Shown here in pieces: positions 1-64,000 of a stretch of DNA of 64,000 nucleotides. The stretch covers positions 1-64,000 of the forward strand of contig JAJRSO010000028.1 of NCBI GenBank assembly GCA_024278755.1, in the 5' to 3' direction. The stretch's first letter is position 1, and every line of letters begins with the position of its first letter. Source of the DNA: Calditrichota bacterium (GTDB lineage: Bacteria; Calditrichota; Calditrichia; Calditrichales; Calditrichaceae). The notes beneath the pieces are model-generated. The model was given only the letters and a program-made list of their open reading frames with translations, did not search any database and was not told the DNA's origin. A program made the translations under genes and the position numbers.

Positions 1-1
1 A

Positions 2-163
2 TCTTTTGATTTTAATTCGATTGACATACCTACAAAATGTAAGTTGATTACGGCAATAGTGAGGAACGATAGGTTTTGTGAAGGAGCGTTAGTTGCCGCA
101 TTTGAAGAAGGACTCATTCTTAAAATATTAAAATCAATTAAGCATCAAATTACTACAAAATGA
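2..163 (+). CDS. 3' end of a protein, possibly DUF6508-like (partial)
   Basis: An open frame runs in from the left edge and stops at 161-163. The visible 53 residues end in a compact pattern, VRNDRFCEGALVAAFEEG followed by LILKILKSIK. This resembles the C-terminal part of DUF6508-type proteins, but that assignment is from memory and tentative. The stop codon overlaps the start of the GIY-YIG gene (ATGA), so the two are probably translationally coupled. The stretch is AT-rich like its neighbour and unlike the cargo genes further right, which suggests an accessory gene pair. Function unknown. Confidence 0.5.
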   Translation, partial: SFDFNSIDIPTKCKLITAIVRNDRFCEGALVAAFEEGLILKILKSIKHQITTK

Positions 164-762
164 ATACAACATTTAATATAGATATTTTTAATAAATTCAA
201 GGATTGCTTGGTAAAAAATATTTACCCGTTAAATGAATTTATTATAAACAAAAAATTAATTTTACCAGACCTGAAGTCAAAAGGTGGACTTTATGCATTT
301 TGGTGGATTGGGGAGAAAAAAGAGTTGGTGAATTCAGTTAAAAATAGTTCTTATAAACTAAAAGGGAAGCAATCAGAAAAAAAACTATGGAATGTGGTAT
401 TTACTGAAAAATGGATAAGTAATGCAAGTTGCGGACAAAAAGTGTGTTTATATATTGGGAAATCAACTGACATTAAAGGACGAATTTCTAAGCATATAAA
501 ACTCGGGACACCTGACATTTGGAAAAAATCAGACGGAGAAGTTATTAGAAAAGATTCTGGTATAAAGCCAAATACCGAAAGTCAGCTAAGGATTGGTATT
601 GAACGATTATTTGCAACAAAACCATTCCATGAATTAATTGGAAACATTGGCGTCTCTTGGATTATAGTTGACAAATATGAAAATGGAATAAATAGATTTT
701 ATTTAGAAAATTATTTTATAGGAAAGCATTTCCCATTATTAAACATTGACATTGAAAGATAG
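160..762 (+). CDS. GIY-YIG nuclease-like protein
   Basis: This 200-residue protein carries the spaced signature of the GIY-YIG fold. GLYAFWW (residues ~43-49) stands for GIY. After an insert of about 45 residues comes CLYIGKSTDIKGRISKH (~96-112), with YIG and the conserved arginine, and LENYFIG near the C terminus supplies the conserved glutamate. The family cuts DNA in restriction, repair and homing contexts; which applies here cannot be told. The start overlaps the previous stop and has no good ribosome site of its own, fitting translational coupling. The gene is markedly AT-rich and is followed at once by an attC-like inverted repeat, so it may be mobile cargo. The long insert between GIY and YIG is unusual. 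Confidence 0.7.
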   Translation: MNTTFNIDIFNKFKDCLVKNIYPLNEFIINKKLILPDLKSKGGLYAFWWIGEKKELVNSVKNSSYKLKGKQSEKKLWNVVFTEKWISNASCGQKVCLYIGKSTDIKGRISKHIKLGTPDIWKKSDGEVIRKDSGIKPNTESQLRIGIERLFATKPFHELIGNIGVSWIIVDKYENGINRFYLENYFIGKHFPLLNIDIER

Positions 763-1068
763 AAAAGCACGAAAGCACAACAAAGGCTATACTGCATTTG
801 CGGAGTAACTTTTTTGAAAATTCAGAATAAAAAACTAACTTTGTAGCAGTAATGAAAAGTAGCAATACAATAACGCAAACGACAGCATAGCCGGGGCCGA
901 TAATCATGGTCACTATTAGATTTGACATAAAGAAACAGGACTTGTTTATCTAAAAATATACTAAAATAAAGATGTGAGGGAAGTCATAATTTATTTTAGT
1001 TTGGAATATATATTACATAAAATTGTTTTAATATAGCTGTAAAACCATGTTAACTTTAAGGGGGATAT
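763..1068. other. Intergenic region with attC-like inverted repeat
   Basis: No convincing gene. The left part (about 770-897) is a long imperfect inverted repeat described separately. The remainder is AT-rich and leads into the ribosome site (AAGGGGGA, about 1058-1065) of the subtilase gene. A 70-codon reverse-strand frame crosses this stretch but is judged a shadow. Confidence 0.5.
785..892. repeat. Imperfect inverted repeat, attC-like
   Basis: The left arm GGCTATACTGCATTTGCG (785-802) pairs with the right arm CGCAAACGACAGCATAGCC (874-892); the arms match except for a few mismatches and one bulge. About 70 AT-rich bases separate them. An imperfect palindrome of this size just after a short accessory gene's stop codon is the layout of an integron cassette attC site. 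The outer R boxes, however, are degenerate (GCACAAC at 775-781 and a GATAATC-like box near 899), so a decayed attC, a MITE-like element or a plain hairpin remain possible. Confidence 0.4.
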
Positions 1069-2880
1069 ATGCCGATTCGCACTCGTTACACATTAATTGC
1101 CATCTTATTAACAATTTCCTATCTTTTTTCGGATACTTCTTTTATCGGCTTCCGGCAAAACGAAATCAGTGTTAAGCTAACACAGGAAGCGCTTAAATCC
1201 GTTGATAAAAATATGTTTTCTGCCGGTCTGACCGGGATAACGGAAATCGATCAATTACGGAATGATTTTCCCGTACAATCAATAAAATTTCATTTCCCTT
1301 TGACGCATCATTCCGCATTAGATCAATGGCTGCAAATCAGGTTTTCCGGACCGGTGGACGTAACGACCGTTGCAAACGCATATGGCGCTCTGAGTTCGGT
1401 TTTAATTGCTGAGACTATTCCCATTCATAAAATATACCAAACGCCGAATGATCCCGGTCTTTCTTCTCAATGGCATATTACTCAGACAAACGATGCGGAT
1501 ATAGACGCCCCCGAAGCCTGGGATATCCAGACCGGGAACCCTGAAATTATTGTGGCCGTAATGGATACCGGTGTGCGCTGGTGGCATAAAGATCTGGCCG
1601 GAGCCCTTGCCGATAATACGGATCGCACTTCCATACGGGGAAATATCTGGATTAATACAAATGAGTTGGCCAATACGGACAGCAATTTTGACGAAGACGG
1701 TAACGGATATAATGACGACTGGGTTGGCTGGGATTTTGTAACCGGCAATCCGCAAAGCTACAGCTGGACTGGCGAAGATTATGATGTTGAAGATAATGAC
1801 CCCAGAGATTATAACGGACACGGGACGCATTGTGCCGGAAACGTTGGGGCTATTAATAACAACGGCGAGGGCGGCGGTTCGGCCGCCGGCGGTTGGGGCG
1901 AAGACGCCAATGGATATGGAAACGGTGTAAAAATTATGTCGTTGCGCATTGGCTGGAATGATAAGCTTTTTATTCTGGAAACGGGCTATGTTGATATGGG
2001 CTTTGCCGCCAATGCCTTTGTATATGCCCGCGACAACGGCGCCCGTATTGCCTCCTGTAGTTGGGGCTCATCCGAAACAACCGCCTTACGAGAAGCGGTG
2101 AATTATTTTATATACGGACATACCTCAAACCCCGCACCCGATGAAGATGTACAGGGCTTGATTTTTAAAGCGGCCGGAAACGATGATAACGAAGCCTCTG
2201 ATTATTTATCGGATCGCAGCGATGTAATTGCCGTAGCTGCTACTGATGAAAATGATACCAAAGCCAGTTTCTCCACTTACGGTAGCTGGGTTGATATCAG
2301 CGCTCCGGGAAATAATATATACAGTACACATCATGATCATAATAATCCCACTGTGGATGATTATGAAGTTATGAGCGGCACTTCTATGGCCACCCCTATT
2401 ACTGCCGGAGTAACGGCGTTAATCTGGTCATATGACCCGCAGTTAAAGGCGCCGGATATTCAATCTGCTCTTTTTAACGGATCCGATAATATTGAAAGTA
2501 ACCTAAATGCACAGTATCAAACCAAAATGGGAATCGGACGGGTAAATGCCAAAACCTCCCTGGATATTATTTCCAGTCCAAGTGCGATTGATAAAGAGGG
2601 CGGAAAAACTATTGGGATTTATAATCTTAACCAAAATTATCCCAATCCGTTCAATCCTTCTACGGTAATCGGCTATCAGTTGCCAAGGGCCGGCCATGCA
2701 GAAATAGCGGTTTATAATACGCTTGGACAAAAAGTGCGCACACTGGTAAACGGGCAACAGGAAGCCGGGAATCATTCGGTCATATTAAATGCGGCAGGGT
2801 TGGCAAGCGGGGTTTATGTCTATAAACTGACGACGGATAACGGATTCACTCAGACGCGAAAAATGATTTTTATGCGCTAA
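1069..2880 (+). CDS. Secreted subtilisin-family (S8) serine protease, T9SS cargo
   Basis: This 603-residue protein has an N-terminal hydrophobic segment (residues ~7-20), a propeptide-like region to about residue 120, and an S8 domain at ~135-500. The catalytic triad is visible: D166 in VMDTGV, H251 in GHGTHCAG and S439 in GTSMATP. Acidic Asp/Asn-rich loops around residues 200-250 probably bind calcium. The last ~85 residues are a T9SS sorting domain (QNYPNPFNPSTVIGYQLP, later RKMIFMR), so the enzyme is predicted to cross the outer membrane through the T9SS and be released or anchored at the surface. The start follows a strong GGGGG ribosome site. It stands as its own transcription unit ahead of a second cargo peptidase. 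Confidence 0.93.
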   Translation: MPIRTRYTLIAILLTISYLFSDTSFIGFRQNEISVKLTQEALKSVDKNMFSAGLTGITEIDQLRNDFPVQSIKFHFPLTHHSALDQWLQIRFSGPVDVTTVANAYGALSSVLIAETIPIHKIYQTPNDPGLSSQWHITQTNDADIDAPEAWDIQTGNPEIIVAVMDTGVRWWHKDLAGALADNTDRTSIRGNIWINTNELANTDSNFDEDGNGYNDDWVGWDFVTGNPQSYSWTGEDYDVEDNDPRDYNGHGTHCAGNVGAINNNGEGGGSAAGGWGEDANGYGNGVKIMSLRIGWNDKLFILETGYVDMGFAANAFVYARDNGARIASCSWGSSETTALREAVNYFIYGHTSNPAPDEDVQGLIFKAAGNDDNEASDYLSDRSDVIAVAATDENDTKASFSTYGSWVDISAPGNNIYSTHHDHNNPTVDDYEVMSGTSMATPITAGVTALIWSYDPQLKAPDIQSALFNGSDNIESNLNAQYQTKMGIGRVNAKTSLDIISSPSAIDKEGGKTIGIYNLNQNYPNPFNPSTVIGYQLPRAGHAEIAVYNTLGQKVRTLVNGQQEAGNHSVILNAAGLASGVYVYKLTTDNGFTQTRKMIFMR

Positions 2881-3033
2881 TCATTTTCTAATGTTATCGT
2901 ACACGTCGGGAGCAAATTATCCTTTCCAGCGTTTTTTATCTATTTTAAATTCTGTCGAGGATAACTAAAAACAGTTGAATGGCTCTGCGTATTATTGTAA
3001 AATTATATTTTTAATTTAACCCGGGTAAATATT

Positions 3034-5478
3034 ATGTTGCTTAAAAATGTTATCTTGTCAAAAGCTGTTTTATTAACAATGCTGTTTGCTTTTTCCCTGC
3101 CCGCGATTTCCGCTCAGGCCGAAAAATACAGTAAAGTCCAAATCCACTTGCAGTCCCGTTTAGAAGTGCAGGAACTTGCCCGGGCCGGATTGCAATTTGA
3201 CCATGGCCGTCTGGAAAAAGATTCCGCTGGCGGCTACTTTTATAAAGTGGTTGTTAATTCGGCAGAATTAAAAATACTCAGGAATAGCCGTTTCCCATAT
3301 GAAATTTTAATTCCGGATCTTAAAGAAGCATTCAAAAAGCGTTCTACTCCTGCTAAAACAGAAAAGGCCGCAACCGTTCCGGCAGGTTTCGAATACGGAA
3401 GTATGGGCAGTTACTACACATTTGATGAAGTCGTAACCGAACTCGATTCCATGTATCTGATGTATCCTAATTTAATCACCCAAAAGCAATCGCTTGGCGT
3501 CACCGAAAAGGGGAATGATCTTTGGATGGTTAAAATTTCGGTCAATCCCACCGTGGACGAAGACGAACCCGAAGTTTTATATACCGCCCTGCATCATGCC
3601 CGGGAACCGGAAAGTATTATGGCGCTGCTTTATTTTATGGACCATATCTTGGAGCAATACGGAAGCGATCCGGAAATCACCTATCTGCTGGATAACCGCG
3701 AGTTGTATTTTATTCCGGTTGTAAACCCGGACGGATATTTATACAATGAACAGACCGACCCCAATGGCGGCGGATATTGGCGTAAAAACCGGCGGAATAA
3801 CGGCGACGGCAGCTGGGGGGTAGACTTAAACCGTAACTACGGCTATCAGTGGGGTTATGATGATAATGGTTCCAGTCCTACGCCGTCGAGCGACACATAT
3901 CGCGGGCCTTCCGCTTTTTCCGAACCGGAAACACAGGCTATCCGTGATTTTTGTAATCAGCGGCATTTTATAATGGCATTTAATTATCACACCTATTCCA
4001 ATTTGTTAATTGTACCCTGGGGATATATCAGTGATTTTTTAACGCCGGATTCGGCCAGCTATGATGAATACGGCGCCGATATGATTCAGTTTAATAACTA
4101 CACCTATGGAACCGGAAACAATACGGTAGGCTATCTGGTGAATGGCGATTCCGACGACTGGATGTACGGGGAGCAGACGACGAAGAATAAGATTTTTGCT
4201 TTTACGCCGGAAATTGGCAGTGACGCCGACGGCTTTTGGCCGCCGGAAGAACGTATAGTCCCTTTGGCGGAAGAAAATGTTTATCCGAATTTAGTATTGG
4301 CCCGGGCGGCCGGTGGTTATTCAAAATACAAGGACTATACCCTGGAAGACAGAGGCGATTTTAACGGCTATGTGGACGCCGGTGAGGAAGCCGGGTTAAC
4401 CTTTGATATTCTAAATGCCGGGCAGGGCACGTCAAGAGATGTAACGCTTACCCTTACCAGTTCGGATTCGTATATTTCGATTATCACAACACAGTCCAGT
4501 ACTCCGGTTGATATTGCTTCAGGAGAAACACTGCACTCTTCTTCTTTTTCTTTCTCAGTCGATCAAAGTACACCTGCGGGGTATGAGCCGCAATTAACAT
4601 TAACGGTTTCCGATGACGGTCTGGTGACCGATTATGCAATTGAAGGCATTATTGTGGGTACGCCGCAAATCATTTTTACGGACAATGCGGAAAACGGCGC
4701 CGGTAACTGGGATAGGGGACTTAGCTGGAATGTTACCAATACTTCTGTTTACAGCGGTGACTATTCGTTTACCGACAGTCCGGCCGGAGATTATGGTAAT
4801 GATAAAACCAACCGACTCACACTTGTAAATCCCTTGGAATTGCCTGTAGCCAATAAAATCTATCTGAAATTTAAAACACATTGGGATATTGAGGCGGAAT
4901 GGGATTTTGCTAAGGTTCAGGTGTCTGTTAACGGAAGTAGTTGGACTACGATTCAGGGGAAATATACAACTCAGGGCAGCGGTAAGGGTGAACAGAGTAC
5001 GAATGAATACGGATACGACGGGCTCCAGGCCGATTGGGTGGAGGAACAGTTTGATATTAGCGGTTATGCGGGAGCCACGTCTTTTTATCTGCGGTTTGAT
5101 TTAAGCAGCGATCAGGCCGAAGTGCGGGACGGCTGGTATCTGGACGAAATAGAGATTTTAGCGTATGATGATTCCCCCTCCGCTGTTGAAGAAGAAAATA
5201 CGTCTCTTCCCGGTACATTTTCTTTACAGCAAAACTACCCGAATCCTTTTAATCCGACAACGATAATTAATTTCGAATTACCAATTGCCAATGATGTGGA
5301 ACTATCGGTTTTTAATACGTTGGGGCAAAAAGTGCGCACCCTAATTAACGGCCGGCAATCTGCCGGAAGCCATACGGTCACATTTAATGCGGATAATTTA
5401 GCGAGCGGTATCTACTGGTATCGATTGCGTACAGGTGAAGGTCATATCCGGTTTAGAAAAATGATTTTATTGCGTTAG
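3034..5478 (+). CDS. Secreted M14 zinc carboxypeptidase, T9SS cargo
   Basis: This 814-residue protein has a signal peptide (residues 1-27), a propeptide-like region and an M14 metallocarboxypeptidase domain (~115-430). Zinc ligands are H188 and E191 in HHARE and H319 in FNYHTYSN; substrate-binding NPDGY, RKNRR and DLNRNYG motifs are present, and E393 in FTPEIGSD is the expected catalytic glutamate. After it come an Ig-like/CARDB-type region (~435-540), an immune-inhibitor-A-like beta-sandwich (~545-720) and a C-terminal sorting domain with QQNYPNPFNPTTIINFELP. It should remove C-terminal residues from peptides outside the cell, complementing the endopeptidase upstream. The stop is followed by copy A of a dispersed intergenic repeat. 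Confidence 0.93.
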   Translation: MLLKNVILSKAVLLTMLFAFSLPAISAQAEKYSKVQIHLQSRLEVQELARAGLQFDHGRLEKDSAGGYFYKVVVNSAELKILRNSRFPYEILIPDLKEAFKKRSTPAKTEKAATVPAGFEYGSMGSYYTFDEVVTELDSMYLMYPNLITQKQSLGVTEKGNDLWMVKISVNPTVDEDEPEVLYTALHHAREPESIMALLYFMDHILEQYGSDPEITYLLDNRELYFIPVVNPDGYLYNEQTDPNGGGYWRKNRRNNGDGSWGVDLNRNYGYQWGYDDNGSSPTPSSDTYRGPSAFSEPETQAIRDFCNQRHFIMAFNYHTYSNLLIVPWGYISDFLTPDSASYDEYGADMIQFNNYTYGTGNNTVGYLVNGDSDDWMYGEQTTKNKIFAFTPEIGSDADGFWPPEERIVPLAEENVYPNLVLARAAGGYSKYKDYTLEDRGDFNGYVDAGEEAGLTFDILNAGQGTSRDVTLTLTSSDSYISIITTQSSTPVDIASGETLHSSSFSFSVDQSTPAGYEPQLTLTVSDDGLVTDYAIEGIIVGTPQIIFTDNAENGAGNWDRGLSWNVTNTSVYSGDYSFTDSPAGDYGNDKTNRLTLVNPLELPVANKIYLKFKTHWDIEAEWDFAKVQVSVNGSSWTTIQGKYTTQGSGKGEQSTNEYGYDGLQADWVEEQFDISGYAGATSFYLRFDLSSDQAEVRDGWYLDEIEILAYDDSPSAVEEENTSLPGTFSLQQNYPNPFNPTTIINFELPIANDVELSVFNTLGQKVRTLINGRQSAGSHTVTFNADNLASGIYWYRLRTGEGHIRFRKMILLR

Positions 5479-5546
5479 ATTTAAAACGCTTTAAAAAGGC
5501 AGATGTATTTTATTCAGAGCGCACGAAAAGAAAATAAAATCACCTC

Positions 5547-5685
5547 CTCCGGATGGATTTTATTCCCCGAGCCTTTTGTCGTGCTATCGTTTCAGGGCGT
5601 TCCGGATACCCCATTGCCCCGATGCCGCAAGGCATGCTATCCGGCATAAATCGGTATTATTAACTTGCTGTGGGGTTGTTCATTA
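5547..5685 (+). repeat. Dispersed intergenic repeat, copy A
   Basis: Lies about 70 bases after the M14 gene stop. It shares with copies B and C the block from TCGTG through TTTCAGG..GTTCCGGATACCC to CATAAATCGGTATT and the end block TGGGGTTGTTCATTA. Compared with B and C it has about 25 extra bases containing a small hairpin (GATGCC-GCAA-GGCAT). No start codon or conserved reading frame is shared between copies, so it looks non-coding. Confidence 0.6.
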
Positions 5686-5749
5686 TTTCATGCGCTTTAT
5701 GGTTTTACGGATGCTCTGTAAATTCAGAATAGGTCCCCGCCGGGCAATT

Positions 5750-6580
5750 TTAATCCGTTACATCAAAACTTTTTTCGTACTGGCTCATTGCGCGCAGGCT
5801 CATACCCATACTGGAAAACCCGCCGTCGTGAAATAAATTTTGCATTGTTACTTTCTTTGTCAAATCAGAAAATAAGGTTATGGCAAAGTTGGCGCATTCC
5901 TCTGCATCGGCATTACCTAAAGGCGACATGCGTTCGGAAAAATCCAATAGTTTGTCCAGACCCTTTACACCGCTCCCGGCTGTGGTTGGTGTGGGTGACT
6001 GAGAGATAGTATTAATACGTACTTTTTTCTCACGGCCGTAAATATATCCGAAACTGCGTGCGATGGATTCCAAAAGCGCTTTGGCGTCGGCCATATCGTT
6101 ATAGCCATACAGGGTGCGCTGTGCCGCCACATAAGATAGCGCAACGACGGAACCCCATTCGTTTATAGCGTCTAATTTATGAGCGGTTTGTAAAAGTTTA
6201 TGAAAGGAAATTGCAGAAATATCGAGAGTTTTATTTAAAAAATTATAATCCAGATTGTCATATTCCCGTTTTTTACGCACATTGAGAGACATAGCCACCG
6301 AATGGAGGATAAAATCAATTTTTCCGCCAAATAGTTCCATTGTTTGCCGAATTAGGTTTTCCAGATCATTCACACTGGTTGCATCTGCCGGAATAACCTT
6401 TGAGTTTGTCTTTTCAGCCAGTTCATTTATGGTTCCCATACGAATCGAAACCGGGACATTGGTTAAAACAAATTCGGCGCCTTGTTCATGGGCTTTTTCC
6501 GCTACTTTCCAGGCAATGGATAAATCGTTTAGAGCACCGAAAATAATGCCCCTTTTCCCCTCAAGTAAATTAGTAACCAT
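5750..6580 (-). CDS. fabI: Enoyl-[acyl-carrier-protein] reductase (FabI type)
   Basis: This 276-residue protein is the size of FabI, which catalyses the NAD(P)H-dependent last reduction step of each fatty-acid elongation cycle in the cytoplasm. It is an SDR-fold enzyme. The N-terminal GKRGIIFGALNDLSIAW is the nucleotide-binding region. DFILHSVAMS matches the family's conserved SIAFA-type strand. Catalytic residues are in place: Y150 in LSY, Y160 in YNDMADAK and K167. The SPTPTTAGSGV stretch is the substrate-loop region, of the form common in Bacteroidetes-like FabI. An AAAGGATAGG ribosome site precedes the ATG. It is the only housekeeping gene in this part of the window, on the opposite strand to its neighbours, and presumably has its own promoter in the gap to its right. 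Confidence 0.93.
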   Translation of the reverse strand: MVTNLLEGKRGIIFGALNDLSIAWKVAEKAHEQGAEFVLTNVPVSIRMGTINELAEKTNSKVIPADATSVNDLENLIRQTMELFGGKIDFILHSVAMSLNVRKKREYDNLDYNFLNKTLDISAISFHKLLQTAHKLDAINEWGSVVALSYVAAQRTLYGYNDMADAKALLESIARSFGYIYGREKKVRINTISQSPTPTTAGSGVKGLDKLLDFSERMSPLGNADAEECANFAITLFSDLTKKVTMQNLFHDGGFSSMGMSLRAMSQYEKSFDVTD

Positions 6581-6867
6581 ACCTATCCTTTCATTTTTTA
6601 GGCGCCAAAATAGCAGAAAACCGTTCTCCGTGCAAATTTAATCTAAAAACAATGATGGACCGGTGAAAAAAAGTAATTCCGGGATGCATATAAATTGCGC
6701 CACGTTCGAAAATAAATTATTTCTTTTGGCATGTTTTTTGCTACAGATCACAAATCGAAAACCTCTTAAGGAACAGTGAAATATTTTATGCTGTTTTTCT
6801 GTTAAAAAAATAGTTTAGGCATACTTTTTTTCCGACAAACAGATAATTTAGAAAAATAGGGGGGACT

Positions 6868-8229
6868 GTGCATCGATTGGCCATTATTATTCTGATAGGT
6901 ATTTTTTCATTTATACCGTATACATTTGCCAAAACCATTCAGGTCCCGGCGGATTACAGAGCGATTCAAACCGCCATTGATAGCGCCGCTATCGGTGACA
7001 CGGTTCTGGTTGCCCCGGGTGTTTATAATGAAAATATTGATTTTCACGGCAAGCGTCTGGTATTGGCTTCGTATTTTTTGACAACTTCCGATACATCCTA
7101 TATTTCCCAAACCATCATTGACGGCAATGCGGATAGCAGCGTGGTCTCTTTTCAGAATAAGGAGCCGGAAGGAACCGCTCTGATCGGGCTCTCTATCCGT
7201 AACGGATTGGGAACGGGTGACTGGCCCAACGTTCGCGGTGGTGGTATCCATTTGGAGTACAATGCAAAACCGCTCATCCGGTACTGTTATATTTATAATA
7301 ACGAAACCACGGGCTCTTCGAATCGTGGTGGTGGGATTAATACAAAAAATGGCGCTCCAACCATTTCGAATTGTAAGATTTATAATAATAAATCTTTTAT
7401 TGGCTCAGCTATTACTGTGGGAAATGGTGCCGCTGAAGTTTTGATTGATAGCTGCGAAATATTTAACAATATCGGTTTCCAGACGGTTCTATTGGCTTAT
7501 AGCGAAAACGTAACCATTCGTCGTACGGTTATTCGCCATAACAGCGGTGGAGCCTTACGCAGTTACAGTACCAATAATACACGTTTAATCCAAAGCACTA
7601 TATTTGCCAATCAGGGGTTTGGTATCGAGTATTCCGGGGTTAGCGCCACGGTTCGCGATACTTTTTATGTATTCAATTCCATTGTATTTGCAAATACGGA
7701 TGTAAATTATATCAGCGAAGGTTCCCTGTTTATCGTACGCTATTCCCTGATCGAAGGCGCTGCAGATAGTGTTTGGTTTGGTGAAGGATGTCTGGATACG
7801 GATCCTCTCTTTTCCGATTCATTAACATTTCTCAGTGTAAATTCCCCGGTCATTAATGCCGGGGATCCTGCGTTGGCAGCCGATCCAGACGGAACCGTTG
7901 CGGATATGGGAGCATATTATTATAAAGACCCAACAATGATTGATGAAAATAAACCAAAGTTCCTCTCTCGTTTTGCGCTGGGACAAAACTATCCCAATCC
8001 TTTTAACCCGGCAACAAAAATTACATATGAATTACCGGTTACGAAATACGTGGAAGTATCTGTTTTTAATGTTCTGGGGCAAAAAGTTGGCGCCTTGGTA
8101 AATAAAGAGCAGAAGGCAGGAAGCCATTCCGTTGTTTTTAATGGCCATGATTTGGCAAGCGGTGTTTATTTTTATCAGTTACAGGTTGGCGGCCAATCTC
8201 AAATCCGCAAAATGTTATTAGTGAAATAA
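6868..8229 (+). CDS. Secreted right-handed beta-helix protein, T9SS cargo
   Basis: This 453-residue protein starts with GTG after a GGGGGG ribosome site and has a signal peptide of about 21 residues. The mature protein opens with TIQVPADYRAIQTAIDSA and GDTVLVAPGVYNENI, the typical entry into a pectate-lyase/NosD-like parallel beta-helix. The helix coils follow, with repeats such as PTISNCKIYNN and GGGINTKNGAP. The C terminus (~365-453) is a canonical sorting domain (GQNYPNPFNPATKITYELP). The fold is used by polysaccharide lyases and adhesins. No catalytic site can be assigned, so binding or degradation of a polysaccharide is only a guess. The next gene follows after 22 bases, so they may share a transcript. 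Confidence 0.85.
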   Translation: MHRLAIIILIGIFSFIPYTFAKTIQVPADYRAIQTAIDSAAIGDTVLVAPGVYNENIDFHGKRLVLASYFLTTSDTSYISQTIIDGNADSSVVSFQNKEPEGTALIGLSIRNGLGTGDWPNVRGGGIHLEYNAKPLIRYCYIYNNETTGSSNRGGGINTKNGAPTISNCKIYNNKSFIGSAITVGNGAAEVLIDSCEIFNNIGFQTVLLAYSENVTIRRTVIRHNSGGALRSYSTNNTRLIQSTIFANQGFGIEYSGVSATVRDTFYVFNSIVFANTDVNYISEGSLFIVRYSLIEGAADSVWFGEGCLDTDPLFSDSLTFLSVNSPVINAGDPALAADPDGTVADMGAYYYKDPTMIDENKPKFLSRFALGQNYPNPFNPATKITYELPVTKYVEVSVFNVLGQKVGALVNKEQKAGSHSVVFNGHDLASGVYFYQLQVGGQSQIRKMLLVK

Positions 8230-8251
8230 ACGATAATTAAAGGGGGATAAA

Positions 8252-9472
8252 ATGCAGAAAACGAAAAACAGATTAACGGGTATGTTCTTTTTATTCATTC
8301 TAATGCCAATACTCTTTGGTTACGGAACTGCCTTGGCGCAACCTACTGACGCCCAGATAATTAAAGATATTAGCGGGCCGGGTACTATCTCGATTACGCT
8401 GACTAAAAAAAACGGGCATAAACAGTGGAACAGTGATTATGGTGTATGGGAATATGTACGCGGCGTTAAAGAAGCCTTGCGCGAATATCCGCAAAAAAAA
8501 GGCGTTACACTTAAAGTAGTAGGCGATGCGGTTTATCAACTATATGGAAGTCAGTATAAATACTGGAAATTCCGAGTTATTTCCAATGAATATCTGGGGA
8601 TGGGAACGCCTTCCAGTAAAGAACTGATGCGCCTTTTGCGGTCGGATATGGAAAAGTTCGTATCCAATTATTGGTATAATTTGATTGTTGGCGATATTAA
8701 GGCGCTCTACTTCCCGGATGATCCACATTTTATCTGGCATACTACAAACTCAGTCAGTTTTAATGTAATTGCCGAATACAGGGCTCTGGTCAATAATACC
8801 GATACGGAATATATTGTACAAACTTTTGAGGTACGATTGTACCGTGACGGGGAAGATAAACCATGGAAAAACTTTCTTTCCATTGCCCGGAAGCGTGAAA
8901 AATCCAATCGTCAGACACATACGCGCAGTGAAATTGCCCGGATGAAAACCCTGGCCGATTTAGACCGCGAGCAAAGAGCAAACGAGGCAGCGAAGAACCT
9001 TCCCAGAATAGAAGTAAAAACGTATAAAAATGGTAAAAAGTTAGCGCTGGCTCTGCATACGCTGTTACATGACGGTACTCCGGATGAAGTAGAAGCTTTT
9101 CTATTAAAAACACTGACGCCCAATTATTTTGTAAACGGAAAACGCCCGGCATTAACTCAGCAAGGCGCCGATTTAATTAACGAAGCTGTGGAATGGGCCT
9201 TTAAAAAAGAGGGGACCTATAAGCAGCAATATTGTCGAAAACCGAAAATCAGTAAACGGTCCGGGAAAAAACGAATTCATCTTTTAGGCTGTATAAATAA
9301 TGTAAAAACCACCATAGGTGTACAAAAAAGCCGTGGCGGATATGTAGAAGGCGTAAAACAGCCCGGTTCATGGCAAATTACAATGTTATCGGTGGGTGTG
9401 CGTACCGATCCCGACGCCATCGAATACATCCATTCTTTTTCCAATCGCAAAAAACTCTGTCCAAAGGATTAA
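8252..9472 (+). CDS. Secreted protein of unknown function
   Basis: This 406-residue protein starts at an ATG after an AAAGGGGGAT ribosome site and has a clear signal peptide (residues ~10-30, ending ALAQ). I do not recognise a family. The first half (to ~residue 215) looks like a compact alpha/beta domain rich in aromatic residues. A basic, probably helical segment (~215-265) contains many Lys/Arg/Glu. The C-terminal part has two cysteines (CRKPK, LLGCINN) that could pair. It lacks the sorting domain of its neighbours, so it is predicted to stay in the periplasm. Position right behind the beta-helix gene suggests co-transcription. Confidence 0.8.
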   Translation: MQKTKNRLTGMFFLFILMPILFGYGTALAQPTDAQIIKDISGPGTISITLTKKNGHKQWNSDYGVWEYVRGVKEALREYPQKKGVTLKVVGDAVYQLYGSQYKYWKFRVISNEYLGMGTPSSKELMRLLRSDMEKFVSNYWYNLIVGDIKALYFPDDPHFIWHTTNSVSFNVIAEYRALVNNTDTEYIVQTFEVRLYRDGEDKPWKNFLSIARKREKSNRQTHTRSEIARMKTLADLDREQRANEAAKNLPRIEVKTYKNGKKLALALHTLLHDGTPDEVEAFLLKTLTPNYFVNGKRPALTQQGADLINEAVEWAFKKEGTYKQQYCRKPKISKRSGKKRIHLLGCINNVKTTIGVQKSRGGYVEGVKQPGSWQITMLSVGVRTDPDAIEYIHSFSNRKKLCPKD

Positions 9473-9504
9473 GTGGAATGCATAACGGAATCTTCGTTTG
9501 GCAG

Positions 9505-9630
9505 ATTTAAATCCCATCCGGAGGGGTTTTATCCTCCGGCCCTTAGGTCGTGATAAAGATTCAGGTTGCTTTGGGTATCCTGCTACATCGATAAATCGGT
9601 ATTTTAAATTTGCGGCGGGGTTGCTCATTA
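9505..9630 (+). repeat. Dispersed intergenic repeat, copy B
   Basis: Begins about 30 bases after the preceding stop. It has a short G/C-rich hairpin (CCGGAGG...CCTCCGG, 9518-9539). It then has the shared blocks GTGATAAAGATTCAGGTTGC, TTTGGGTATCCTGC, the palindrome CGATAAATCG with GTATTTT, and GGCGGGGTTGCTCATTA. It aligns closely with copy C and, with an internal insertion, with copy A. Confidence 0.65.
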
Positions 9631-9708
9631 TGGCGGCATAATTTGCCAGGGGCGAAAGAACGCTGTATATTAACGGCTAAACAACTGCCTCTTAACATAA
9701 ATGGAATA

Positions 9709-10560
9709 ATGCAAGCCGATAATATAAGAAAAAATCCCGGTAAAATAATTGGTTCTTTTTTAAGCGGTAATTTCCCTGCCGGTCAGGATATTGAATTATT
9801 ACGTAAAATTATTACTTTGAATTTAATCATTCTCATTGGTTCTTTATTCACTTTTATTCTTGGGATGATTGCTTTCGCCCAAAAAAATATGTTATTGGGG
9901 GGGGTGGACTTTTTAGTCTTTTTTATTTTGCTCGGTCTCTTTTACTATATGAAAACCCGGCAAAACTATACCGTTTCAGCAAGGTTTGGCGTAATTATAA
10001 TAGGATTGTTTTATACGTACCTGATTTTCAACGGCGGCGTGCATAATACGGCTTTTCTGTGGTTGCTTACTTATCCACCCATTGTATTGTTCTTGCTGGG
10101 GAACCGGCACGGGGCAAAAATATCCCTCGGTTTTATTGCCGTTGTATTGACCGCTTTAATCTTCCGCAACGCGCTTCATATTCCTGCTTTTTACAGTAAA
10201 GATATACTAATTCGTTTTGTGGCTGTTTATGTTTCCATTCATTTTATTTCCTATGCGATGGAAGGTATTCGAAGCCTTGTGCAGCGGCAGATGAAACAAA
10301 TAAATATCGAGTTGGAGCAATTAAATAAAGAAAAGGAAACGCTTATTTCGGAATTACGAAACTCGATAGATGAAATTAAAACCCTGCAGGGCATTCTGCC
10401 CATTTGTGCCCGCTGTAAGAAGATTCGCAATGATCATGGCTATTGGGAGCAGGTGGAGGAATATATGCATGTGCATTCCAATGTGAAGTTCAGCCACAGT
10501 ATCTGTCCGGAATGCCGAGTTGAATTGTACCCGGAACTAAAAGCGAATAAAACAGATTAA
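9709..10560 (+). CDS. Membrane sensor-like protein with C-terminal four-cysteine module
   Basis: I start this protein at ATG 9709 (284 residues). The frame is open further upstream, but that extension runs into repeat copy B. About five hydrophobic segments span residues ~35-195. A coiled coil follows (~200-235, with repeats like LEQLNKEKETLISELR). The C-terminal ~50 residues contain ILPICARCKKIRND, then GYWEQVEEYM, SHSICPECR and ELYPEL. This C-x2-C...C-x2-C module is often appended to PAS or receiver domains in signalling proteins of this kind, probably as a metal-binding or output element. Here it sits directly on a membrane domain without kinase, PAS or receiver parts. Ligand and partner are unknown. 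Confidence 0.75.
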   Translation: MQADNIRKNPGKIIGSFLSGNFPAGQDIELLRKIITLNLIILIGSLFTFILGMIAFAQKNMLLGGVDFLVFFILLGLFYYMKTRQNYTVSARFGVIIIGLFYTYLIFNGGVHNTAFLWLLTYPPIVLFLLGNRHGAKISLGFIAVVLTALIFRNALHIPAFYSKDILIRFVAVYVSIHFISYAMEGIRSLVQRQMKQINIELEQLNKEKETLISELRNSIDEIKTLQGILPICARCKKIRNDHGYWEQVEEYMHVHSNVKFSHSICPECRVELYPELKANKTD

Positions 10561-10804
10561 GTTCCTTAATATCATTAACGGGTCCATCAATTTTACCGCA
10601 CCTAATTTTCGGTCAACTTTCCAAAAACGAATGAAAAAGTATTCATAAAGTGAAAATACTTCCCCGACAGAGTGTTGCAATCTCTCTACAAAACCATTGA
10701 TAAAATCACGGTATTTTTCTAAACTATATTACCCGCATAAAGCCGTTTTTTTTTTAAGAAAAACTTCTTTTTTTGGTTGAATATTTATTTTTGATTGAGT
10801 AAGC

Positions 10805-10821
10805 TTACATTAGAAATGTAA
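10805..10821. promoter_or_regulatory. Perfect 7-base inverted repeat, possible operator
   Basis: TTACATT-AGA-AATGTAA is a perfect palindrome with a 3-base centre, about 40 bases upstream of the predicted -35 box. The size and position fit a regulator-binding site controlling the receptor operon. No regulator can be named, and AT-rich DNA gives such palindromes by chance fairly often. Confidence 0.3.
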
Positions 10822-10860
10822 AGTAATAATTGTAAGTTTGTTAAAATTATAAACCAACTC

Positions 10861-10889
10861 TTTACATGTACCCTGTTTGCATATATTAT
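10861..10889 (+). promoter_or_regulatory. Predicted sigma70-type promoter of the receptor/PorV operon
   Basis: TTTACA (10861-10866), a 17-base spacer and TATTAT (10884-10889), followed about 26 bases later by the ATG at 10916 with a TTGGAG ribosome site (from 10901). Spacing and boxes are close to the general bacterial consensus; the phylum's true promoter preference is not known to me. Confidence 0.4.
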
Positions 10890-10915
10890 TTCAAGTTTTG
10901 TTGGAGACTGTATTC

Positions 10916-13900
10916 ATGAATATCTTACAAAGAACATTGTTTTTGTCTCTTCTATCCGTTTCCTTCCTATTCGCCGGAAGTGCCGGCAAAATTGCCGGAA
11001 GCATTACGGATGCCGATACGGGTGAGCCGCTCCCCGGTGTAAACATTGTGGTGAAAAACGCTTTACTGGGAGCTGCTACCGATTTAGACGGATATTATGT
11101 GATTTTAAATGTGCCGCCGGGTAAATACACGCTGGAAGTTAGCATGGTTGGATACAGTACAAAGAAAATTATTGATGTAATTGTTCAAATCGATCAAACA
11201 ACCAAGATAAATGTTAAGCTGAATACCGAAACCCTTGATATTGCGGAAGAAATCACCGTCGTTGCCACCCGACCTGTTGTGGAAATGGATGTGGCCGGCA
11301 GCCGCGCAAATATTACATCGGAAGAGATGGAAGCGCTGCCAGTAACAAATGTTTCCAGTGTGGTTAGTTTGCAGGCCGGTATTGAGGGTTCCAGCATTCG
11401 TGGCGGTGGCAGCGATGAGGTTGCCTGGATTGTTGACGGACTTGGTATGCGGAATGAGCGTAACAATACCTCTTTTAATGCTATAAGTTTAACATCGGTA
11501 GAAGAAGTGCAGGTACAAACGAGCGGTTTTAGTGCAGAATTTGGGAATGCCCGTTCCGGAATGGTTAATGTGGTTACGAAAGAAGGGGGGCGGAACAGAT
11601 ATGATTTTAGCTTCCTTGGCCGCTATCGGGCTGCAGCGCCAAAGCATTTCGGGCAATCGCCCAATGATCCGGACGCTTACTGGATCCGGCCGTATGTGGA
11701 TGAAGACGTGTGTTGGGTGGGCACAAAAAACGGTACCTGGGATAAATATATGCAAAAACAGTATCCGGAATTTGTGGGCTTTAATGAAAAATCGAGAGAG
11801 TTGATGACCAATTCCAATCCGGATGATGATTTATCGCCGGCGGCCCTGCAACAGCTTTTTTTATGGGAACACCGTCGCCAATTGGATATTAAAGACCCCG
11901 ACTACAGCTATGATATGAGTTTTGGCGGTCCGGTTCCTTTTGTTAGTAATAAACTCGGCGATTTGCGTTTTCATACCTCTTACCGTCAATCACGTTCCAT
12001 GTATATTGTACCCTTATCCGATGATGCTTACCGGGATTATACCTGGCAGATGAAAGTGACGTCGGATATTGGCCCGGGCATGAAACTGATGTTTCAGGGG
12101 CTTTTGGGACAAGAGAGCGGAACGAACAGCAGCCGCAGTGGATATCCCGGTATTTTTCAGTCCGCCTCGGGAATTGCCGGACAGTTTTATAATTTCAGTT
12201 ATGGACAGGGCGCCTTATTCGGTACGGATTATTGGTCGCCCACACGGGTAAACTATAGTAGCTTTGGTTTTAAGTTTACACATGCCATAAATGCAAAAAC
12301 GTTTTATGAAACAAGTCTTTCCCGGTTTACTTCAAATTACGATACCAATCCCCAAAACTATCGTGATTTTACCCCAATTCAGTTAATCGGAAATAGCTAC
12401 TGGGTGGACGAAGCGCCCTTTGGTTTGGAAAACCAATCCCGGTCTTCCATTATAAACAGTATGCGCATGGGGTCGGCGTTTAGTACCTCGCGCGATAGCA
12501 GTTTCGTTGCCGCCTATACGTTTAAATTTGATCTTAACAGTCAGGTAAACCGCTATAACAATGTAAAAGCCGGCGCCGAATTAGGTATTACCGACAGCCG
12601 GATAAATTATGGCCGTCAGTCCGAATTTGTCTGGTCAAATTCACAGACGAAGTGGAACAGAACCCCGGTTCGCGGGGCTCTTTATGTTCAGGATAAACTC
12701 GAATTCGAAGATATGGTTGCGCAGCTGGGATTACGAATGGATTATTCCAATGCCGGCGGCGAATGGTATTCGAATTATAATGCGTATGATATGGCCTTCT
12801 CGTCAAAATATGCTTCGGGAATTGATACGTTGCTCTCCAAATCGCCCACGAAAGCAGTGGTTACTTTTAGTCCGCGTCTTGCCCTCTCATTTCCCATAAC
12901 CGTCAACAGCAAATTATATTTTAATTACGGGCATTTTCGCCAGCTCCCCCAGCCGGAAAATCTTTATCTGTTTAAAACCCATCCGTATAGTAACCAGGTT
13001 CAATGGGTGGCAAATCCCAACAATCCGCTTCCTAAAACAGTCGCCTACGAAATAGGGTACGAACATAATATTTTGGATCAGCTTTTGGTTCGTATGGCGG
13101 GTTACTACAAAGATATTTCAGAGCAGCCCAAAACAGTAAGTTATTCCAATTCCGACGGAACCGTTTCATACAGTACGAGCGAGCCGAACTCCTACAAAGA
13201 TATCCGGGGGGTTGAAATCACTTTAAATAAGAACCGCGGTAACTGGTTCCGTGGTTTTATTAATTATACCTATATGGTTTCAACCTATGGTTTTTTCGGA
13301 TATGATCGGTATTATGAGAATCAGGTGCAGCAGCGAGAATATGAAAAAGAATTCAAAAAAAATTATCAGCGGAAACCGATTCCCCGTCCCTATGCCCGCG
13401 TAAATCTGGATTTTTTTACGCCGGATAATTTTGGGCCGGAGATTTTTAATTTCCGTCCGCTGGATTCATGGCGTTTAAATGTTTTAGGTAACTGGAAGGC
13501 CGGGAGTTATACAACATGGACAGGCCCCGGCGGCACTCCCCCGGGAATCATATATAATGTTCAATGGAAAGACTATTGGAATCTGAATTTGCGCTTGACC
13601 AAAAGTTTTAAGATTAAGCCAATACGGTTTGAGCTTTTTGTAGATATTAATAATGCGTTTAATACCAAACGGCTTTCCTTTGCCGGCTTCTTTGACGGGC
13701 AGGATTATTTAGACTATATGCAGTCGCTGCACTTTTCTACTAATATAGATGGCTATGACAAGTTTTCGTATATCAATATTCCCGGAAACGATAAGATTGG
13801 CGATTATCGTGATGAGCATGTTAAATATGTTCCCATTGATGTGTACTATAATGCCAATTCGGCTTCTACACCCAATGAAAAAGATTTGTATTATTTTTCC

Positions 13901-14110
13901 AGTAGTTTGCCCGGCGTTCATAACAAGGGGTATTACCGCTATGTGGAAAATGTGGGCGCCAATCAGAGTCACTGGGTTATGGAAGATCAGAAACGGGTAG
14001 ATAAAATTCTGAAAGATAAAGCTTATATCGATATGCCAAATTTTAAATATTTTACATTTTTAAATCCAAGAAATATTTTTTGGGGCTTAAAAATCTCATT
14101 TGATTTATAA
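10916..14110 (+). CDS. TonB-dependent outer-membrane receptor, module 1
   Basis: I choose ATG 10916 (1064 residues) because it follows a TTGGAG ribosome site and begins a good signal peptide (ending LFAGS). A carboxypeptidase-regulatory-like domain comes first (~20-105: GEPLPGVNIVV, GYYVILNVPPGKYTL). The plug follows (~110-225: SIRGGGSDEVAWIVDGL, RSGMVNVVTKEGG). The rest should form the 22-strand barrel, ending in LKISFDL with a terminal aromatic/hydrophobic pattern. Receptors of this class import large substrates through TonB. It resembles SusC in architecture, but no SusD homologue lies beside it. It heads the operon and has a paralogue at 18325. Confidence 0.9.
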   Translation: MNILQRTLFLSLLSVSFLFAGSAGKIAGSITDADTGEPLPGVNIVVKNALLGAATDLDGYYVILNVPPGKYTLEVSMVGYSTKKIIDVIVQIDQTTKINVKLNTETLDIAEEITVVATRPVVEMDVAGSRANITSEEMEALPVTNVSSVVSLQAGIEGSSIRGGGSDEVAWIVDGLGMRNERNNTSFNAISLTSVEEVQVQTSGFSAEFGNARSGMVNVVTKEGGRNRYDFSFLGRYRAAAPKHFGQSPNDPDAYWIRPYVDEDVCWVGTKNGTWDKYMQKQYPEFVGFNEKSRELMTNSNPDDDLSPAALQQLFLWEHRRQLDIKDPDYSYDMSFGGPVPFVSNKLGDLRFHTSYRQSRSMYIVPLSDDAYRDYTWQMKVTSDIGPGMKLMFQGLLGQESGTNSSRSGYPGIFQSASGIAGQFYNFSYGQGALFGTDYWSPTRVNYSSFGFKFTHAINAKTFYETSLSRFTSNYDTNPQNYRDFTPIQLIGNSYWVDEAPFGLENQSRSSIINSMRMGSAFSTSRDSSFVAAYTFKFDLNSQVNRYNNVKAGAELGITDSRINYGRQSEFVWSNSQTKWNRTPVRGALYVQDKLEFEDMVAQLGLRMDYSNAGGEWYSNYNAYDMAFSSKYASGIDTLLSKSPTKAVVTFSPRLALSFPITVNSKLYFNYGHFRQLPQPENLYLFKTHPYSNQVQWVANPNNPLPKTVAYEIGYEHNILDQLLVRMAGYYKDISEQPKTVSYSNSDGTVSYSTSEPNSYKDIRGVEITLNKNRGNWFRGFINYTYMVSTYGFFGYDRYYENQVQQREYEKEFKKNYQRKPIPRPYARVNLDFFTPDNFGPEIFNFRPLDSWRLNVLGNWKAGSYTTWTGPGGTPPGIIYNVQWKDYWNLNLRLTKSFKIKPIRFELFVDINNAFNTKRLSFAGFFDGQDYLDYMQSLHFSTNIDGYDKFSYINIPGNDKIGDYRDEHVKYVPIDVYYNANSASTPNEKDLYYFSSSLPGVHNKGYYRYVENVGANQSHWVMEDQKRVDKILKDKAYIDMPNFKYFTFLNPRNIFWGLKISFDL

Positions 14111-14126
14111 AAAGGGAAAAATCAAT

Positions 14127-15125
14127 ATGCGCCAGTTTATCTTGTTAATCGTGTTTGTTTTCACTCTGTTCCTGAGCTGCGAAAACAACAATATTCTTAA
14201 TCCGGCCAAACAGATATCCGCCATCGAATTGGATATAAAAGGTCTTAACAGCCTTGGCGATTCAGCCTGGTACGAAGTTTGGATTAAGGGCTTATCCAGA
14301 GCCAGTGGCAGCGAACAGGAAACGCAAACCAGCGCCGGTGTTTTTACGGTTGATGATGAGGGGAATTTATCCCAAACGGTATTCGATATTAACCTGGGAT
14401 ACCTGCAGGAAGGATTATCCATCTATTTAACTGTCGAAGAAGATGCGGATGCCGGAAGGCGTTACAATATTTCCGGTCCAGATACTAACCTGGTAATCGA
14501 TACGCTTTATGAACCCAGTAAATATGTTATTATGGCCGCCAAAATTAAAGCCAATGATGGTACATTCTCCATTGGTCATGAAGATATTATTGATTATAAT
14601 TTTAATACAATAAGCGGCACATATCTTTTGGATACACCGACGGATGCGTCTGTTTCCGGTTTGAGCGGCGTATGGTTTGTAAACGATACGTCCTCCGCGG
14701 GAGATACAAAATTTGCCGGATTGACCCTGCCTGTTTTACCCGCCCGGTGGTCCTATGAAGGCTGGGCCGAAATAAACGGCCAGCCTATTTCGACCGGTAA
14801 GTTTTCGAATCCGGGAAGTAGTGACAAGAGCGCCCAATATAGCGGTGACAGCCTTTCCTGGGCTTATAAATTCCCTGGTGAGGATTTTATTAATGACAGC
14901 ACGGGAACATTCACATTCCCCACCGATTTGTCCGGCGCTAATCTCTATGTTACACTGGAACCGCCTCATCCGGCCAAGGCCAATAGCCCTTTTCTAATAA
15001 AACTTTTAACGGCAACAATTCCGGCCAACGCACAGCCAAAAACGGTATATGAAATGCAAAACAATTTTTCTAATGAAGAAATAGTAAATGCGTTTTTGCA
15101 TTTAAATATCAAACTATATGATTAA
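14127..15125 (+). CDS. Lipoprotein with duplicated domain, module 1
   Basis: The start at ATG 14127 gives a lipoprotein signal with lipobox FLSC (cysteine at about residue 18) and a nearby AAAGGG ribosome site 16 bases after the receptor stop. The 332-residue product appears to contain two copies of one ~130-residue domain. The first holds WYEVWIKG, GVFTVDDEG and LSIYLTVEED; the second holds WSYEGWAEING, GKFSNPG and LYVTLEPPHPAK. The pattern recalls the anti-sigma-K-factor (RskA-like) beta domain, also found in extracellular lipoproteins. Function is unknown. Its place between the receptor and the exported protein suggests it works with them at the outer membrane. Confidence 0.8.
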   Translation: MRQFILLIVFVFTLFLSCENNNILNPAKQISAIELDIKGLNSLGDSAWYEVWIKGLSRASGSEQETQTSAGVFTVDDEGNLSQTVFDINLGYLQEGLSIYLTVEEDADAGRRYNISGPDTNLVIDTLYEPSKYVIMAAKIKANDGTFSIGHEDIIDYNFNTISGTYLLDTPTDASVSGLSGVWFVNDTSSAGDTKFAGLTLPVLPARWSYEGWAEINGQPISTGKFSNPGSSDKSAQYSGDSLSWAYKFPGEDFINDSTGTFTFPTDLSGANLYVTLEPPHPAKANSPFLIKLLTATIPANAQPKTVYEMQNNFSNEEIVNAFLHLNIKLYD

Positions 15126-15153
15126 GACTCACTTTATTCGATTGAGGATAAGA

Positions 15154-17253
15154 ATGAATAGAATTAAAAAGAACAGGTACTGGCTTCTTGTAATACTTAT
15201 TGCCGCATCCTTGCTTCCATTCAATTTACAGGCTCAGTTTTCATATAAATGGATGTCTGCCGGAGCGTTGCATAACTGGTTTTCTGAAGCGGGCTGCGAA
15301 ATTGAAGAAGGCCGTTCTTCCAGCGCTTCACAACAGGACGGGCTGCAATGGCCGGCCATCTTTGCCTATCAGGACTGCCAGGCGGCCAAAGGAATGTGGA
15401 TTGGCGCACGCAATTTTACCGATGAAAAAGGAGATGACTATTCGTACAAGGTAGTTCATGTCGGGCCGCGTACCAGTGGTGTGGGCGAAGTTTTTCCGGT
15501 AGATTTCAGAATGATTAGTAAATTTCCTCAACCCGTCGTTACCGTAGACGGAGTGGTGTCGACGTTAAAACCAGTGGATATTGATGAAATTGATGAAAAT
15601 ATGCCATGGGACCGTATGATTATCAATACGGTTAACAGTCAGCTCGGGTTAACAATGACCCGTAAAATTATGCAGTTTAGCAATCCGCAGCATGATAATT
15701 ATATGATATATGATTACACCTTTACAAATACCGGGAATGTGGATGATGACAATGACATCGAACTGAGCGGCCAGGATCTGGACAGCGTCTATTTCTTTTT
15801 TCAATACCGTTACGCTATTAATCGTCAGGTCAGGTTTTTAGTCCATAATTCTGCCGGATGGGGTAAAAATACAATGAATGACGCCCGGGGAGACGGGCCG
15901 GTTAATCCCGCGCTCTATGGAGACCCGGCCGATGAAAATATACGCACACAGTATGCCTGGCACGGGTATCATCCGGAAAAGGAGATTGCCTGGGATAATA
16001 TTGGCGTCCCTATTTTTTGGCCGGATGTTTATAATTATATCGCAGAAACCGACACGGTTGGCCGGCTTGGAGCGCCCCAGTTTGTTGGTATTGCTACGAT
16101 TCATGCCGATAAATCCGCCGATGACCCCAGTGACGACTGGGAGCAGCCGTCGACAACAGTACATATCGGTTCCGACATACCGCGTACCAAGACAAATGAT
16201 CCGTATAATGAGACATGGATGCAGGAAGAATACGGATGGATGAAAAAGGGGCATATGGCCCGTCATGCCCGCCTTGTGCAGCCAGACGGCGATTATGCGG
16301 TACAAAAGGCACATCCTGTGTTAACATCGGGCGGTGGATATTCTTCGGCAAACGGATATGGCCCCTATTCCATTAAATTTGGTCAAAGTATTCATATTGT
16401 CATGGCCGAAGCCGCCGCCGGCCTTAGCACAAAAGAGTGCATCCGAATCGGCGGAATGTATATGGACGGTCTGCTGTCCGACCGGGCTAAAAATGAATTG
16501 GTTTTATCGGGAAAAGATTCGCTGCTTAAAACCTTTAAAAAAGCGATTGCCAATTACGAATCCGATTATGCTATCGAGCAGCCGCCCTTTCCTCCCAGGA
16601 GCTTTACCGTAGAAGGCGGCGGTGATAAAATTTTATTAAAATGGGATGTTTTTGAAAACGACCCTAATTTGGCGAATCTGGCAGGATTTCGTATTTATCG
16701 CAATGCCGGCGAATACAATAATCCCCTGCGTCCGGCAGACTTGATTTATGTGGCCGGTAAAGATGAACGCATGTTCGAGGATTTTTCACCGGTGCGCGGC
16801 GTTGGCTATTACTATTATATAGAAGCATTTGATGATAATAATCTAAACAGTAGCCGCTACTATACGCAAACGGTTGATGCCGCCTATTTAACCCGGCCTC
16901 AGGGAGATAAAATGGACGATATTCGCGTTGTTCCAAATCCCTATATTATTTCATCGTCAGTGGATCGCCTGCGTTTTGACGGGGAAGAAGATAAATTAGC
17001 CTTTTTCAACATTCCCGGAAAATGTCGGATAAGTATTTTTACGGAAAACGGCGAACGGGTAAAAACCATTGTCCATACCAATGGTAGCGGCGACGAATCC
17101 TGGAATGCCGTTACTTCTTCCAATCAATTGGTGGTGAGCGGTATTTATATCGCATATATCGAAGTTACCGAAGATATTATTGATCAATCTACCCTAAAGA
17201 AAATATATGCCAAAGGCCAAAACAAAATAGTAAAATTTGTAATAGTAAGGTAA
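15154..17253 (+). CDS. Large exported protein with VPNPY-type C-terminal domain, module 1
   Basis: ATG 15154 follows TTGAGGATAAGA and starts a signal peptide ending LQAQ; the product is 699 residues. The N-terminal ~450 residues form a domain I cannot name; its paralogue at 21384 shares motifs such as LTMTRKI/LTMKRTI and TFTNTGNVD. A fibronectin-III-like domain follows (~480-590: PPRSFTVEGGGDKILLKWD, FRIYR). The end (~600-699) begins IRVVPNPYI and closes with FNIPGKCRISIFTENGERV, SGIYIAYIEV and KIVKFVIVR. This is laid out like a T9SS sorting domain but with VPNPY instead of NYPNPFNP, so export through the T9SS is inferred. The PorV-like gene follows after 24 bases. Confidence 0.85.
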   Translation: MNRIKKNRYWLLVILIAASLLPFNLQAQFSYKWMSAGALHNWFSEAGCEIEEGRSSSASQQDGLQWPAIFAYQDCQAAKGMWIGARNFTDEKGDDYSYKVVHVGPRTSGVGEVFPVDFRMISKFPQPVVTVDGVVSTLKPVDIDEIDENMPWDRMIINTVNSQLGLTMTRKIMQFSNPQHDNYMIYDYTFTNTGNVDDDNDIELSGQDLDSVYFFFQYRYAINRQVRFLVHNSAGWGKNTMNDARGDGPVNPALYGDPADENIRTQYAWHGYHPEKEIAWDNIGVPIFWPDVYNYIAETDTVGRLGAPQFVGIATIHADKSADDPSDDWEQPSTTVHIGSDIPRTKTNDPYNETWMQEEYGWMKKGHMARHARLVQPDGDYAVQKAHPVLTSGGGYSSANGYGPYSIKFGQSIHIVMAEAAAGLSTKECIRIGGMYMDGLLSDRAKNELVLSGKDSLLKTFKKAIANYESDYAIEQPPFPPRSFTVEGGGDKILLKWDVFENDPNLANLAGFRIYRNAGEYNNPLRPADLIYVAGKDERMFEDFSPVRGVGYYYYIEAFDDNNLNSSRYYTQTVDAAYLTRPQGDKMDDIRVVPNPYIISSSVDRLRFDGEEDKLAFFNIPGKCRISIFTENGERVKTIVHTNGSGDESWNAVTSSNQLVVSGIYIAYIEVTEDIIDQSTLKKIYAKGQNKIVKFVIVR

Positions 17254-17277
17254 ACCTAATTTTATGTGGGTGCTTTC

Positions 17278-18291
17278 ATGAATAAATTCGTAACAACACT
17301 TACACTGCTGGCGATCAGTTTTGTTTTTACCGTGGCTGCGCAGGCGGGAAACAGAAAAATTGCACAAACCGGGATGAAATTTCTTTCGGTCTCCACCGAT
17401 GCCCGGATGAGCGCCATGAGCAATGCGGTTACTTCGTTAGACGGCAGTTCTTCGACGGCTCTGTTCTATAATCCTGCAAGTATGGCTAATGCCGCCTGGC
17501 AATCGAGCTTTTCCTTTGGTAAAACCAAATGGATTGCAGACATCGATTATGTTTTTGGCAGCATGGCGTATCGTCCCGGAAAGGGGCAGTATGGTGTTTT
17601 TGGCCTCACTTTTGTCGCCGTGGATTATGGTGACTTTTTGGGAACCATTCGCGCAGAAAATGAACAAGGCTTTTTAGATGTGGGTACCTTTAGTCCCTCT
17701 GCCTATGCCATCGGGTTAGGATATGCCAAAGCGCTTTCCAGCAAATTTTCGGTTGGAGGACATGCGCGTTATGTGAAACAGGATTTGGTTGGCGGAGCGG
17801 TTGATTTTCTTAATAGTCAAAATTTGGCTGCCAATAATTATGAACAGGATGTATTTGCCTTTGATTTCGGCATCCTGTATAAAACCGGGTTCAAAAGCTT
17901 AAATTTTGGCATGAATGTCCATAATTTTTCAAAAGAAATTCAATATATTCAGGAATCCTTTCAATTGCCTCTGACTTTTGAAATGGGCCTTTCTATGGAT
18001 GTAATGGATTTTGTGGATGTCGACAAAAATTTACACACATTGCTCTTTTCTCTGGATGCCGTACATCCACGTGATTTTCCCGAGCAAATTGATATTGGGA
18101 TGGAATATATTTTTATGAAACGCTTCGCGCTAAGAGCCGGCTATACAATGCCCGCGGATGAACAGGGACTCAGTTTTGGTATGGGTATTAAACAAACCGT
18201 CGCCGGAATAGGATTTGATTTGGATTATGCCTATACAAGTTTCGGAGTTTTTAACGACATTCACCGTTTTACCATGAAGTTTTCATTGTAA
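17278..18291 (+). CDS. PorV-like outer-membrane protein, module 1
   Basis: ATG 17278 begins a 337-residue protein with a signal peptide (ending AAQAG). The mature start, QTGMKFLSVSTDARMSAMSN, then FYNPASMA, is the signature of PorV/UPF0164-family FadL-like barrels. Alternating strands follow, ending in a terminal phenylalanine (FTMKFSL). In the T9SS, PorV binds the sorting domain of substrates arriving from the translocon and hands them to the attachment complex. Here it lies directly after a putative exported protein and before the next receptor, so it is probably a dedicated paralogue rather than the general PorV. An in-frame GTG four codons upstream is an alternative start. Confidence 0.87.
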   Translation: MNKFVTTLTLLAISFVFTVAAQAGNRKIAQTGMKFLSVSTDARMSAMSNAVTSLDGSSSTALFYNPASMANAAWQSSFSFGKTKWIADIDYVFGSMAYRPGKGQYGVFGLTFVAVDYGDFLGTIRAENEQGFLDVGTFSPSAYAIGLGYAKALSSKFSVGGHARYVKQDLVGGAVDFLNSQNLAANNYEQDVFAFDFGILYKTGFKSLNFGMNVHNFSKEIQYIQESFQLPLTFEMGLSMDVMDFVDVDKNLHTLLFSLDAVHPRDFPEQIDIGMEYIFMKRFALRAGYTMPADEQGLSFGMGIKQTVAGIGFDLDYAYTSFGVFNDIHRFTMKFSL

Positions 18292-18324
18292 CAGGGAACA
18301 CTATTAAACTAACGGGTAATTAAA

Positions 18325-21300
18325 ATGATAAGAAAAATACTGTCTGGGTGTATCCTGGTTTTCTTTCTGATAAATTTTTTAGCGGCAGGAACGGTTGGGA
18401 AGATTGTCGGTATTGTAACCGATTCTGAAACCGGGGAACCCTTAATGGGGGTCAATATTTTCCTTCCGGGTACAAGCCTCGGCGCTGCGACCGATCAGGA
18501 CGGATATTTTGTTATTTTAAATATTCCTCCGGGAAATTATACGCTCCAGGCATCCTATGTTGGATATGCCGACTATATGGTTCAGAATATAAAAGTAAAA
18601 ATAGGTCTGACAACCAATCAAAACATTGCTTTAACTTCCCGTTTGATTTTTAGTGAAACGGTGGTTGTTGAAGCGAAACGACCGGTGGTTGTTAAAGATA
18701 TTTCCAACAGTCAGCTAAATATCGATGCACAGGTAATTCAGATATTGCCTATCCAAAATGTAAATGAAGTGCTTACGCTGCAAGCCGGTATCCAGATGGG
18801 AACCGAGGGGATTTTGGTACGTGGCGGCGGGGCCAACCAAACACTATTTATGGTGGACGGGTTAAGCCTTAATGACGAACGTTCTAATATTCCATACACG
18901 ACAATGAGTTTAAGTTCTGTGGAAGAACTTCAGGTTCAAACAGGCGGTTTTAATGCGGAATACGGCGACCTTCGTTCCGGTCTGGTTAATGTGGTGACTC
19001 GAGAAGGCAGAAATGAAAAATACGAAGCCTTTGCAACATTTAATCTCAGTCCCATTCAAAGAAAACAACTCGGCCCCTCTTTGTATAGTCCAAACTCCTA
19101 TTTTAACCGACCCTTTTTAGACCCGGATGTTTGCTGGACAGGAACAAATAACGGCGCCTGGGATGAAAACATGCAGAAACAGTATCCCAATTTTGAAGGG
19201 TGGAATTCCATATCCGAAAAGACATTTACGGATAATATCGAAGGGAACGAATTAACCCCGGAAGGAGCAAAACGCCTGTTTGAATGGCAGAGAAGACGCG
19301 AAGGAGATATCGATAAACCCGATTATCTTGTTGATATCGGTTTAGGCGGTCCGGTGCCTTTTGTTGCAGAACCGTTTGGGAAGTTACGTTTTTTTATAAC
19401 CCATGTCCGCAACAGAGAAATGTTTGTATTCCCATTATCCCGTGACAGTTATTCCGAAAACAATACACACCTCAAATTAACATTGAATATACAGGATAAT
19501 ATGAAGTTATCGTTGTCTTCTATGTATGGGGAAGTGCGCTCTGTTTCGCCCTATAACTGGAAAACAACACCCACGGGAAGAGTATTAAGGTCGGAAAGCG
19601 AAGTGGCCAATTTAGCCAATAGCGCTTCCGTACTTTATATGCCCGGCTATTACAGCCCGTCGGATATTTACCGTAAAACCCTGGGGCTGAAATTTACTCA
19701 TATCCTGAGCGCCACAACATTTTACGATGTTTCGTTACAATATATGAGTAATAATTATAATACGTTTCAAACCGCTCTGCGCGATACTTCTAAGAAATAT
19801 GAGCCGGTGCCCGGTTATTTTGTGGACGAGGCGCCCTATGGTTACTGGGGTAGCAGCAGCAGCGGAATTGACGGTATGAGCCTGGGCGGCTGGATGAATC
19901 TTGGCCGGGATAAAACCGTAAACACCACGACAACTTTTACCTACGATATTACTTCTCAGTACAATAAACAAAACCTGTTTAAAGCGGGACTCAAAATTGT
20001 ATACAACGATTTCAATGTAAAATCCACAACCGAAAGTCCCACCATGAGCACCTGGACCCGAAGCATGGTTTACCATATTTATCCGTACCGTGTTGGCGCT
20101 TATGTACAGGATAAACTGGAATATGAGGGTTTTATTGCCAATGTTGGTCTGCGTCTGGATATTTCCGATTCGAATACGGATGTTTATTTGCTGGATGCGT
20201 ATGATAAGTATTATAAAGCCGGGTATGGAAATTCCATCGAAGCGGATGTGCCTACCGAGAAATCCAAAGCAAACATAAAACTAAGTCCGCGTCTCGGTAT
20301 TTCACATCCCATTACGGATAATTCCAAGCTGTATTTCAACTATGGACATTACTATTCCGAGCCGGCCTCTTCCTATCGTTTCCGGATTCAGCGCGAGTCT
20401 AATGGCTTTGTGACCTATATGGGCAATCCTAATCTGGACTGGGAAAAAACCATAGCCTATGAGCTGGGTTATGAACAAAACCTGTATGGGCTTTTGCTGT
20501 TCAAATTAGCGGCCTACTATAAAGATGTCACACATCAACCGGGCTGGATTTATTACCAAAATGTAAATGCCTCGGCGGCCTATTATAAAAGTTCAAATAA
20601 TAACTATGCGGATATCCGCGGTTTCGAAATAACGCTTACCAAAAAAATGGGCCGCTGGATTTCCGGTTTCGTAAATTATACATACGACGTTACTTCTTCG
20701 GGTTATTTCGGTTTACTTAAAGAATTTCAGGATCCCAATGCGCAACGGGTTTATTTAAGCGAAAATCCGTATCAATCCAAACCTCATCCACGCCCATATG
20801 CCCGGCTTAATGTGAATATCCATTCTCCTGATGAATACGGGCCGCAGATATTGTCGTTATATCCGCTTGGAGCCTGGAACCTGAACATTTTAGCCAACTG
20901 GAAAGCCGGCCGCTATGCCACATATAATCCCAATAATATTCCGGGTATTGTGAATAATGTACGGTATCGGGATTATTACAATGTTGACCTGCGTTTAGCC
21001 AAAACATTTTTCTTTGCCTCGCGCAGTGTTCAGATTTATATGGATGTGACCAATTTATTTAATGAAAAACGATTCAATTATGCGGGATTTTCGGACAGCT
21101 ACGACCGTGAAAACTATTTGCAATCTCTTTGTTTCGACTGGGAAACAGGCGACAGAAAAGGGAATGACAAGATCGGAGATTACCGTCCTGCCGGAGTAGA
21201 TTTTGACCCGTTGGAAGCAAATCCCGATAATGATCCCGAAATATCCGCCCGGAATGCCGCCCGTAAAAAAAATAAATCCTATATTGATATGCCAAATATC

Positions 21301-21360
21301 AAAGCGCTTACATTTTTATACCCGCGTTTTATTACGTTTGGGTTAAAGCTTAATTTTTAG
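18325..21360 (+). CDS. TonB-dependent outer-membrane receptor, module 2
   Basis: This 1011-residue paralogue of the receptor at 10916 has the same order: signal peptide (ending LAAG), carboxypeptidase-regulatory-like domain (~22-105: GEPLMGVNIFLPGTSLGAAT), plug (~115-225: LVRGGGANQTLFMVDGLSLN, RSGLVNVVTREGR) and barrel. Shared landmarks include CWTGTNNGAWDENMQKQYP here and CWVGTKNGTWDKYMQKQYP in the other, so the two arose by duplication. They have diverged clearly at protein level, suggesting different ligands or partners. It begins 33 bases after the first PorV-like gene and is probably in the same transcript. Confidence 0.9.
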   Translation: MIRKILSGCILVFFLINFLAAGTVGKIVGIVTDSETGEPLMGVNIFLPGTSLGAATDQDGYFVILNIPPGNYTLQASYVGYADYMVQNIKVKIGLTTNQNIALTSRLIFSETVVVEAKRPVVVKDISNSQLNIDAQVIQILPIQNVNEVLTLQAGIQMGTEGILVRGGGANQTLFMVDGLSLNDERSNIPYTTMSLSSVEELQVQTGGFNAEYGDLRSGLVNVVTREGRNEKYEAFATFNLSPIQRKQLGPSLYSPNSYFNRPFLDPDVCWTGTNNGAWDENMQKQYPNFEGWNSISEKTFTDNIEGNELTPEGAKRLFEWQRRREGDIDKPDYLVDIGLGGPVPFVAEPFGKLRFFITHVRNREMFVFPLSRDSYSENNTHLKLTLNIQDNMKLSLSSMYGEVRSVSPYNWKTTPTGRVLRSESEVANLANSASVLYMPGYYSPSDIYRKTLGLKFTHILSATTFYDVSLQYMSNNYNTFQTALRDTSKKYEPVPGYFVDEAPYGYWGSSSSGIDGMSLGGWMNLGRDKTVNTTTTFTYDITSQYNKQNLFKAGLKIVYNDFNVKSTTESPTMSTWTRSMVYHIYPYRVGAYVQDKLEYEGFIANVGLRLDISDSNTDVYLLDAYDKYYKAGYGNSIEADVPTEKSKANIKLSPRLGISHPITDNSKLYFNYGHYYSEPASSYRFRIQRESNGFVTYMGNPNLDWEKTIAYELGYEQNLYGLLLFKLAAYYKDVTHQPGWIYYQNVNASAAYYKSSNNNYADIRGFEITLTKKMGRWISGFVNYTYDVTSSGYFGLLKEFQDPNAQRVYLSENPYQSKPHPRPYARLNVNIHSPDEYGPQILSLYPLGAWNLNILANWKAGRYATYNPNNIPGIVNNVRYRDYYNVDLRLAKTFFFASRSVQIYMDVTNLFNEKRFNYAGFSDSYDRENYLQSLCFDWETGDRKGNDKIGDYRPAGVDFDPLEANPDNDPEISARNAARKKNKSYIDMPNIKALTFLYPRFITFGLKLNF

Positions 21361-21383
21361 ATGGAAGTAAAAAAAGGAAAAAG

Positions 21384-23570
21384 ATGATACATACCAAAAG
21401 AAAATATGTAGTAAAGCGATTACATCTAAAATACCTGTTCCTCTGTTTTTTTCTGTTAAACACAGCCGCTCTGTTTGCTCAGGTGGAAGGCTCCGAAACC
21501 CGCTATGTCCGCATCGGTTCATTGCAAAGCCATTATACGGCATACGGTGCGGAACGTGCCTGGAATAACTCATATTATGAAGGTTTGCGTTGGCCGGCAG
21601 AGTATTTACAACAGGATAATGCCGTTATTAAACGAGCATGGATTGGCGCAGAAAACTATATTGACAAAGACGGTTTGGAATGGCCGGCATACGCCATTTC
21701 CCTAACGGCCGGATTTGTGGGTGAATCGTTATTTCCCATGGAATTAAAGCAAACGGCCCGTTTTGCACCGCCGGCTGTTTATGTGGACGGAAACAATGTA
21801 ACCGCTCCCTATGCCGGAGATGTGGACGAAATAAATCCCAACCAAATTCCGGATCGGATCATTACTAATATTGTAAATACCTCGATGGGACTGACGATGA
21901 AACGTACCATCTACGTTTTCAGTCAGCAATATCACGATAATTACCATATAAAAATATTTACGTTTACCAATACCGGAAATGTGGATTATGATGATGAAAT
22001 AGAACGCCACGGGCCGATTAATGGCCTGCGTGTCGGTTGGGGAACGCGTTACAGTTGCAGCCGGGAAGGAGCCTATCGTATTGGTAATGGCCAATCCTGG
22101 GGAAAGCACAGCTGGGTTACCAAACGCGGCGAAAACTATGCCGACCATTATACGGAAGAAATCACTCCGGCAAACCCCATTGTCGACTGGCTGCGCTGCG
22201 GTTTTAGCTGGGCCGGTCAGTCCGAGTTGAATGATTTTGATAATATCGGCGCTCCCTATGTAACTAAAGACGGCCGATTAACCTCTCCGCACCATGTGGG
22301 AACCGTCGTTTTGCATGTGGATAAAGCAGCGGACGATAATAGCGATGATCCTGCCCAGCCGACCACACTGGGCTGGCATGCCGGAGATACCTATCCGGGA
22401 ATTACTTCCATAACCCGGGCGGAAATTCCTAAAATGGTCTATCTTTACAGTATGCTTAGCGGCGTTCCGCATAATGGGCTGGGCGGCAACGACCGTTTTT
22501 ACGAAAACTATATAGATAAAAATTCTGATCCCTGGCTTAATCACAATGACGGCGGCGGAACAAATATTTGGATAAACTATGGGCCGTTTAATCTTGAAGA
22601 AGGCGATAGCATTGTCATTGTGGAAGCGGAAGGGATAAACGGGCTTAGCCGGAACATGTGCGAAACGATTGGCAGACGTTGGAAAAAAGCCTACCTGGAT
22701 GCCAATGATAAAGGCCCCTTTGAATTACCCGATCACAGTATCACAACGGATAAAGATGTTTATAAAGATGCCTGGGTAATGACCGGGCAAGATTCGATAA
22801 TGTTGACTTTTAGCCGGGCAAAACGCAATTATGATATGGGTTTTCAGATTCCGCAGCCTCCGGATCCACCCTCGCTATTCGAAGTAACCTCTGGCGGCGA
22901 CAAAATAATTTTATCCTGGGCGCCAAGCGCATCGGAAGGAGAAGAGGATTTTGGCGGCTATAAAGTTTTTAGGATCGAGGGTAAAACAGATACGGTATAT
23001 AATGAAATATTTGCCTGTGGTTACGAAACCGATCATCCTCAGATAGTCAACTATTTCGAAGACCTGAGCGCCGTCCGCGGTGTCCGGTATTTTTATTATA
23101 TTGTGGCTTTTAGCAAAGGGCTTAATAATAATACAAATGCAAATCCCCATGGGAAATTGTACAGCAGTAAATATTACACCCGCACGACAGAGCCCGCTTA
23201 TTTAAGAAGAGTGGCCGGAGAGAATCTTTCCGGGATCAGAATTGTGCCGAATCCTTATTATTTTGACAAATCAAAAAATCTGCAGTTTCCCGGTGAACAG
23301 AATAAAATAATGTTTTATAACATTCCCAAATACTGCAAGATAAAGATATTTACGGAACGCGGGGATCTGGTTGAAACAATTAACCACAAAGACGGCAGCG
23401 GAGATGAAGCCTGGTTTAATTTAAGTTCTTCCCGCCAAACGGTGGTAAGCGGCGTGTATATTGCGCATATCGAAGTGACAAAAGATATTGTTGACACTTC
23501 TGAACAGCCGCAGCGCCTTGTCTTTAAAAAGGGCCAGTCGATTATTAAGAAATTTATTGTTGTCCGATGA
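21384..23570 (+). CDS. Large exported protein with VPNPY-type C-terminal domain, module 2
   Basis: This 728-residue paralogue of the protein at 15154 begins after an AAAAAAGGAAAAAG ribosome site. The signal peptide (~residues 13-33) ends ALFAQ. It shares with its partner an unnamed N-terminal domain (GLRWPAEYL/GLQWPAIFA, AWIGAENY/MWIGARNF, LTMKRTI, TFTNTGNVD), a fibronectin-III-like region (LFEVTSGGDKIILSW) and the C-terminal block starting IRIVPNPYYF and ending QSIIKKFIVVR. Export via the T9SS with a non-canonical sorting domain is inferred. The 39-base gap to the second PorV-like gene repeats the order of module 1. Confidence 0.85.
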   Translation: MIHTKRKYVVKRLHLKYLFLCFFLLNTAALFAQVEGSETRYVRIGSLQSHYTAYGAERAWNNSYYEGLRWPAEYLQQDNAVIKRAWIGAENYIDKDGLEWPAYAISLTAGFVGESLFPMELKQTARFAPPAVYVDGNNVTAPYAGDVDEINPNQIPDRIITNIVNTSMGLTMKRTIYVFSQQYHDNYHIKIFTFTNTGNVDYDDEIERHGPINGLRVGWGTRYSCSREGAYRIGNGQSWGKHSWVTKRGENYADHYTEEITPANPIVDWLRCGFSWAGQSELNDFDNIGAPYVTKDGRLTSPHHVGTVVLHVDKAADDNSDDPAQPTTLGWHAGDTYPGITSITRAEIPKMVYLYSMLSGVPHNGLGGNDRFYENYIDKNSDPWLNHNDGGGTNIWINYGPFNLEEGDSIVIVEAEGINGLSRNMCETIGRRWKKAYLDANDKGPFELPDHSITTDKDVYKDAWVMTGQDSIMLTFSRAKRNYDMGFQIPQPPDPPSLFEVTSGGDKIILSWAPSASEGEEDFGGYKVFRIEGKTDTVYNEIFACGYETDHPQIVNYFEDLSAVRGVRYFYYIVAFSKGLNNNTNANPHGKLYSSKYYTRTTEPAYLRRVAGENLSGIRIVPNPYYFDKSKNLQFPGEQNKIMFYNIPKYCKIKIFTERGDLVETINHKDGSGDEAWFNLSSSRQTVVSGVYIAHIEVTKDIVDTSEQPQRLVFKKGQSIIKKFIVVR

Positions 23571-23609
23571 ATTTTGTTTTCCTGACCGTCTCAAATTAGG
23601 GAGTTTTAA

Positions 23610-24602
23610 GTGAACAACGCATTGTTTAAAATATTTATAGCAGGAATGGTACTTTTAAGTATCCGTGTTTCTTTTGCTCAGGAAAAAAAAGCACAAACCG
23701 GGTTTCAGTTTTTAAGTGTTGTTCCGGATGCCCGCTCCGCGGCTTTAGCCGGAGCAGTTACAACCGTATCGCAAATGTCTTCGGCCCTGTGGGATAATCC
23801 GGCCACAATGTCTGAAATGAATAAGGAACTGGATGCGGTTTTTAGTATGAACCAATGGATTGCCGAAATTACTCATAATGCCTTTTCTATGGCTTATCGA
23901 CCAAATAACGGACTGTTGGGCGTTTTTGCCATTTCATTTTTGTATGTGGATTATGGAGACGTCGAAGGAACCATATTTGCCCAGAATGAACAGGGATATC
24001 TGGATACCGGAGATATTCGACCCACGGCATATGCATTAGGTTTAGGTTATGCCCGCAGTTTAACACCCCGTTTTAATGTGGGAGGGCAAATTAAACTGGT
24101 GCGCCAAAGCCTTGGGCCTGCACTGATAAAACTTACGGCCGGGGATAATATTATAAAACAGGATAAAAATGATCTATCCGTGTTAGCGTTCGATTTTGGC
24201 ACAACGTATAAAACAGGGTATAAAAGTTTTGTATTTGGCATGTCCATTCGAAATTTTTCTCAGGAAATTAAATATGTAGATGAAAACTTCCAGTTGCCGC
24301 TAACGTTCAGTATTGGCGCATCAATGGATTTATTTGATTTCGTGGATGCGCCACAGCAAAACCTTCGTTTGTCTGTGGATGCCATTCATCCGCGCGCGCA
24401 TATAGAACAGATAAAAATTGCTACCGAGTATTTGTATAAAAATTTCCTTGCGCTGCGTTTTGGATATGTGAGCGGCGCCGATGAGGAAAACCTGAGTTTC
24501 GGTTTTGGAGTTCATACGTTTGGTTTTGGTCTGGATTATGCTTATACACCGTTCGGCGTATTTACAAAAGTACAACGAATTTCCATAAGGTTTACACTAT
24601 AG
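23610..24602 (+). CDS. PorV-like outer-membrane protein, module 2
   Basis: A 330-residue protein starting with GTG after GGGAGTTTTAA, with a signal peptide ending SFAQ. QTGFQFLSVVPDARSAALAG and LWDNPATMSEM mark it as a PorV/UPF0164-family barrel; FGLDYAYTPFGVF and a terminal RFTL close it. It is clearly related to the protein at 17278. Known PorV acts as the shuttle that carries T9SS substrates to the attachment complex. This copy follows the second VPNPY protein, so a substrate-specific role is likely but unproven. Confidence 0.87.
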   Translation: MNNALFKIFIAGMVLLSIRVSFAQEKKAQTGFQFLSVVPDARSAALAGAVTTVSQMSSALWDNPATMSEMNKELDAVFSMNQWIAEITHNAFSMAYRPNNGLLGVFAISFLYVDYGDVEGTIFAQNEQGYLDTGDIRPTAYALGLGYARSLTPRFNVGGQIKLVRQSLGPALIKLTAGDNIIKQDKNDLSVLAFDFGTTYKTGYKSFVFGMSIRNFSQEIKYVDENFQLPLTFSIGASMDLFDFVDAPQQNLRLSVDAIHPRAHIEQIKIATEYLYKNFLALRFGYVSGADEENLSFGFGVHTFGFGLDYAYTPFGVFTKVQRISIRFTL

Positions 24603-24639
24603 ATAATAAACAGGTTATCTGTTAATTAATAGGAGTTAG

Positions 24640-25899
24640 ATGATGAAATACCTTTTAATTTCGGCTTTTCTGCTGTTTACAATGTTTTTAGCGGGATGTA
24701 ATGAAGAACCGCAGGAAAGTTTGTGGTCAATGAAACCAAGGTATGAGGTTTTACCGGATCCGACCATTACCTCCGTTGTTCCGGAAAAAGGCGCTTATGC
24801 CGGCATCGACGAGGTGACCATTGTAGGAACAAATTTTTTAACAGAGGTTTCCAAGGTCAAAGTATATTTTGATAATGTGCCGGCACAGGTAGTTAATTCT
24901 ACACAAACGGAAATTAAAGTGATTGCGCCCGTAATTGCAGGCGATTCGATTATTATAAAGGTTCAGATAGACGGCGCGCTGCAATATGCTGCTTACCAAC
25001 CGGGATACAAAGTAGAATTTGCCGAAGGTGAATTTGGCGGCATCACCGGACAATCAAATGCGTATGGCATTGCCATCGATTTGGATGAGAACTTATATGT
25101 TTCGCTCGGCGAGGGAAAAATTGTAAAAATCGATCAGGATGGCAATCAGGAAGATTATGTGACGACCGAACAGGGCGTAGACGGTTTTTATTCGTCTATG
25201 AAAATAGGCCCCAACGGTGATTTATTTGCATCGCGTACCAAGTATATTTATAAAGCGCCCGCCGGCGGCGGCTCCATGTATAAGTTTACCGTTACAAAAT
25301 TAAAACAAGCTATAAATGACATCGACTTTGGCCCCTATGGCGATATTTATGTGGCCGCAAAAAAAGGAATCTATTTTGTTCAACTGGCAGATTCCAGCGG
25401 AAGTCTGGCGATGGCCTATGATAATTTTATCCTCAATGCCATTAGGGTTTACGATGGCTATGTTTATGTGGCCGGGAGCTATTCTTCTTTTTCGTCAACA
25501 CCTGTTAAAGAGGGTATCTGGAGAAATCAAATTCTTGGCCCGGGCGGTCAGCTGGGAGCAACGGAATTGGTAATTGACTGGGAACACAGCTTTGACTCGC
25601 CTACCTACCCTAAAATACTGGCCATTACCTTTGCGGAAGACGGCTATATGTACGTAGGCGCCGATTCTACCGATAATGCGGACGCCATTACGGTAATTCC
25701 GGCCAATGGGAATAACAGTTATTCAATAGGCGACGCTTATCCCTTATATCAGGCGGTTTTAATGCCCCCGTCGGCCAAGTTTTGCTGGGGCAATGATCAA
25801 TATCTTTATGTTAACCGGAAAAGTTTGGACAATGATTTGGCTAGAATTATAAAAATAACAATGGGTAAAATGACAGCCCCGTATTACGGGCGCAAATAA
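24640..25899 (+). CDS. IPT/TIG-domain lipoprotein with propeller-like region, module 2
   Basis: A 419-residue protein with lipobox FLAGC (cysteine near residue 20). An IPT/TIG immunoglobulin-like domain (~42-125: PTITSVVPEKGAYAG, VTIVGTNF) is followed by an NHL/SMP-30-like propeller region (~130-415: AIDLDENLYVSLGEGKIVKI, IGPNGDLFASR, DIDFGPYGDIYVAAKKG). IPT-propeller lipoproteins lie beside SusC/SusD-type loci in many Bacteroidetes and are usually surface glycan-binding proteins; binding here is inferred from that. It occupies the lipoprotein slot of module 2, though it is unrelated to the module 1 lipoprotein. An alternative start lies one codon downstream (ATGATG). Confidence 0.82.
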   Translation: MMKYLLISAFLLFTMFLAGCNEEPQESLWSMKPRYEVLPDPTITSVVPEKGAYAGIDEVTIVGTNFLTEVSKVKVYFDNVPAQVVNSTQTEIKVIAPVIAGDSIIIKVQIDGALQYAAYQPGYKVEFAEGEFGGITGQSNAYGIAIDLDENLYVSLGEGKIVKIDQDGNQEDYVTTEQGVDGFYSSMKIGPNGDLFASRTKYIYKAPAGGGSMYKFTVTKLKQAINDIDFGPYGDIYVAAKKGIYFVQLADSSGSLAMAYDNFILNAIRVYDGYVYVAGSYSSFSSTPVKEGIWRNQILGPGGQLGATELVIDWEHSFDSPTYPKILAITFAEDGYMYVGADSTDNADAITVIPANGNNSYSIGDAYPLYQAVLMPPSAKFCWGNDQYLYVNRKSLDNDLARIIKITMGKMTAPYYGRK

Positions 25900-25985
25900 T
25901 TTCACACAAAATTAATAAGATGAAGGGAGGCTTTAAAAGTACAAATATTAACAGAAATGTTTAATTTTTAATTAAGGAGTTTGCT

Positions 25986-27401
25986 ATGAAGAAATTGTTA
26001 GTATTGTTAGTATTGTTGTCAAGTTTTGTCTTCGGCGGAACGCAGTGGGGATGGGTATATCAGGACGTTGCCATTAATGGCTGGGAAAGAGCAACGGACG
26101 AAGGTATGGCTAAAGTGAATGTGCATGGCTTTAAAAATCCTTACGGCGTAACGGTAGATTCAACCGGTAAAGTATGGGCCGCCGCTTATTATCAGCGCTA
26201 CTATTATGCTGAAGATGGCACAACAAAAATTTATCCGGATGACGTTGAAAAAACAGTAAAGGGATCGCAGGGACAGGATTCTACCTACCTTACTCAGACA
26301 CGTCCTATTTTTATTAGAAAACTGGACGGGTCCATTGATACGCTTCGCTATTTAACCTGGGCGGACGGACATATTGATACATTATTTAACGGTAACAGAG
26401 GTCTGGCAACGCTTCCGGACGGCAGTGTGCTTTATGCTGCGGACTACGGTATCCTGATAAAGATTAATCCCTTAACCTATGAACCGATTGCCGAATATGA
26501 TCTGGGCTCTACCTGGAGAACGGCGCGCCCGGATGTGGATGCGGACGGTTATATTTATAATATCAGCCTGTTTGGCGGCGATGTTATTATTCTTGACGGC
26601 AGTGATATGACCGTTTACAATACCATCCCGGCCACAGCCCCCGGCGTTTCTCGTGGAATCGCCTGTTCACCGGACGGTCAACATGTATTTATTCCTTCCC
26701 AGGGCGGAGGTGTACATCATTATTATAATAAAGACGGTGTTGACGGTTCTTATGCCTTAATCGATACTTTGGCAAAAACCTTTATCGATGGTGAGGGAAC
26801 CGAAAAAGCTTTACCTTCTACAATGGCTTTATGGGATCCGGCCGGCTTATTATGGGTTGGACGTCAGGAATATTCCAGTTCCGATCAATACATTATGTGG
26901 GCGTATGATCCGGATCAGGAATTCGCATTAGTGGATGATTACAGTTTCCGTTCACCGACAGCGGAAGACACTACGGTATACGGTTATCCTCAGCCAGGAT
27001 TTGTAAGATGCCCCCGTGACGCGGCCTTCAGTAAAGATGGTATGACCATGTACATAGCCGATTTCTACAGCTATTCCATTAAGCAATTCCATTATGAAGA
27101 AAAAGTAGGCATTGCCGATGAGAATGCAACTGTTCCAAACAGCCTGTATCTGGGACAGAACTATCCGAATCCGTTTAATCCCACGACTAAAATCCCGTTT
27201 TCTTTATCAAAAAGAGCGAACGTACGTTTAAAGATTTATGACAGCCTGGGTCGTGAACTTATGATTGCCATTGACAAAGAGATGTCACCTGGCGACCATT
27301 TTTACACATTCGACGGCAGCAAACTGGCTTCGGGAACCTATTATTATAAACTGACGGTTGATACAAAGGTAAGAACCGGAAGAATGATGCTGGTTAAATA
27401 A
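25986..27401 (+). CDS. Secreted beta-propeller protein, T9SS cargo
   Basis: This 471-residue protein starts after a strong AAGGAG and has a short signal peptide (ending VFGG). The body is a YncE/NHL-like propeller with blades such as NPYGVTVDSTGKVWAA, RGIACSPDGQHVFIPSQGG and RDAAFSKDGMTMYIADF. The end is a canonical sorting domain (GQNYPNPFNPTTKIPFSL, closing RMMLVK). It is the last gene before a strong terminator, 86 bases after the IPT lipoprotein, and so probably the final gene of the operon. It differs from the VPNPY proteins by carrying the standard sorting signal. The role is unknown; propellers of this sort mostly bind ligands. Confidence 0.85.
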   Translation: MKKLLVLLVLLSSFVFGGTQWGWVYQDVAINGWERATDEGMAKVNVHGFKNPYGVTVDSTGKVWAAAYYQRYYYAEDGTTKIYPDDVEKTVKGSQGQDSTYLTQTRPIFIRKLDGSIDTLRYLTWADGHIDTLFNGNRGLATLPDGSVLYAADYGILIKINPLTYEPIAEYDLGSTWRTARPDVDADGYIYNISLFGGDVIILDGSDMTVYNTIPATAPGVSRGIACSPDGQHVFIPSQGGGVHHYYNKDGVDGSYALIDTLAKTFIDGEGTEKALPSTMALWDPAGLLWVGRQEYSSSDQYIMWAYDPDQEFALVDDYSFRSPTAEDTTVYGYPQPGFVRCPRDAAFSKDGMTMYIADFYSYSIKQFHYEEKVGIADENATVPNSLYLGQNYPNPFNPTTKIPFSLSKRANVRLKIYDSLGRELMIAIDKEMSPGDHFYTFDGSKLASGTYYYKLTVDTKVRTGRMMLVK

Positions 27402-27428
27402 TTGTGATAACTAAGTGAAATTATTTAT

Positions 27429-27463
27429 AAAGCCGTCAGTTGCAAAAAGCTGACGGCTTTTTT
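27429..27463 (+). terminator. Rho-independent terminator of the receptor/PorV operon
   Basis: AAAGCCGTCAG (27429-27439) pairs perfectly with CTGACGGCTTT (27450-27460) around a 10-base loop and runs into a T tract. It lies 28 bases after the propeller gene stop. Confidence 0.85.
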
Positions 27464-27583
27464 AACGGAATTGAGACCCTTATAAATTAGTATATACCCT
27501 AATTTGGCAAAAGGGCTCTTTCTTTTTATATCAATATGGGTTGCTATAAAAAGGCAGAGATAAATCATTTAAAGAGGTCACCA

Positions 27584-30500
27584 ATGAAGATACTTTTAAG
27601 CTTATTTATACTAATTCTGGCCGTAAATTCTTTCGCAGAAAATAATGACGAGTTTCGCGCTACCTGGGTAATTACATGGAATCACAGCAGCAGTTCGGAT
27701 GATGTGGAAACCAGTAAGGCCAGGATACGTAAAATTCTGGACAACCATAAAAAAGCAAATATGAATGCGGTCCTTTGGCAGGTACGACAGGGCGGAACGG
27801 CTTACTATAATTCTTCCTACGAACCGTGGGGCCCCTATTCAAACGGTCCCTATCAGGGTGGATACGATCTGTTTGCCTATGCCGTTGAACAGGCTCATGC
27901 CCGCGGTATGGAAATTCATGCCTGGTTTAATGTTTTTTCGGCGTCCAATACGTCGGCCGGAACGCCGGCCGCTGAACATCCGGAATGGATATGTCGGGAT
28001 AACGAAGGACATCCAATGGAATCCTCCCGGGCGCTTTCACCGGGTTTGAAAGTGGTTCGTGATTATACAATTAACGTTGCGATGGAAGTTGTAAGAAACT
28101 ATGATATCGATGGGTTGCATCTGGATTATGTGCGTTGGAACGAATACAGCAGTTCGTCCAAAACAGGCGCCGCTTCCGGGCTGACAGAAAAAGAACAGCA
28201 ACTGGATGGTTTCTTTTCGGAAGAACAGATTCAGGCCCTGGGAAAAACAGCCTCCGGAAGGTATTTGTATGATGTGAATCATCCGTACAGCGCAGGCGTT
28301 CCCGAAGGTTTTGCTTCCTGGGAAGACTGGTGGCGCTGGAGCGTTACGGAATTTGTACGTTCCCTGCACGATTCCATACAGGCTGTAAAACCCTGGGTGC
28401 GTCTCTCGCCGGCCGCGCTTGGTAAATACCGCTGGAGCTCCTGGCAGGGATACGGGTCGGTTTTTCAGGATGCCGCTCTGTGGTTTAATGAAGGCTACGT
28501 AGACCAGCTTACGCCCATGCATTATCACTGGACTACGGGAGACGGTTTTTATGGAATGCTTACAGCCGATGGCGATCAAAGCTGGGGGTATTATATTCAA
28601 AAGGGAATCAGTGCAGGAAGACTATTTTCGGTTGGCCCGGGTTCTTATATCCTCGATGATCAAAACAAATGGGATAATCATAAAGAAATTGTGGACCGTT
28701 CACGGACGATTCCCTGGGTTGACGGGTTTCAGTTTTTCAGCTACGGCGACTGGGCAGCCAATGTGTATTGGGAGGAGGCCAAAGAGCTGTTTTTTACGAA
28801 TAAAACTAAAATTCGGGCAGCTTCATTTTTAAACAGCGATATTCCGGATAGTCCGACCTTAGCCGTAAGCAAAATAGATTCCTTCCATTATCAGTTGGAT
28901 ATAACGCCTCCGGCGGGATTAAGTGACAATCAGTGGTTTGCCGTTTACCGTTCGGAAGATGATACGGCCGATGTTTCCAAAGACGAAATCATCGAAATAA
29001 AATTCGGCGCTTCACCTTTTTCGGTTTTGGAAAATTTTGACGGATTTCAGGATTTTAACGGCCGCTACACCTATTTTGCGACCACACTAAACCGTTTTTG
29101 GAATGAATCGCCGGTTTCCAATATTCAGATAAGCGATAGTTTGACTTCTTTTGCTCCGGTTGTTGCTTCAACTTATCCCGTAATCGGCGATTCGTTAGGA
29201 CTTTTCGATGATTTGACAATTCATTTTTCCAAGACGATGAATCCTTCCACATTTGAAAATAATGTAACTGTAAACAACGGTGTGGAAATTGAAAAACTAA
29301 CCTGGTCGGATAAAAATAAAAGTGTAACCCTTTCTTTTGTGGGCAGCCTTTTGTTTGATACGGAATACACTCTTACTATCAGCGCAGATGTGGAAGACGT
29401 GAATGGCAAAAAATTAGATGGCAATGGAGACGGCGGTTCCAGTGAACCGTTTATTTATCAGTTTCATACCTATGCGGAAGACAACCGCAGTCCTGAAATC
29501 AGCTTTAGCAATCTGAATTTATCAGATACAACGAAAAGCGTGGATACAAAAGAGGTGTTAACGTTCGTTTTTAACGAATTGCTCGATGCCAATACGATCG
29601 CTTCGGAAAATGTAAAAATCTTTCGCGGGGCAAACGAGGTCCCTTCTAAATATAAACTGAATACGTTCGATTATATGTCCGTTTTGTCCATTCAGCCCGA
29701 AGAGCCGTTTGGTTCGTTTGTGCCGTATTCGGTTGTATTGGGGCAGGCAATAACAGATACAGCCGGAAATGAACTATCGGACGATATAAATACCGTACTT
29801 CGTACAGAACCGTTCATGTATTCCGATGAATTGATAATCGATGAAATGTATTCGGACGCCAGTAACTGGTGGGATCCGGAAGGCAGCGGTTCGACTGTTG
29901 GAACCATTGGAGGAAACACAAAATTTTCGTATACGAATGGCTATTATCTGCCGAGTACCGCCAAACCCTATAAAAAGTATTCCGCACATTTGCAGTACGA
30001 ATGGGATCCGGACGAAAGCACATTTTTATTAAGGGAGTATTGTGCCGGATCGCCGCGCAGTGTCACCTTTGACACAAGTTATACATTGCAAGTCTACCTT
30101 TATGGTGATAACAGCGGTAACAAGTTTCGCTTTTCCCTATCCGAAAAAAACGGGCAGGGTTACCCTTTGGAAGTATCCAAATGGGTTACCATCGACTGGA
30201 TTGGCTGGAAATTGATAGAATGGAAACTAAGCGACCCGACGATGGTGGGCGCCTGGCTGGGTAATGAAATACTGGATGGAGATAACTATACCATCGATAG
30301 TTACCAGTTAACCCACCCGGACGGAGCAGATATGACAGGGAATGTTTATTTTAGTAATCTGCGGGCAATTAAAAAGACCCATTTTATTACGGGAATTAAC
30401 GAAACAACAACACAACCAACGGCGTTTGCACTGGAACAAAACTATCCCAATCCGTTTAATCCGTTAACGGAAATTTCTTTTTCTCTCAGTCAAAGCGGCC

Positions 30501-30682
30501 AAACGCAGTTGTCGGTTTACAATTTACTGGGACAAAAAGTACGTACTCTAATTAATAAATCATTACCGGCCGGGGCCTACCATTTTAAATTTGACGCCTC
30601 TTCTTTGGCCTCGGGAACCTATGTTTATGAATTGAGAAGCAAGAACAAGGTGCTTCGTAAAAAAATGGTGCTTGTCAAATAA
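27584..30682 (+). CDS. GHL10/DUF187-type glycoside hydrolase, T9SS cargo
   Basis: ATG 27584 follows AAAGAGGTCACC and starts a good signal peptide (ending SFAE); an upstream in-frame ATG has none. The 1032-residue protein opens with a GHL10 (YngK/DUF187) TIM barrel (~22-400: DEFRATWVITW, MNAVLWQVRQGG, IHAWFNVF, DIDGLHLDYVRW, QLTPMHYHW). Then come a fibronectin-like domain (~420-510), two Ig-like Big_5 domains (~515-740), a ~170-residue beta-sandwich shared with its neighbours (~755-935) and a sorting domain (EQNYPNPFNPLTEISFSL). GHL10 enzymes are linked to glycan cleavage, probably of peptidoglycan or related polymers. The amidase and phosphodiester glycosidase downstream support such a substrate. 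Confidence 0.88.
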   Translation: MKILLSLFILILAVNSFAENNDEFRATWVITWNHSSSSDDVETSKARIRKILDNHKKANMNAVLWQVRQGGTAYYNSSYEPWGPYSNGPYQGGYDLFAYAVEQAHARGMEIHAWFNVFSASNTSAGTPAAEHPEWICRDNEGHPMESSRALSPGLKVVRDYTINVAMEVVRNYDIDGLHLDYVRWNEYSSSSKTGAASGLTEKEQQLDGFFSEEQIQALGKTASGRYLYDVNHPYSAGVPEGFASWEDWWRWSVTEFVRSLHDSIQAVKPWVRLSPAALGKYRWSSWQGYGSVFQDAALWFNEGYVDQLTPMHYHWTTGDGFYGMLTADGDQSWGYYIQKGISAGRLFSVGPGSYILDDQNKWDNHKEIVDRSRTIPWVDGFQFFSYGDWAANVYWEEAKELFFTNKTKIRAASFLNSDIPDSPTLAVSKIDSFHYQLDITPPAGLSDNQWFAVYRSEDDTADVSKDEIIEIKFGASPFSVLENFDGFQDFNGRYTYFATTLNRFWNESPVSNIQISDSLTSFAPVVASTYPVIGDSLGLFDDLTIHFSKTMNPSTFENNVTVNNGVEIEKLTWSDKNKSVTLSFVGSLLFDTEYTLTISADVEDVNGKKLDGNGDGGSSEPFIYQFHTYAEDNRSPEISFSNLNLSDTTKSVDTKEVLTFVFNELLDANTIASENVKIFRGANEVPSKYKLNTFDYMSVLSIQPEEPFGSFVPYSVVLGQAITDTAGNELSDDINTVLRTEPFMYSDELIIDEMYSDASNWWDPEGSGSTVGTIGGNTKFSYTNGYYLPSTAKPYKKYSAHLQYEWDPDESTFLLREYCAGSPRSVTFDTSYTLQVYLYGDNSGNKFRFSLSEKNGQGYPLEVSKWVTIDWIGWKLIEWKLSDPTMVGAWLGNEILDGDNYTIDSYQLTHPDGADMTGNVYFSNLRAIKKTHFITGINETTTQPTAFALEQNYPNPFNPLTEISFSLSQSGQTQLSVYNLLGQKVRTLINKSLPAGAYHFKFDASSLASGTYVYELRSKNKVLRKKMVLVK

Positions 30683-30719
30683 GCGAATGGTTTAAATAAA
30701 TTGTAACAGAAAAAATATG

Positions 30720-30753
30720 ACAGCCGCGGAAGAATATTTCGCGGCTGTTTTTT
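30720..30753 (+). terminator. Rho-independent terminator after the GHL10 gene
   Basis: ACAGCCGCG (30720-30728) pairs with CGCGGCTGT (30740-30748) and is followed by a T run. It sits only 12 bases before the next start codon, so the downstream three genes need readthrough or a promoter hidden in this gap. Confidence 0.8.
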
Positions 30754-30764
30754 AGGAAAAAATT

Positions 30765-31718
30765 ATGTCTCTTAAAAAATCGTTTATTTTATTATTTTTA
30801 ACATTTAGTTATGTTTCGGCGCAAAGTATTTTTCGGTTTAACGAGCCCCGTCCTTTGTTGAGGGCCTCTGACTCCGGTTATGCCATGCAGCCCAGGTGGT
30901 CTCCTGACGGGAAGCAAATTGCCTTTGCCGGTTCCAACTACCAGGGGATTTTTATTTATACCCTCGCTAACGAAACGGTACAAAAAATAACGGATGCGCC
31001 GTCTGCCGGTTTTGAGTTTAGCTGGTCTCCGGATTCCAAAAGCATCGCTGCCAGGGTTTCAAAATTCGAAAAGGGATTTCGTTTAAACGCCATAAAAGTT
31101 TTGGATCTTAAAAGCGGCAAGGCGGAGCTAATTAACAAATTTCAGCCCGGAGCCATGAGCACGCCGCAATGGACTTCGGATAATGTTCATATCCTTTATA
31201 CGTTTAAAAAACAGTTTAAATTAGCGGTTACTAAAAACGAACCGATTCCATCAAAAAACAGCTCTGCTTCTTTTTCCAAAGCATCGGAGATAATTATTAA
31301 ACAAACGAATGCACAGGATATAATTCTTAAAACCCTGCCGGGACTGGATATTATTAATCTTGTAGCCTCACCCGACACAAAAAAATACGTTTTTGAAGCG
31401 CTGACCGGAAATATGTATGTGATAGACGCCGATGGTGGGAATCTGATTAATCTGGGCCCCGGAGATAGCCCGGCCTGGTCGCCTGATAGTCGGTATATCG
31501 TTTACAGTATCACCGAAGATGACGGGCATGTATTTACAAAATCGGATCTGTATATCGTTTCCGCCGATGGCCGTTTTAAACAAAAGATTACGGAAAGCGA
31601 CAGACTGGAAATGCATCCCGACTGGTCGCCGGACGGAACATCGGTTATTTATGATGATTACAGGGATGGAACTCTTTATATCCTGATGATTAAAGATAAA
31701 AGCACAAAAAAGGAATAG
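30765..31718 (+). CDS. TolB-like beta-propeller protein (PD40 repeats)
   Basis: A 317-residue protein with a signal peptide (ending VSAQ) and WD40-like PD40 repeats: MQPRWSPDGKQIAFAGSN, FEFSWSPDSKSIAARVS, SPAWSPDSRYIVYSI and MHPDWSPDGTSVIYDDY. This is the C-terminal propeller fold of TolB, without TolB's N-terminal domain and without a sorting domain, so it should be periplasmic. The stop codon abuts the GTG of the amidase gene, so the two are co-translated. Its role in the locus is unknown; it could be a scaffold for the peptidoglycan-acting neighbours. Confidence 0.82.
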   Translation: MSLKKSFILLFLTFSYVSAQSIFRFNEPRPLLRASDSGYAMQPRWSPDGKQIAFAGSNYQGIFIYTLANETVQKITDAPSAGFEFSWSPDSKSIAARVSKFEKGFRLNAIKVLDLKSGKAELINKFQPGAMSTPQWTSDNVHILYTFKKQFKLAVTKNEPIPSKNSSASFSKASEIIIKQTNAQDIILKTLPGLDIINLVASPDTKKYVFEALTGNMYVIDADGGNLINLGPGDSPAWSPDSRYIVYSITEDDGHVFTKSDLYIVSADGRFKQKITESDRLEMHPDWSPDGTSVIYDDYRDGTLYILMIKDKSTKKE

Positions 31719-34232
31719 GTGTTGAAAATAAAAAACATTGTTTTAGCGACGCTATTTGCTCTGCCTCTTTTACTTCAGGCACAAATCAGCGGTTTAGCCG
31801 GATGGGATATTTTTATTGATCCGGGACATAGTAGAAATGAAAATATGCCCAATTTTGACTGGGCGATTTCCGAAGCAAAACGCAATTTGCGCGTGGCTTT
31901 GGAACTACGAGAAATGTTGTTGAACGAAACCGATATCGATACGGTTTACCTGTCCCGCGAGAATGATCAGGTTTCGGTATCGCTGTACGATCGGACGCAC
32001 AAGGCAAATGTACTCGGCGCAAGCTGGTACCATTCCATCCATTCGGATGCCGGCGGGGCCAGCCGAAACAGTACGCTGTTACTGTGGGGACAAAAGAGTG
32101 ACGGTTCCGAAAAAATCCCCAATGGCGGACACGCTATGTCGGACATTATGATAAATTACCTAACCGACGGTATGCGTACGTATACAGAAAAAGGTTCTAT
32201 TGGAGATTGTTCCTTTTACGGTTGCAGTTCCGGCGGGCCCTATTTATATGTTAACCGCAACACCAGCATGCCCTCGGAATTAAGTGAAGCCGGCTTTCAT
32301 ACCAATCCGCGCCAAAACCAATTGTTTATGAACAAAGAGTGGCGGCGTCTGGAAGCCCGTACCTTCTTCTGGTCGATTTTGGAATATCATCAAATTGTCC
32401 GGCCGGAAGTAAATATTTTATGCGGCCAGGTTTTGGATAGCGATTCGGACAGCCCAATAAATGGCGCGCAAATTTCGGTAGAGGGTCGTGAATATATCAC
32501 CGATACCTATGCCTCTCTATTTCATCAATACACCGCTGACCCGGATTTATTAGGTAATGGTTTTTACTATCTGGAAGAAGTGTTTGGGGATTCTGTAAAA
32601 GTAGTTGTCCACGCCGAAAACTATTATACGGATTCTGTATTCGTAAAAATGAATCACGAATTTTTTACATTTAATGATTTTAATCTTGTTTCAAAAATTC
32701 CTCCTTTTATAGTCTCTGCAAATGTGCAGGAAGGCGATACCAGTTTTTCTGTTTTGGATGAGATCGAATTTAATTTCAGCCGTCCGATGAACATAACGAC
32801 CTTTGATTCGGCCTTTACTATCGTTCCCAATATTCCGGGAACGTTAAGGTGGTTTGATAATGATACCCGGGTGCAATTCCGCTCCGATTCTTTGCAGTTC
32901 AAAACAAATTACACGATTACGGTTTCGGCGCAGGCCAAAGACCGTTTTGGGCATTCACTGGACGGCAACGGCGATGGAATAGCCGGAGATAATTACCAGG
33001 TTTCCTTCAGGACGGTGTATGATATCTATAGCCCGCAGATCATTGCAAATTATCCCTTGCCGAATGTTCAGAATGTGGAGCGGCAGCCCATTATCCGTAT
33101 TTTATATGATGAACTTGCGGATAGCGCTTCCGTTAGCGGGGATGTGTTTAAGTTAGAACGGTTTTCGGATAAAACGCAGGTAGGGGGCGTTTTAAAACAA
33201 TATGATATTGCCGATAGAACCGTGCTTAATTTTTTCCCCTCCGAACGACTTTATCCGGACGAAATTTATGTTACGCGAACCTCTCCCGGAGTAAAAGATC
33301 GTTACGGAAACGAAAACACAGATTATAGTTCCTTCTCGTTTGTAACGTTAAACCGGGATTGGAATGCGACGTCTATTTCTTCTTTGGAAGGCGATATCGA
33401 CACAGACTGGTGGCAGCCGGGCCAAAGCGGCAGCACAACCGGAACCAAATCGTATCCGGGTATTTACCGTTCCCGGGATACGCTTGTGTCGAATTTGCTT
33501 TCGCCGGGTAATTCGTCGATGAAAGTTTTTTATGACTGGGATTTATCCAGCGATAGCTGGTTGATTCGCGAATATCTATCCGGAGGAAACGCCCGTAATA
33601 TTGTATTTGATACTTCGTTTACGTTGCAGAGCTATGTGTTTGGCGACGGCAGCGGTACCCTGTTTCGTTTTGCCATCGATGAAGGCGACAACAATTCCTG
33701 GCCTAATCACGAAGTGTCCAAATGGATAAAAATTGATTGGTACGGCTGGAAACTTGTGCAGTGGAACCTGAATGACAAAAGTCAAACAACTAATTGGGAT
33801 GAGTTGGGCAATGGCATTCTGGATAATGTACGCTATCGTTTTGACAGTTTTCAACTAAGTTATGCGCCGGGTGCGGAAGAAAGCGGCGTTGTCTATTTTG
33901 ACGATTTGCGGTTAATAAAAGAGGCGCCGGCCACATCAATTGCAGGACGCGAACCGGCGGCCGCACCGTCACAGTATGAGCTTGCGCCAAATTATCCCAA
34001 TCCCTTTAATCCGCAAACAACAATCCGTTATTCGCTTCCCATACGCAGCCGCGTGGAAATAGCGGTGTATAATTTAAACGGTCAGCTTGTCCGGAATCTG
34101 GTAAAAGGGCTAAAGCAGGCGGGTAATTATTCGGTTATATTTGACGGAAGCAGTCTTTCCTCCGGAGTTTACATCTGCCGTATGCAGGCGGGAAGTTTTA
34201 GTAAAACACAAAAAATGTTTCTTATAAAATAA
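31719..34232 (+). CDS. N-acetylmuramoyl-L-alanine amidase (Amidase_3), T9SS cargo
   Basis: GTG 31719 directly follows the previous stop (an in-frame TTG is next), with AAGGA upstream; 837 residues with a signal peptide ending LLQAQ. The Amidase_3 domain (~28-225) has FIDPGHSRN, EAKRNLRVALELREML, TVYLSRE and SWYHSIHSDAGG. The histidines and glutamate are the expected zinc ligands for cutting the bond between MurNAc and stem peptide. Then come a carboxypeptidase-regulatory-like domain (~238-325), two Big_5 Ig-like domains (~330-550), a ~170-residue beta-sandwich (~555-745) closely related to that of the GHL10 protein, and a sorting domain (PNYPNPFNPQTTIRYSLP). Being exported, it should act on foreign or shed wall material. 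Confidence 0.9.
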   Translation: MLKIKNIVLATLFALPLLLQAQISGLAGWDIFIDPGHSRNENMPNFDWAISEAKRNLRVALELREMLLNETDIDTVYLSRENDQVSVSLYDRTHKANVLGASWYHSIHSDAGGASRNSTLLLWGQKSDGSEKIPNGGHAMSDIMINYLTDGMRTYTEKGSIGDCSFYGCSSGGPYLYVNRNTSMPSELSEAGFHTNPRQNQLFMNKEWRRLEARTFFWSILEYHQIVRPEVNILCGQVLDSDSDSPINGAQISVEGREYITDTYASLFHQYTADPDLLGNGFYYLEEVFGDSVKVVVHAENYYTDSVFVKMNHEFFTFNDFNLVSKIPPFIVSANVQEGDTSFSVLDEIEFNFSRPMNITTFDSAFTIVPNIPGTLRWFDNDTRVQFRSDSLQFKTNYTITVSAQAKDRFGHSLDGNGDGIAGDNYQVSFRTVYDIYSPQIIANYPLPNVQNVERQPIIRILYDELADSASVSGDVFKLERFSDKTQVGGVLKQYDIADRTVLNFFPSERLYPDEIYVTRTSPGVKDRYGNENTDYSSFSFVTLNRDWNATSISSLEGDIDTDWWQPGQSGSTTGTKSYPGIYRSRDTLVSNLLSPGNSSMKVFYDWDLSSDSWLIREYLSGGNARNIVFDTSFTLQSYVFGDGSGTLFRFAIDEGDNNSWPNHEVSKWIKIDWYGWKLVQWNLNDKSQTTNWDELGNGILDNVRYRFDSFQLSYAPGAEESGVVYFDDLRLIKEAPATSIAGREPAAAPSQYELAPNYPNPFNPQTTIRYSLPIRSRVEIAVYNLNGQLVRNLVKGLKQAGNYSVIFDGSSLSSGVYICRMQAGSFSKTQKMFLIK

Positions 34233-34250
34233 CAAGATAGGTATTTTATC

Positions 34251-36695
34251 ATGAAGAAATATTTACTGCTTTTTTGGTTGATCGCGTTTACCGTAAATCT
34301 AACACGCGCGGAGATTAAATTTTACAATTATTCAACCATGTTTGTTGGCCCGGGAATAATTCATAAAAAAATAGTGGCCCCGCTGGTTCCCTGGACAATC
34401 AATGTTCTGGAAATAGATTTAACGAATCCTTTTAATCAAATCGAGACGGTAAAGGCTAAAAACAACATCGTGGGACAGGAACGGACAAGTTCCATGGCCG
34501 GACGCAGTAATCACGAATTTCATCAGGTAATCGGGGCGGTAAACGGCGATTTCTACGGCAGCGGCGGCGTACCTCTGACCACTCAGCTGATCAATGGCCA
34601 GATGCTTAAAAATCCATATTCGGAATGGTATTCTTTGTCTTTTACGGATCAGGATAAACCGGATATCGGTCAGGTAAGTTTTAACGGTGTTTTACTAACG
34701 GCATCCGCCCAAAACACAATCACAGGCGTCAATCAGGATCGCGGAACGGATCAGTTGATTTTGTATAATTCCTTTTACGGCAGTTCCACTGCCACCAATG
34801 AGTGGGGAAGTGAAATACTCATAAATCCCATTTCCAATTGGATAGTAAATGATACGGTTTTATGCGTCGTTGAGGCGAATGGAATTAATAATCTGTCGAT
34901 TCCTGCCGGCAAAGCGGTTTTATCCGGGCATGGCAGCAGCAAAACATTTTTAGATAACAATACGGCTGTGGGAGATACATTAAAAATTGTACTCAATCTT
35001 ATGCCTTCTCTTTCAGGCCTGATGCAATCCATTGGCGGGAACAGGATGCTTTTACAAAACGGAGTTTATTCCGGCGGAAGCAATACGGATATTCATCCGC
35101 GGACGGCTGCGGGGTTTAATGCGGACAGTACGGTTTTATATTTAATGACGGTTGACGGACGGCAGCCGTCCAGCCGTGGTATGAGTTATCGGGAAATAGC
35201 AGATTTTATGAAAAGTCTGGGTGCCTCACATGTTATAAATTTAGATGGCGGTGGATCGACGACCATGGTTGTACGCGGCGATATCGAAAATTCACCCTCG
35301 GATGTTGCGGGAGAACGCTCGGTAGCCAATGCCTTGATGGCAATTTCCACCGCGCCTGCCGGAACCCTCGATGCCATTCAGGTAGAGCCTGATAATAAGC
35401 GCGTTTTCCTGAAAAACAGCATTCAGTTTCAGGCTACCGGCTGGGATGAATATTACAATCCGGTTGCTATTAATACCTCCGAAGTGCAGTATGAGGTAAA
35501 TCCTTCTCTCGGCAGCATTGCTACGGACGGCCTTTTTGTGGCGGCTAATCATGTTGATAGCGGTTATGTTTATATCACATACAACGGTTTAAAAGATTCG
35601 GCTTATGTGTTTATAAAAACCATTAAACAGGTGGAAATAAATCCAACGAATATCGTAACCGATACGATTCAAACCATCCAATTCAGGATTAATCCGACAG
35701 ACGTGGATAATTTAACGCCGGAAATAGATTTAAGTGAATATACCTGGGAATCTTTAAATCCGGCGGTTGGAACCGTAAACGAAACGGGTGGTTTTAAAGG
35801 GCATTCCGAAGGAGAGGTAAAAATTGTTGCCCGTTATTTGGATGCCAGCGATACGGCCGTAGTGAAAGTTGAAATCGGGCAGGGTGTGGGTATTCTGGAC
35901 TCGATGGACACAACGGACGGCTGGCAGGTGAGTGGCGAGATTTACGATGTGCAGGCAACCACCTTCACCGCGGTTGATACGCCAAGAATCTTTGGAAACC
36001 GCGCGTTGGAACTACGCTACCAATTTGTCCGCAATGGCGATGCGCGCAGTTGGATATTTCTGGATACGGATATCCCTGTTTATGGCTTACCGGATAGTAT
36101 TAAGCTGGATATTAAATCAAATCAAAAAAAACACATTGCAGATATTTTGATAAGTGATGCAAATGATGAGCTTTTTTCAGCATCTACAGGTGTGTTTAAT
36201 AAAACCAGTCCGAATTACGAAACCTATGCCCTTCCTCTAACGGATTTTAACGCGATTGAACCCGGTTCGGAATTTAACTATCCCATCCGCTTTAAGGCCA
36301 TCAAAATTAAACTGGGGTACGAAGGCGCGGTTGGCAGTGTAAATCAGGGGACTCTATATTTTGATAATTTAAGAATCGTCTATCCCGATGCCCCAACGAC
36401 AATTCCAGCGATTAAATCACACACACCCGGTTCTTTGAAGCTGAATCAGAATTATCCCAATCCCTTTAATCCCCGAACGATTATTAATTACGAATTGCCG
36501 CTTACCAATGATGTAAAACTAATTGTTTATAACCTGCTGGGGCAAAAAGTACGGACGCTGGTAAACGGCAAAGAGGCGGCCGGAGAACATAGTGTGTTGT
36601 TCGATGCCAGCGGTCTTGCCAGCGGCATCTATTTATACCGATTAACCATGCAGAACGGTTTTATTCAGACAAAAAAAATGGTTTTGATACGTTAG
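34251..36695 (+). CDS. NAGPA-type phosphodiester glycosidase, T9SS cargo
   Basis: An 814-residue protein with a signal peptide (ending TRAE). Its core (~60-375) is the phosphodiester glycosidase domain named after the mammalian uncovering enzyme, with AVNGDFYGSGG, RTAAGFNAD, MTVDGRQPSSRGMS and NLDGGGSTTMVV. Bacterial members have been connected with amino-sugar polymers and wall material; the exact bond is not predictable. A Big_2-like domain (~380-560), a carbohydrate-binding-like beta-sandwich (~565-715) and a sorting domain (QNYPNPFNPRTIINYELP) follow. It is 18 bases behind the amidase gene and closes the locus. No terminator was found after it. Confidence 0.88.
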   Translation: MKKYLLLFWLIAFTVNLTRAEIKFYNYSTMFVGPGIIHKKIVAPLVPWTINVLEIDLTNPFNQIETVKAKNNIVGQERTSSMAGRSNHEFHQVIGAVNGDFYGSGGVPLTTQLINGQMLKNPYSEWYSLSFTDQDKPDIGQVSFNGVLLTASAQNTITGVNQDRGTDQLILYNSFYGSSTATNEWGSEILINPISNWIVNDTVLCVVEANGINNLSIPAGKAVLSGHGSSKTFLDNNTAVGDTLKIVLNLMPSLSGLMQSIGGNRMLLQNGVYSGGSNTDIHPRTAAGFNADSTVLYLMTVDGRQPSSRGMSYREIADFMKSLGASHVINLDGGGSTTMVVRGDIENSPSDVAGERSVANALMAISTAPAGTLDAIQVEPDNKRVFLKNSIQFQATGWDEYYNPVAINTSEVQYEVNPSLGSIATDGLFVAANHVDSGYVYITYNGLKDSAYVFIKTIKQVEINPTNIVTDTIQTIQFRINPTDVDNLTPEIDLSEYTWESLNPAVGTVNETGGFKGHSEGEVKIVARYLDASDTAVVKVEIGQGVGILDSMDTTDGWQVSGEIYDVQATTFTAVDTPRIFGNRALELRYQFVRNGDARSWIFLDTDIPVYGLPDSIKLDIKSNQKKHIADILISDANDELFSASTGVFNKTSPNYETYALPLTDFNAIEPGSEFNYPIRFKAIKIKLGYEGAVGSVNQGTLYFDNLRIVYPDAPTTIPAIKSHTPGSLKLNQNYPNPFNPRTIINYELPLTNDVKLIVYNLLGQKVRTLVNGKEAAGEHSVLFDASGLASGIYLYRLTMQNGFIQTKKMVLIR

Positions 36696-37044
36696 AAATA
36701 TTTTAGTGCGATGGGCGTAAAAGAGCAAAAAAGGTTGTTTTTTATCTAAAATTTAAAATAGCTGTTTCCCTTTTAAAAAAGGGTGTTGCCGTTTCTCTTT
36801 TAGCCGCGAATGAACATGGATTTTCGCTCATTAAAGTCTTTAGTGTTTATTGTTTCTTTTGTATAAATTTGTTCGCCTTTATTGGCGCCCTTTTGCGGCA
36901 AAACTTCTTTTTGGGTTAGCCTTAAAAAAGGGGGAGCCCCCGATAAAACGAGATGCGGCAAGGGGTGTGAAATTTATTCCGCGCACGGGTATCCGGTTGC
37001 ACTAAAATTCCTACAGTCTGCGTCGTCAGACGCATCCGCCTGCC
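36696..37044. other. Intergenic region with short hairpins and repeat fragments
   Basis: No gene is supported. It contains the palindrome CCCTTTTAAAAAAGGG (36768-36783), a copy of the GCCGCGAAT dispersed repeat (36803-36836), a GGGGG-AG-CCCCC hairpin (36930-36941) and a TGCGTC-GTCA-GACGCA hairpin (37019-37034) next to the decayed regulator. It looks like an accumulation of repeat debris. Confidence 0.5.
36803..36836 (+). repeat. GCCGCGAAT dispersed repeat, copy 1
   Basis: GCCGCGAATGAACATGGATT (36803-36822) followed by TTCGCTCATTAAAG. It matches the reverse complement of the block at 46281-46303 and, more loosely, that at 43119-43138. Confidence 0.45.
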
Positions 37045-37373
37045 GGCGCCAATGGTTATCTGTTAAAAGATGAAAGTCCCAATAGGATTCACGAAGGTAT
37101 CCAAATGCTTATGGCCGGCGGCGCTCCCATGTCGCCCGTCGATTGTTAAACCTGTTGCGCAATCCGTTTATTGCGGAAGACTCTGTTCACAAGGAAGAAT
37201 TTGCTTTAACCAAACGGCAAGTGGGCGTTCTGGAACAGTTAAGCCAGGGGGTGGATTACATTCAAATTGCCAAAAATCTGTTTATCTCTCCGGCAACGGT
37301 GCGCAAACACATCGAAAATATCTATGAAAAGCTGCATGTGCACAATAAAATGCAGGCCGTACAAAAAGCGTAG
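37045..37373 (+). pseudogene. Decayed LuxR/NarL-type response regulator (C-terminal part)
   Basis: Three frames must be joined to read it. GANGYLLKDESP...AGGAPMSP (frame from 37045) is the end of a receiver domain. PSIVK is in the next frame (from 37136). LLRNPFIAEDSV, then LTKRQVGVLEQLSQG, IAKNLFISPATVRKHIENIY and EKLHVHNKMQAVQKA (frame from 37143, stop 37371-37373) make a complete LuxR helix-turn-helix. Two single-base insertions near 37137 and 37151 explain the shifts. The receiver's first ~85 residues, with the phosphorylated aspartate, are missing; the sequence just upstream is a hairpin-bearing repeat. The DNA-binding part might still be made from a TTG at 37143, but loss of function is more likely. 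Confidence 0.75.
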
Positions 37374-37498
37374 CAGCACCGCATTATTTAATTTTGCGAT
37401 ACTAATTGGTTGCCGTGTCTCTTTTTTTTAAAAATTCCACGGACATAGCGGTTTAAATACCTTGGCTATTTTAAAAAAAGGCAGCGCAAAGAAACGAA

Positions 37499-38410
37499 TT
37501 AATTGACCGATCCGAATTTTTTAAATTTGTTTTTAATGACAGAAATAATCAGATGCTGGTAGTAAGAGATTTTTTCACTGGTTTTCCAGTACCCTTCGGC
37601 GCCCTGGGTAAAGCCGTATTCAAATGCCTTATAAAGAGAAACGATACCTTCGTTTCCGGCCCAGTAGGTTTTTCCTTTGCCCACAAACTGCGCCCGGTGC
37701 GCGTCGCTGCTGCCCGTTACGGCGATGCGCACATTGTTCTCCCGCATTTTAGCAATCGCCTGCATATTGTATTTTACACCTTTTCCCGGAACGGCATTAA
37801 CCACTTCCACCGCGTCGAATGGCACCTCTTTAATCAAATCGCCACAGCCTAAAGTCATGTTAAGAATACGGTCAATCCATTTCGGGGAATAGGGATGGTG
37901 GGCAACGGCAATCCCTCCGGCCCGGTGAATCAGATCAACCGTTTCTCCGGCGCTTAATCCCTTGGGAATTTTCTTCATGACAAATAAGGCGCCGATATGA
38001 CCGTCCCGGCTGGAAATTTCCATGCCCGGAATAACCGCGATACGCAGACGCTTTTCATGAACCAGCCGCCGGGCTTCCCGGGCGCCGTCAATTTCATCAT
38101 GATCGGTAATGGCGATGGCGTCTAATTTTAAGGAAAGCGCCTGTTCGAGTACCCTGGCCAATAGGTCGCCGTCGGACCATTGTGTGTGTATGTGCAGATC
38201 GGCTGTGTTTTGTAAGGTAATATTTTTCTGGCCGGAAATACCTAATAAACGCAGGCCGGGTAAAAATGATTGTTCGTACGGCGTCGGTTTCCACACATCC
38301 AAATCTTCTACCGCTTCGTAATCATCCTGAGCCGTCTCTTCGTAATGGCTCAGGTTTTTTAGATCGCGCTCGATGCGGTTAAAATCGGGTTTTTGTTTTT
38401 CTAATGTCAT
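37499..38410 (-). CDS. PHP-domain metal-dependent phosphoesterase
   Basis: A 303-residue cytoplasmic protein with the PHP motifs in order: ADLHIHTQWSDGD (~67-79), AITDHDEIDGA (~98-108), IPGMEISS (~123-130), AVAHHPYSP (~170-178) and GSSDAH (~239-244). PHP proteins bind two or three metals and hydrolyse phosphoesters; stand-alone members of this length include nucleoside 3',5'-bisphosphate and oligoribonucleotide phosphatases. Which substrate applies here is not clear. The N-terminal ~60 residues are an extension before the PHP core. It lies alone on the minus strand between a decayed regulator and the Mrr-like gene. Confidence 0.85.
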   Translation of the reverse strand: MTLEKQKPDFNRIERDLKNLSHYEETAQDDYEAVEDLDVWKPTPYEQSFLPGLRLLGISGQKNITLQNTADLHIHTQWSDGDLLARVLEQALSLKLDAIAITDHDEIDGAREARRLVHEKRLRIAVIPGMEISSRDGHIGALFVMKKIPKGLSAGETVDLIHRAGGIAVAHHPYSPKWIDRILNMTLGCGDLIKEVPFDAVEVVNAVPGKGVKYNMQAIAKMRENNVRIAVTGSSDAHRAQFVGKGKTYWAGNEGIVSLYKAFEYGFTQGAEGYWKTSEKISYYQHLIISVIKNKFKKFGSVN

Positions 38411-38554
38411 GCCGTCTTTTTAGCGATTTCTATAGATTGTATTTCATTGCTTAAATATTAATTTACTCCATTTTATACTATGAAGTACTTAAAGTAACTG
38501 AAGAGATTAAAAAATTGTAGCATATAATTAGAATCCGGTTTTATAACTAATACT

Positions 38555-39469
38555 CTATTCGTCAAAATAATCAGAATCTATTTTTTTTACTTCATAATTT
38601 GACTGAGTTGATAATCCAACATTAAATTCAAACATTAAATCAGTAAGTTTTTCTCCATCAATTAAAATGATTTTATGTTCAATGCTTGATATGAATTCAT
38701 AAGCACTCTTTGGGAAAGTTGAAGTTGAAATAAAAATCCCTTTCCTTGCTTTCTTTGACAATAACGCACCTGCAAAATCTCGAATTTCTCTAACGGGTAC
38801 TGTATTGTTCCATCTTTTCGCCTGAATATAAATTATATCAAGTCCTAATTTATCTTCTTTTATTATTCCATCTATTCCCCCGTCACTAGATTTCCCAATT
38901 GCCTTCCCCGCGTCTATCCGGGAGCCACCGTATCCCATTTTTATCAATAAGTCAATGACTAAGTTCTCAAAGAAAAAAGGGCTACAACTTTTAATTGTAT
39001 CTAACAAATCACGTGACAAATCAAATTTTAATTTTTGGTAAGCATATTCAAGAGATTCTTCCGGTGTTTCTTCAGTTTCTATAGTTTCCTTTTGAGAGTC
39101 TTTGGCGTCAGATTCATTCTTTTTTCTTATCGAAATTGTAAAATCTCTAAAATCTTTAAAATTCTCTAAATCTTTAGTTCGTAAATCTATGGGGTTAGTT
39201 TTTAGAAAATTAACCCCCTGTTCTGTTATTTGATGCGTCCCTCTTTTTTCAGATTTTAAAAGTCCCGCTTTTGTTAGATAAAATCTTGCCCAGCCAACCC
39301 TGTTATCAAAAATAGCTTGGTTTCCACTTGGTAAAAGTTCTTTTTTTTCTTCATCGGTCAATTTGAAGTGTATTGCCAACGCATCTATTACTTCTCTAAA
39401 TTTGTGAACTTCATTATCACTTGTCAGTTTTAATAGAGGAAGCATTATTGTTTGATAATCAGGTATCAT
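38555..39469 (-). CDS. Mrr-family restriction endonuclease
   Basis: A 304-residue protein with an N-terminal Mrr_N winged-helix domain (~8-90: ELLPSGNQAIFDNRVGWARF, GLLKSEKRGTHQIT). After a charged linker comes the Mrr catalytic domain (~160-285: FFENLVIDLLIKMGYGG, SSDGGIDGII, IYIQAKRW). The D...D-G-G-I-D-G...Q-A-K pattern is the PD-(D/E)xK active site. Mrr enzymes cut methylated foreign DNA. No methylase gene accompanies it, as expected for a type IV enzyme. The gene and its flanks are clearly more AT-rich than the surrounding peptidase genes, which points to horizontal acquisition. The full two-domain length suggests it is intact. Confidence 0.88.
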   Translation of the reverse strand: MIPDYQTIMLPLLKLTSDNEVHKFREVIDALAIHFKLTDEEKKELLPSGNQAIFDNRVGWARFYLTKAGLLKSEKRGTHQITEQGVNFLKTNPIDLRTKDLENFKDFRDFTISIRKKNESDAKDSQKETIETEETPEESLEYAYQKLKFDLSRDLLDTIKSCSPFFFENLVIDLLIKMGYGGSRIDAGKAIGKSSDGGIDGIIKEDKLGLDIIYIQAKRWNNTVPVREIRDFAGALLSKKARKGIFISTSTFPKSAYEFISSIEHKIILIDGEKLTDLMFEFNVGLSTQSNYEVKKIDSDYFDE

Positions 39470-39562
39470 ATTATTCTCTTTGTTTCATTCTCGAATTTTG
39501 AGTCTTTCTAATCTTCGCCTATAAAAGGTGAACCTTAAAAATATATTGTACAATATTAAAAT

Positions 39563-42500
39563 TTATCGGGCCGAAAGTTTAATTTTTGCCGTCTGTTCTT
39601 TTCCTGCCCGCAGGTATTTTACTGTCACTTCATCACCCGGTTTATATTTTTTTAAGACGCCGGCGTAATCACGCAAGGTTGCTATATTGTTTTCTCCAAG
39701 CTGGATAATAATATCGCCTTTTTGCAGTCCGGCCTGCGCCGCCGGAGAATCCGTTCCGGTGTCGGCAATGCGTACCCCTTTGCCTGTATAGCTGAAATCG
39801 GGCATACTGCCGGTGGTAACGGAGCGGCTGCCGTCGCCTGTTTTACGACGCGCTGCCGGATGTTCGGAAACTCGTCCGCTAAAAGGCATCGGGGTATCGC
39901 GTTCGGCGAGATATACGATGGCTTCGCGGGTGAAAGCGGCGGTTTTGACCAGTCCGGACGGGTCAATTTTATCGACCGTGTCGGTCGGCCGGTGGTAGTC
40001 GCGGTGCGCTCCGGAAAAAACCTGTACGGCCGGAATGCCGAAGGCGATAAAACTGCCCTGGTCGCTGGCATCGAGGGGCTGGGTAATCATTTCCGATTCG
40101 ACTCCGGTTACGTATCCTGCGCCCATAAAAATAAATTTCCAGTCCCGGGCAGTGCCGCTGTTTAGTACCATTAATTTGTTTTTACCCAGTCGACCCACCG
40201 TATCGAGATTAATATTACCGATTACTTTCTTAACCGGGTATTTCCGATAGTGTTTTACATAGTAAGCCGAACCAACCAGTCCGCTTTCTTCGGCGGTAAA
40301 AGCGACAAAGACAATGGTGCGCTGCGGGTTTCCTGCCCCGGCCATAATCCGGGCAAGCTCCAGCATGACGGCAATTCCGCTGGCATTGTCGTCTGCTCCG
40401 GGATGAATTTTCCCTTCATCGCCTCTGTGCACATCGGGCCAGCCCAACCCGAGATGATCGTAGTGCGCGCTGACTACCACGGATTCTCCCGCCATTTTAG
40501 GATTTGTTCCCGGAAGAACAGCGATGATGTTTTTGACGGTTCCTTTGTCGCCGTTGGCATTTACAACGGTCTGCCAGGATTGATAATAGCTGCCGTCGTC
40601 GGCGCCCGGTTTAAGACCGGCTTTCATAAATTGGTCGGCGATGTAATGGGCGGCCTGATCCAATTCCGGCGTGCCCAGTCCGCGGCCTTTTAGTTTTTTA
40701 TCGGCCAGGAAACGAATCGTTTGCATCATACGATTAGCGGAAAATACCGGCGCTATCTGAGCCAGAGCGGGACGTTTTTTTAGATGTGGTTTTGGCTCCC
40801 CGGAGAGGGCAAGCTGAAAGGTTAACGGAGAATTTACGGCCGGCCACTGTCCTTTGGCGATATTGGCGGGTTCATTTCCTTCAAAAGCGAGATAGCTGTA
40901 TTTGCCGTAATGGGGCAGTTTACGCGCCAGTCCTGGCACGGCTTCGTCCGTTGCGGCGGTTAACCAAACAACAACCGAATTCGGATTATTCGGATGACGT
41001 ACCGATACGATGACACTGTTTTGATTTGTAGAAAGGGTTGTCTTTCCCAATGTGATTTTTTCACCGGCTAAATTGGCCGGGTAATCGGAAAGGCCTTTTT
41101 CCACTATCGGGCGGAATTTATTTTGAAGGCCAAACAGCCACACGGCTCGATCTTCGGGAAGCGTTTTAAGGTCATGATCGGTCTTTATTTCGATTTGTTT
41201 GGAGGGATCGTTAGACCAGAGTTTTGCCAGTCGACGGTAACGATTCTGTTCTGCTTTGGAGGCCTTGCCGGGTATTAGCATTAATAGTTTACCTGCGCCG
41301 AAAATCTTAGAAAGGGATGGCGGAATTTCATTTGGGTGCAGCCGACGGAAGAGCTGGAACTGGGGATCGATTTGTAGTAGCAACGGCTTGTTATCGAAAT
41401 TAAGCGTGTAGCTTTGCTGCCGTTTTTTTAATTCGAGCTTTCTAATCACGGTCTTATCGGTAAAGGTGACGGCCACGGGAACCTGCAGGGTAAACGGTTC
41501 TTCCGTCTGCACCTGCGCCAGGGTGAACGACAAAGAATAGCCCGTGGAGATAGGTTCCCGTTCCACGGCGGAAAGCCGCAGTTCCGGCGCTCCGGTACGG
41601 CTGACCCACTGTTTGAAAAAGGCTTTAAAATCTTTTCCGGTCACCTGTTCGGCGGCCAGACGAATATCATCAAAAGAAGCGAAGCGGTATTTATTTTGGC
41701 GGTAAAAGGTCTGCATCGATTTTACAAAAGCCTCGTCCCCGATCTGGTCGCGCAGCATATTAAACAGCATCATGGACTTACCGTAGCCGATAGCTTCGGT
41801 AGAGGCGCTGGTGCGGGATAGAAATTTGCTAAGAGGGAAATCATTTTCCGGCGTCACGTAATCGGTGTATTTTTGCAGCGTCGAGCGGCGGTAATTGTCG
41901 CCCTGGCCGCGTTGTTCTTTAATTAAATGATCGGCCATATAAACGGTTAGGCCTTCACACCAGTTACCATGTTTAAAATCCACATAAGCGCTGTTGCCCC
42001 ACCAGTTATGCAAAAGTTCGTGTGGGTAAGAAGAATTCAGGATAAACGGAAAACGAATAATTTTTTCACCCAGCAGGGTAAAAGAGGGCATGCCGTAGCC
42101 GGTTTCCCAGAAATTTTCCACCAGCGCAAATTTGGCAAAGGGGAAAGGCCCCACCAGTTTGCGGTACATTTCCAGATACTGGGCGGTGGTTTCCAGATAT
42201 TTATTGGCCAGCGTTTCATCCGGGGTGCGCAGGAAGGCCATTACGTCAACGGAACCCGCCGGTTTGAGATATTCGGTAAACTTGGCGCCGATTAAAAATA
42301 CTTCTTCCATCGGTTCGGGTGAATCCCAGGTCGTGATTCGGCGGTTGTCTTTCAGCTCGTGCCGGGTGCGCCGGCCCTGACTGACGGCATCCCAGCCGGC
42401 CGGAAGAGATACCGTTAGTTCAAAGGAAATTAGGTTTTCATTAAAAAAGGGAATCCATGCGCTTGCCCCGGCCAAATAGACGCCCTGGGTATCGATGATC

Positions 42501-42940
42501 CCCGGCGAGGTGGAAAAACCGCGGGCGTATTCTTCACCGATTTGCTGAATAGGGTTAAAGATCGTCCCGCCGTATTTTAAAATAATATTTAGTGGTTTTC
42601 CCATTGTGACTTTTGCTTTAAGCAGATATTTATTCTGTTTGATACGGGCGGCAACTTCCGGGGCTTCCTGATCCATCCCCAAATCTTTCGACAAGGCGTT
42701 CTCTTTGAGCAGGGAAACGCTAATACCCGGTGAGGCGGATTTAACGGTGAGGCTGTTGTTCAGGAAAAAGGTCAGTTCCTGAGCCGCCTGTTCGGCCGGA
42801 ATTGTAATGTGATCCGTAACTTCGATGGATTTCTTCGTCGGTTGTACAACAGCGCTGAGCTTGTGGTGAATGCCACTGACCTGCCCGTAAAGCAGGCTGC
42901 CGGCAAATAAAATTAGGATGAAGAAAGAACGTTTTAACAT
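39563..42940 (-). CDS. M1-M28-PDZ fusion metallopeptidase, exported
   Basis: A 1125-residue protein with a signal peptide (ending LLYGQ). Residues ~25-480 form an M1 (gluzincin) aminopeptidase-like unit with the zinc motif HELLH (H307, E308, H311) and the downstream glutamate in NWCEGLTVYMAD. Residues ~485-720 are a linker region of unclear fold. Residues ~735-1010 form a complete M28 domain: SAHYDHLGLG, HPGADDNASG, FTAEESGLVGS, NLDTVGRL and GAHRDYHRPTDT. The end (~1040-1125) is a PDZ domain (GVRIADTGTDSPAAQAGLQ, KGDIIIQLGENN). Two unrelated aminopeptidases in one chain could trim peptides in series. No sorting domain is present, so it is probably periplasmic. Confidence 0.9.
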   Translation of the reverse strand: MLKRSFFILILFAGSLLYGQVSGIHHKLSAVVQPTKKSIEVTDHITIPAEQAAQELTFFLNNSLTVKSASPGISVSLLKENALSKDLGMDQEAPEVAARIKQNKYLLKAKVTMGKPLNIILKYGGTIFNPIQQIGEEYARGFSTSPGIIDTQGVYLAGASAWIPFFNENLISFELTVSLPAGWDAVSQGRRTRHELKDNRRITTWDSPEPMEEVFLIGAKFTEYLKPAGSVDVMAFLRTPDETLANKYLETTAQYLEMYRKLVGPFPFAKFALVENFWETGYGMPSFTLLGEKIIRFPFILNSSYPHELLHNWWGNSAYVDFKHGNWCEGLTVYMADHLIKEQRGQGDNYRRSTLQKYTDYVTPENDFPLSKFLSRTSASTEAIGYGKSMMLFNMLRDQIGDEAFVKSMQTFYRQNKYRFASFDDIRLAAEQVTGKDFKAFFKQWVSRTGAPELRLSAVEREPISTGYSLSFTLAQVQTEEPFTLQVPVAVTFTDKTVIRKLELKKRQQSYTLNFDNKPLLLQIDPQFQLFRRLHPNEIPPSLSKIFGAGKLLMLIPGKASKAEQNRYRRLAKLWSNDPSKQIEIKTDHDLKTLPEDRAVWLFGLQNKFRPIVEKGLSDYPANLAGEKITLGKTTLSTNQNSVIVSVRHPNNPNSVVVWLTAATDEAVPGLARKLPHYGKYSYLAFEGNEPANIAKGQWPAVNSPLTFQLALSGEPKPHLKKRPALAQIAPVFSANRMMQTIRFLADKKLKGRGLGTPELDQAAHYIADQFMKAGLKPGADDGSYYQSWQTVVNANGDKGTVKNIIAVLPGTNPKMAGESVVVSAHYDHLGLGWPDVHRGDEGKIHPGADDNASGIAVMLELARIMAGAGNPQRTIVFVAFTAEESGLVGSAYYVKHYRKYPVKKVIGNINLDTVGRLGKNKLMVLNSGTARDWKFIFMGAGYVTGVESEMITQPLDASDQGSFIAFGIPAVQVFSGAHRDYHRPTDTVDKIDPSGLVKTAAFTREAIVYLAERDTPMPFSGRVSEHPAARRKTGDGSRSVTTGSMPDFSYTGKGVRIADTGTDSPAAQAGLQKGDIIIQLGENNIATLRDYAGVLKKYKPGDEVTVKYLRAGKEQTAKIKLSAR

Positions 42941-43273
42941 TTGTTTATCCTTTTTACTAATAAAAACGCATTTTATCGCAGAGAAAAAATAAAAATATCT
43001 TGCCTCTGTATAAAAACTATTTTTAATACAATTTCTATTTCTGAGTCCAGTCTAAAAAAACATAGCCACCGATTTCCACAGAAAGCCACCGATTGTTTTT
43101 ATTGAAATTACATTGAATAGATTCGTGTAAATTCGTGGTTTTTATAGTGACCTCATTTCTTCTAAAGCGTAGCGTTTTACTTTGCGAATCCTTTGTGGAT
43201 TCGTAAAGATTGTTTCGCTCACGTTTCATTCTCTTTACGAACCTTTAAAAAGCGCGTAAAGGATTTTACCTCT
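42941..43273. other. Intergenic region with dispersed repeat
   Basis: No gene supported in these 333 bases between two co-directional peptidase genes. It contains GCCACCGATT twice (about 43064 and 43085) and the block ATTCGTGTAAATTCGTGG. The latter is related to sequences at 36803 and 46281. Confidence 0.45.
43119..43138 (-). repeat. GCCGCGAAT dispersed repeat, copy 2
   Basis: AGATTCGTGTAAATTCGTGG matches the core AATCCGTGTAAATTCGCGG of copy 3 with two or three differences. Intergenic and without a reading frame. Confidence 0.45.
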
Positions 43274-45850
43274 CTAACGTACTACAATTTGAACGGGATT
43301 TTTAACGGTCATATATTTTTTTGCGACCCTTAGCACATCCTCCAGTTTTACGGCTTTAAGCTGCTTTAAAAAATCGCTATCGTATTGACTGTCGTTATGA
43401 AAATACAGCGAGGTTCCGAGATAGTAGCCCTGATTAATACTGGACAGTCGTCGGAACATCATCCGACCCAGATACATATTGACGGATTTCTCTAAATCTT
43501 CTTTTGTTACGTCTTGTAATATCTTTATATCAAAAAAATCCGGATATTGAGACGTTAATACATCCACATTTTGCGGACGCGTTCCCTGTTCTATATAAAA
43601 AAGCGCGCGGTTGTTTGTTTCCTGAATCCCGGCGCGCATATGGTAAGCCATGCCCTGTTTTTCACGGATATCAAAAATAATTTTATCGGCTAAAATAAGC
43701 GAAAGCGCTTTTAGAGCCGCCCTATCCTGCTCGTTTACGGTTTTACTGAACCCCCAAAACAGATAAGAACGTTTGCCGCCACCCTGCTCGTCTATCGTTA
43801 TCGGGGAAGAATGCAATTGCAATGTTTTAACATAGGGTTTTAACTCTTTTTTAAACGGTTTTCCGCTTAAGCCGGAAAACAGCGTTTGTATGGAATCCGG
43901 AGTTGCTTTCGAAACCACGGAAACGATGATATTTCCTGCCTGAAAATATTCCCTGGCGAAGGATAGTAAATTTTTGTAGGTAAGTTCAGGCGCATTGTCA
44001 TCAAACGGTGAAGCTTCATACAGATATTCTTTATAATACTGTTTGAATTGTTTCTTTGCCGGATCACTACCCATCCTCATGGAATTGTTCCGGCTAAATT
44101 TGGCCATTGCTTTGGCAAATTCCTTTGGGGTGGGCGTAAATCCGTTCATCTGCTTGTTCAGATACCCAATCACCCCGGGAATATCATCGGCCAGCCCTTC
44201 CACACGGATATATCCGAAATCGGGATTCAGGTAAATATCATCCATAGGCAGATAGGCGTTGTCGTTCACTTTAAAAGTAAGTCCAAAGCGGTTACTGAAT
44301 TTTTGATTTTTTTCCGTTTTCATCCGTTGACCAAAACACTCGTGCAGTATTTTTGCGATATCTTTACCGTATTTTGTTTCAAACGGCGCTTTGTGTTTAA
44401 ACAGATAGTGAATGGCAAGTAAATCGCTGGCTTTATTCTGGCGGGCAATTAATGTAAGGCCGCTGTCAAAATGGTTGAATAGCTTTGCTTTTGCAAGTGT
44501 TTTTTCTGTTTCGGCGTTTTCTTTTTGCGATGGAAGCTGAAACACAACGATTGGCTCTGCCTGAATGGTAAAGGAGTTTAATCCCTTCGCGGCAGGCCAA
44601 TAGTCATTTCCGGAGTAAGAATCCAGAGCTGCTTCAAATCCGTTTACGGCAATATAATGCGCATTGAAAATACCAAACATATGTGGTTTTTCGATATTCT
44701 TATAAAAAGAGGTTCGTGTTTTGGCGGCATCCGCTTCCACTACCTCTTTATCAAACTGAAAATTTTTTCTATTATTTAATTCTTTGTGAAGCGCCGCAAT
44801 AAGTGGTTTATCGTTTTCATCAGAATGTTTCAGTTTTAAAGTGGCCTGTACGAAACTTTTTACCGGCGTTTGACGGGTTGTGATGTGTACGGACTTTACC
44901 TTATCGGACAATGACTCCTGCAGTTTTTCGGCAATCGTAGAGAGCTTTTTATCCAGAAGTTCAAAAAACGTTACGCTGTGTTTTCCGGGTAGCTCATAAA
45001 AGCATTCCAGTAAAGGGTCTTTTCCATCATAAAAGCGATGGAATAGTTGCCCGCTTTCGGGTGCTTTTAAATGTGTTTTATCAAATCCGGTACTCCACCC
45101 GGATACTGCGCTGTGATACACTAATCCCGGCGCTTCTTTGCCATAAATATTACGAACCATTTTTAGCATTCGGGCGCTGTCGAAATGACCGATGACACTC
45201 ATTAGCATATTGTTTGGCACATAATTGTTTTTATAGAACTCAAACACCTCGTCGCGATCCATATGTTCGATGGTGGCATACGTACCCAGCGTAGGCAGCG
45301 AAAGCGCATGTCCGTTATATAAAACGGAAATTACGTTACGTTCGGCCTGTTCGTCCGCATCGGCCAGCGATTTGGATATCTCTTCCAAAACAATGCCCTT
45401 TTCTTTTAGGAATTTTTTCTCGGGAAGGGTGGAATGGAAGAGCATATCGGCCTGAATCTCCATTCCCTGACGGATATTTTCGGTAGGCGTAACCATCATG
45501 AAATTGGTGTAATATTCCGAAGTGTTGGCATTGTTGTAACCGCCAGCCCGGTCAGTATCATCATAAAGCTGTTTTTGAGTGCGGCTGGTGGTGCCGTTAA
45601 AAAGCAGATGTTCCAGCATATGGCTCATCCCGCTGCTGGCAAATGTTTCGTACGCCGAACCGACCTTTACGACAACGTTTACGCCTACCATGGGCAAGGC
45701 CGGATTTTCGATCAGTAACACCTGCATGCCATTATCCAGCAGATGAATGGAAACGCCTTGTGGCAGGCTTTGGGTTTTTCCGGAAAACGGACTGAATAAA
45801 AACAAAGCCGTAATAAAAAATATAGAAACGCGTATTTTTGAAAAAAACAT
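43274..45850 (-). CDS. M16-family zinc peptidase, exported
   Basis: An 858-residue protein with a signal peptide (ending SGKTQ). It has two pitrilysin-like halves, each a pair of M16 domains. The inverted zinc motif is complete: HMLEH at residues 77-81 within SGMSHMLEHLLFNGTTS, followed by the Q-L-Y-D-x3-A-G-G-Y-N-N segment and the EISK(S) region with a downstream glutamate. The second half (~550-858) lacks a zinc motif, as is normal, and keeps an R/Y region (REKQGMAYHMRAG). M16 enzymes degrade small peptides in an enclosed chamber. Lying beside the M1-M28 fusion, it probably belongs to the same periplasmic peptide breakdown route fed by the secreted proteases. Confidence 0.9.
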   Translation of the reverse strand: MFFSKIRVSIFFITALFLFSPFSGKTQSLPQGVSIHLLDNGMQVLLIENPALPMVGVNVVVKVGSAYETFASSGMSHMLEHLLFNGTTSRTQKQLYDDTDRAGGYNNANTSEYYTNFMMVTPTENIRQGMEIQADMLFHSTLPEKKFLKEKGIVLEEISKSLADADEQAERNVISVLYNGHALSLPTLGTYATIEHMDRDEVFEFYKNNYVPNNMLMSVIGHFDSARMLKMVRNIYGKEAPGLVYHSAVSGWSTGFDKTHLKAPESGQLFHRFYDGKDPLLECFYELPGKHSVTFFELLDKKLSTIAEKLQESLSDKVKSVHITTRQTPVKSFVQATLKLKHSDENDKPLIAALHKELNNRKNFQFDKEVVEADAAKTRTSFYKNIEKPHMFGIFNAHYIAVNGFEAALDSYSGNDYWPAAKGLNSFTIQAEPIVVFQLPSQKENAETEKTLAKAKLFNHFDSGLTLIARQNKASDLLAIHYLFKHKAPFETKYGKDIAKILHECFGQRMKTEKNQKFSNRFGLTFKVNDNAYLPMDDIYLNPDFGYIRVEGLADDIPGVIGYLNKQMNGFTPTPKEFAKAMAKFSRNNSMRMGSDPAKKQFKQYYKEYLYEASPFDDNAPELTYKNLLSFAREYFQAGNIIVSVVSKATPDSIQTLFSGLSGKPFKKELKPYVKTLQLHSSPITIDEQGGGKRSYLFWGFSKTVNEQDRAALKALSLILADKIIFDIREKQGMAYHMRAGIQETNNRALFYIEQGTRPQNVDVLTSQYPDFFDIKILQDVTKEDLEKSVNMYLGRMMFRRLSSINQGYYLGTSLYFHNDSQYDSDFLKQLKAVKLEDVLRVAKKYMTVKNPVQIVVR

Positions 45851-46483
45851 CTATCTTCTCCTTATATGAAATAATTTGATACAATGAAATTGGAAATTTG
45901 TTTCATTTGCAATTGTAACAGAATGTAACGTTTTTTTGCCGATTCGATCAGATGTCTTACACCCGTTAATACGCAGCAAATAAATGAAAATAAAGATTAA
46001 TAAAATGAAAGTAAAATTTATTGAGAGTCATTAAAATAACGGGCTTTATGTCGATTCGCATGGGTAATAGGAAATAAAAAAAATATAACCACTGAATTAC
46101 ATAATGCCAGAAGCGGACAGGCCGAAAATCCATTTTAAAAGACTACCGATTTTTCTGTGTCTGCTTTTAAACAGGCTTTAAAAGGTTTTGGTCAATATGT
46201 GCATCCACTATAAAAGCCGCTAATTTTGCGAATTAACGCGAATATTTTTAACCGGGCATTAAAAAACGAGCATCCTGTCTGTGAATCCGTGTAAATTCGC
46301 GGCATTTTTTTTAAAGAATGTTGCCCAAATAATACGTATAACGCCAAAACCATATTTTAAAACATCTAAATAAAGATCGCTTTATTTATTCCGATACTCC
46401 GTTAAAGTGTCTTAACAAATAGGTATAAAGCAGAAAAGACCCACTCCTTTTTTAATAAATGAACCTGAAAAGCAGGTACCCTT
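45851..46483. other. Long intergenic region between divergent genes
   Basis: 633 bases between the reverse M16 gene and the forward hybrid kinase gene. No reading frame of interest, terminator or tRNA was found. It holds copy 3 of the GCCGCGAAT repeat (46216-46303) and should contain promoters for both divergent genes, but no clear consensus stands out in the AT-rich sequence. Confidence 0.5.
46216..46303. repeat. GCCGCGAAT dispersed repeat, copy 3, as an imperfect inverted pair
   Basis: The left arm begins GCCGCTAATTTTGCGAATTA (from 46216). The right arm GTGAATCCGTGTAAATTCGC (46281-46300) with GGC after it is its approximate reverse complement. The ~90-base unit could fold as one long hairpin. 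Related half-units occur at 36803 and 43119. Confidence 0.5.
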
Positions 46484-51118
<4,635 letters not shown>

Positions 51119-51333
51119 CTTAAGCGTTTACACCGTCGGCTCATACTGTTGCAAAAAATATCCGCTTGACCGCAAATAATTAATATTTTTCTCTTCCCGA
51201 ACGAATATTTAATTAGCAGATGGAATTTTGCAATCTGTCCCGGAATTGGTTAAAATAAAAATATCCGTATTTAATGGGGAATCGTACCTCACGGTTCCGA
51301 ATATTTAAAATTATTATGGTTAGGATAAAAAAG

Positions 51334-52929
51334 ATGAAAAGGATTTTCACACTTACGTTTTTGCTGTTAAGTGTTCAGTTTAGCGTAGCTCAGACGCTAT
51401 ATCCGGAATTAACCGGACAAGCCTTAATCGAGCAGTTAAGAGCCGACTATAAACCCGTCCATGTACTCGGTTACGATACTGCCCGCGACACCATGTTTGC
51501 AGTTATCGATAATCACAATAATTACGTGACCTGTGTTTATACCGGTTATACAATTTATATCGATCCGGCTCAGGACCCCAGTACGGCCGCTTATAATCAG
51601 GACATGAATACCGAACATACCTGGCCGCAAAGCAAAGGGGCCGATACCGGCAATGCCAACAGTGATTTGCACCATCTCTATCCCTGTCGGGCGCAGACGA
51701 ATTCCTCCCGCGGGAATGACCCTTTTGCCGAAATTAACGATAATGTAACGGATAAATGGTGGCGGCTGGATTATGATCAAACAACCATTCCGACCTCTTA
51801 TATTGATGAATATAGCGAGAAAGACAATAACGGTTATTTTGAACCGCGGGAAGACCATAAAGGGAATGCCGCACGTTCCGTTTTCTATTTTTATACCATG
51901 TACAAAGAGCAATCGGATACCAATTTTTTTAATGAACAGAAAGAAACACTGCGGCAATGGAATTTGCTGGACGATGTGGATCAGGCCGAGCTGGACAGAA
52001 GCGCTCTCGTTGCCACTTACCAGGACGGCAAAGAGAATCCGTTTGTTTTAGATACGACTCTTGTGCGTCGCGCCTATTTTACAGGCAGCAGCGGCGGAAG
52101 CGGTAGCGGCGGCGATACGACGGCAACCGGTGAGGCCGGGGATATTATTATTACTGAGATCATGCAGAATCCTTCCGCCGTATACGACTCCGAAGGTGAA
52201 TGGTTTGAAATTTATAATACAACATCAGCCGCGATTGATATAAACGGCTGGTACATCCGCGATAATGATACGGATAGTCATCAAATTGCAAACGGTGGTC
52301 CGCTGCTTGTTCCGGCGCAGGATTATTTTGTGCTAAGCCGAAACGGAAATAGCGCCACTAATGGCGGCGTAACGGTAGATTACGAATATTCCGGCGTCGA
52401 CTTAGGTAACAGCGGTGATGAGATTGTATTGTTCGCTGCGGACGGCACAACGGAAATCGATCGCGTTGAATATGACGGTGGCTCAAATTGGTCGGATCCG
52501 ACCGGAGCTTCCATGTATTTTACCGGACAGGTTGCCGATAATAACAACGATTATTCCAACTGGTCTACCTCTCAGATTCCTTGGGATGGCAGCGCAGGAG
52601 ATGCCGGCTCACCCGGATATGGCGATATTGCGGCGGAAATTGCGGACAAGGATTTGAATACTCCCGTGGACTATGTTTTACGGAATTATCCCAATCCCTT
52701 TAATCCGACAACAATTATTAATTACGAATTACCAATTACCAATTACGTGGAGTTATCCGTTTTTAATGCGTTAGGTCAGAAAGTACGGACACTGGTGCAC
52801 GGGCGGAAGGCGGCGGGAAAACATTCGGTTGTTTTCAATGCCGATGGCTTGACCGGCGGCATTTATTTTTATCATTTGCGGACGAACAGCGGAATTTTTT
52901 TGACACACAAAATGTTACTGCTTAAGTAG
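51334..52929 (+). CDS. Secreted endonuclease I, T9SS cargo
   Basis: ATG 51334 (531 residues) follows TTAGGATAAAAAAG and begins a signal peptide ending SVAQ. Upstream in-frame starts lack a signal peptide. The endonuclease I domain (~20-255) has EHTWPQSKGAD, NSDLHHLYPCRAQTNSSRGN and EPREDHKGNAARSVFYFYT, carrying the conserved catalytic histidine and metal-binding asparagine/glutamate positions. A Gly/Ser linker (~265-280) joins a lamin-tail (LTD) domain (~283-420: IIITEIMQNPSAVYDSEGEW) and then a sorting domain (RNYPNPFNPTTIINYELP). It should degrade extracellular DNA non-specifically, for nutrition or biofilm turnover. Copy C of the dispersed repeat follows the stop. Confidence 0.9.
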   Translation: MKRIFTLTFLLLSVQFSVAQTLYPELTGQALIEQLRADYKPVHVLGYDTARDTMFAVIDNHNNYVTCVYTGYTIYIDPAQDPSTAAYNQDMNTEHTWPQSKGADTGNANSDLHHLYPCRAQTNSSRGNDPFAEINDNVTDKWWRLDYDQTTIPTSYIDEYSEKDNNGYFEPREDHKGNAARSVFYFYTMYKEQSDTNFFNEQKETLRQWNLLDDVDQAELDRSALVATYQDGKENPFVLDTTLVRRAYFTGSSGGSGSGGDTTATGEAGDIIITEIMQNPSAVYDSEGEWFEIYNTTSAAIDINGWYIRDNDTDSHQIANGGPLLVPAQDYFVLSRNGNSATNGGVTVDYEYSGVDLGNSGDEIVLFAADGTTEIDRVEYDGGSNWSDPTGASMYFTGQVADNNNDYSNWSTSQIPWDGSAGDAGSPGYGDIAAEIADKDLNTPVDYVLRNYPNPFNPTTIINYELPITNYVELSVFNALGQKVRTLVHGRKAAGKHSVVFNADGLTGGIYFYHLRTNSGIFLTHKMLLLK

Positions 52930-52953
52930 CAGAGACGGATATCGTAAAGATAG

Positions 52954-53077
52954 ATTCCAATCCATACAGATGGGTTCTATTCCTCTCCGATGGATATTGA
53001 TAAAGGTTCAAGTTGTTCCGAATACTCCGTTGTACCGATAAATCGGTATTTTTAACTTAGGGCGGGGCTGTTCATTT
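52954..53077 (+). repeat. Dispersed intergenic repeat, copy C
   Basis: Starts about 25 bases after the endonuclease stop, in the same orientation as copies A and B relative to the upstream gene. Shared blocks are TTGATAAAGGTTCAAGTTG, TTCCGAATACTCCGTTGTA, the perfect palindrome CCGATAAATCGG, TATTTTTAACTT and GGCGGGGCTGTTCATT. There is no coding frame common to the copies. Confidence 0.65.
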
Positions 53078-53179
53078 AACGCAGTCGTTGAAAAAGGGAT
53101 GCTTTTGCACCCTTTTTTCATATCCGGATTTCATACTGCTGTATCGTAATTAAAACAGATTTATTAAAGAGAGGACAAC

Positions 53180-53827
53180 ATGAATCAGACCGATAATACC
53201 GTATTTCGCAAGGATTTCTTCAGTCGTGTAAAACCTATCAAATTAATCGATCCGCTGGCAGTTGCTTTAGGCGCTGTTGAGGCGGGTGAAGAATTTTACT
53301 ATCATTACACCGATTTGGTGAAGATGAGCGGACACTCCTGTCCGGCTGTTTCGGGCGCATTTAAAATAACCGAAATTGCACTTGCGGAATTGTACGGAGA
53401 TGATATCCCTGTGCGGGGGGATATCCGTGTGACCGTTAAAGGCGCTGCAGACCATGGCGCTAACGGTCCGATCTCACAGGTTATTTCCGTTATTACCGGG
53501 GCCGCAGACAGCGCCGGTTTTAAAGGCTTGCAAGGAACGTTTAGTCGTTATAAATTACTGTCTTTTGATGAGGAGCATCCGCCGCAAAAAGGTCTCACGG
53601 CCGAGGCCGAGTTTACGCGGATGGATACAGGAAAGATAGTAACGGTACAATATAATTCCGGTCTGATTCCGGGAAGCCCGGAAATGATGCAGCTAATGCC
53701 GCTGATAATTAGCGGGAAGGCTTCTGCAGAACAGCAACATCAATTTGGCGATCTCTGGCAGGGACGGGTTGAGCGCGTACTGTTAGATCCACCGGAAGGC
53801 GTTTTTACCATTATTGCCGAATCATAA
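53180..53827 (+). CDS. FmdE-like protein
   Basis: A 215-residue cytoplasmic protein with an AGAGAGGA ribosome site. MSGHSCPAVSGAFKITEIAL (~residues 49-68) is the metal-binding GHxCP core of FmdE-family proteins, named after a subunit of molybdenum formylmethanofuran dehydrogenase. Stand-alone bacterial members are common and mostly uncharacterised. The HGANGP segment (~residue 93) and SGLIPGSPEMMQLMPLIISG fit the family's second half. There are no methanofuran or molybdenum genes near it, so the archaeal function should not be assumed. The next gene starts 28 bases later and may be co-transcribed. Confidence 0.7.
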   Translation: MNQTDNTVFRKDFFSRVKPIKLIDPLAVALGAVEAGEEFYYHYTDLVKMSGHSCPAVSGAFKITEIALAELYGDDIPVRGDIRVTVKGAADHGANGPISQVISVITGAADSAGFKGLQGTFSRYKLLSFDEEHPPQKGLTAEAEFTRMDTGKIVTVQYNSGLIPGSPEMMQLMPLIISGKASAEQQHQFGDLWQGRVERVLLDPPEGVFTIIAES

Positions 53828-53855
53828 AATTGTTTAAATTGGTTTAGAATTAATA

Positions 53856-54308
53856 ATGAAAGAAGAAAAGATGATTCACAAGTATAAACCGGGTGTTTCC
53901 CGGAGGTGGCTCTTATTGCTTTCCGGAATAGTCTGGAGCGGAACGGGAATTTTACTTAATTTCTTTGCCTACCGCTGGATTCCGGAGTTAACCGTTTTTC
54001 AGTTTGAAATCGATGTGGTTGCGGGAATTATTTTGGGTACGATCATTGCCTATTTCGGATTTAGCCTTGTAGCTAAAAAAAATATCAGACGTATTCTGGA
54101 TTATTCCGGACGGGTTTGCGTGTTTGCCTTTCAGGAATGGAAATCATACATCCTGATTGCAGTGATGATGACCATGGGAATTTATATGCGCACTACCGGA
54201 CTGATTCCCAAATTTCTGCTGGCGCCTGTTTATATCGGAATCGGATTGGCGCTGTTTTTAACCAGTTTTCTATATTATAAAATCTTTTCACAAGAAACTA
54301 CAAGCTGA
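53856..54308 (+). CDS. Small inner-membrane protein, four predicted TM helices
   Basis: A 150-residue protein with hydrophobic segments at about residues 18-40, 47-70, 92-112 and 118-141. I do not recognise a named family. ATG 53871 (five codons in) has a slightly better upstream purine run (GAAAGAAG) and is an alternative start. It follows the FmdE-like gene by 28 bases and is closed by a bidirectional terminator, so the two form a small unit. A transport or accessory role with the FmdE-like protein is a guess from position only. Confidence 0.7.
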   Translation: MKEEKMIHKYKPGVSRRWLLLLSGIVWSGTGILLNFFAYRWIPELTVFQFEIDVVAGIILGTIIAYFGFSLVAKKNIRRILDYSGRVCVFAFQEWKSYILIAVMMTMGIYMRTTGLIPKFLLAPVYIGIGLALFLTSFLYYKIFSQETTS

Positions 54309-54329
54309 CAAAACATTATTTTTTACTAC

Positions 54330-54367
54330 AAAAAAAGCCGTTCCGAATTATTGGAACGGCTTTTTTT
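54330..54367. terminator. Bidirectional Rho-independent terminator between convergent genes
   Basis: GCCGTTCC (54337-54344) pairs perfectly with GGAACGGC (54353-54360) around an 8-base loop. An A run lies on the left and a T run on the right, so it can serve both the forward membrane-protein gene and the reverse propeller gene. Confidence 0.85.
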
Positions 54368-54490
54368 GTTTTATAGGCTGGCAATACAATTCGGAAATCA
54401 GGAATAGCGTATTCAGCAAATCAGAATTATTTCTTTCCCTGTACAAAACCATTGCTAAATAAGCCACCCCGAAAACGGGAGGGCTATATT

Positions 54491-57400
54491 TTAGCGCATT
54501 AATATCATTTTCTTAACCTGCACAAAACCATTGCCTGTATTTAATCTTAGGATATACACGCCGCTTGCCAATCCTTGCGCGTTAAACGTAAGCGAATACC
54601 GTCCGGCGGCTTGTTTTTTATTTACCAGCGTTCGTACTTTTTGCCCCAATGCATTATAAACGGTTAGTTTCACAGAATTGGTAATTGGTAATTCGTAATT
54701 AATAATTGTTGACGGATTAAAGGGATTGGGATAATTCTGATGCAAGGCAAATTCTTTTACCGTTTGCCCGTTTTCTTCAATGGCCGAAACGGAATTGGCT
54801 GCCGTTACATCGTCGATTCCCCAGCCCCAGCCGTTTGTATTGGCGTCTGCAAACAGTTTAAAACGGAAATGAACATTCGTATCTGTGGCATAAAAAGCGG
54901 TTAAATCAATTAAATGATCCCGAAACATGGCTTCGTTACCATCGCCCGCGTTATCATAAGCAGATTGCCAGGCGGCATCAAAACGGCAATCATACGGTTC
55001 AATTAAAACAGTCCAGTTATCACCGTCGTCGGAACTTTCTACGGTAACATAATCATAAAATCCGGCGTCGCCGTATACCGACCCGGATTCGCCCGGTTCC
55101 ACAACGGCAACATCACGGTAACTTAGCGAAGCGCCTGTTTTAATGGTTACAGGTGTTCCCAAATAAGCAATAGCCGTTTGGGCGTCGGCGTAGGGATGTG
55201 CAGAGTTTAACAGAGCGGTGGTAAAACCCGATTGGGAAGAAGCGTTCAAATCGCCGAAAAAAGTTGTTTGCAAGTCGTCAAAGTTTTCGGTAATGGTTTC
55301 TGCCGCGGTGTAAATATGACCGCTTTTTTCCGTACTGAGAGCCGACCCTGTTCCGCGGAAACCGATGATTTGGGCTAAAATATCTTCCGGCGGCGTTGTA
55401 AGATAGGTTCCGAACGTATCGCTGCCCGACGCAACATACCCCAGGCGGTCAACGATATTCCCGTTTACAACCACGTTTACGGAATCGTAATTGGAATTGG
55501 CGTTAAAGCGTAGCTTTAAAATATGTGTGTTGGGGTTAGCCACTGTAATATCCTGCAACCCCGGAGCCAGCAGCGGTCCTTCAGCCAGCTCGTCGCGGTG
55601 TACGCTCCAAATGCCCCTGCCATGCGTTACGGCAACAATTTCCTGCTCTACAATTTTTAGACGGCGTATGGAAACAGCCGGCAGTCCTTCGTCGGAATAC
55701 TGCCAGGAAGCGCCGTTGTCATAAGAAATAAACAGGCCGATATCGGTACCCAGCCAAATTTCGGTCGTATCAAAGGGCATGACCAAAACCGAATAAGCCG
55801 GTACATCGGGAAGATTATGGTTTATGTTTTCCCAGGTTTGGCCTAAATCGCGGGTACGGTATATTTTCCCGGAACCGGAAGAGCCAATGGTTAGAAACGC
55901 GGTTGAATCTTTAGACGGGTGTGTGGAAATACCGGTTACCCAGGCATTAGGACTTCCTGCAGGCTGAACCGTTTGAGTGAATGTTTGCCCGCCATCGCTG
56001 GAGACATTCATATAAACAGTGGTTCCGCCGGCCCAGACAATATTGGAACTGCTAAGAGAAATAGCTGTTTTATAACGGGTGTAACCATTGTTGACCACTG
56101 TTGCGCTGTGCCAGTTTGCAGCCGCATCGTCGGTCCAGTAAACAGTGTTGTTGTCTCCGGCGGTAACCAGTTTGTCGGAATTATTGGGATCCATGGAAAG
56201 AGGCGTATGAAATACACTGCTCTCGGGCATACCGTTATTTACATAACTAAAATTATGCCCGCCGTCGGTAGATTTGTATATCTTAGTATAATAGAGTGTG
56301 CCGTACACAACATCGGGAGTGGTTTTATTCCAGGCGCAGTCAAAACCGCCTCCGCCGATCACACGATCCCAGGAAGAGGTAAAATCGGGGTTTGCGGGTG
56401 AACGATGTGTGCCGTTATCCTGTGTGCCGCCGATAAATTCGTTGGTGGTGGGATGGCGGTCGGCGTCGTAATACTGAGTCACATTATAATTATTATTCAT
56501 TTCCTGCCAACTGGCGCCCATATCGGTAGAATAGTGTACGCCGCCGTCATTTCCGGCGAGAATACTAAAATTATTGGGTGCGGTCTGAATGGTAACCAAA
56601 GCATGTTGATCCGCATGAACATAGGGGTAGGCGCTTCCGGTGTACCACTCGGTTAATTGTGTGGTTGTCATATTGGAACCGTTAATATGCACACGGTGAA
56701 TATTAATGCCGCCGACAAAAATATAATCGGGATCCAGCGGGCTCACCACCAAGGCATTGTCGTACCAGCCCTGTCCGCCCAGCCAGTTAGACGAATTACC
56801 GTAATCGACCCAGGTTTGTCCGCCGTCAGCCGAACGGAAAAAGCCCAGTAAACCGCTGTTATCGTCCACCGGCGCGGCATACACAATACTGGTATCGGTG
56901 GGAGAGATCGCCATTTCAATACGATTTGGATTGGCAATTTCATTGCTAACAAAATGCCATGTAAATCCGCCGTCGGTGGATTTGTAAATACCGCTTCCGT
57001 TTACGGCGATAAACTGGTTGTCGTACAGCAGTGGGTTGGCAACGATCTGCTGAACATTGCCGCCGCTGTTAAAGGATTCCGTCCAACTCACACCGCCGTC
57101 TTCCGAAATGTAAACACCGCTTTTAGTGGCGGCGGTGAAAATATCCGGGTCGTTCGGGTCAACAATAATACGGTTTACATATCTGAAATTGGAATTTCCA
57201 ACGGTTGCGGCGATTTGCTGCCAGGTTTCGCCGCCGTCGGTTGATTTGAATATCCCGTCGCCGATAATGGCGTCGAAATTATAAAATCCCTCGCCAGTTC
57301 CGGCATATAAAACATCCGGGCTGTTTTTACAGATGGCCATGCTGGCAACGGAGATAACCGGCATATTATCTGTTTTGCATGCCCAGGTTTGTCCGGCGTC

Positions 57401-57841
57401 CGTTGTTTTCCAGATACCGCCGCCCACAGCGCCCGCCCACCAGATATTTGCGTTGGTAGGGTGCACCACAATGGAACGCGTGCGTCCGCCAAAATTGCCC
57501 GGACCTCGTTCTACCCAGTTTAAAACACTGGTTTTGTGCAGGCTGGATACGGTGTGTTTTTTTGCCTGCTCCAATGCTCTAAAACGCCAACTGCCTTTAT
57601 AGGCCGGTTTTTTGCCGACTTCGGATCGCATGGCGTTTTCCTCTTCGGCGGCCTTGTCCGGTTTATCAAATTTTTGGCGGGTTTTGGCAATTTTTTTCTG
57701 TTCAAAAAAATATTTTTCCAATCCGGCGGAAGTGGTGAGATCGAATTTGGGCTTTATTTTATGCGGGTGCTTCGGAATAAAGTATAAAGCGGCTCCTGTT
57801 ATAAAAAGCAGGGTTAAAACAGATAGGAAACGTTTAAACAT
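54491..57841 (-). CDS. Secreted Asp-box (sortilin/VPS10-like) propeller protein, T9SS cargo
   Basis: I start at the ATG whose complement is 57841 (1116 residues). A GGAG ribosome site precedes it and a TM-like signal (LSVLTLLFITGAALYFI) follows. The longer frame upstream has no signal character. After a Lys-rich linker (~30-85), about ten Asp-box motifs (KTTDAGQTW, KSTDGGETW, ISEDGGVSW, KSTDGGFTW, RSADGGQTW, TRDLGQTW) mark a large ten-bladed propeller (~90-750). This fold occurs in sialidases, xyloglucanases and sortilin. No sialidase arginine triad was recognised, so enzymatic activity is uncertain. A beta-sandwich region (~800-1020) and a sorting domain (HQNYPNPFNPSTIINYELP) complete it. 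Confidence 0.88.
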   Translation of the reverse strand: MFKRFLSVLTLLFITGAALYFIPKHPHKIKPKFDLTTSAGLEKYFFEQKKIAKTRQKFDKPDKAAEEENAMRSEVGKKPAYKGSWRFRALEQAKKHTVSSLHKTSVLNWVERGPGNFGGRTRSIVVHPTNANIWWAGAVGGGIWKTTDAGQTWACKTDNMPVISVASMAICKNSPDVLYAGTGEGFYNFDAIIGDGIFKSTDGGETWQQIAATVGNSNFRYVNRIIVDPNDPDIFTAATKSGVYISEDGGVSWTESFNSGGNVQQIVANPLLYDNQFIAVNGSGIYKSTDGGFTWHFVSNEIANPNRIEMAISPTDTSIVYAAPVDDNSGLLGFFRSADGGQTWVDYGNSSNWLGGQGWYDNALVVSPLDPDYIFVGGINIHRVHINGSNMTTTQLTEWYTGSAYPYVHADQHALVTIQTAPNNFSILAGNDGGVHYSTDMGASWQEMNNNYNVTQYYDADRHPTTNEFIGGTQDNGTHRSPANPDFTSSWDRVIGGGGFDCAWNKTTPDVVYGTLYYTKIYKSTDGGHNFSYVNNGMPESSVFHTPLSMDPNNSDKLVTAGDNNTVYWTDDAAANWHSATVVNNGYTRYKTAISLSSSNIVWAGGTTVYMNVSSDGGQTFTQTVQPAGSPNAWVTGISTHPSKDSTAFLTIGSSGSGKIYRTRDLGQTWENINHNLPDVPAYSVLVMPFDTTEIWLGTDIGLFISYDNGASWQYSDEGLPAVSIRRLKIVEQEIVAVTHGRGIWSVHRDELAEGPLLAPGLQDITVANPNTHILKLRFNANSNYDSVNVVVNGNIVDRLGYVASGSDTFGTYLTTPPEDILAQIIGFRGTGSALSTEKSGHIYTAAETITENFDDLQTTFFGDLNASSQSGFTTALLNSAHPYADAQTAIAYLGTPVTIKTGASLSYRDVAVVEPGESGSVYGDAGFYDYVTVESSDDGDNWTVLIEPYDCRFDAAWQSAYDNAGDGNEAMFRDHLIDLTAFYATDTNVHFRFKLFADANTNGWGWGIDDVTAANSVSAIEENGQTVKEFALHQNYPNPFNPSTIINYELPITNSVKLTVYNALGQKVRTLVNKKQAAGRYSLTFNAQGLASGVYILRLNTGNGFVQVKKMILMR

Positions 57842-58185
57842 ACAGACTCCAAATGTTAAAGATGAAGAACCTGGAACACAAATAACAAAACGGCAGACCA
57901 GTGGAATGAATAGCCGTGTGCTGCAATTACATCTAACGAATATACAGGCCAAAAAAATTTCCCGAATGACCCAAATCACTAGTCGGGAAAAACAAAATAA
58001 AAAATAATTCTATCAGGATTATTTTATTATTTTATTCAAACCCTTTACTTCCTCTAAGTTCAACAAACTTGATTTTAGATTTTATTTTCTTGATATTTCA
58101 AAAAGCATAAAAATAATAATTATTTAGGAATTATGGAAATATCAAATAGACTTATACCTGGCGATAAGTAAATTGTAACATATAA

Positions 58186-58299
58186 TTTACTCAAACTGAG
58201 AAGGAAATTATTGGTAACAATTTGATTTTGATAGATAGTTTATTACCAAATATTTTAGCAGAGATTGAGTATTATTTTAAAAGATTTAACAAGGAATAA
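58186..58299 (+). pseudogene. C-terminal fragment, possibly of a type II restriction enzyme
   Basis: An open frame without a start encodes 37 residues, including GNNLILIDSLLPNILAEIEY and FKRFNKE, then TAA at 58297-58299. The pattern N-L-x-L-I-D-x3-L-P-x-I-L-A-E resembles C-terminal helices of some type II restriction endonucleases. The family is not certain; the link rests on the methylase-like fragment just downstream. Confidence 0.35.
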
Positions 58300-58301
58300 T
58301 T

Positions 58302-58346
58302 TTGCCTAACATTACATATACACAATATGCGGGTAAAATGCCATAA
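58302..58346 (+). pseudogene. Truncated gene start between two remnants
   Basis: A TTG three bases after the preceding stop opens LPNITYTQYAGKMP and then TAA. The spacing is typical of a coupled second gene in a restriction-modification pair. It may be the N terminus of the methyltransferase whose C terminus lies at 58380, with the middle deleted. Too short for certainty. Confidence 0.25.
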
Positions 58347-58379
58347 ACAAAATAACCATTAGTGGTAAGATGAAGGTAA

Positions 58380-58601
58380 GTGCAGAAAAATCCCGATACT
58401 GCGCAAAGGCTCCGCCGAAATTCCATTGGAATTGAAATTGATAAATCGTATTTTGAGAGGGTTTATAAATTAGTTACACCCACTGAATTGTTCTTGCCTG
58501 ATAAAGGGAAGAAATATGCGCTCGTTCAATTTGGGTTTTTGGGAGGATGGAATCATAAACGGGCAGAAAGTATTAAAACTTTATTCTTCCGATTTAGATA
58601 A
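58380..58601 (+). pseudogene. C-terminal fragment of an N4/N6 DNA methyltransferase
   Basis: The frame reads AQRLRRNSIGIEIDKSYFER and continues for about 35 further residues. In DNA methyltransferases of the N6_N4 class, the motif I region at the C terminus reads roughly G-S-G-T-T-x5-A-x2-L-x-R-N-x-I-G-I-E-I-D-x2-Y. The second half is present here and the catalytic and target-recognition parts are absent. It is therefore a remnant, AT-rich and unlike neighbouring cargo genes in base composition. Confidence 0.6.
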
Positions 58602-58692
58602 GTAGAAAATAGATATTCCCTTAGGAACCGGCTCCTCCAACTAAGCTTTGTTTAATAAGGCAAATTCCTGTTTTTAACTATCGATAACATTT

Positions 58693-58727
58693 GACAATGA
58701 TTGTGCGACCTAAGTCACAACATTGTC
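58693..58727. promoter_or_regulatory. Large imperfect palindrome upstream of the second subtilase
   Basis: Left arm GACAATG-A-TTGTG-CG-AC (58693-58709), centre CTAA, right arm GT-CACAA-CATTGTC (58714-58727). The arms pair over 14 bases with small bulges. The inner core resembles Crp/Fnr-type half-sites (TTGTGnGAC/GTCACAA). It overlaps a TTGACA at 58691-58696 that could be a -35 box, although no good -10 was found 17 bases on. Position 76 bases before the ATG suits an operator. Confidence 0.4.
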
Positions 58728-58802
58728 GTTTTGTATTTTGTAATAAAACGAACTCAGTAAAAGCCAGTCTAACTCATTTTTATTAATTGTTCGGAGGTCC
58801 TG

Positions 58803-61127
58803 ATGCCATCGTTTATATCAGGTAAAATCTATTTACTCGTTTTTATTTTTTTGCTGTCACCGGGGTTGTTTAGCCAGAATGTGGTTCTGGAAAATACGAA
58901 TGTCGAAAAGCTAAAAGAATTAGCCAAACAGTATCAGCAAAGATATGAAAATCAAAAGGCCGAAGCGCTGGCTAAAGCCCAACAGGAAGGCTGGCCGGTT
59001 TACCGGGAACTGGAAAACGGCGGCTTGATGGAATTAATGAGTTTGGATGCGCAGGGCAATCCGGTTTACTATATCACAGATAATCTGAATGCGGCCAAGA
59101 CGTTATCTACCAATAATGTCTGGCCGGGCGGATCGGCCGGATTAAATCTGGACGGCAGCGGGATGACCGCCGGTGAATGGGACGGCGGCGGTGTTTTAAC
59201 GACCCATCAGGAGCTTACGGGCCGGATAACGCAAAAAGATTCACCCTCCAGTACCAAAGATCATGCTACCCATGTGGCCGGAACGATTCTGGCCTCCGGT
59301 GTGCAGGCAAACGCCCACGGCATGGCGCCGGCGGCTCATTTAGATGCGTATGATTGGGATAATGATGATTCCGAAATGGCTTCGGCGGCAGCAGCCGGTT
59401 TATTGATTTCTAACCATTCGTATGGTATTGGGACAGGTTGGTATAATTTCATTTTTTGGGCAGGCGATACGAGTATCAGTACGGTGGAAGATTACAAATT
59501 TGGCTTTTACGATGCAGATCATTGCCAGGCATGGGATCAAATTGCTTCTGACGCCCCCTATTATTTAATCGTCAAATCAGCAGGAAATGACCGTGGGGAA
59601 GGATATAATTCGAGCGGTCATGAAGTGGACGGCGGCAGCAACGGTTACGATTGCATAAGCTATTGGGGAGTTGCAAAGAATGTGCTTACAATTGGTGCGG
59701 TGAATGATATAACTACGGGATGGACACAGTCCGGCGATGTTGTAATGTCTTCTTTTAGCAGTTGGGGCCCTACGGATGACGGACGAATTAAACCGGACTT
59801 AGTGGCCAATGGCGTTGGTGTTTATTCCAGTATTTCCACCGGGAATGCGGATTATGATACTTACGACGGTACTTCTATGGCTACGCCCAATGCCACGGGT
59901 TCGCTTTTACTTTTGCAGCAGCACTATAAAACCTTAAGCGGCGGTACGCCCATGCGGGCGGCAACATTAAAAGGGCTGGCCATTCACACAGCCGACGAAG
60001 CCGGTGACGGACCGGGACCGGATTACCGTTTTGGCTGGGGGTTGATTAATACCGAAAAAGCGGCGCTGCTCATCGATAGTGTATGGACCGATCAAAAGGA
60101 AAGTACCATCAAAGAACAAACCTTAAGCCAGGGAGATACCTATTCCTTTCAGGTGACATCGGACGGAAGCAATCCGCTGCGGGTGACCATCTGCTGGACC
60201 GATCCGCCCGGAACACCGGTTGCCGCGGCGCTGGATCCGCCGGATATTATGTTGGTTAATGATTTGGATTTACGAATTACGGGGAACAGCGCCACCTATT
60301 ACCCCTGGAAATTCGCCTCACCCAATCCCAACACACCGTCCAATACCGCTACCACAGGCGATAATATCCGCGATAATGTGGAACAGGTACTTATTGCTTC
60401 GCCTGCATCCGGAACTTATACGATTTCCGTAAGCCATAAAGGAACGCTGACCAACGGTGCCCAGGCCTTCTCGCTTATCATGAGCGGCGCCCATTATTCC
60501 GATGCATCGCTTCCTGTGGAGATGGCCTCGTTTACTGCCACAGGCGGAAATAAAATGGCGGCCTTACACTGGGTGACCGAATCCGAAATCGATAATCTCG
60601 GATTTAATGTTTACCGCAGCCGGCAAGAAAACGACGGCTATGTGCAAATAGCCTCCTTCGGGAAAGATAAAAATCTAAAAGGGCTGGGCTCCTCTTCTGT
60701 GGGGAAAGCATATAAGTATTATGATTTCGATCTGGAAAACAATGCCATCTACTGGTATAAAATCGAAGATGTTTCCATCGACGGGCAACGCGATTTTCAC
60801 GGCCCGGTTTCGGCTGTAACCGATGCTTCCAGCGCGTTAAGCAAAGAATCCCTGTTTCCGCCGGATGGCTTTCGGTTGTCGCAAAATTATCCGAATCCGT
60901 TTAATCCCAAAACCATTATTAATTACGAACTGCCAATTACGGGTTTTGTAGAATTGACGGTTTATAATGCATTGGGGCAGAAAATTAAAACACTGGTGAA
61001 TGCGAGACAGGAGGCCGGAAAATATTCGGTGTCGTTCGCTGCCGCGGCGTTTCCCGCCGGTGTGTATTGGTATCAATTGATAGCCGGCAAATTTCGCCAA
61101 ACAAGAAAAATGCTGCTACTGAAATAA
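58803..61127 (+). CDS. Secreted subtilisin-family (S8) serine protease 2, T9SS cargo
   Basis: A 774-residue protein after a GGAGG ribosome site, with a signal peptide ending LFSQ. A helical propeptide (~28-60) precedes the S8 domain (~95-430). The triad is D127 in GEWDGGGV, H154 in DHATHVAGT and S358 in GTSMATP; the oxyanion asparagine may be in SNHSYG. The GHGTH consensus is altered to DHATH. A P-domain/PPC-like region follows (~440-565: VTICWTDPPGTPV, VNDLDLRI), then a short linker domain (~575-680) and a sorting domain (QNYPNPFNPKTIINYELP). It is only distantly related to the subtilase at 1069. The palindrome upstream suggests independent regulation. Confidence 0.92.
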   Translation: MPSFISGKIYLLVFIFLLSPGLFSQNVVLENTNVEKLKELAKQYQQRYENQKAEALAKAQQEGWPVYRELENGGLMELMSLDAQGNPVYYITDNLNAAKTLSTNNVWPGGSAGLNLDGSGMTAGEWDGGGVLTTHQELTGRITQKDSPSSTKDHATHVAGTILASGVQANAHGMAPAAHLDAYDWDNDDSEMASAAAAGLLISNHSYGIGTGWYNFIFWAGDTSISTVEDYKFGFYDADHCQAWDQIASDAPYYLIVKSAGNDRGEGYNSSGHEVDGGSNGYDCISYWGVAKNVLTIGAVNDITTGWTQSGDVVMSSFSSWGPTDDGRIKPDLVANGVGVYSSISTGNADYDTYDGTSMATPNATGSLLLLQQHYKTLSGGTPMRAATLKGLAIHTADEAGDGPGPDYRFGWGLINTEKAALLIDSVWTDQKESTIKEQTLSQGDTYSFQVTSDGSNPLRVTICWTDPPGTPVAAALDPPDIMLVNDLDLRITGNSATYYPWKFASPNPNTPSNTATTGDNIRDNVEQVLIASPASGTYTISVSHKGTLTNGAQAFSLIMSGAHYSDASLPVEMASFTATGGNKMAALHWVTESEIDNLGFNVYRSRQENDGYVQIASFGKDKNLKGLGSSSVGKAYKYYDFDLENNAIYWYKIEDVSIDGQRDFHGPVSAVTDASSALSKESLFPPDGFRLSQNYPNPFNPKTIINYELPITGFVELTVYNALGQKIKTLVNARQEAGKYSVSFAAAAFPAGVYWYQLIAGKFRQTRKMLLLK

Positions 61128-61195
61128 GCGGAGTATCCTCGCAAAATTAAGCGCGCACTTTGTTTAAACTTTTATCGGTGGCAGACAGGGATGTT

Positions 61196-61224
61196 TTGCA
61201 TATCTCGTGTGTAATTTGTAAAAT
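61196..61224 (+). promoter_or_regulatory. Possible promoter for the peptidylarginine deiminase gene
   Basis: TTGCAT (61196-61201), 17-base spacer, TAAAAT (61219-61224), 80 bases before the ATG at 61305. It is a reasonable sigma70-type match in the 177-base gap after the subtilase gene. Confidence 0.3.
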
Positions 61225-61304
61225 GAAAGTATTCCTGTCGGTTCGCTGCAAAACCAACGGGAGTTACCGCCTTTACATACCTTTTACACCGGAGATCGTT
61301 TTGT

Positions 61305-63035
61305 ATGAAATTTTTACTGATTATTTTTTTGCTTGCCAATATGCTGACGGCGCAGGAACAAACCCTGCCCCATTATATGACGGCGCAGGAAAAAGCGCAG
61401 TATCAAACCTACCGCCTGCGGCAAAAATTGGCAAAACCGGGTCTGGCGGAGGCGCCTCCCGTTGCGGTGCGCGCCATGGCCGAATGGGAAGAGCTGCATG
61501 GGCTGGAAATTACCTGGACCTCCTACTATGAAATTCTGGCTCAGATTGTGGATTATGCACAGGAAGAGGTGACCGTTTATATTGTATGCAGCGATTCGAA
61601 CCAGGTAAAAGCCTATTTAACTCAGCACGGCGTTCCGCTCACAAATACCAAATATTTGGTTGAAGATTACGATACCATCTGGTGCCGTGATTACGGACCC
61701 TGGTCGGCCTATGAATCCGATGTAAATAAACTGGATATTATCGACTGGATTTATAACCGTCCCCGTCCCGACGACGATGCCATCCCTTCTGCGATTGCTA
61801 CCTATTTAGGAAAAGATATTTACGAGGCGACAGAGAGTCCCGATGACCTGGTACATACCGGCGGTAATTTTATGGTGGACGGCCACGGAACCGGGTTTGC
61901 TTCCCAATTGATTTTAGATGAAAACACCGATAAAAGCGAAGCGGAAATCGATGATATTTTGTACCGCTATCTTGGCGTAAACCGTTTTATCAAAATGGAA
62001 ACGCTGCCTTATGATGAAATTCATCATATCGATATGCATATGAAACTACTGGATGAAGAGACCCTGCTGGTTGGTGAATATCCCGAGGGTGTCGCCGACG
62101 GCCCGCAAATCGAAACCAATCTGCAATATGTTTTGGATAATTATCAAACCTGTTTTAATCGTCCCTATAATGTGGTACGCGTTCCTATGCCGCCCGATGC
62201 AAACGGCCGCTATCCCGACAATAACGGCGAATACCGCACCTACACGAATTCGGTAATTGTCAATAAAACGGTTATTGTTCCGGTTTATGAAGAACAATAC
62301 GACACCACCGCGCTGCGCATCTACCGCGAGGCCATGCCCGGTTACAAGGTAGTGGGAATCGACTGCAACGATATTATCGGCGCTCTGGGCGCCATCCATT
62401 GTATTACAAAAGAAATCGGCGTGGATGAACCGGTCTGGATTTCGCACGCCTCTATCCGGCAGGCCTATGAGAGTGAGCAAAACTATTTGGTTTCGGCGCA
62501 GATAAACTCGGCTTCCGGGATCGCCTCGGCAACTACCTGGTGGAGCAGCGACACGACAGTCGGGTATCAGGCGCTGGCAATGACGCCTGTTGGGACAGAT
62601 AGTTTTACCGTGAATATCCCGGCACAGCCCGCGGGGACAACGGTTTATTATTATATTTCCGCGCAGTCAAACAGTGGGCGGAGTGTTAGCAAACCGCTGG
62701 TGGCGCCGAACGGCGTCTTTACGTTTATGATTGAAACCGTTTCGGATTTAGCTGAAAGGAATACGACTCTTTCCCGATTTCGGTTGGCACAAAATTATCC
62801 CAATCCCTTTAATCCGAGTACAAGCATTAATTACGAATTACCAATTTCGAATTATATAAAACTGGAAATCTTTAATACATCGGGTCGGAAGATTCGAACA
62901 GTGGTGAATAGTCTGCAAACAGCCGGGGAGCATACGGTAACCTTTATTGCGGATGGGTTACCATCGGGCGTTTATTTTTATCGTTTACAGGCCGGCGCAC
63001 TGGTCCAAAGCCGGAAAATGCTTATACTAAAATGA
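61305..63035 (+). CDS. Porphyromonas-type peptidylarginine deiminase, T9SS cargo
   Basis: A 576-residue protein with a CCGGAG ribosome site and a signal peptide (ending LTAQ). The PAD_porph/agmatine deiminase domain (~45-375) has WCRDYGPW (D129), HTGGNFMVDGHGTGFAS, HHIDMHMKLLD (H241, D243), YTNSVIVN (N315) and GAIHCITKEIG (C366). These correspond in order and spacing to the catalytic residues of P. gingivalis PPAD (D130, H236, D238, N297, C351, from memory). An Ig-like domain (~385-480) and a sorting domain (QNYPNPFNPSTSINYELP) follow, the same layout as PPAD. It may convert peptide C-terminal arginine to citrulline outside the cell; free agmatine or arginine are alternatives. The esterase gene starts 13 bases after its stop. 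Confidence 0.9.
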   Translation: MKFLLIIFLLANMLTAQEQTLPHYMTAQEKAQYQTYRLRQKLAKPGLAEAPPVAVRAMAEWEELHGLEITWTSYYEILAQIVDYAQEEVTVYIVCSDSNQVKAYLTQHGVPLTNTKYLVEDYDTIWCRDYGPWSAYESDVNKLDIIDWIYNRPRPDDDAIPSAIATYLGKDIYEATESPDDLVHTGGNFMVDGHGTGFASQLILDENTDKSEAEIDDILYRYLGVNRFIKMETLPYDEIHHIDMHMKLLDEETLLVGEYPEGVADGPQIETNLQYVLDNYQTCFNRPYNVVRVPMPPDANGRYPDNNGEYRTYTNSVIVNKTVIVPVYEEQYDTTALRIYREAMPGYKVVGIDCNDIIGALGAIHCITKEIGVDEPVWISHASIRQAYESEQNYLVSAQINSASGIASATTWWSSDTTVGYQALAMTPVGTDSFTVNIPAQPAGTTVYYYISAQSNSGRSVSKPLVAPNGVFTFMIETVSDLAERNTTLSRFRLAQNYPNPFNPSTSINYELPISNYIKLEIFNTSGRKIRTVVNSLQTAGEHTVTFIADGLPSGVYFYRLQAGALVQSRKMLILK

Positions 63036-63048
63036 AAGAAGGTACCGT

Positions 63049-64000
63049 ATGAAAATGGTAATCGCGCAGCTTCTTATTATTATCTTTAGCCTGTCTCCGG
63101 TTTTTGGCCAGCAGGTTTCGCTTCAAAAATGGCCGGCAAAATTACAGCTTTTTCCACGGGATGCTCAGGATTCGGCTTTGGTACACATTCAGGGAGAAGT
63201 GCAGGAAGCCGGTTTTGCCGCGGCAAAACTGGAAATCTATAAACAATCCCAACTCTGGAAAGAAAATACACAAAATCTGAATTATGTGAACGGTACGGCT
63301 GTCTTTGATTTCAGCCCAAAAATTTATGCGGAAGCCGCCGAATATGATTTTAAGCTTTTTATCGACGGCGAACTGATTGCACAGCGCGACAGCATTCTTT
63401 GCGGCGATGTCTTTTTGATAAACGGACAATCCAATTCACATCCCAATGCGGTGTCTTATAGTTTTTCAAGTGAGTTTTGCCGCAGTTTCGGGCGGCATAC
63501 CGGGTACACCGATTATGACCCGGCAGACACCACCTGGGGAATTTCCACCGGTCAGGGCTGGTGCGAAGACTGTAATTTTGCCGTCGGCGTTTGGGGGCTG
63601 CGCTTGCAGGAATTTATTTTGAATACATATGGCATGCCCACCTGTCTGATAAACGGCGGCAGCGGCGGATCGTCCATTTCGTATAATTTACCCGATTCCG
63701 CCGATCATCTGGATTTAACCACAACCTATGGCCGTCTTTTGTACCGGGCGACTAAAGCAAAGGTAGAAAAAAAGGTTAAGGCGTTGCTCTGGCACCAGGG
63801 CGAAAGCGACAGCGGTACGCCGGACGCCGAAGCCTACACGGATCGCTTTACGGAATTGCGCAATGCCTGGCGGGCCGACTATGCGCCCTTAGATAAAATT
63901 TATGTTTTCCAGATTCATCCCGGAAACTGCGGTGGAGCGCAGCAGGATTATTTTCGCAACGAACAGCGTAATTTTAAACGGTTGTTTCCCGAAGTAAGCG
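63049..64000 (+). CDS. Sialate O-acetylesterase-like protein (5' part, runs off the window)
   Basis: ATG 63049 follows an AAGAAGG ribosome site 13 bases after the deiminase stop. The frame stays open to the window edge (317 residues visible). A signal peptide (ending VFGQ) is followed by a ~75-residue N-terminal domain and then a SASA (SGNH-like) esterase domain: CGDVFLINGQSNSHPN with the nucleophilic serine, GGSGGSSIS, and LLWHQGESDSGT. The family removes O-acetyl groups from sialic acids and other sugars. Whether it ends in a T9SS sorting domain cannot be seen. It is probably co-transcribed with the deiminase. Confidence 0.85.
   Translation, partial: MKMVIAQLLIIIFSLSPVFGQQVSLQKWPAKLQLFPRDAQDSALVHIQGEVQEAGFAAAKLEIYKQSQLWKENTQNLNYVNGTAVFDFSPKIYAEAAEYDFKLFIDGELIAQRDSILCGDVFLINGQSNSHPNAVSYSFSSEFCRSFGRHTGYTDYDPADTTWGISTGQGWCEDCNFAVGVWGLRLQEFILNTYGMPTCLINGGSGGSSISYNLPDSADHLDLTTTYGRLLYRATKAKVEKKVKALLWHQGESDSGTPDAEAYTDRFTELRNAWRADYAPLDKIYVFQIHPGNCGGAQQDYFRNEQRNFKRLFPEVS

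Follow-up and report, generated by a model that had tools for sequence, protein, structure and literature searches.

The window analyzed here is a 64,000-nucleotide stretch of DNA from a Calditrichota bacterium. It contains two consecutive gene sets, each encoding a TonB-dependent receptor (T), an exported protein with a C-terminal VPNPY sorting domain (V), and a barrel protein of the PorV/PorQ family (P). This T-V-P arrangement is real, conserved, and far above chance, and the triplet is a co-inherited gene module. We lean toward reading it as a cargo of the type IX secretion system (T9SS) together with a dedicated PorV paralogue that both exports and holds it, placed beside an energised receptor. 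More tentatively, the modules may represent a third type IX class, whose VPNPY tails stay uncleaved and, with dedicated PorV paralogues, form receptor-coupled surface uptake complexes, a counterpart of SusCD present in many copies in several phyla of the Bacteroidota/Calditrichota supergroup. The findings suggest a widespread and apparently undescribed surface machine with its cargo clamped to its own anchor.

Organization of the locus

The window is part of contig C15, and its own genome has a size of 3.94 Mb. The two sets comprise eight genes (10916-25899), all with open frames and all on one strand. These genes and the one that follows them are:

10916..14110, + strand: TonB-dependent receptor 1, with CarboxypepD_reg and Plug domains and the TonB-box-like motif EEITVVATR
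14127..15125, + strand: lipoprotein 1, with lipobox LFLS|C and no SusD-family match
15154..17253, + strand: VPNPY exported protein 1, with a signal peptide, an Fn3-like segment, and a C-terminal VPNPY sorting domain (~16912-17250)
17278..18291, + strand: PorV/PorQ-family barrel 1 (PorV-like 1), NF033709 201 bits
18325..21360, + strand: TonB-dependent receptor 2, with barrel, plug, and CarboxypepD_reg domains and the TonB-box-like motif ETVVVEAKR
21384..23570, + strand: VPNPY exported protein 2, with a C-terminal VPNPY sorting domain (~23226-23567)
23610..24602, + strand: PorV/PorQ-family barrel 2 (PorV-like 2), NF033709 190 bits; also PF11751 (PorP/SprF) 26.8 bits, cut-off 22.3
24640..25899, + strand: lipoprotein 2, with lipobox LAG|C, an IPT/TIG domain, and a weak propeller signal
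25986..27401, + strand: propeller-type protein with an ordinary type A C-terminal domain (CTD), TIGR04183 34.5 bits, cut-off 23

The intergenic gaps among the eight genes are, in order, 16, 28, 24, 33, 23, 39, and 37 bp. The first-pass annotation of this DNA had described two sets in the same receptor/VPNPY/PorV order, gaps of 16-39 bases, and one extra lipoprotein per set (after the receptor in set 1 and after PorV in set 2), and all of these details hold. Promoter and terminator scans at the locus gave no scores above those of shuffled sequence.

The accessory positions recur elsewhere. A gene of similar size occupies the lipoprotein 1 slot in loci L066, L068, L069, L075, and L076, and a lipoprotein of similar size occupies the lipoprotein 2 slot in L066, L069, L075, and L076. 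First-position orthologues of receptor 1 are found in L066, L068, and L075. In other genomes, a type A CTD gene is frequently next after the triplet (the 'TVPa' order), as is the gene at 25986..27401 in the window. Predicted type IX cargo is very dense throughout this stretch, with 11 proteins carrying ordinary QNYPNPFNP-type A tails between 1060 and 63032. An open frame (1549 aa) at 46430-48133 has propeller repeats that match the PorZ model in a region other than the tail; two TGA codons fall within one of the weak matches there.

Linkage across genomes

A tail model (A4) built from the seven VPNPY tails of the own genome was run over that genome and over G004, a complete genome of the same family (4,978,541 bases), and the matches were compared with the PorV-family gene lists. 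The scores fall into two groups separated by a gap, with strong VPNPY tails at 70 bits or more and ordinary tails below 55 bits. A PorV-family gene lies within 200 bases 3' on the same strand for 21/27 strong tails, compared with 2/113 weaker tails (odds ratio 194, p = 1.4e-17, from two complete gene lists). The strong tail is directly followed by a PorV-family gene in 7/7 cases in the own genome and 14/20 in G004, and a TonB-receptor gene lies upstream of the VPNPY/PorV pair. The module is thus correctly described but understated by the first-pass annotation, as there are seven copies in the own genome (two of them inside the window) and about fifteen in the complete relative.

The six G004 VPNPY genes that have no PorV directly downstream are all located in clusters that hold a PorV-bearing module. 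Either some barrels are shared or the tail is not strictly cognate to one barrel. At L095 (G004:C1:978000-997900), four consecutive VPNPY genes have one receptor and one PorV in common. Two of the seven own-genome modules contain an in-frame TAA (L083:9776-13000 on G000:C50, and G000:C7:28593-29534), one in the VPNPY gene and one in the PorV gene. The interrupted VPNPY gene has an orthologue in G004 that is intact, and the TAA codons represent either decay or assembly error.

A search of GTDB species genomes with five VPNPY tails yielded 80 loci, which this subset of queries biases toward one widespread module type, that of the queries themselves. These loci belong to Calditrichota, Ignavibacteria/Melioribacter, KSB1, Neomarinimicrobiota, WOR-3/Stahlbacteria, Rhodothermales, Chlorobiota, and Bacteroidetes bins. 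Because the query was the tail only, the neighbouring genes provide independent evidence. A PorV-family neighbour, adjacent or one gene off, accompanies 75/81 VPNPY genes, and a receptor lies one or two genes upstream of 53/54 VPNPY genes with enough upstream sequence. By comparison, these loci also contain 75 ordinary type A genes, and a PorV follows none of them. The gene order is mostly T-V-P, and ten loci have T-P-V or P-V; in these (L149, L151, L157, L158, L161, L163, L166, L172, L177, and L182) the PorV gene precedes the VPNPY gene, either after a receptor or at a contig end. As in a dedicated shuttle/cargo system, the cargo gene adjoins its own barrel gene across genomes. Conserved neighbourhoods had been named in the first-pass annotation as strong support for a joint system, and the counts from both searches supply this amply.

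Co-inheritance and age of the tandem pair

In the PorV tree, canonical PorVs form one clade (100% support) and PorQs form another. The module PorVs fall outside both clades and are sorted by module. Among the paralogues within G004, PorV distances are correlated with those of the tail (r = 0.80) and of the receptor (r = 0.82; p = 2e-4). For 4/4 testable own-genome modules, the best G004 partner is identical by all parts. These matched distances and agreeing partners indicate that the parts have not been swapped among modules. Matched distances follow from linked inheritance alone and are not proof of binding.

One alternative is that only the PorV paralogue and the VPNPY protein belong together as shuttle and cargo, the receptor being co-transcribed (e.g., through common nutrient induction) with no physical complex. 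The pair is linked about as tightly as the triplet, and the comparable type B CTD/SprF pairs of Flavobacterium have no described receptor partner (PMC12618676). However, the receptor is present in all but one of the loci with room for it and in two orders (T-V-P and T-P-V), its co-divergence with tail and PorV is as strong as theirs with each other, and such modules account for about a third to a half of all Plug-domain receptors in the two genomes. It is possible that the receptor is no more than a co-regulated neighbour, but we regard this explanation as unlikely.

The two sets in the window share 43% (receptor), 40% (VPNPY protein), and 49% (PorV) identity, and DNA similarity between them survives in short patches only, so the duplication is old. 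In the PorV tree, the position-1 and position-2 PorVs of the window each join counterparts from other genera, and thus the tandem pair predates those genera. A recent tandem duplication was rejected on the basis of this grouping and the scarce DNA similarity. The same tandem arrangement is found in L066 and L068, and also in L069, where receptor 1 is lost at the contig end.

The VPNPY tails and their passengers

The full-length VPNPY proteins 1 and 2 have no match in Pfam or NCBIfam. Neither is matched by the type A CTD model TIGR04183 (cut-off 23 bits) at an E-value of 0.1, nor by the type B CTD model TIGR04131 (cut-off 35 bits); among 20 VPNPY tails, the latter matched one at a sub-threshold E-value of 0.003. 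When the VPNPY tails were aligned with the ordinary YPNPFNP tails of the own genome, hhalign gave a probability of 96.8%. Judging from these profile comparisons, the VPNPY tails and the type A sorting domains share a common origin but are distinct.

Against PDB profiles, the VPNPY tails match the tails of PorZ (5m11, E = 0.002) and PorU (6za2, E = 0.05), and the ordinary tails of the own genome match cleavable PorV-bound type A CTDs and a gingipain CTD. The NCBIfam PorZ model matches 16/20 VPNPY tails versus 0/11 ordinary tails, and the PorU model matches 17/20 versus 9/11. Taken as single sequences, the tails match PorZ and PorU weakly (best E = 6.6e-9). In Porphyromonas gingivalis, the anchor of PorZ is PorQ and that of PorU is PorV (PMC5562754). 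The CTDs of PorZ and PorU are retained rather than released, and a review has suggested that such tails may be protected against cleavage by cognate PorV-like barrels (PMC10202324). The VPNPY tails thus match this 'stay bound' class best, which is the main reason for viewing the barrel as a putative anchor and not as a shuttle only.

A structure model of VPNPY protein 1, built from two sequences, was too poor for use (pLDDT 32). The model of a widespread 1171-residue VPNPY protein (pLDDT 77) has a multi-domain beta-sandwich/Fn3 architecture with the tail domain at the end. Its fold matches, at very low TM-scores, are mainly generic Fn3/Ig proteins and include PorZ (second by E-value) and an S-layer protein. 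Such a model would fit a surface-exposed binding or scaffold protein, and its fold matches gave no basis for assigning a ligand.

PorV-family barrels and the type IX machinery of the genome

Both window barrels exceed the cut-off of the PorV/PorQ family model NF033709 (90 bits) with their scores of 201 and 190 bits. They do not reach the equivalog cut-offs for canonical PorV (NF033710; 93 and 73 bits, cut-off 250) or canonical PorQ (NF033711; 79 and 96 bits, cut-off 220). A joint profile of the two barrels finds F. johnsoniae PorV in the solved SprA-PorV structures 6h3i/8gl6 (E = 1.9e-11).

The own genome encodes the SprA translocon (~865 bits, cut-off 200) and the PorU sortase (816 bits, cut-off 420). 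It also has a canonical PorV (C50:12234; 259 bits, cut-off 250) and a canonical PorQ (C50:62184; 226 bits, cut-off 220), so the module PorVs come on top of the general shuttle. The possibility that the module barrels are the only PorVs of this genome was rejected because of these two genes on C50. According to the first-pass annotation, each receptor travels with its own PorV-like protein; the linkage is upheld, and the general shuttle is not replaced by these barrels. Also proposed there was recognition of the adjacent non-standard CTD by the PorV-like protein, which would fit the linkage, the co-inheritance, and the resemblance of the CTD to those of PorZ and PorU.

PorV itself is homologous to FadL (PMC12578637), and barrel 2 shows a trace of similarity to the FadL/TodX family (14 bits). 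These points would suit an arrangement in which the barrel transports hydrophobic molecules together with the receptor, leaving export of the VPNPY protein to the ordinary PorV. Such a role is highly improbable, as the family scores far favour PorV/PorQ (190-201 bits), the strongest link of the barrel is to a CTD-type tail, and other PorV-family genes of the own genome also adjoin CTD proteins. Another possible cargo/barrel set lies at L190:12895-16319 (G000:C18), about 2.4 kb past SprA, where the gene for a protein of 492 residues with a weak CTD match precedes two divergent PorV-family genes. At L194:5068-11135 (G000:C14), a PorV-family gene comes immediately after the gene for a PorU-like protein of 1687 residues whose tail is type A-like, an arrangement that parallels the PorU/PorV pairing.

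Receptors

Both window receptors have SusC-like N-terminal CarboxypepD-reg and Plug domains, and the TonB barrel model matches receptor 2. TonB-box-like motifs are present in both and in at least 40/83 module receptors, and for this reason the predicted export-and-uptake role is plausible. Neither window receptor reaches the SusC/RagA subfamily cut-off, and no SusD-family match was found in the window lipoproteins or VPNPY proteins. Seven of the 23 Plug-domain proteins in the own genome are module receptors, and over the two genomes about a third to a half of such receptors are located in modules.

Most module receptors have Plug scores toward the bottom of the range. This, together with the large size and multi-domain beta-sandwich/Fn3 build of VPNPY proteins and the fold matches of the modelled one (mainly Fn3/Ig assemblies, with PorZ and an S-layer protein among them), could point to structural layers held on PorV anchors, with receptors that are structural or signalling proteins rather than importers. 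However, the retention of TonB-box-like motifs argues against this scenario, and many diverged copies per genome suit substrate specialisation better than a single lattice. We consider a surface scaffold of this kind improbable.

Proposed mechanism

In the favoured reading of a type IX cargo with a dedicated PorV paralogue and an energised receptor, each set would form a three-part outer-membrane module. The VPNPY protein would enter the periplasm by Sec export via its signal peptide and cross the outer membrane through the type IX translocon (SprA) of the genome. Its tail would then be captured by the PorV-family barrel encoded next to it, not by the general PorV. Being of the PorZ/PorU kind, the tail may escape the sortase cut and remain bound, in which case the barrel would combine the roles of export shuttle and permanent anchor. 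The displayed protein and the adjacent receptor may catch a substrate for energised uptake, as SusD does with SusC, and the lipoproteins may assist in substrate capture or uptake.

Sec export, passage through SprA, and capture and retention by a cognate PorV are modelled on the type B/SprF system (PMC12618676) and on PorZ/PorQ. Co-operation between receptor and cargo is suggested by the near-invariant linkage, the TonB-box-like motifs, and the likeness to SusCD. Contact between barrel and tail, absence of cleavage, a receptor-cargo complex, and an uptake function are what we infer from these parallels.

Comparison with known systems

If this proposal is correct, cargo-specific type IX shuttles are not confined to the SprF family but include the PorV family, a third type of tail carries a 'stay bound' signal, and protein secretion and TonB-dependent uptake are united in one gene module. 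It would also explain what about a third to a half of Plug-domain receptors do in the two genomes, both of which are little studied. A cultured host, Melioribacter roseus, is available for tests.

The first-pass annotation knew of no described system with this composition, a claim that needs qualification. One shuttle per cargo has been described for type B/SprF (PMC12618676), with PorZ/PorQ as an analogous case (PMC5562754). PorV paralogues linked to both cargo and receptor have no description in the literature searched, which comprised open-licence papers only, such that absence there is not proof. The module follows the known theme of cargo-specific type IX shuttles; the large-scale use of the PorV family and the joining to TonB receptors are the parts not found described there.

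For the type B CTD/SprF pairs of F. johnsoniae (SprB/SprF and others), experiments have established that the barrel is required for the export and destination of its cargo (PMC12618676). The module resembles these pairs in having one barrel per cargo with the barrel gene directly downstream (PMC12618676), and in having clusters with common shuttles, as the sharing at L095 is reminiscent of the orphan type B cargos of Flavobacterium. It differs in its barrel, a member of the PorV/PorQ family, in its tail, which is not of type B, and in having a TonB-dependent receptor as a fixed third partner.

As with PorZ-PorQ and PorU-PorV in the T9SS attachment complex, whose tails are the most similar, a CTD protein would be held on a PorV-family barrel. 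However, those are single housekeeping pairs, whereas the module pairs are amplified, have different passenger domains, and are coupled to receptors. The ordinary type A CTDs (TIGR04183) served by the general PorV have a homologous Ig-like tail, and both tail types occur in the window; VPNPY proteins 1 and 2 differ from them in lacking a TIGR04183 match, and ordinary type A genes are unlinked to PorV. Finally, the module is similar to SusC-SusD (RagA-RagB) in that a SusC-like receptor is encoded with a surface protein and in that many paralogous copies exist per genome. In contrast to SusC-SusD, it has no SusD match, and type IX secretion, not a lipid anchor, would deliver and hold its surface partner.
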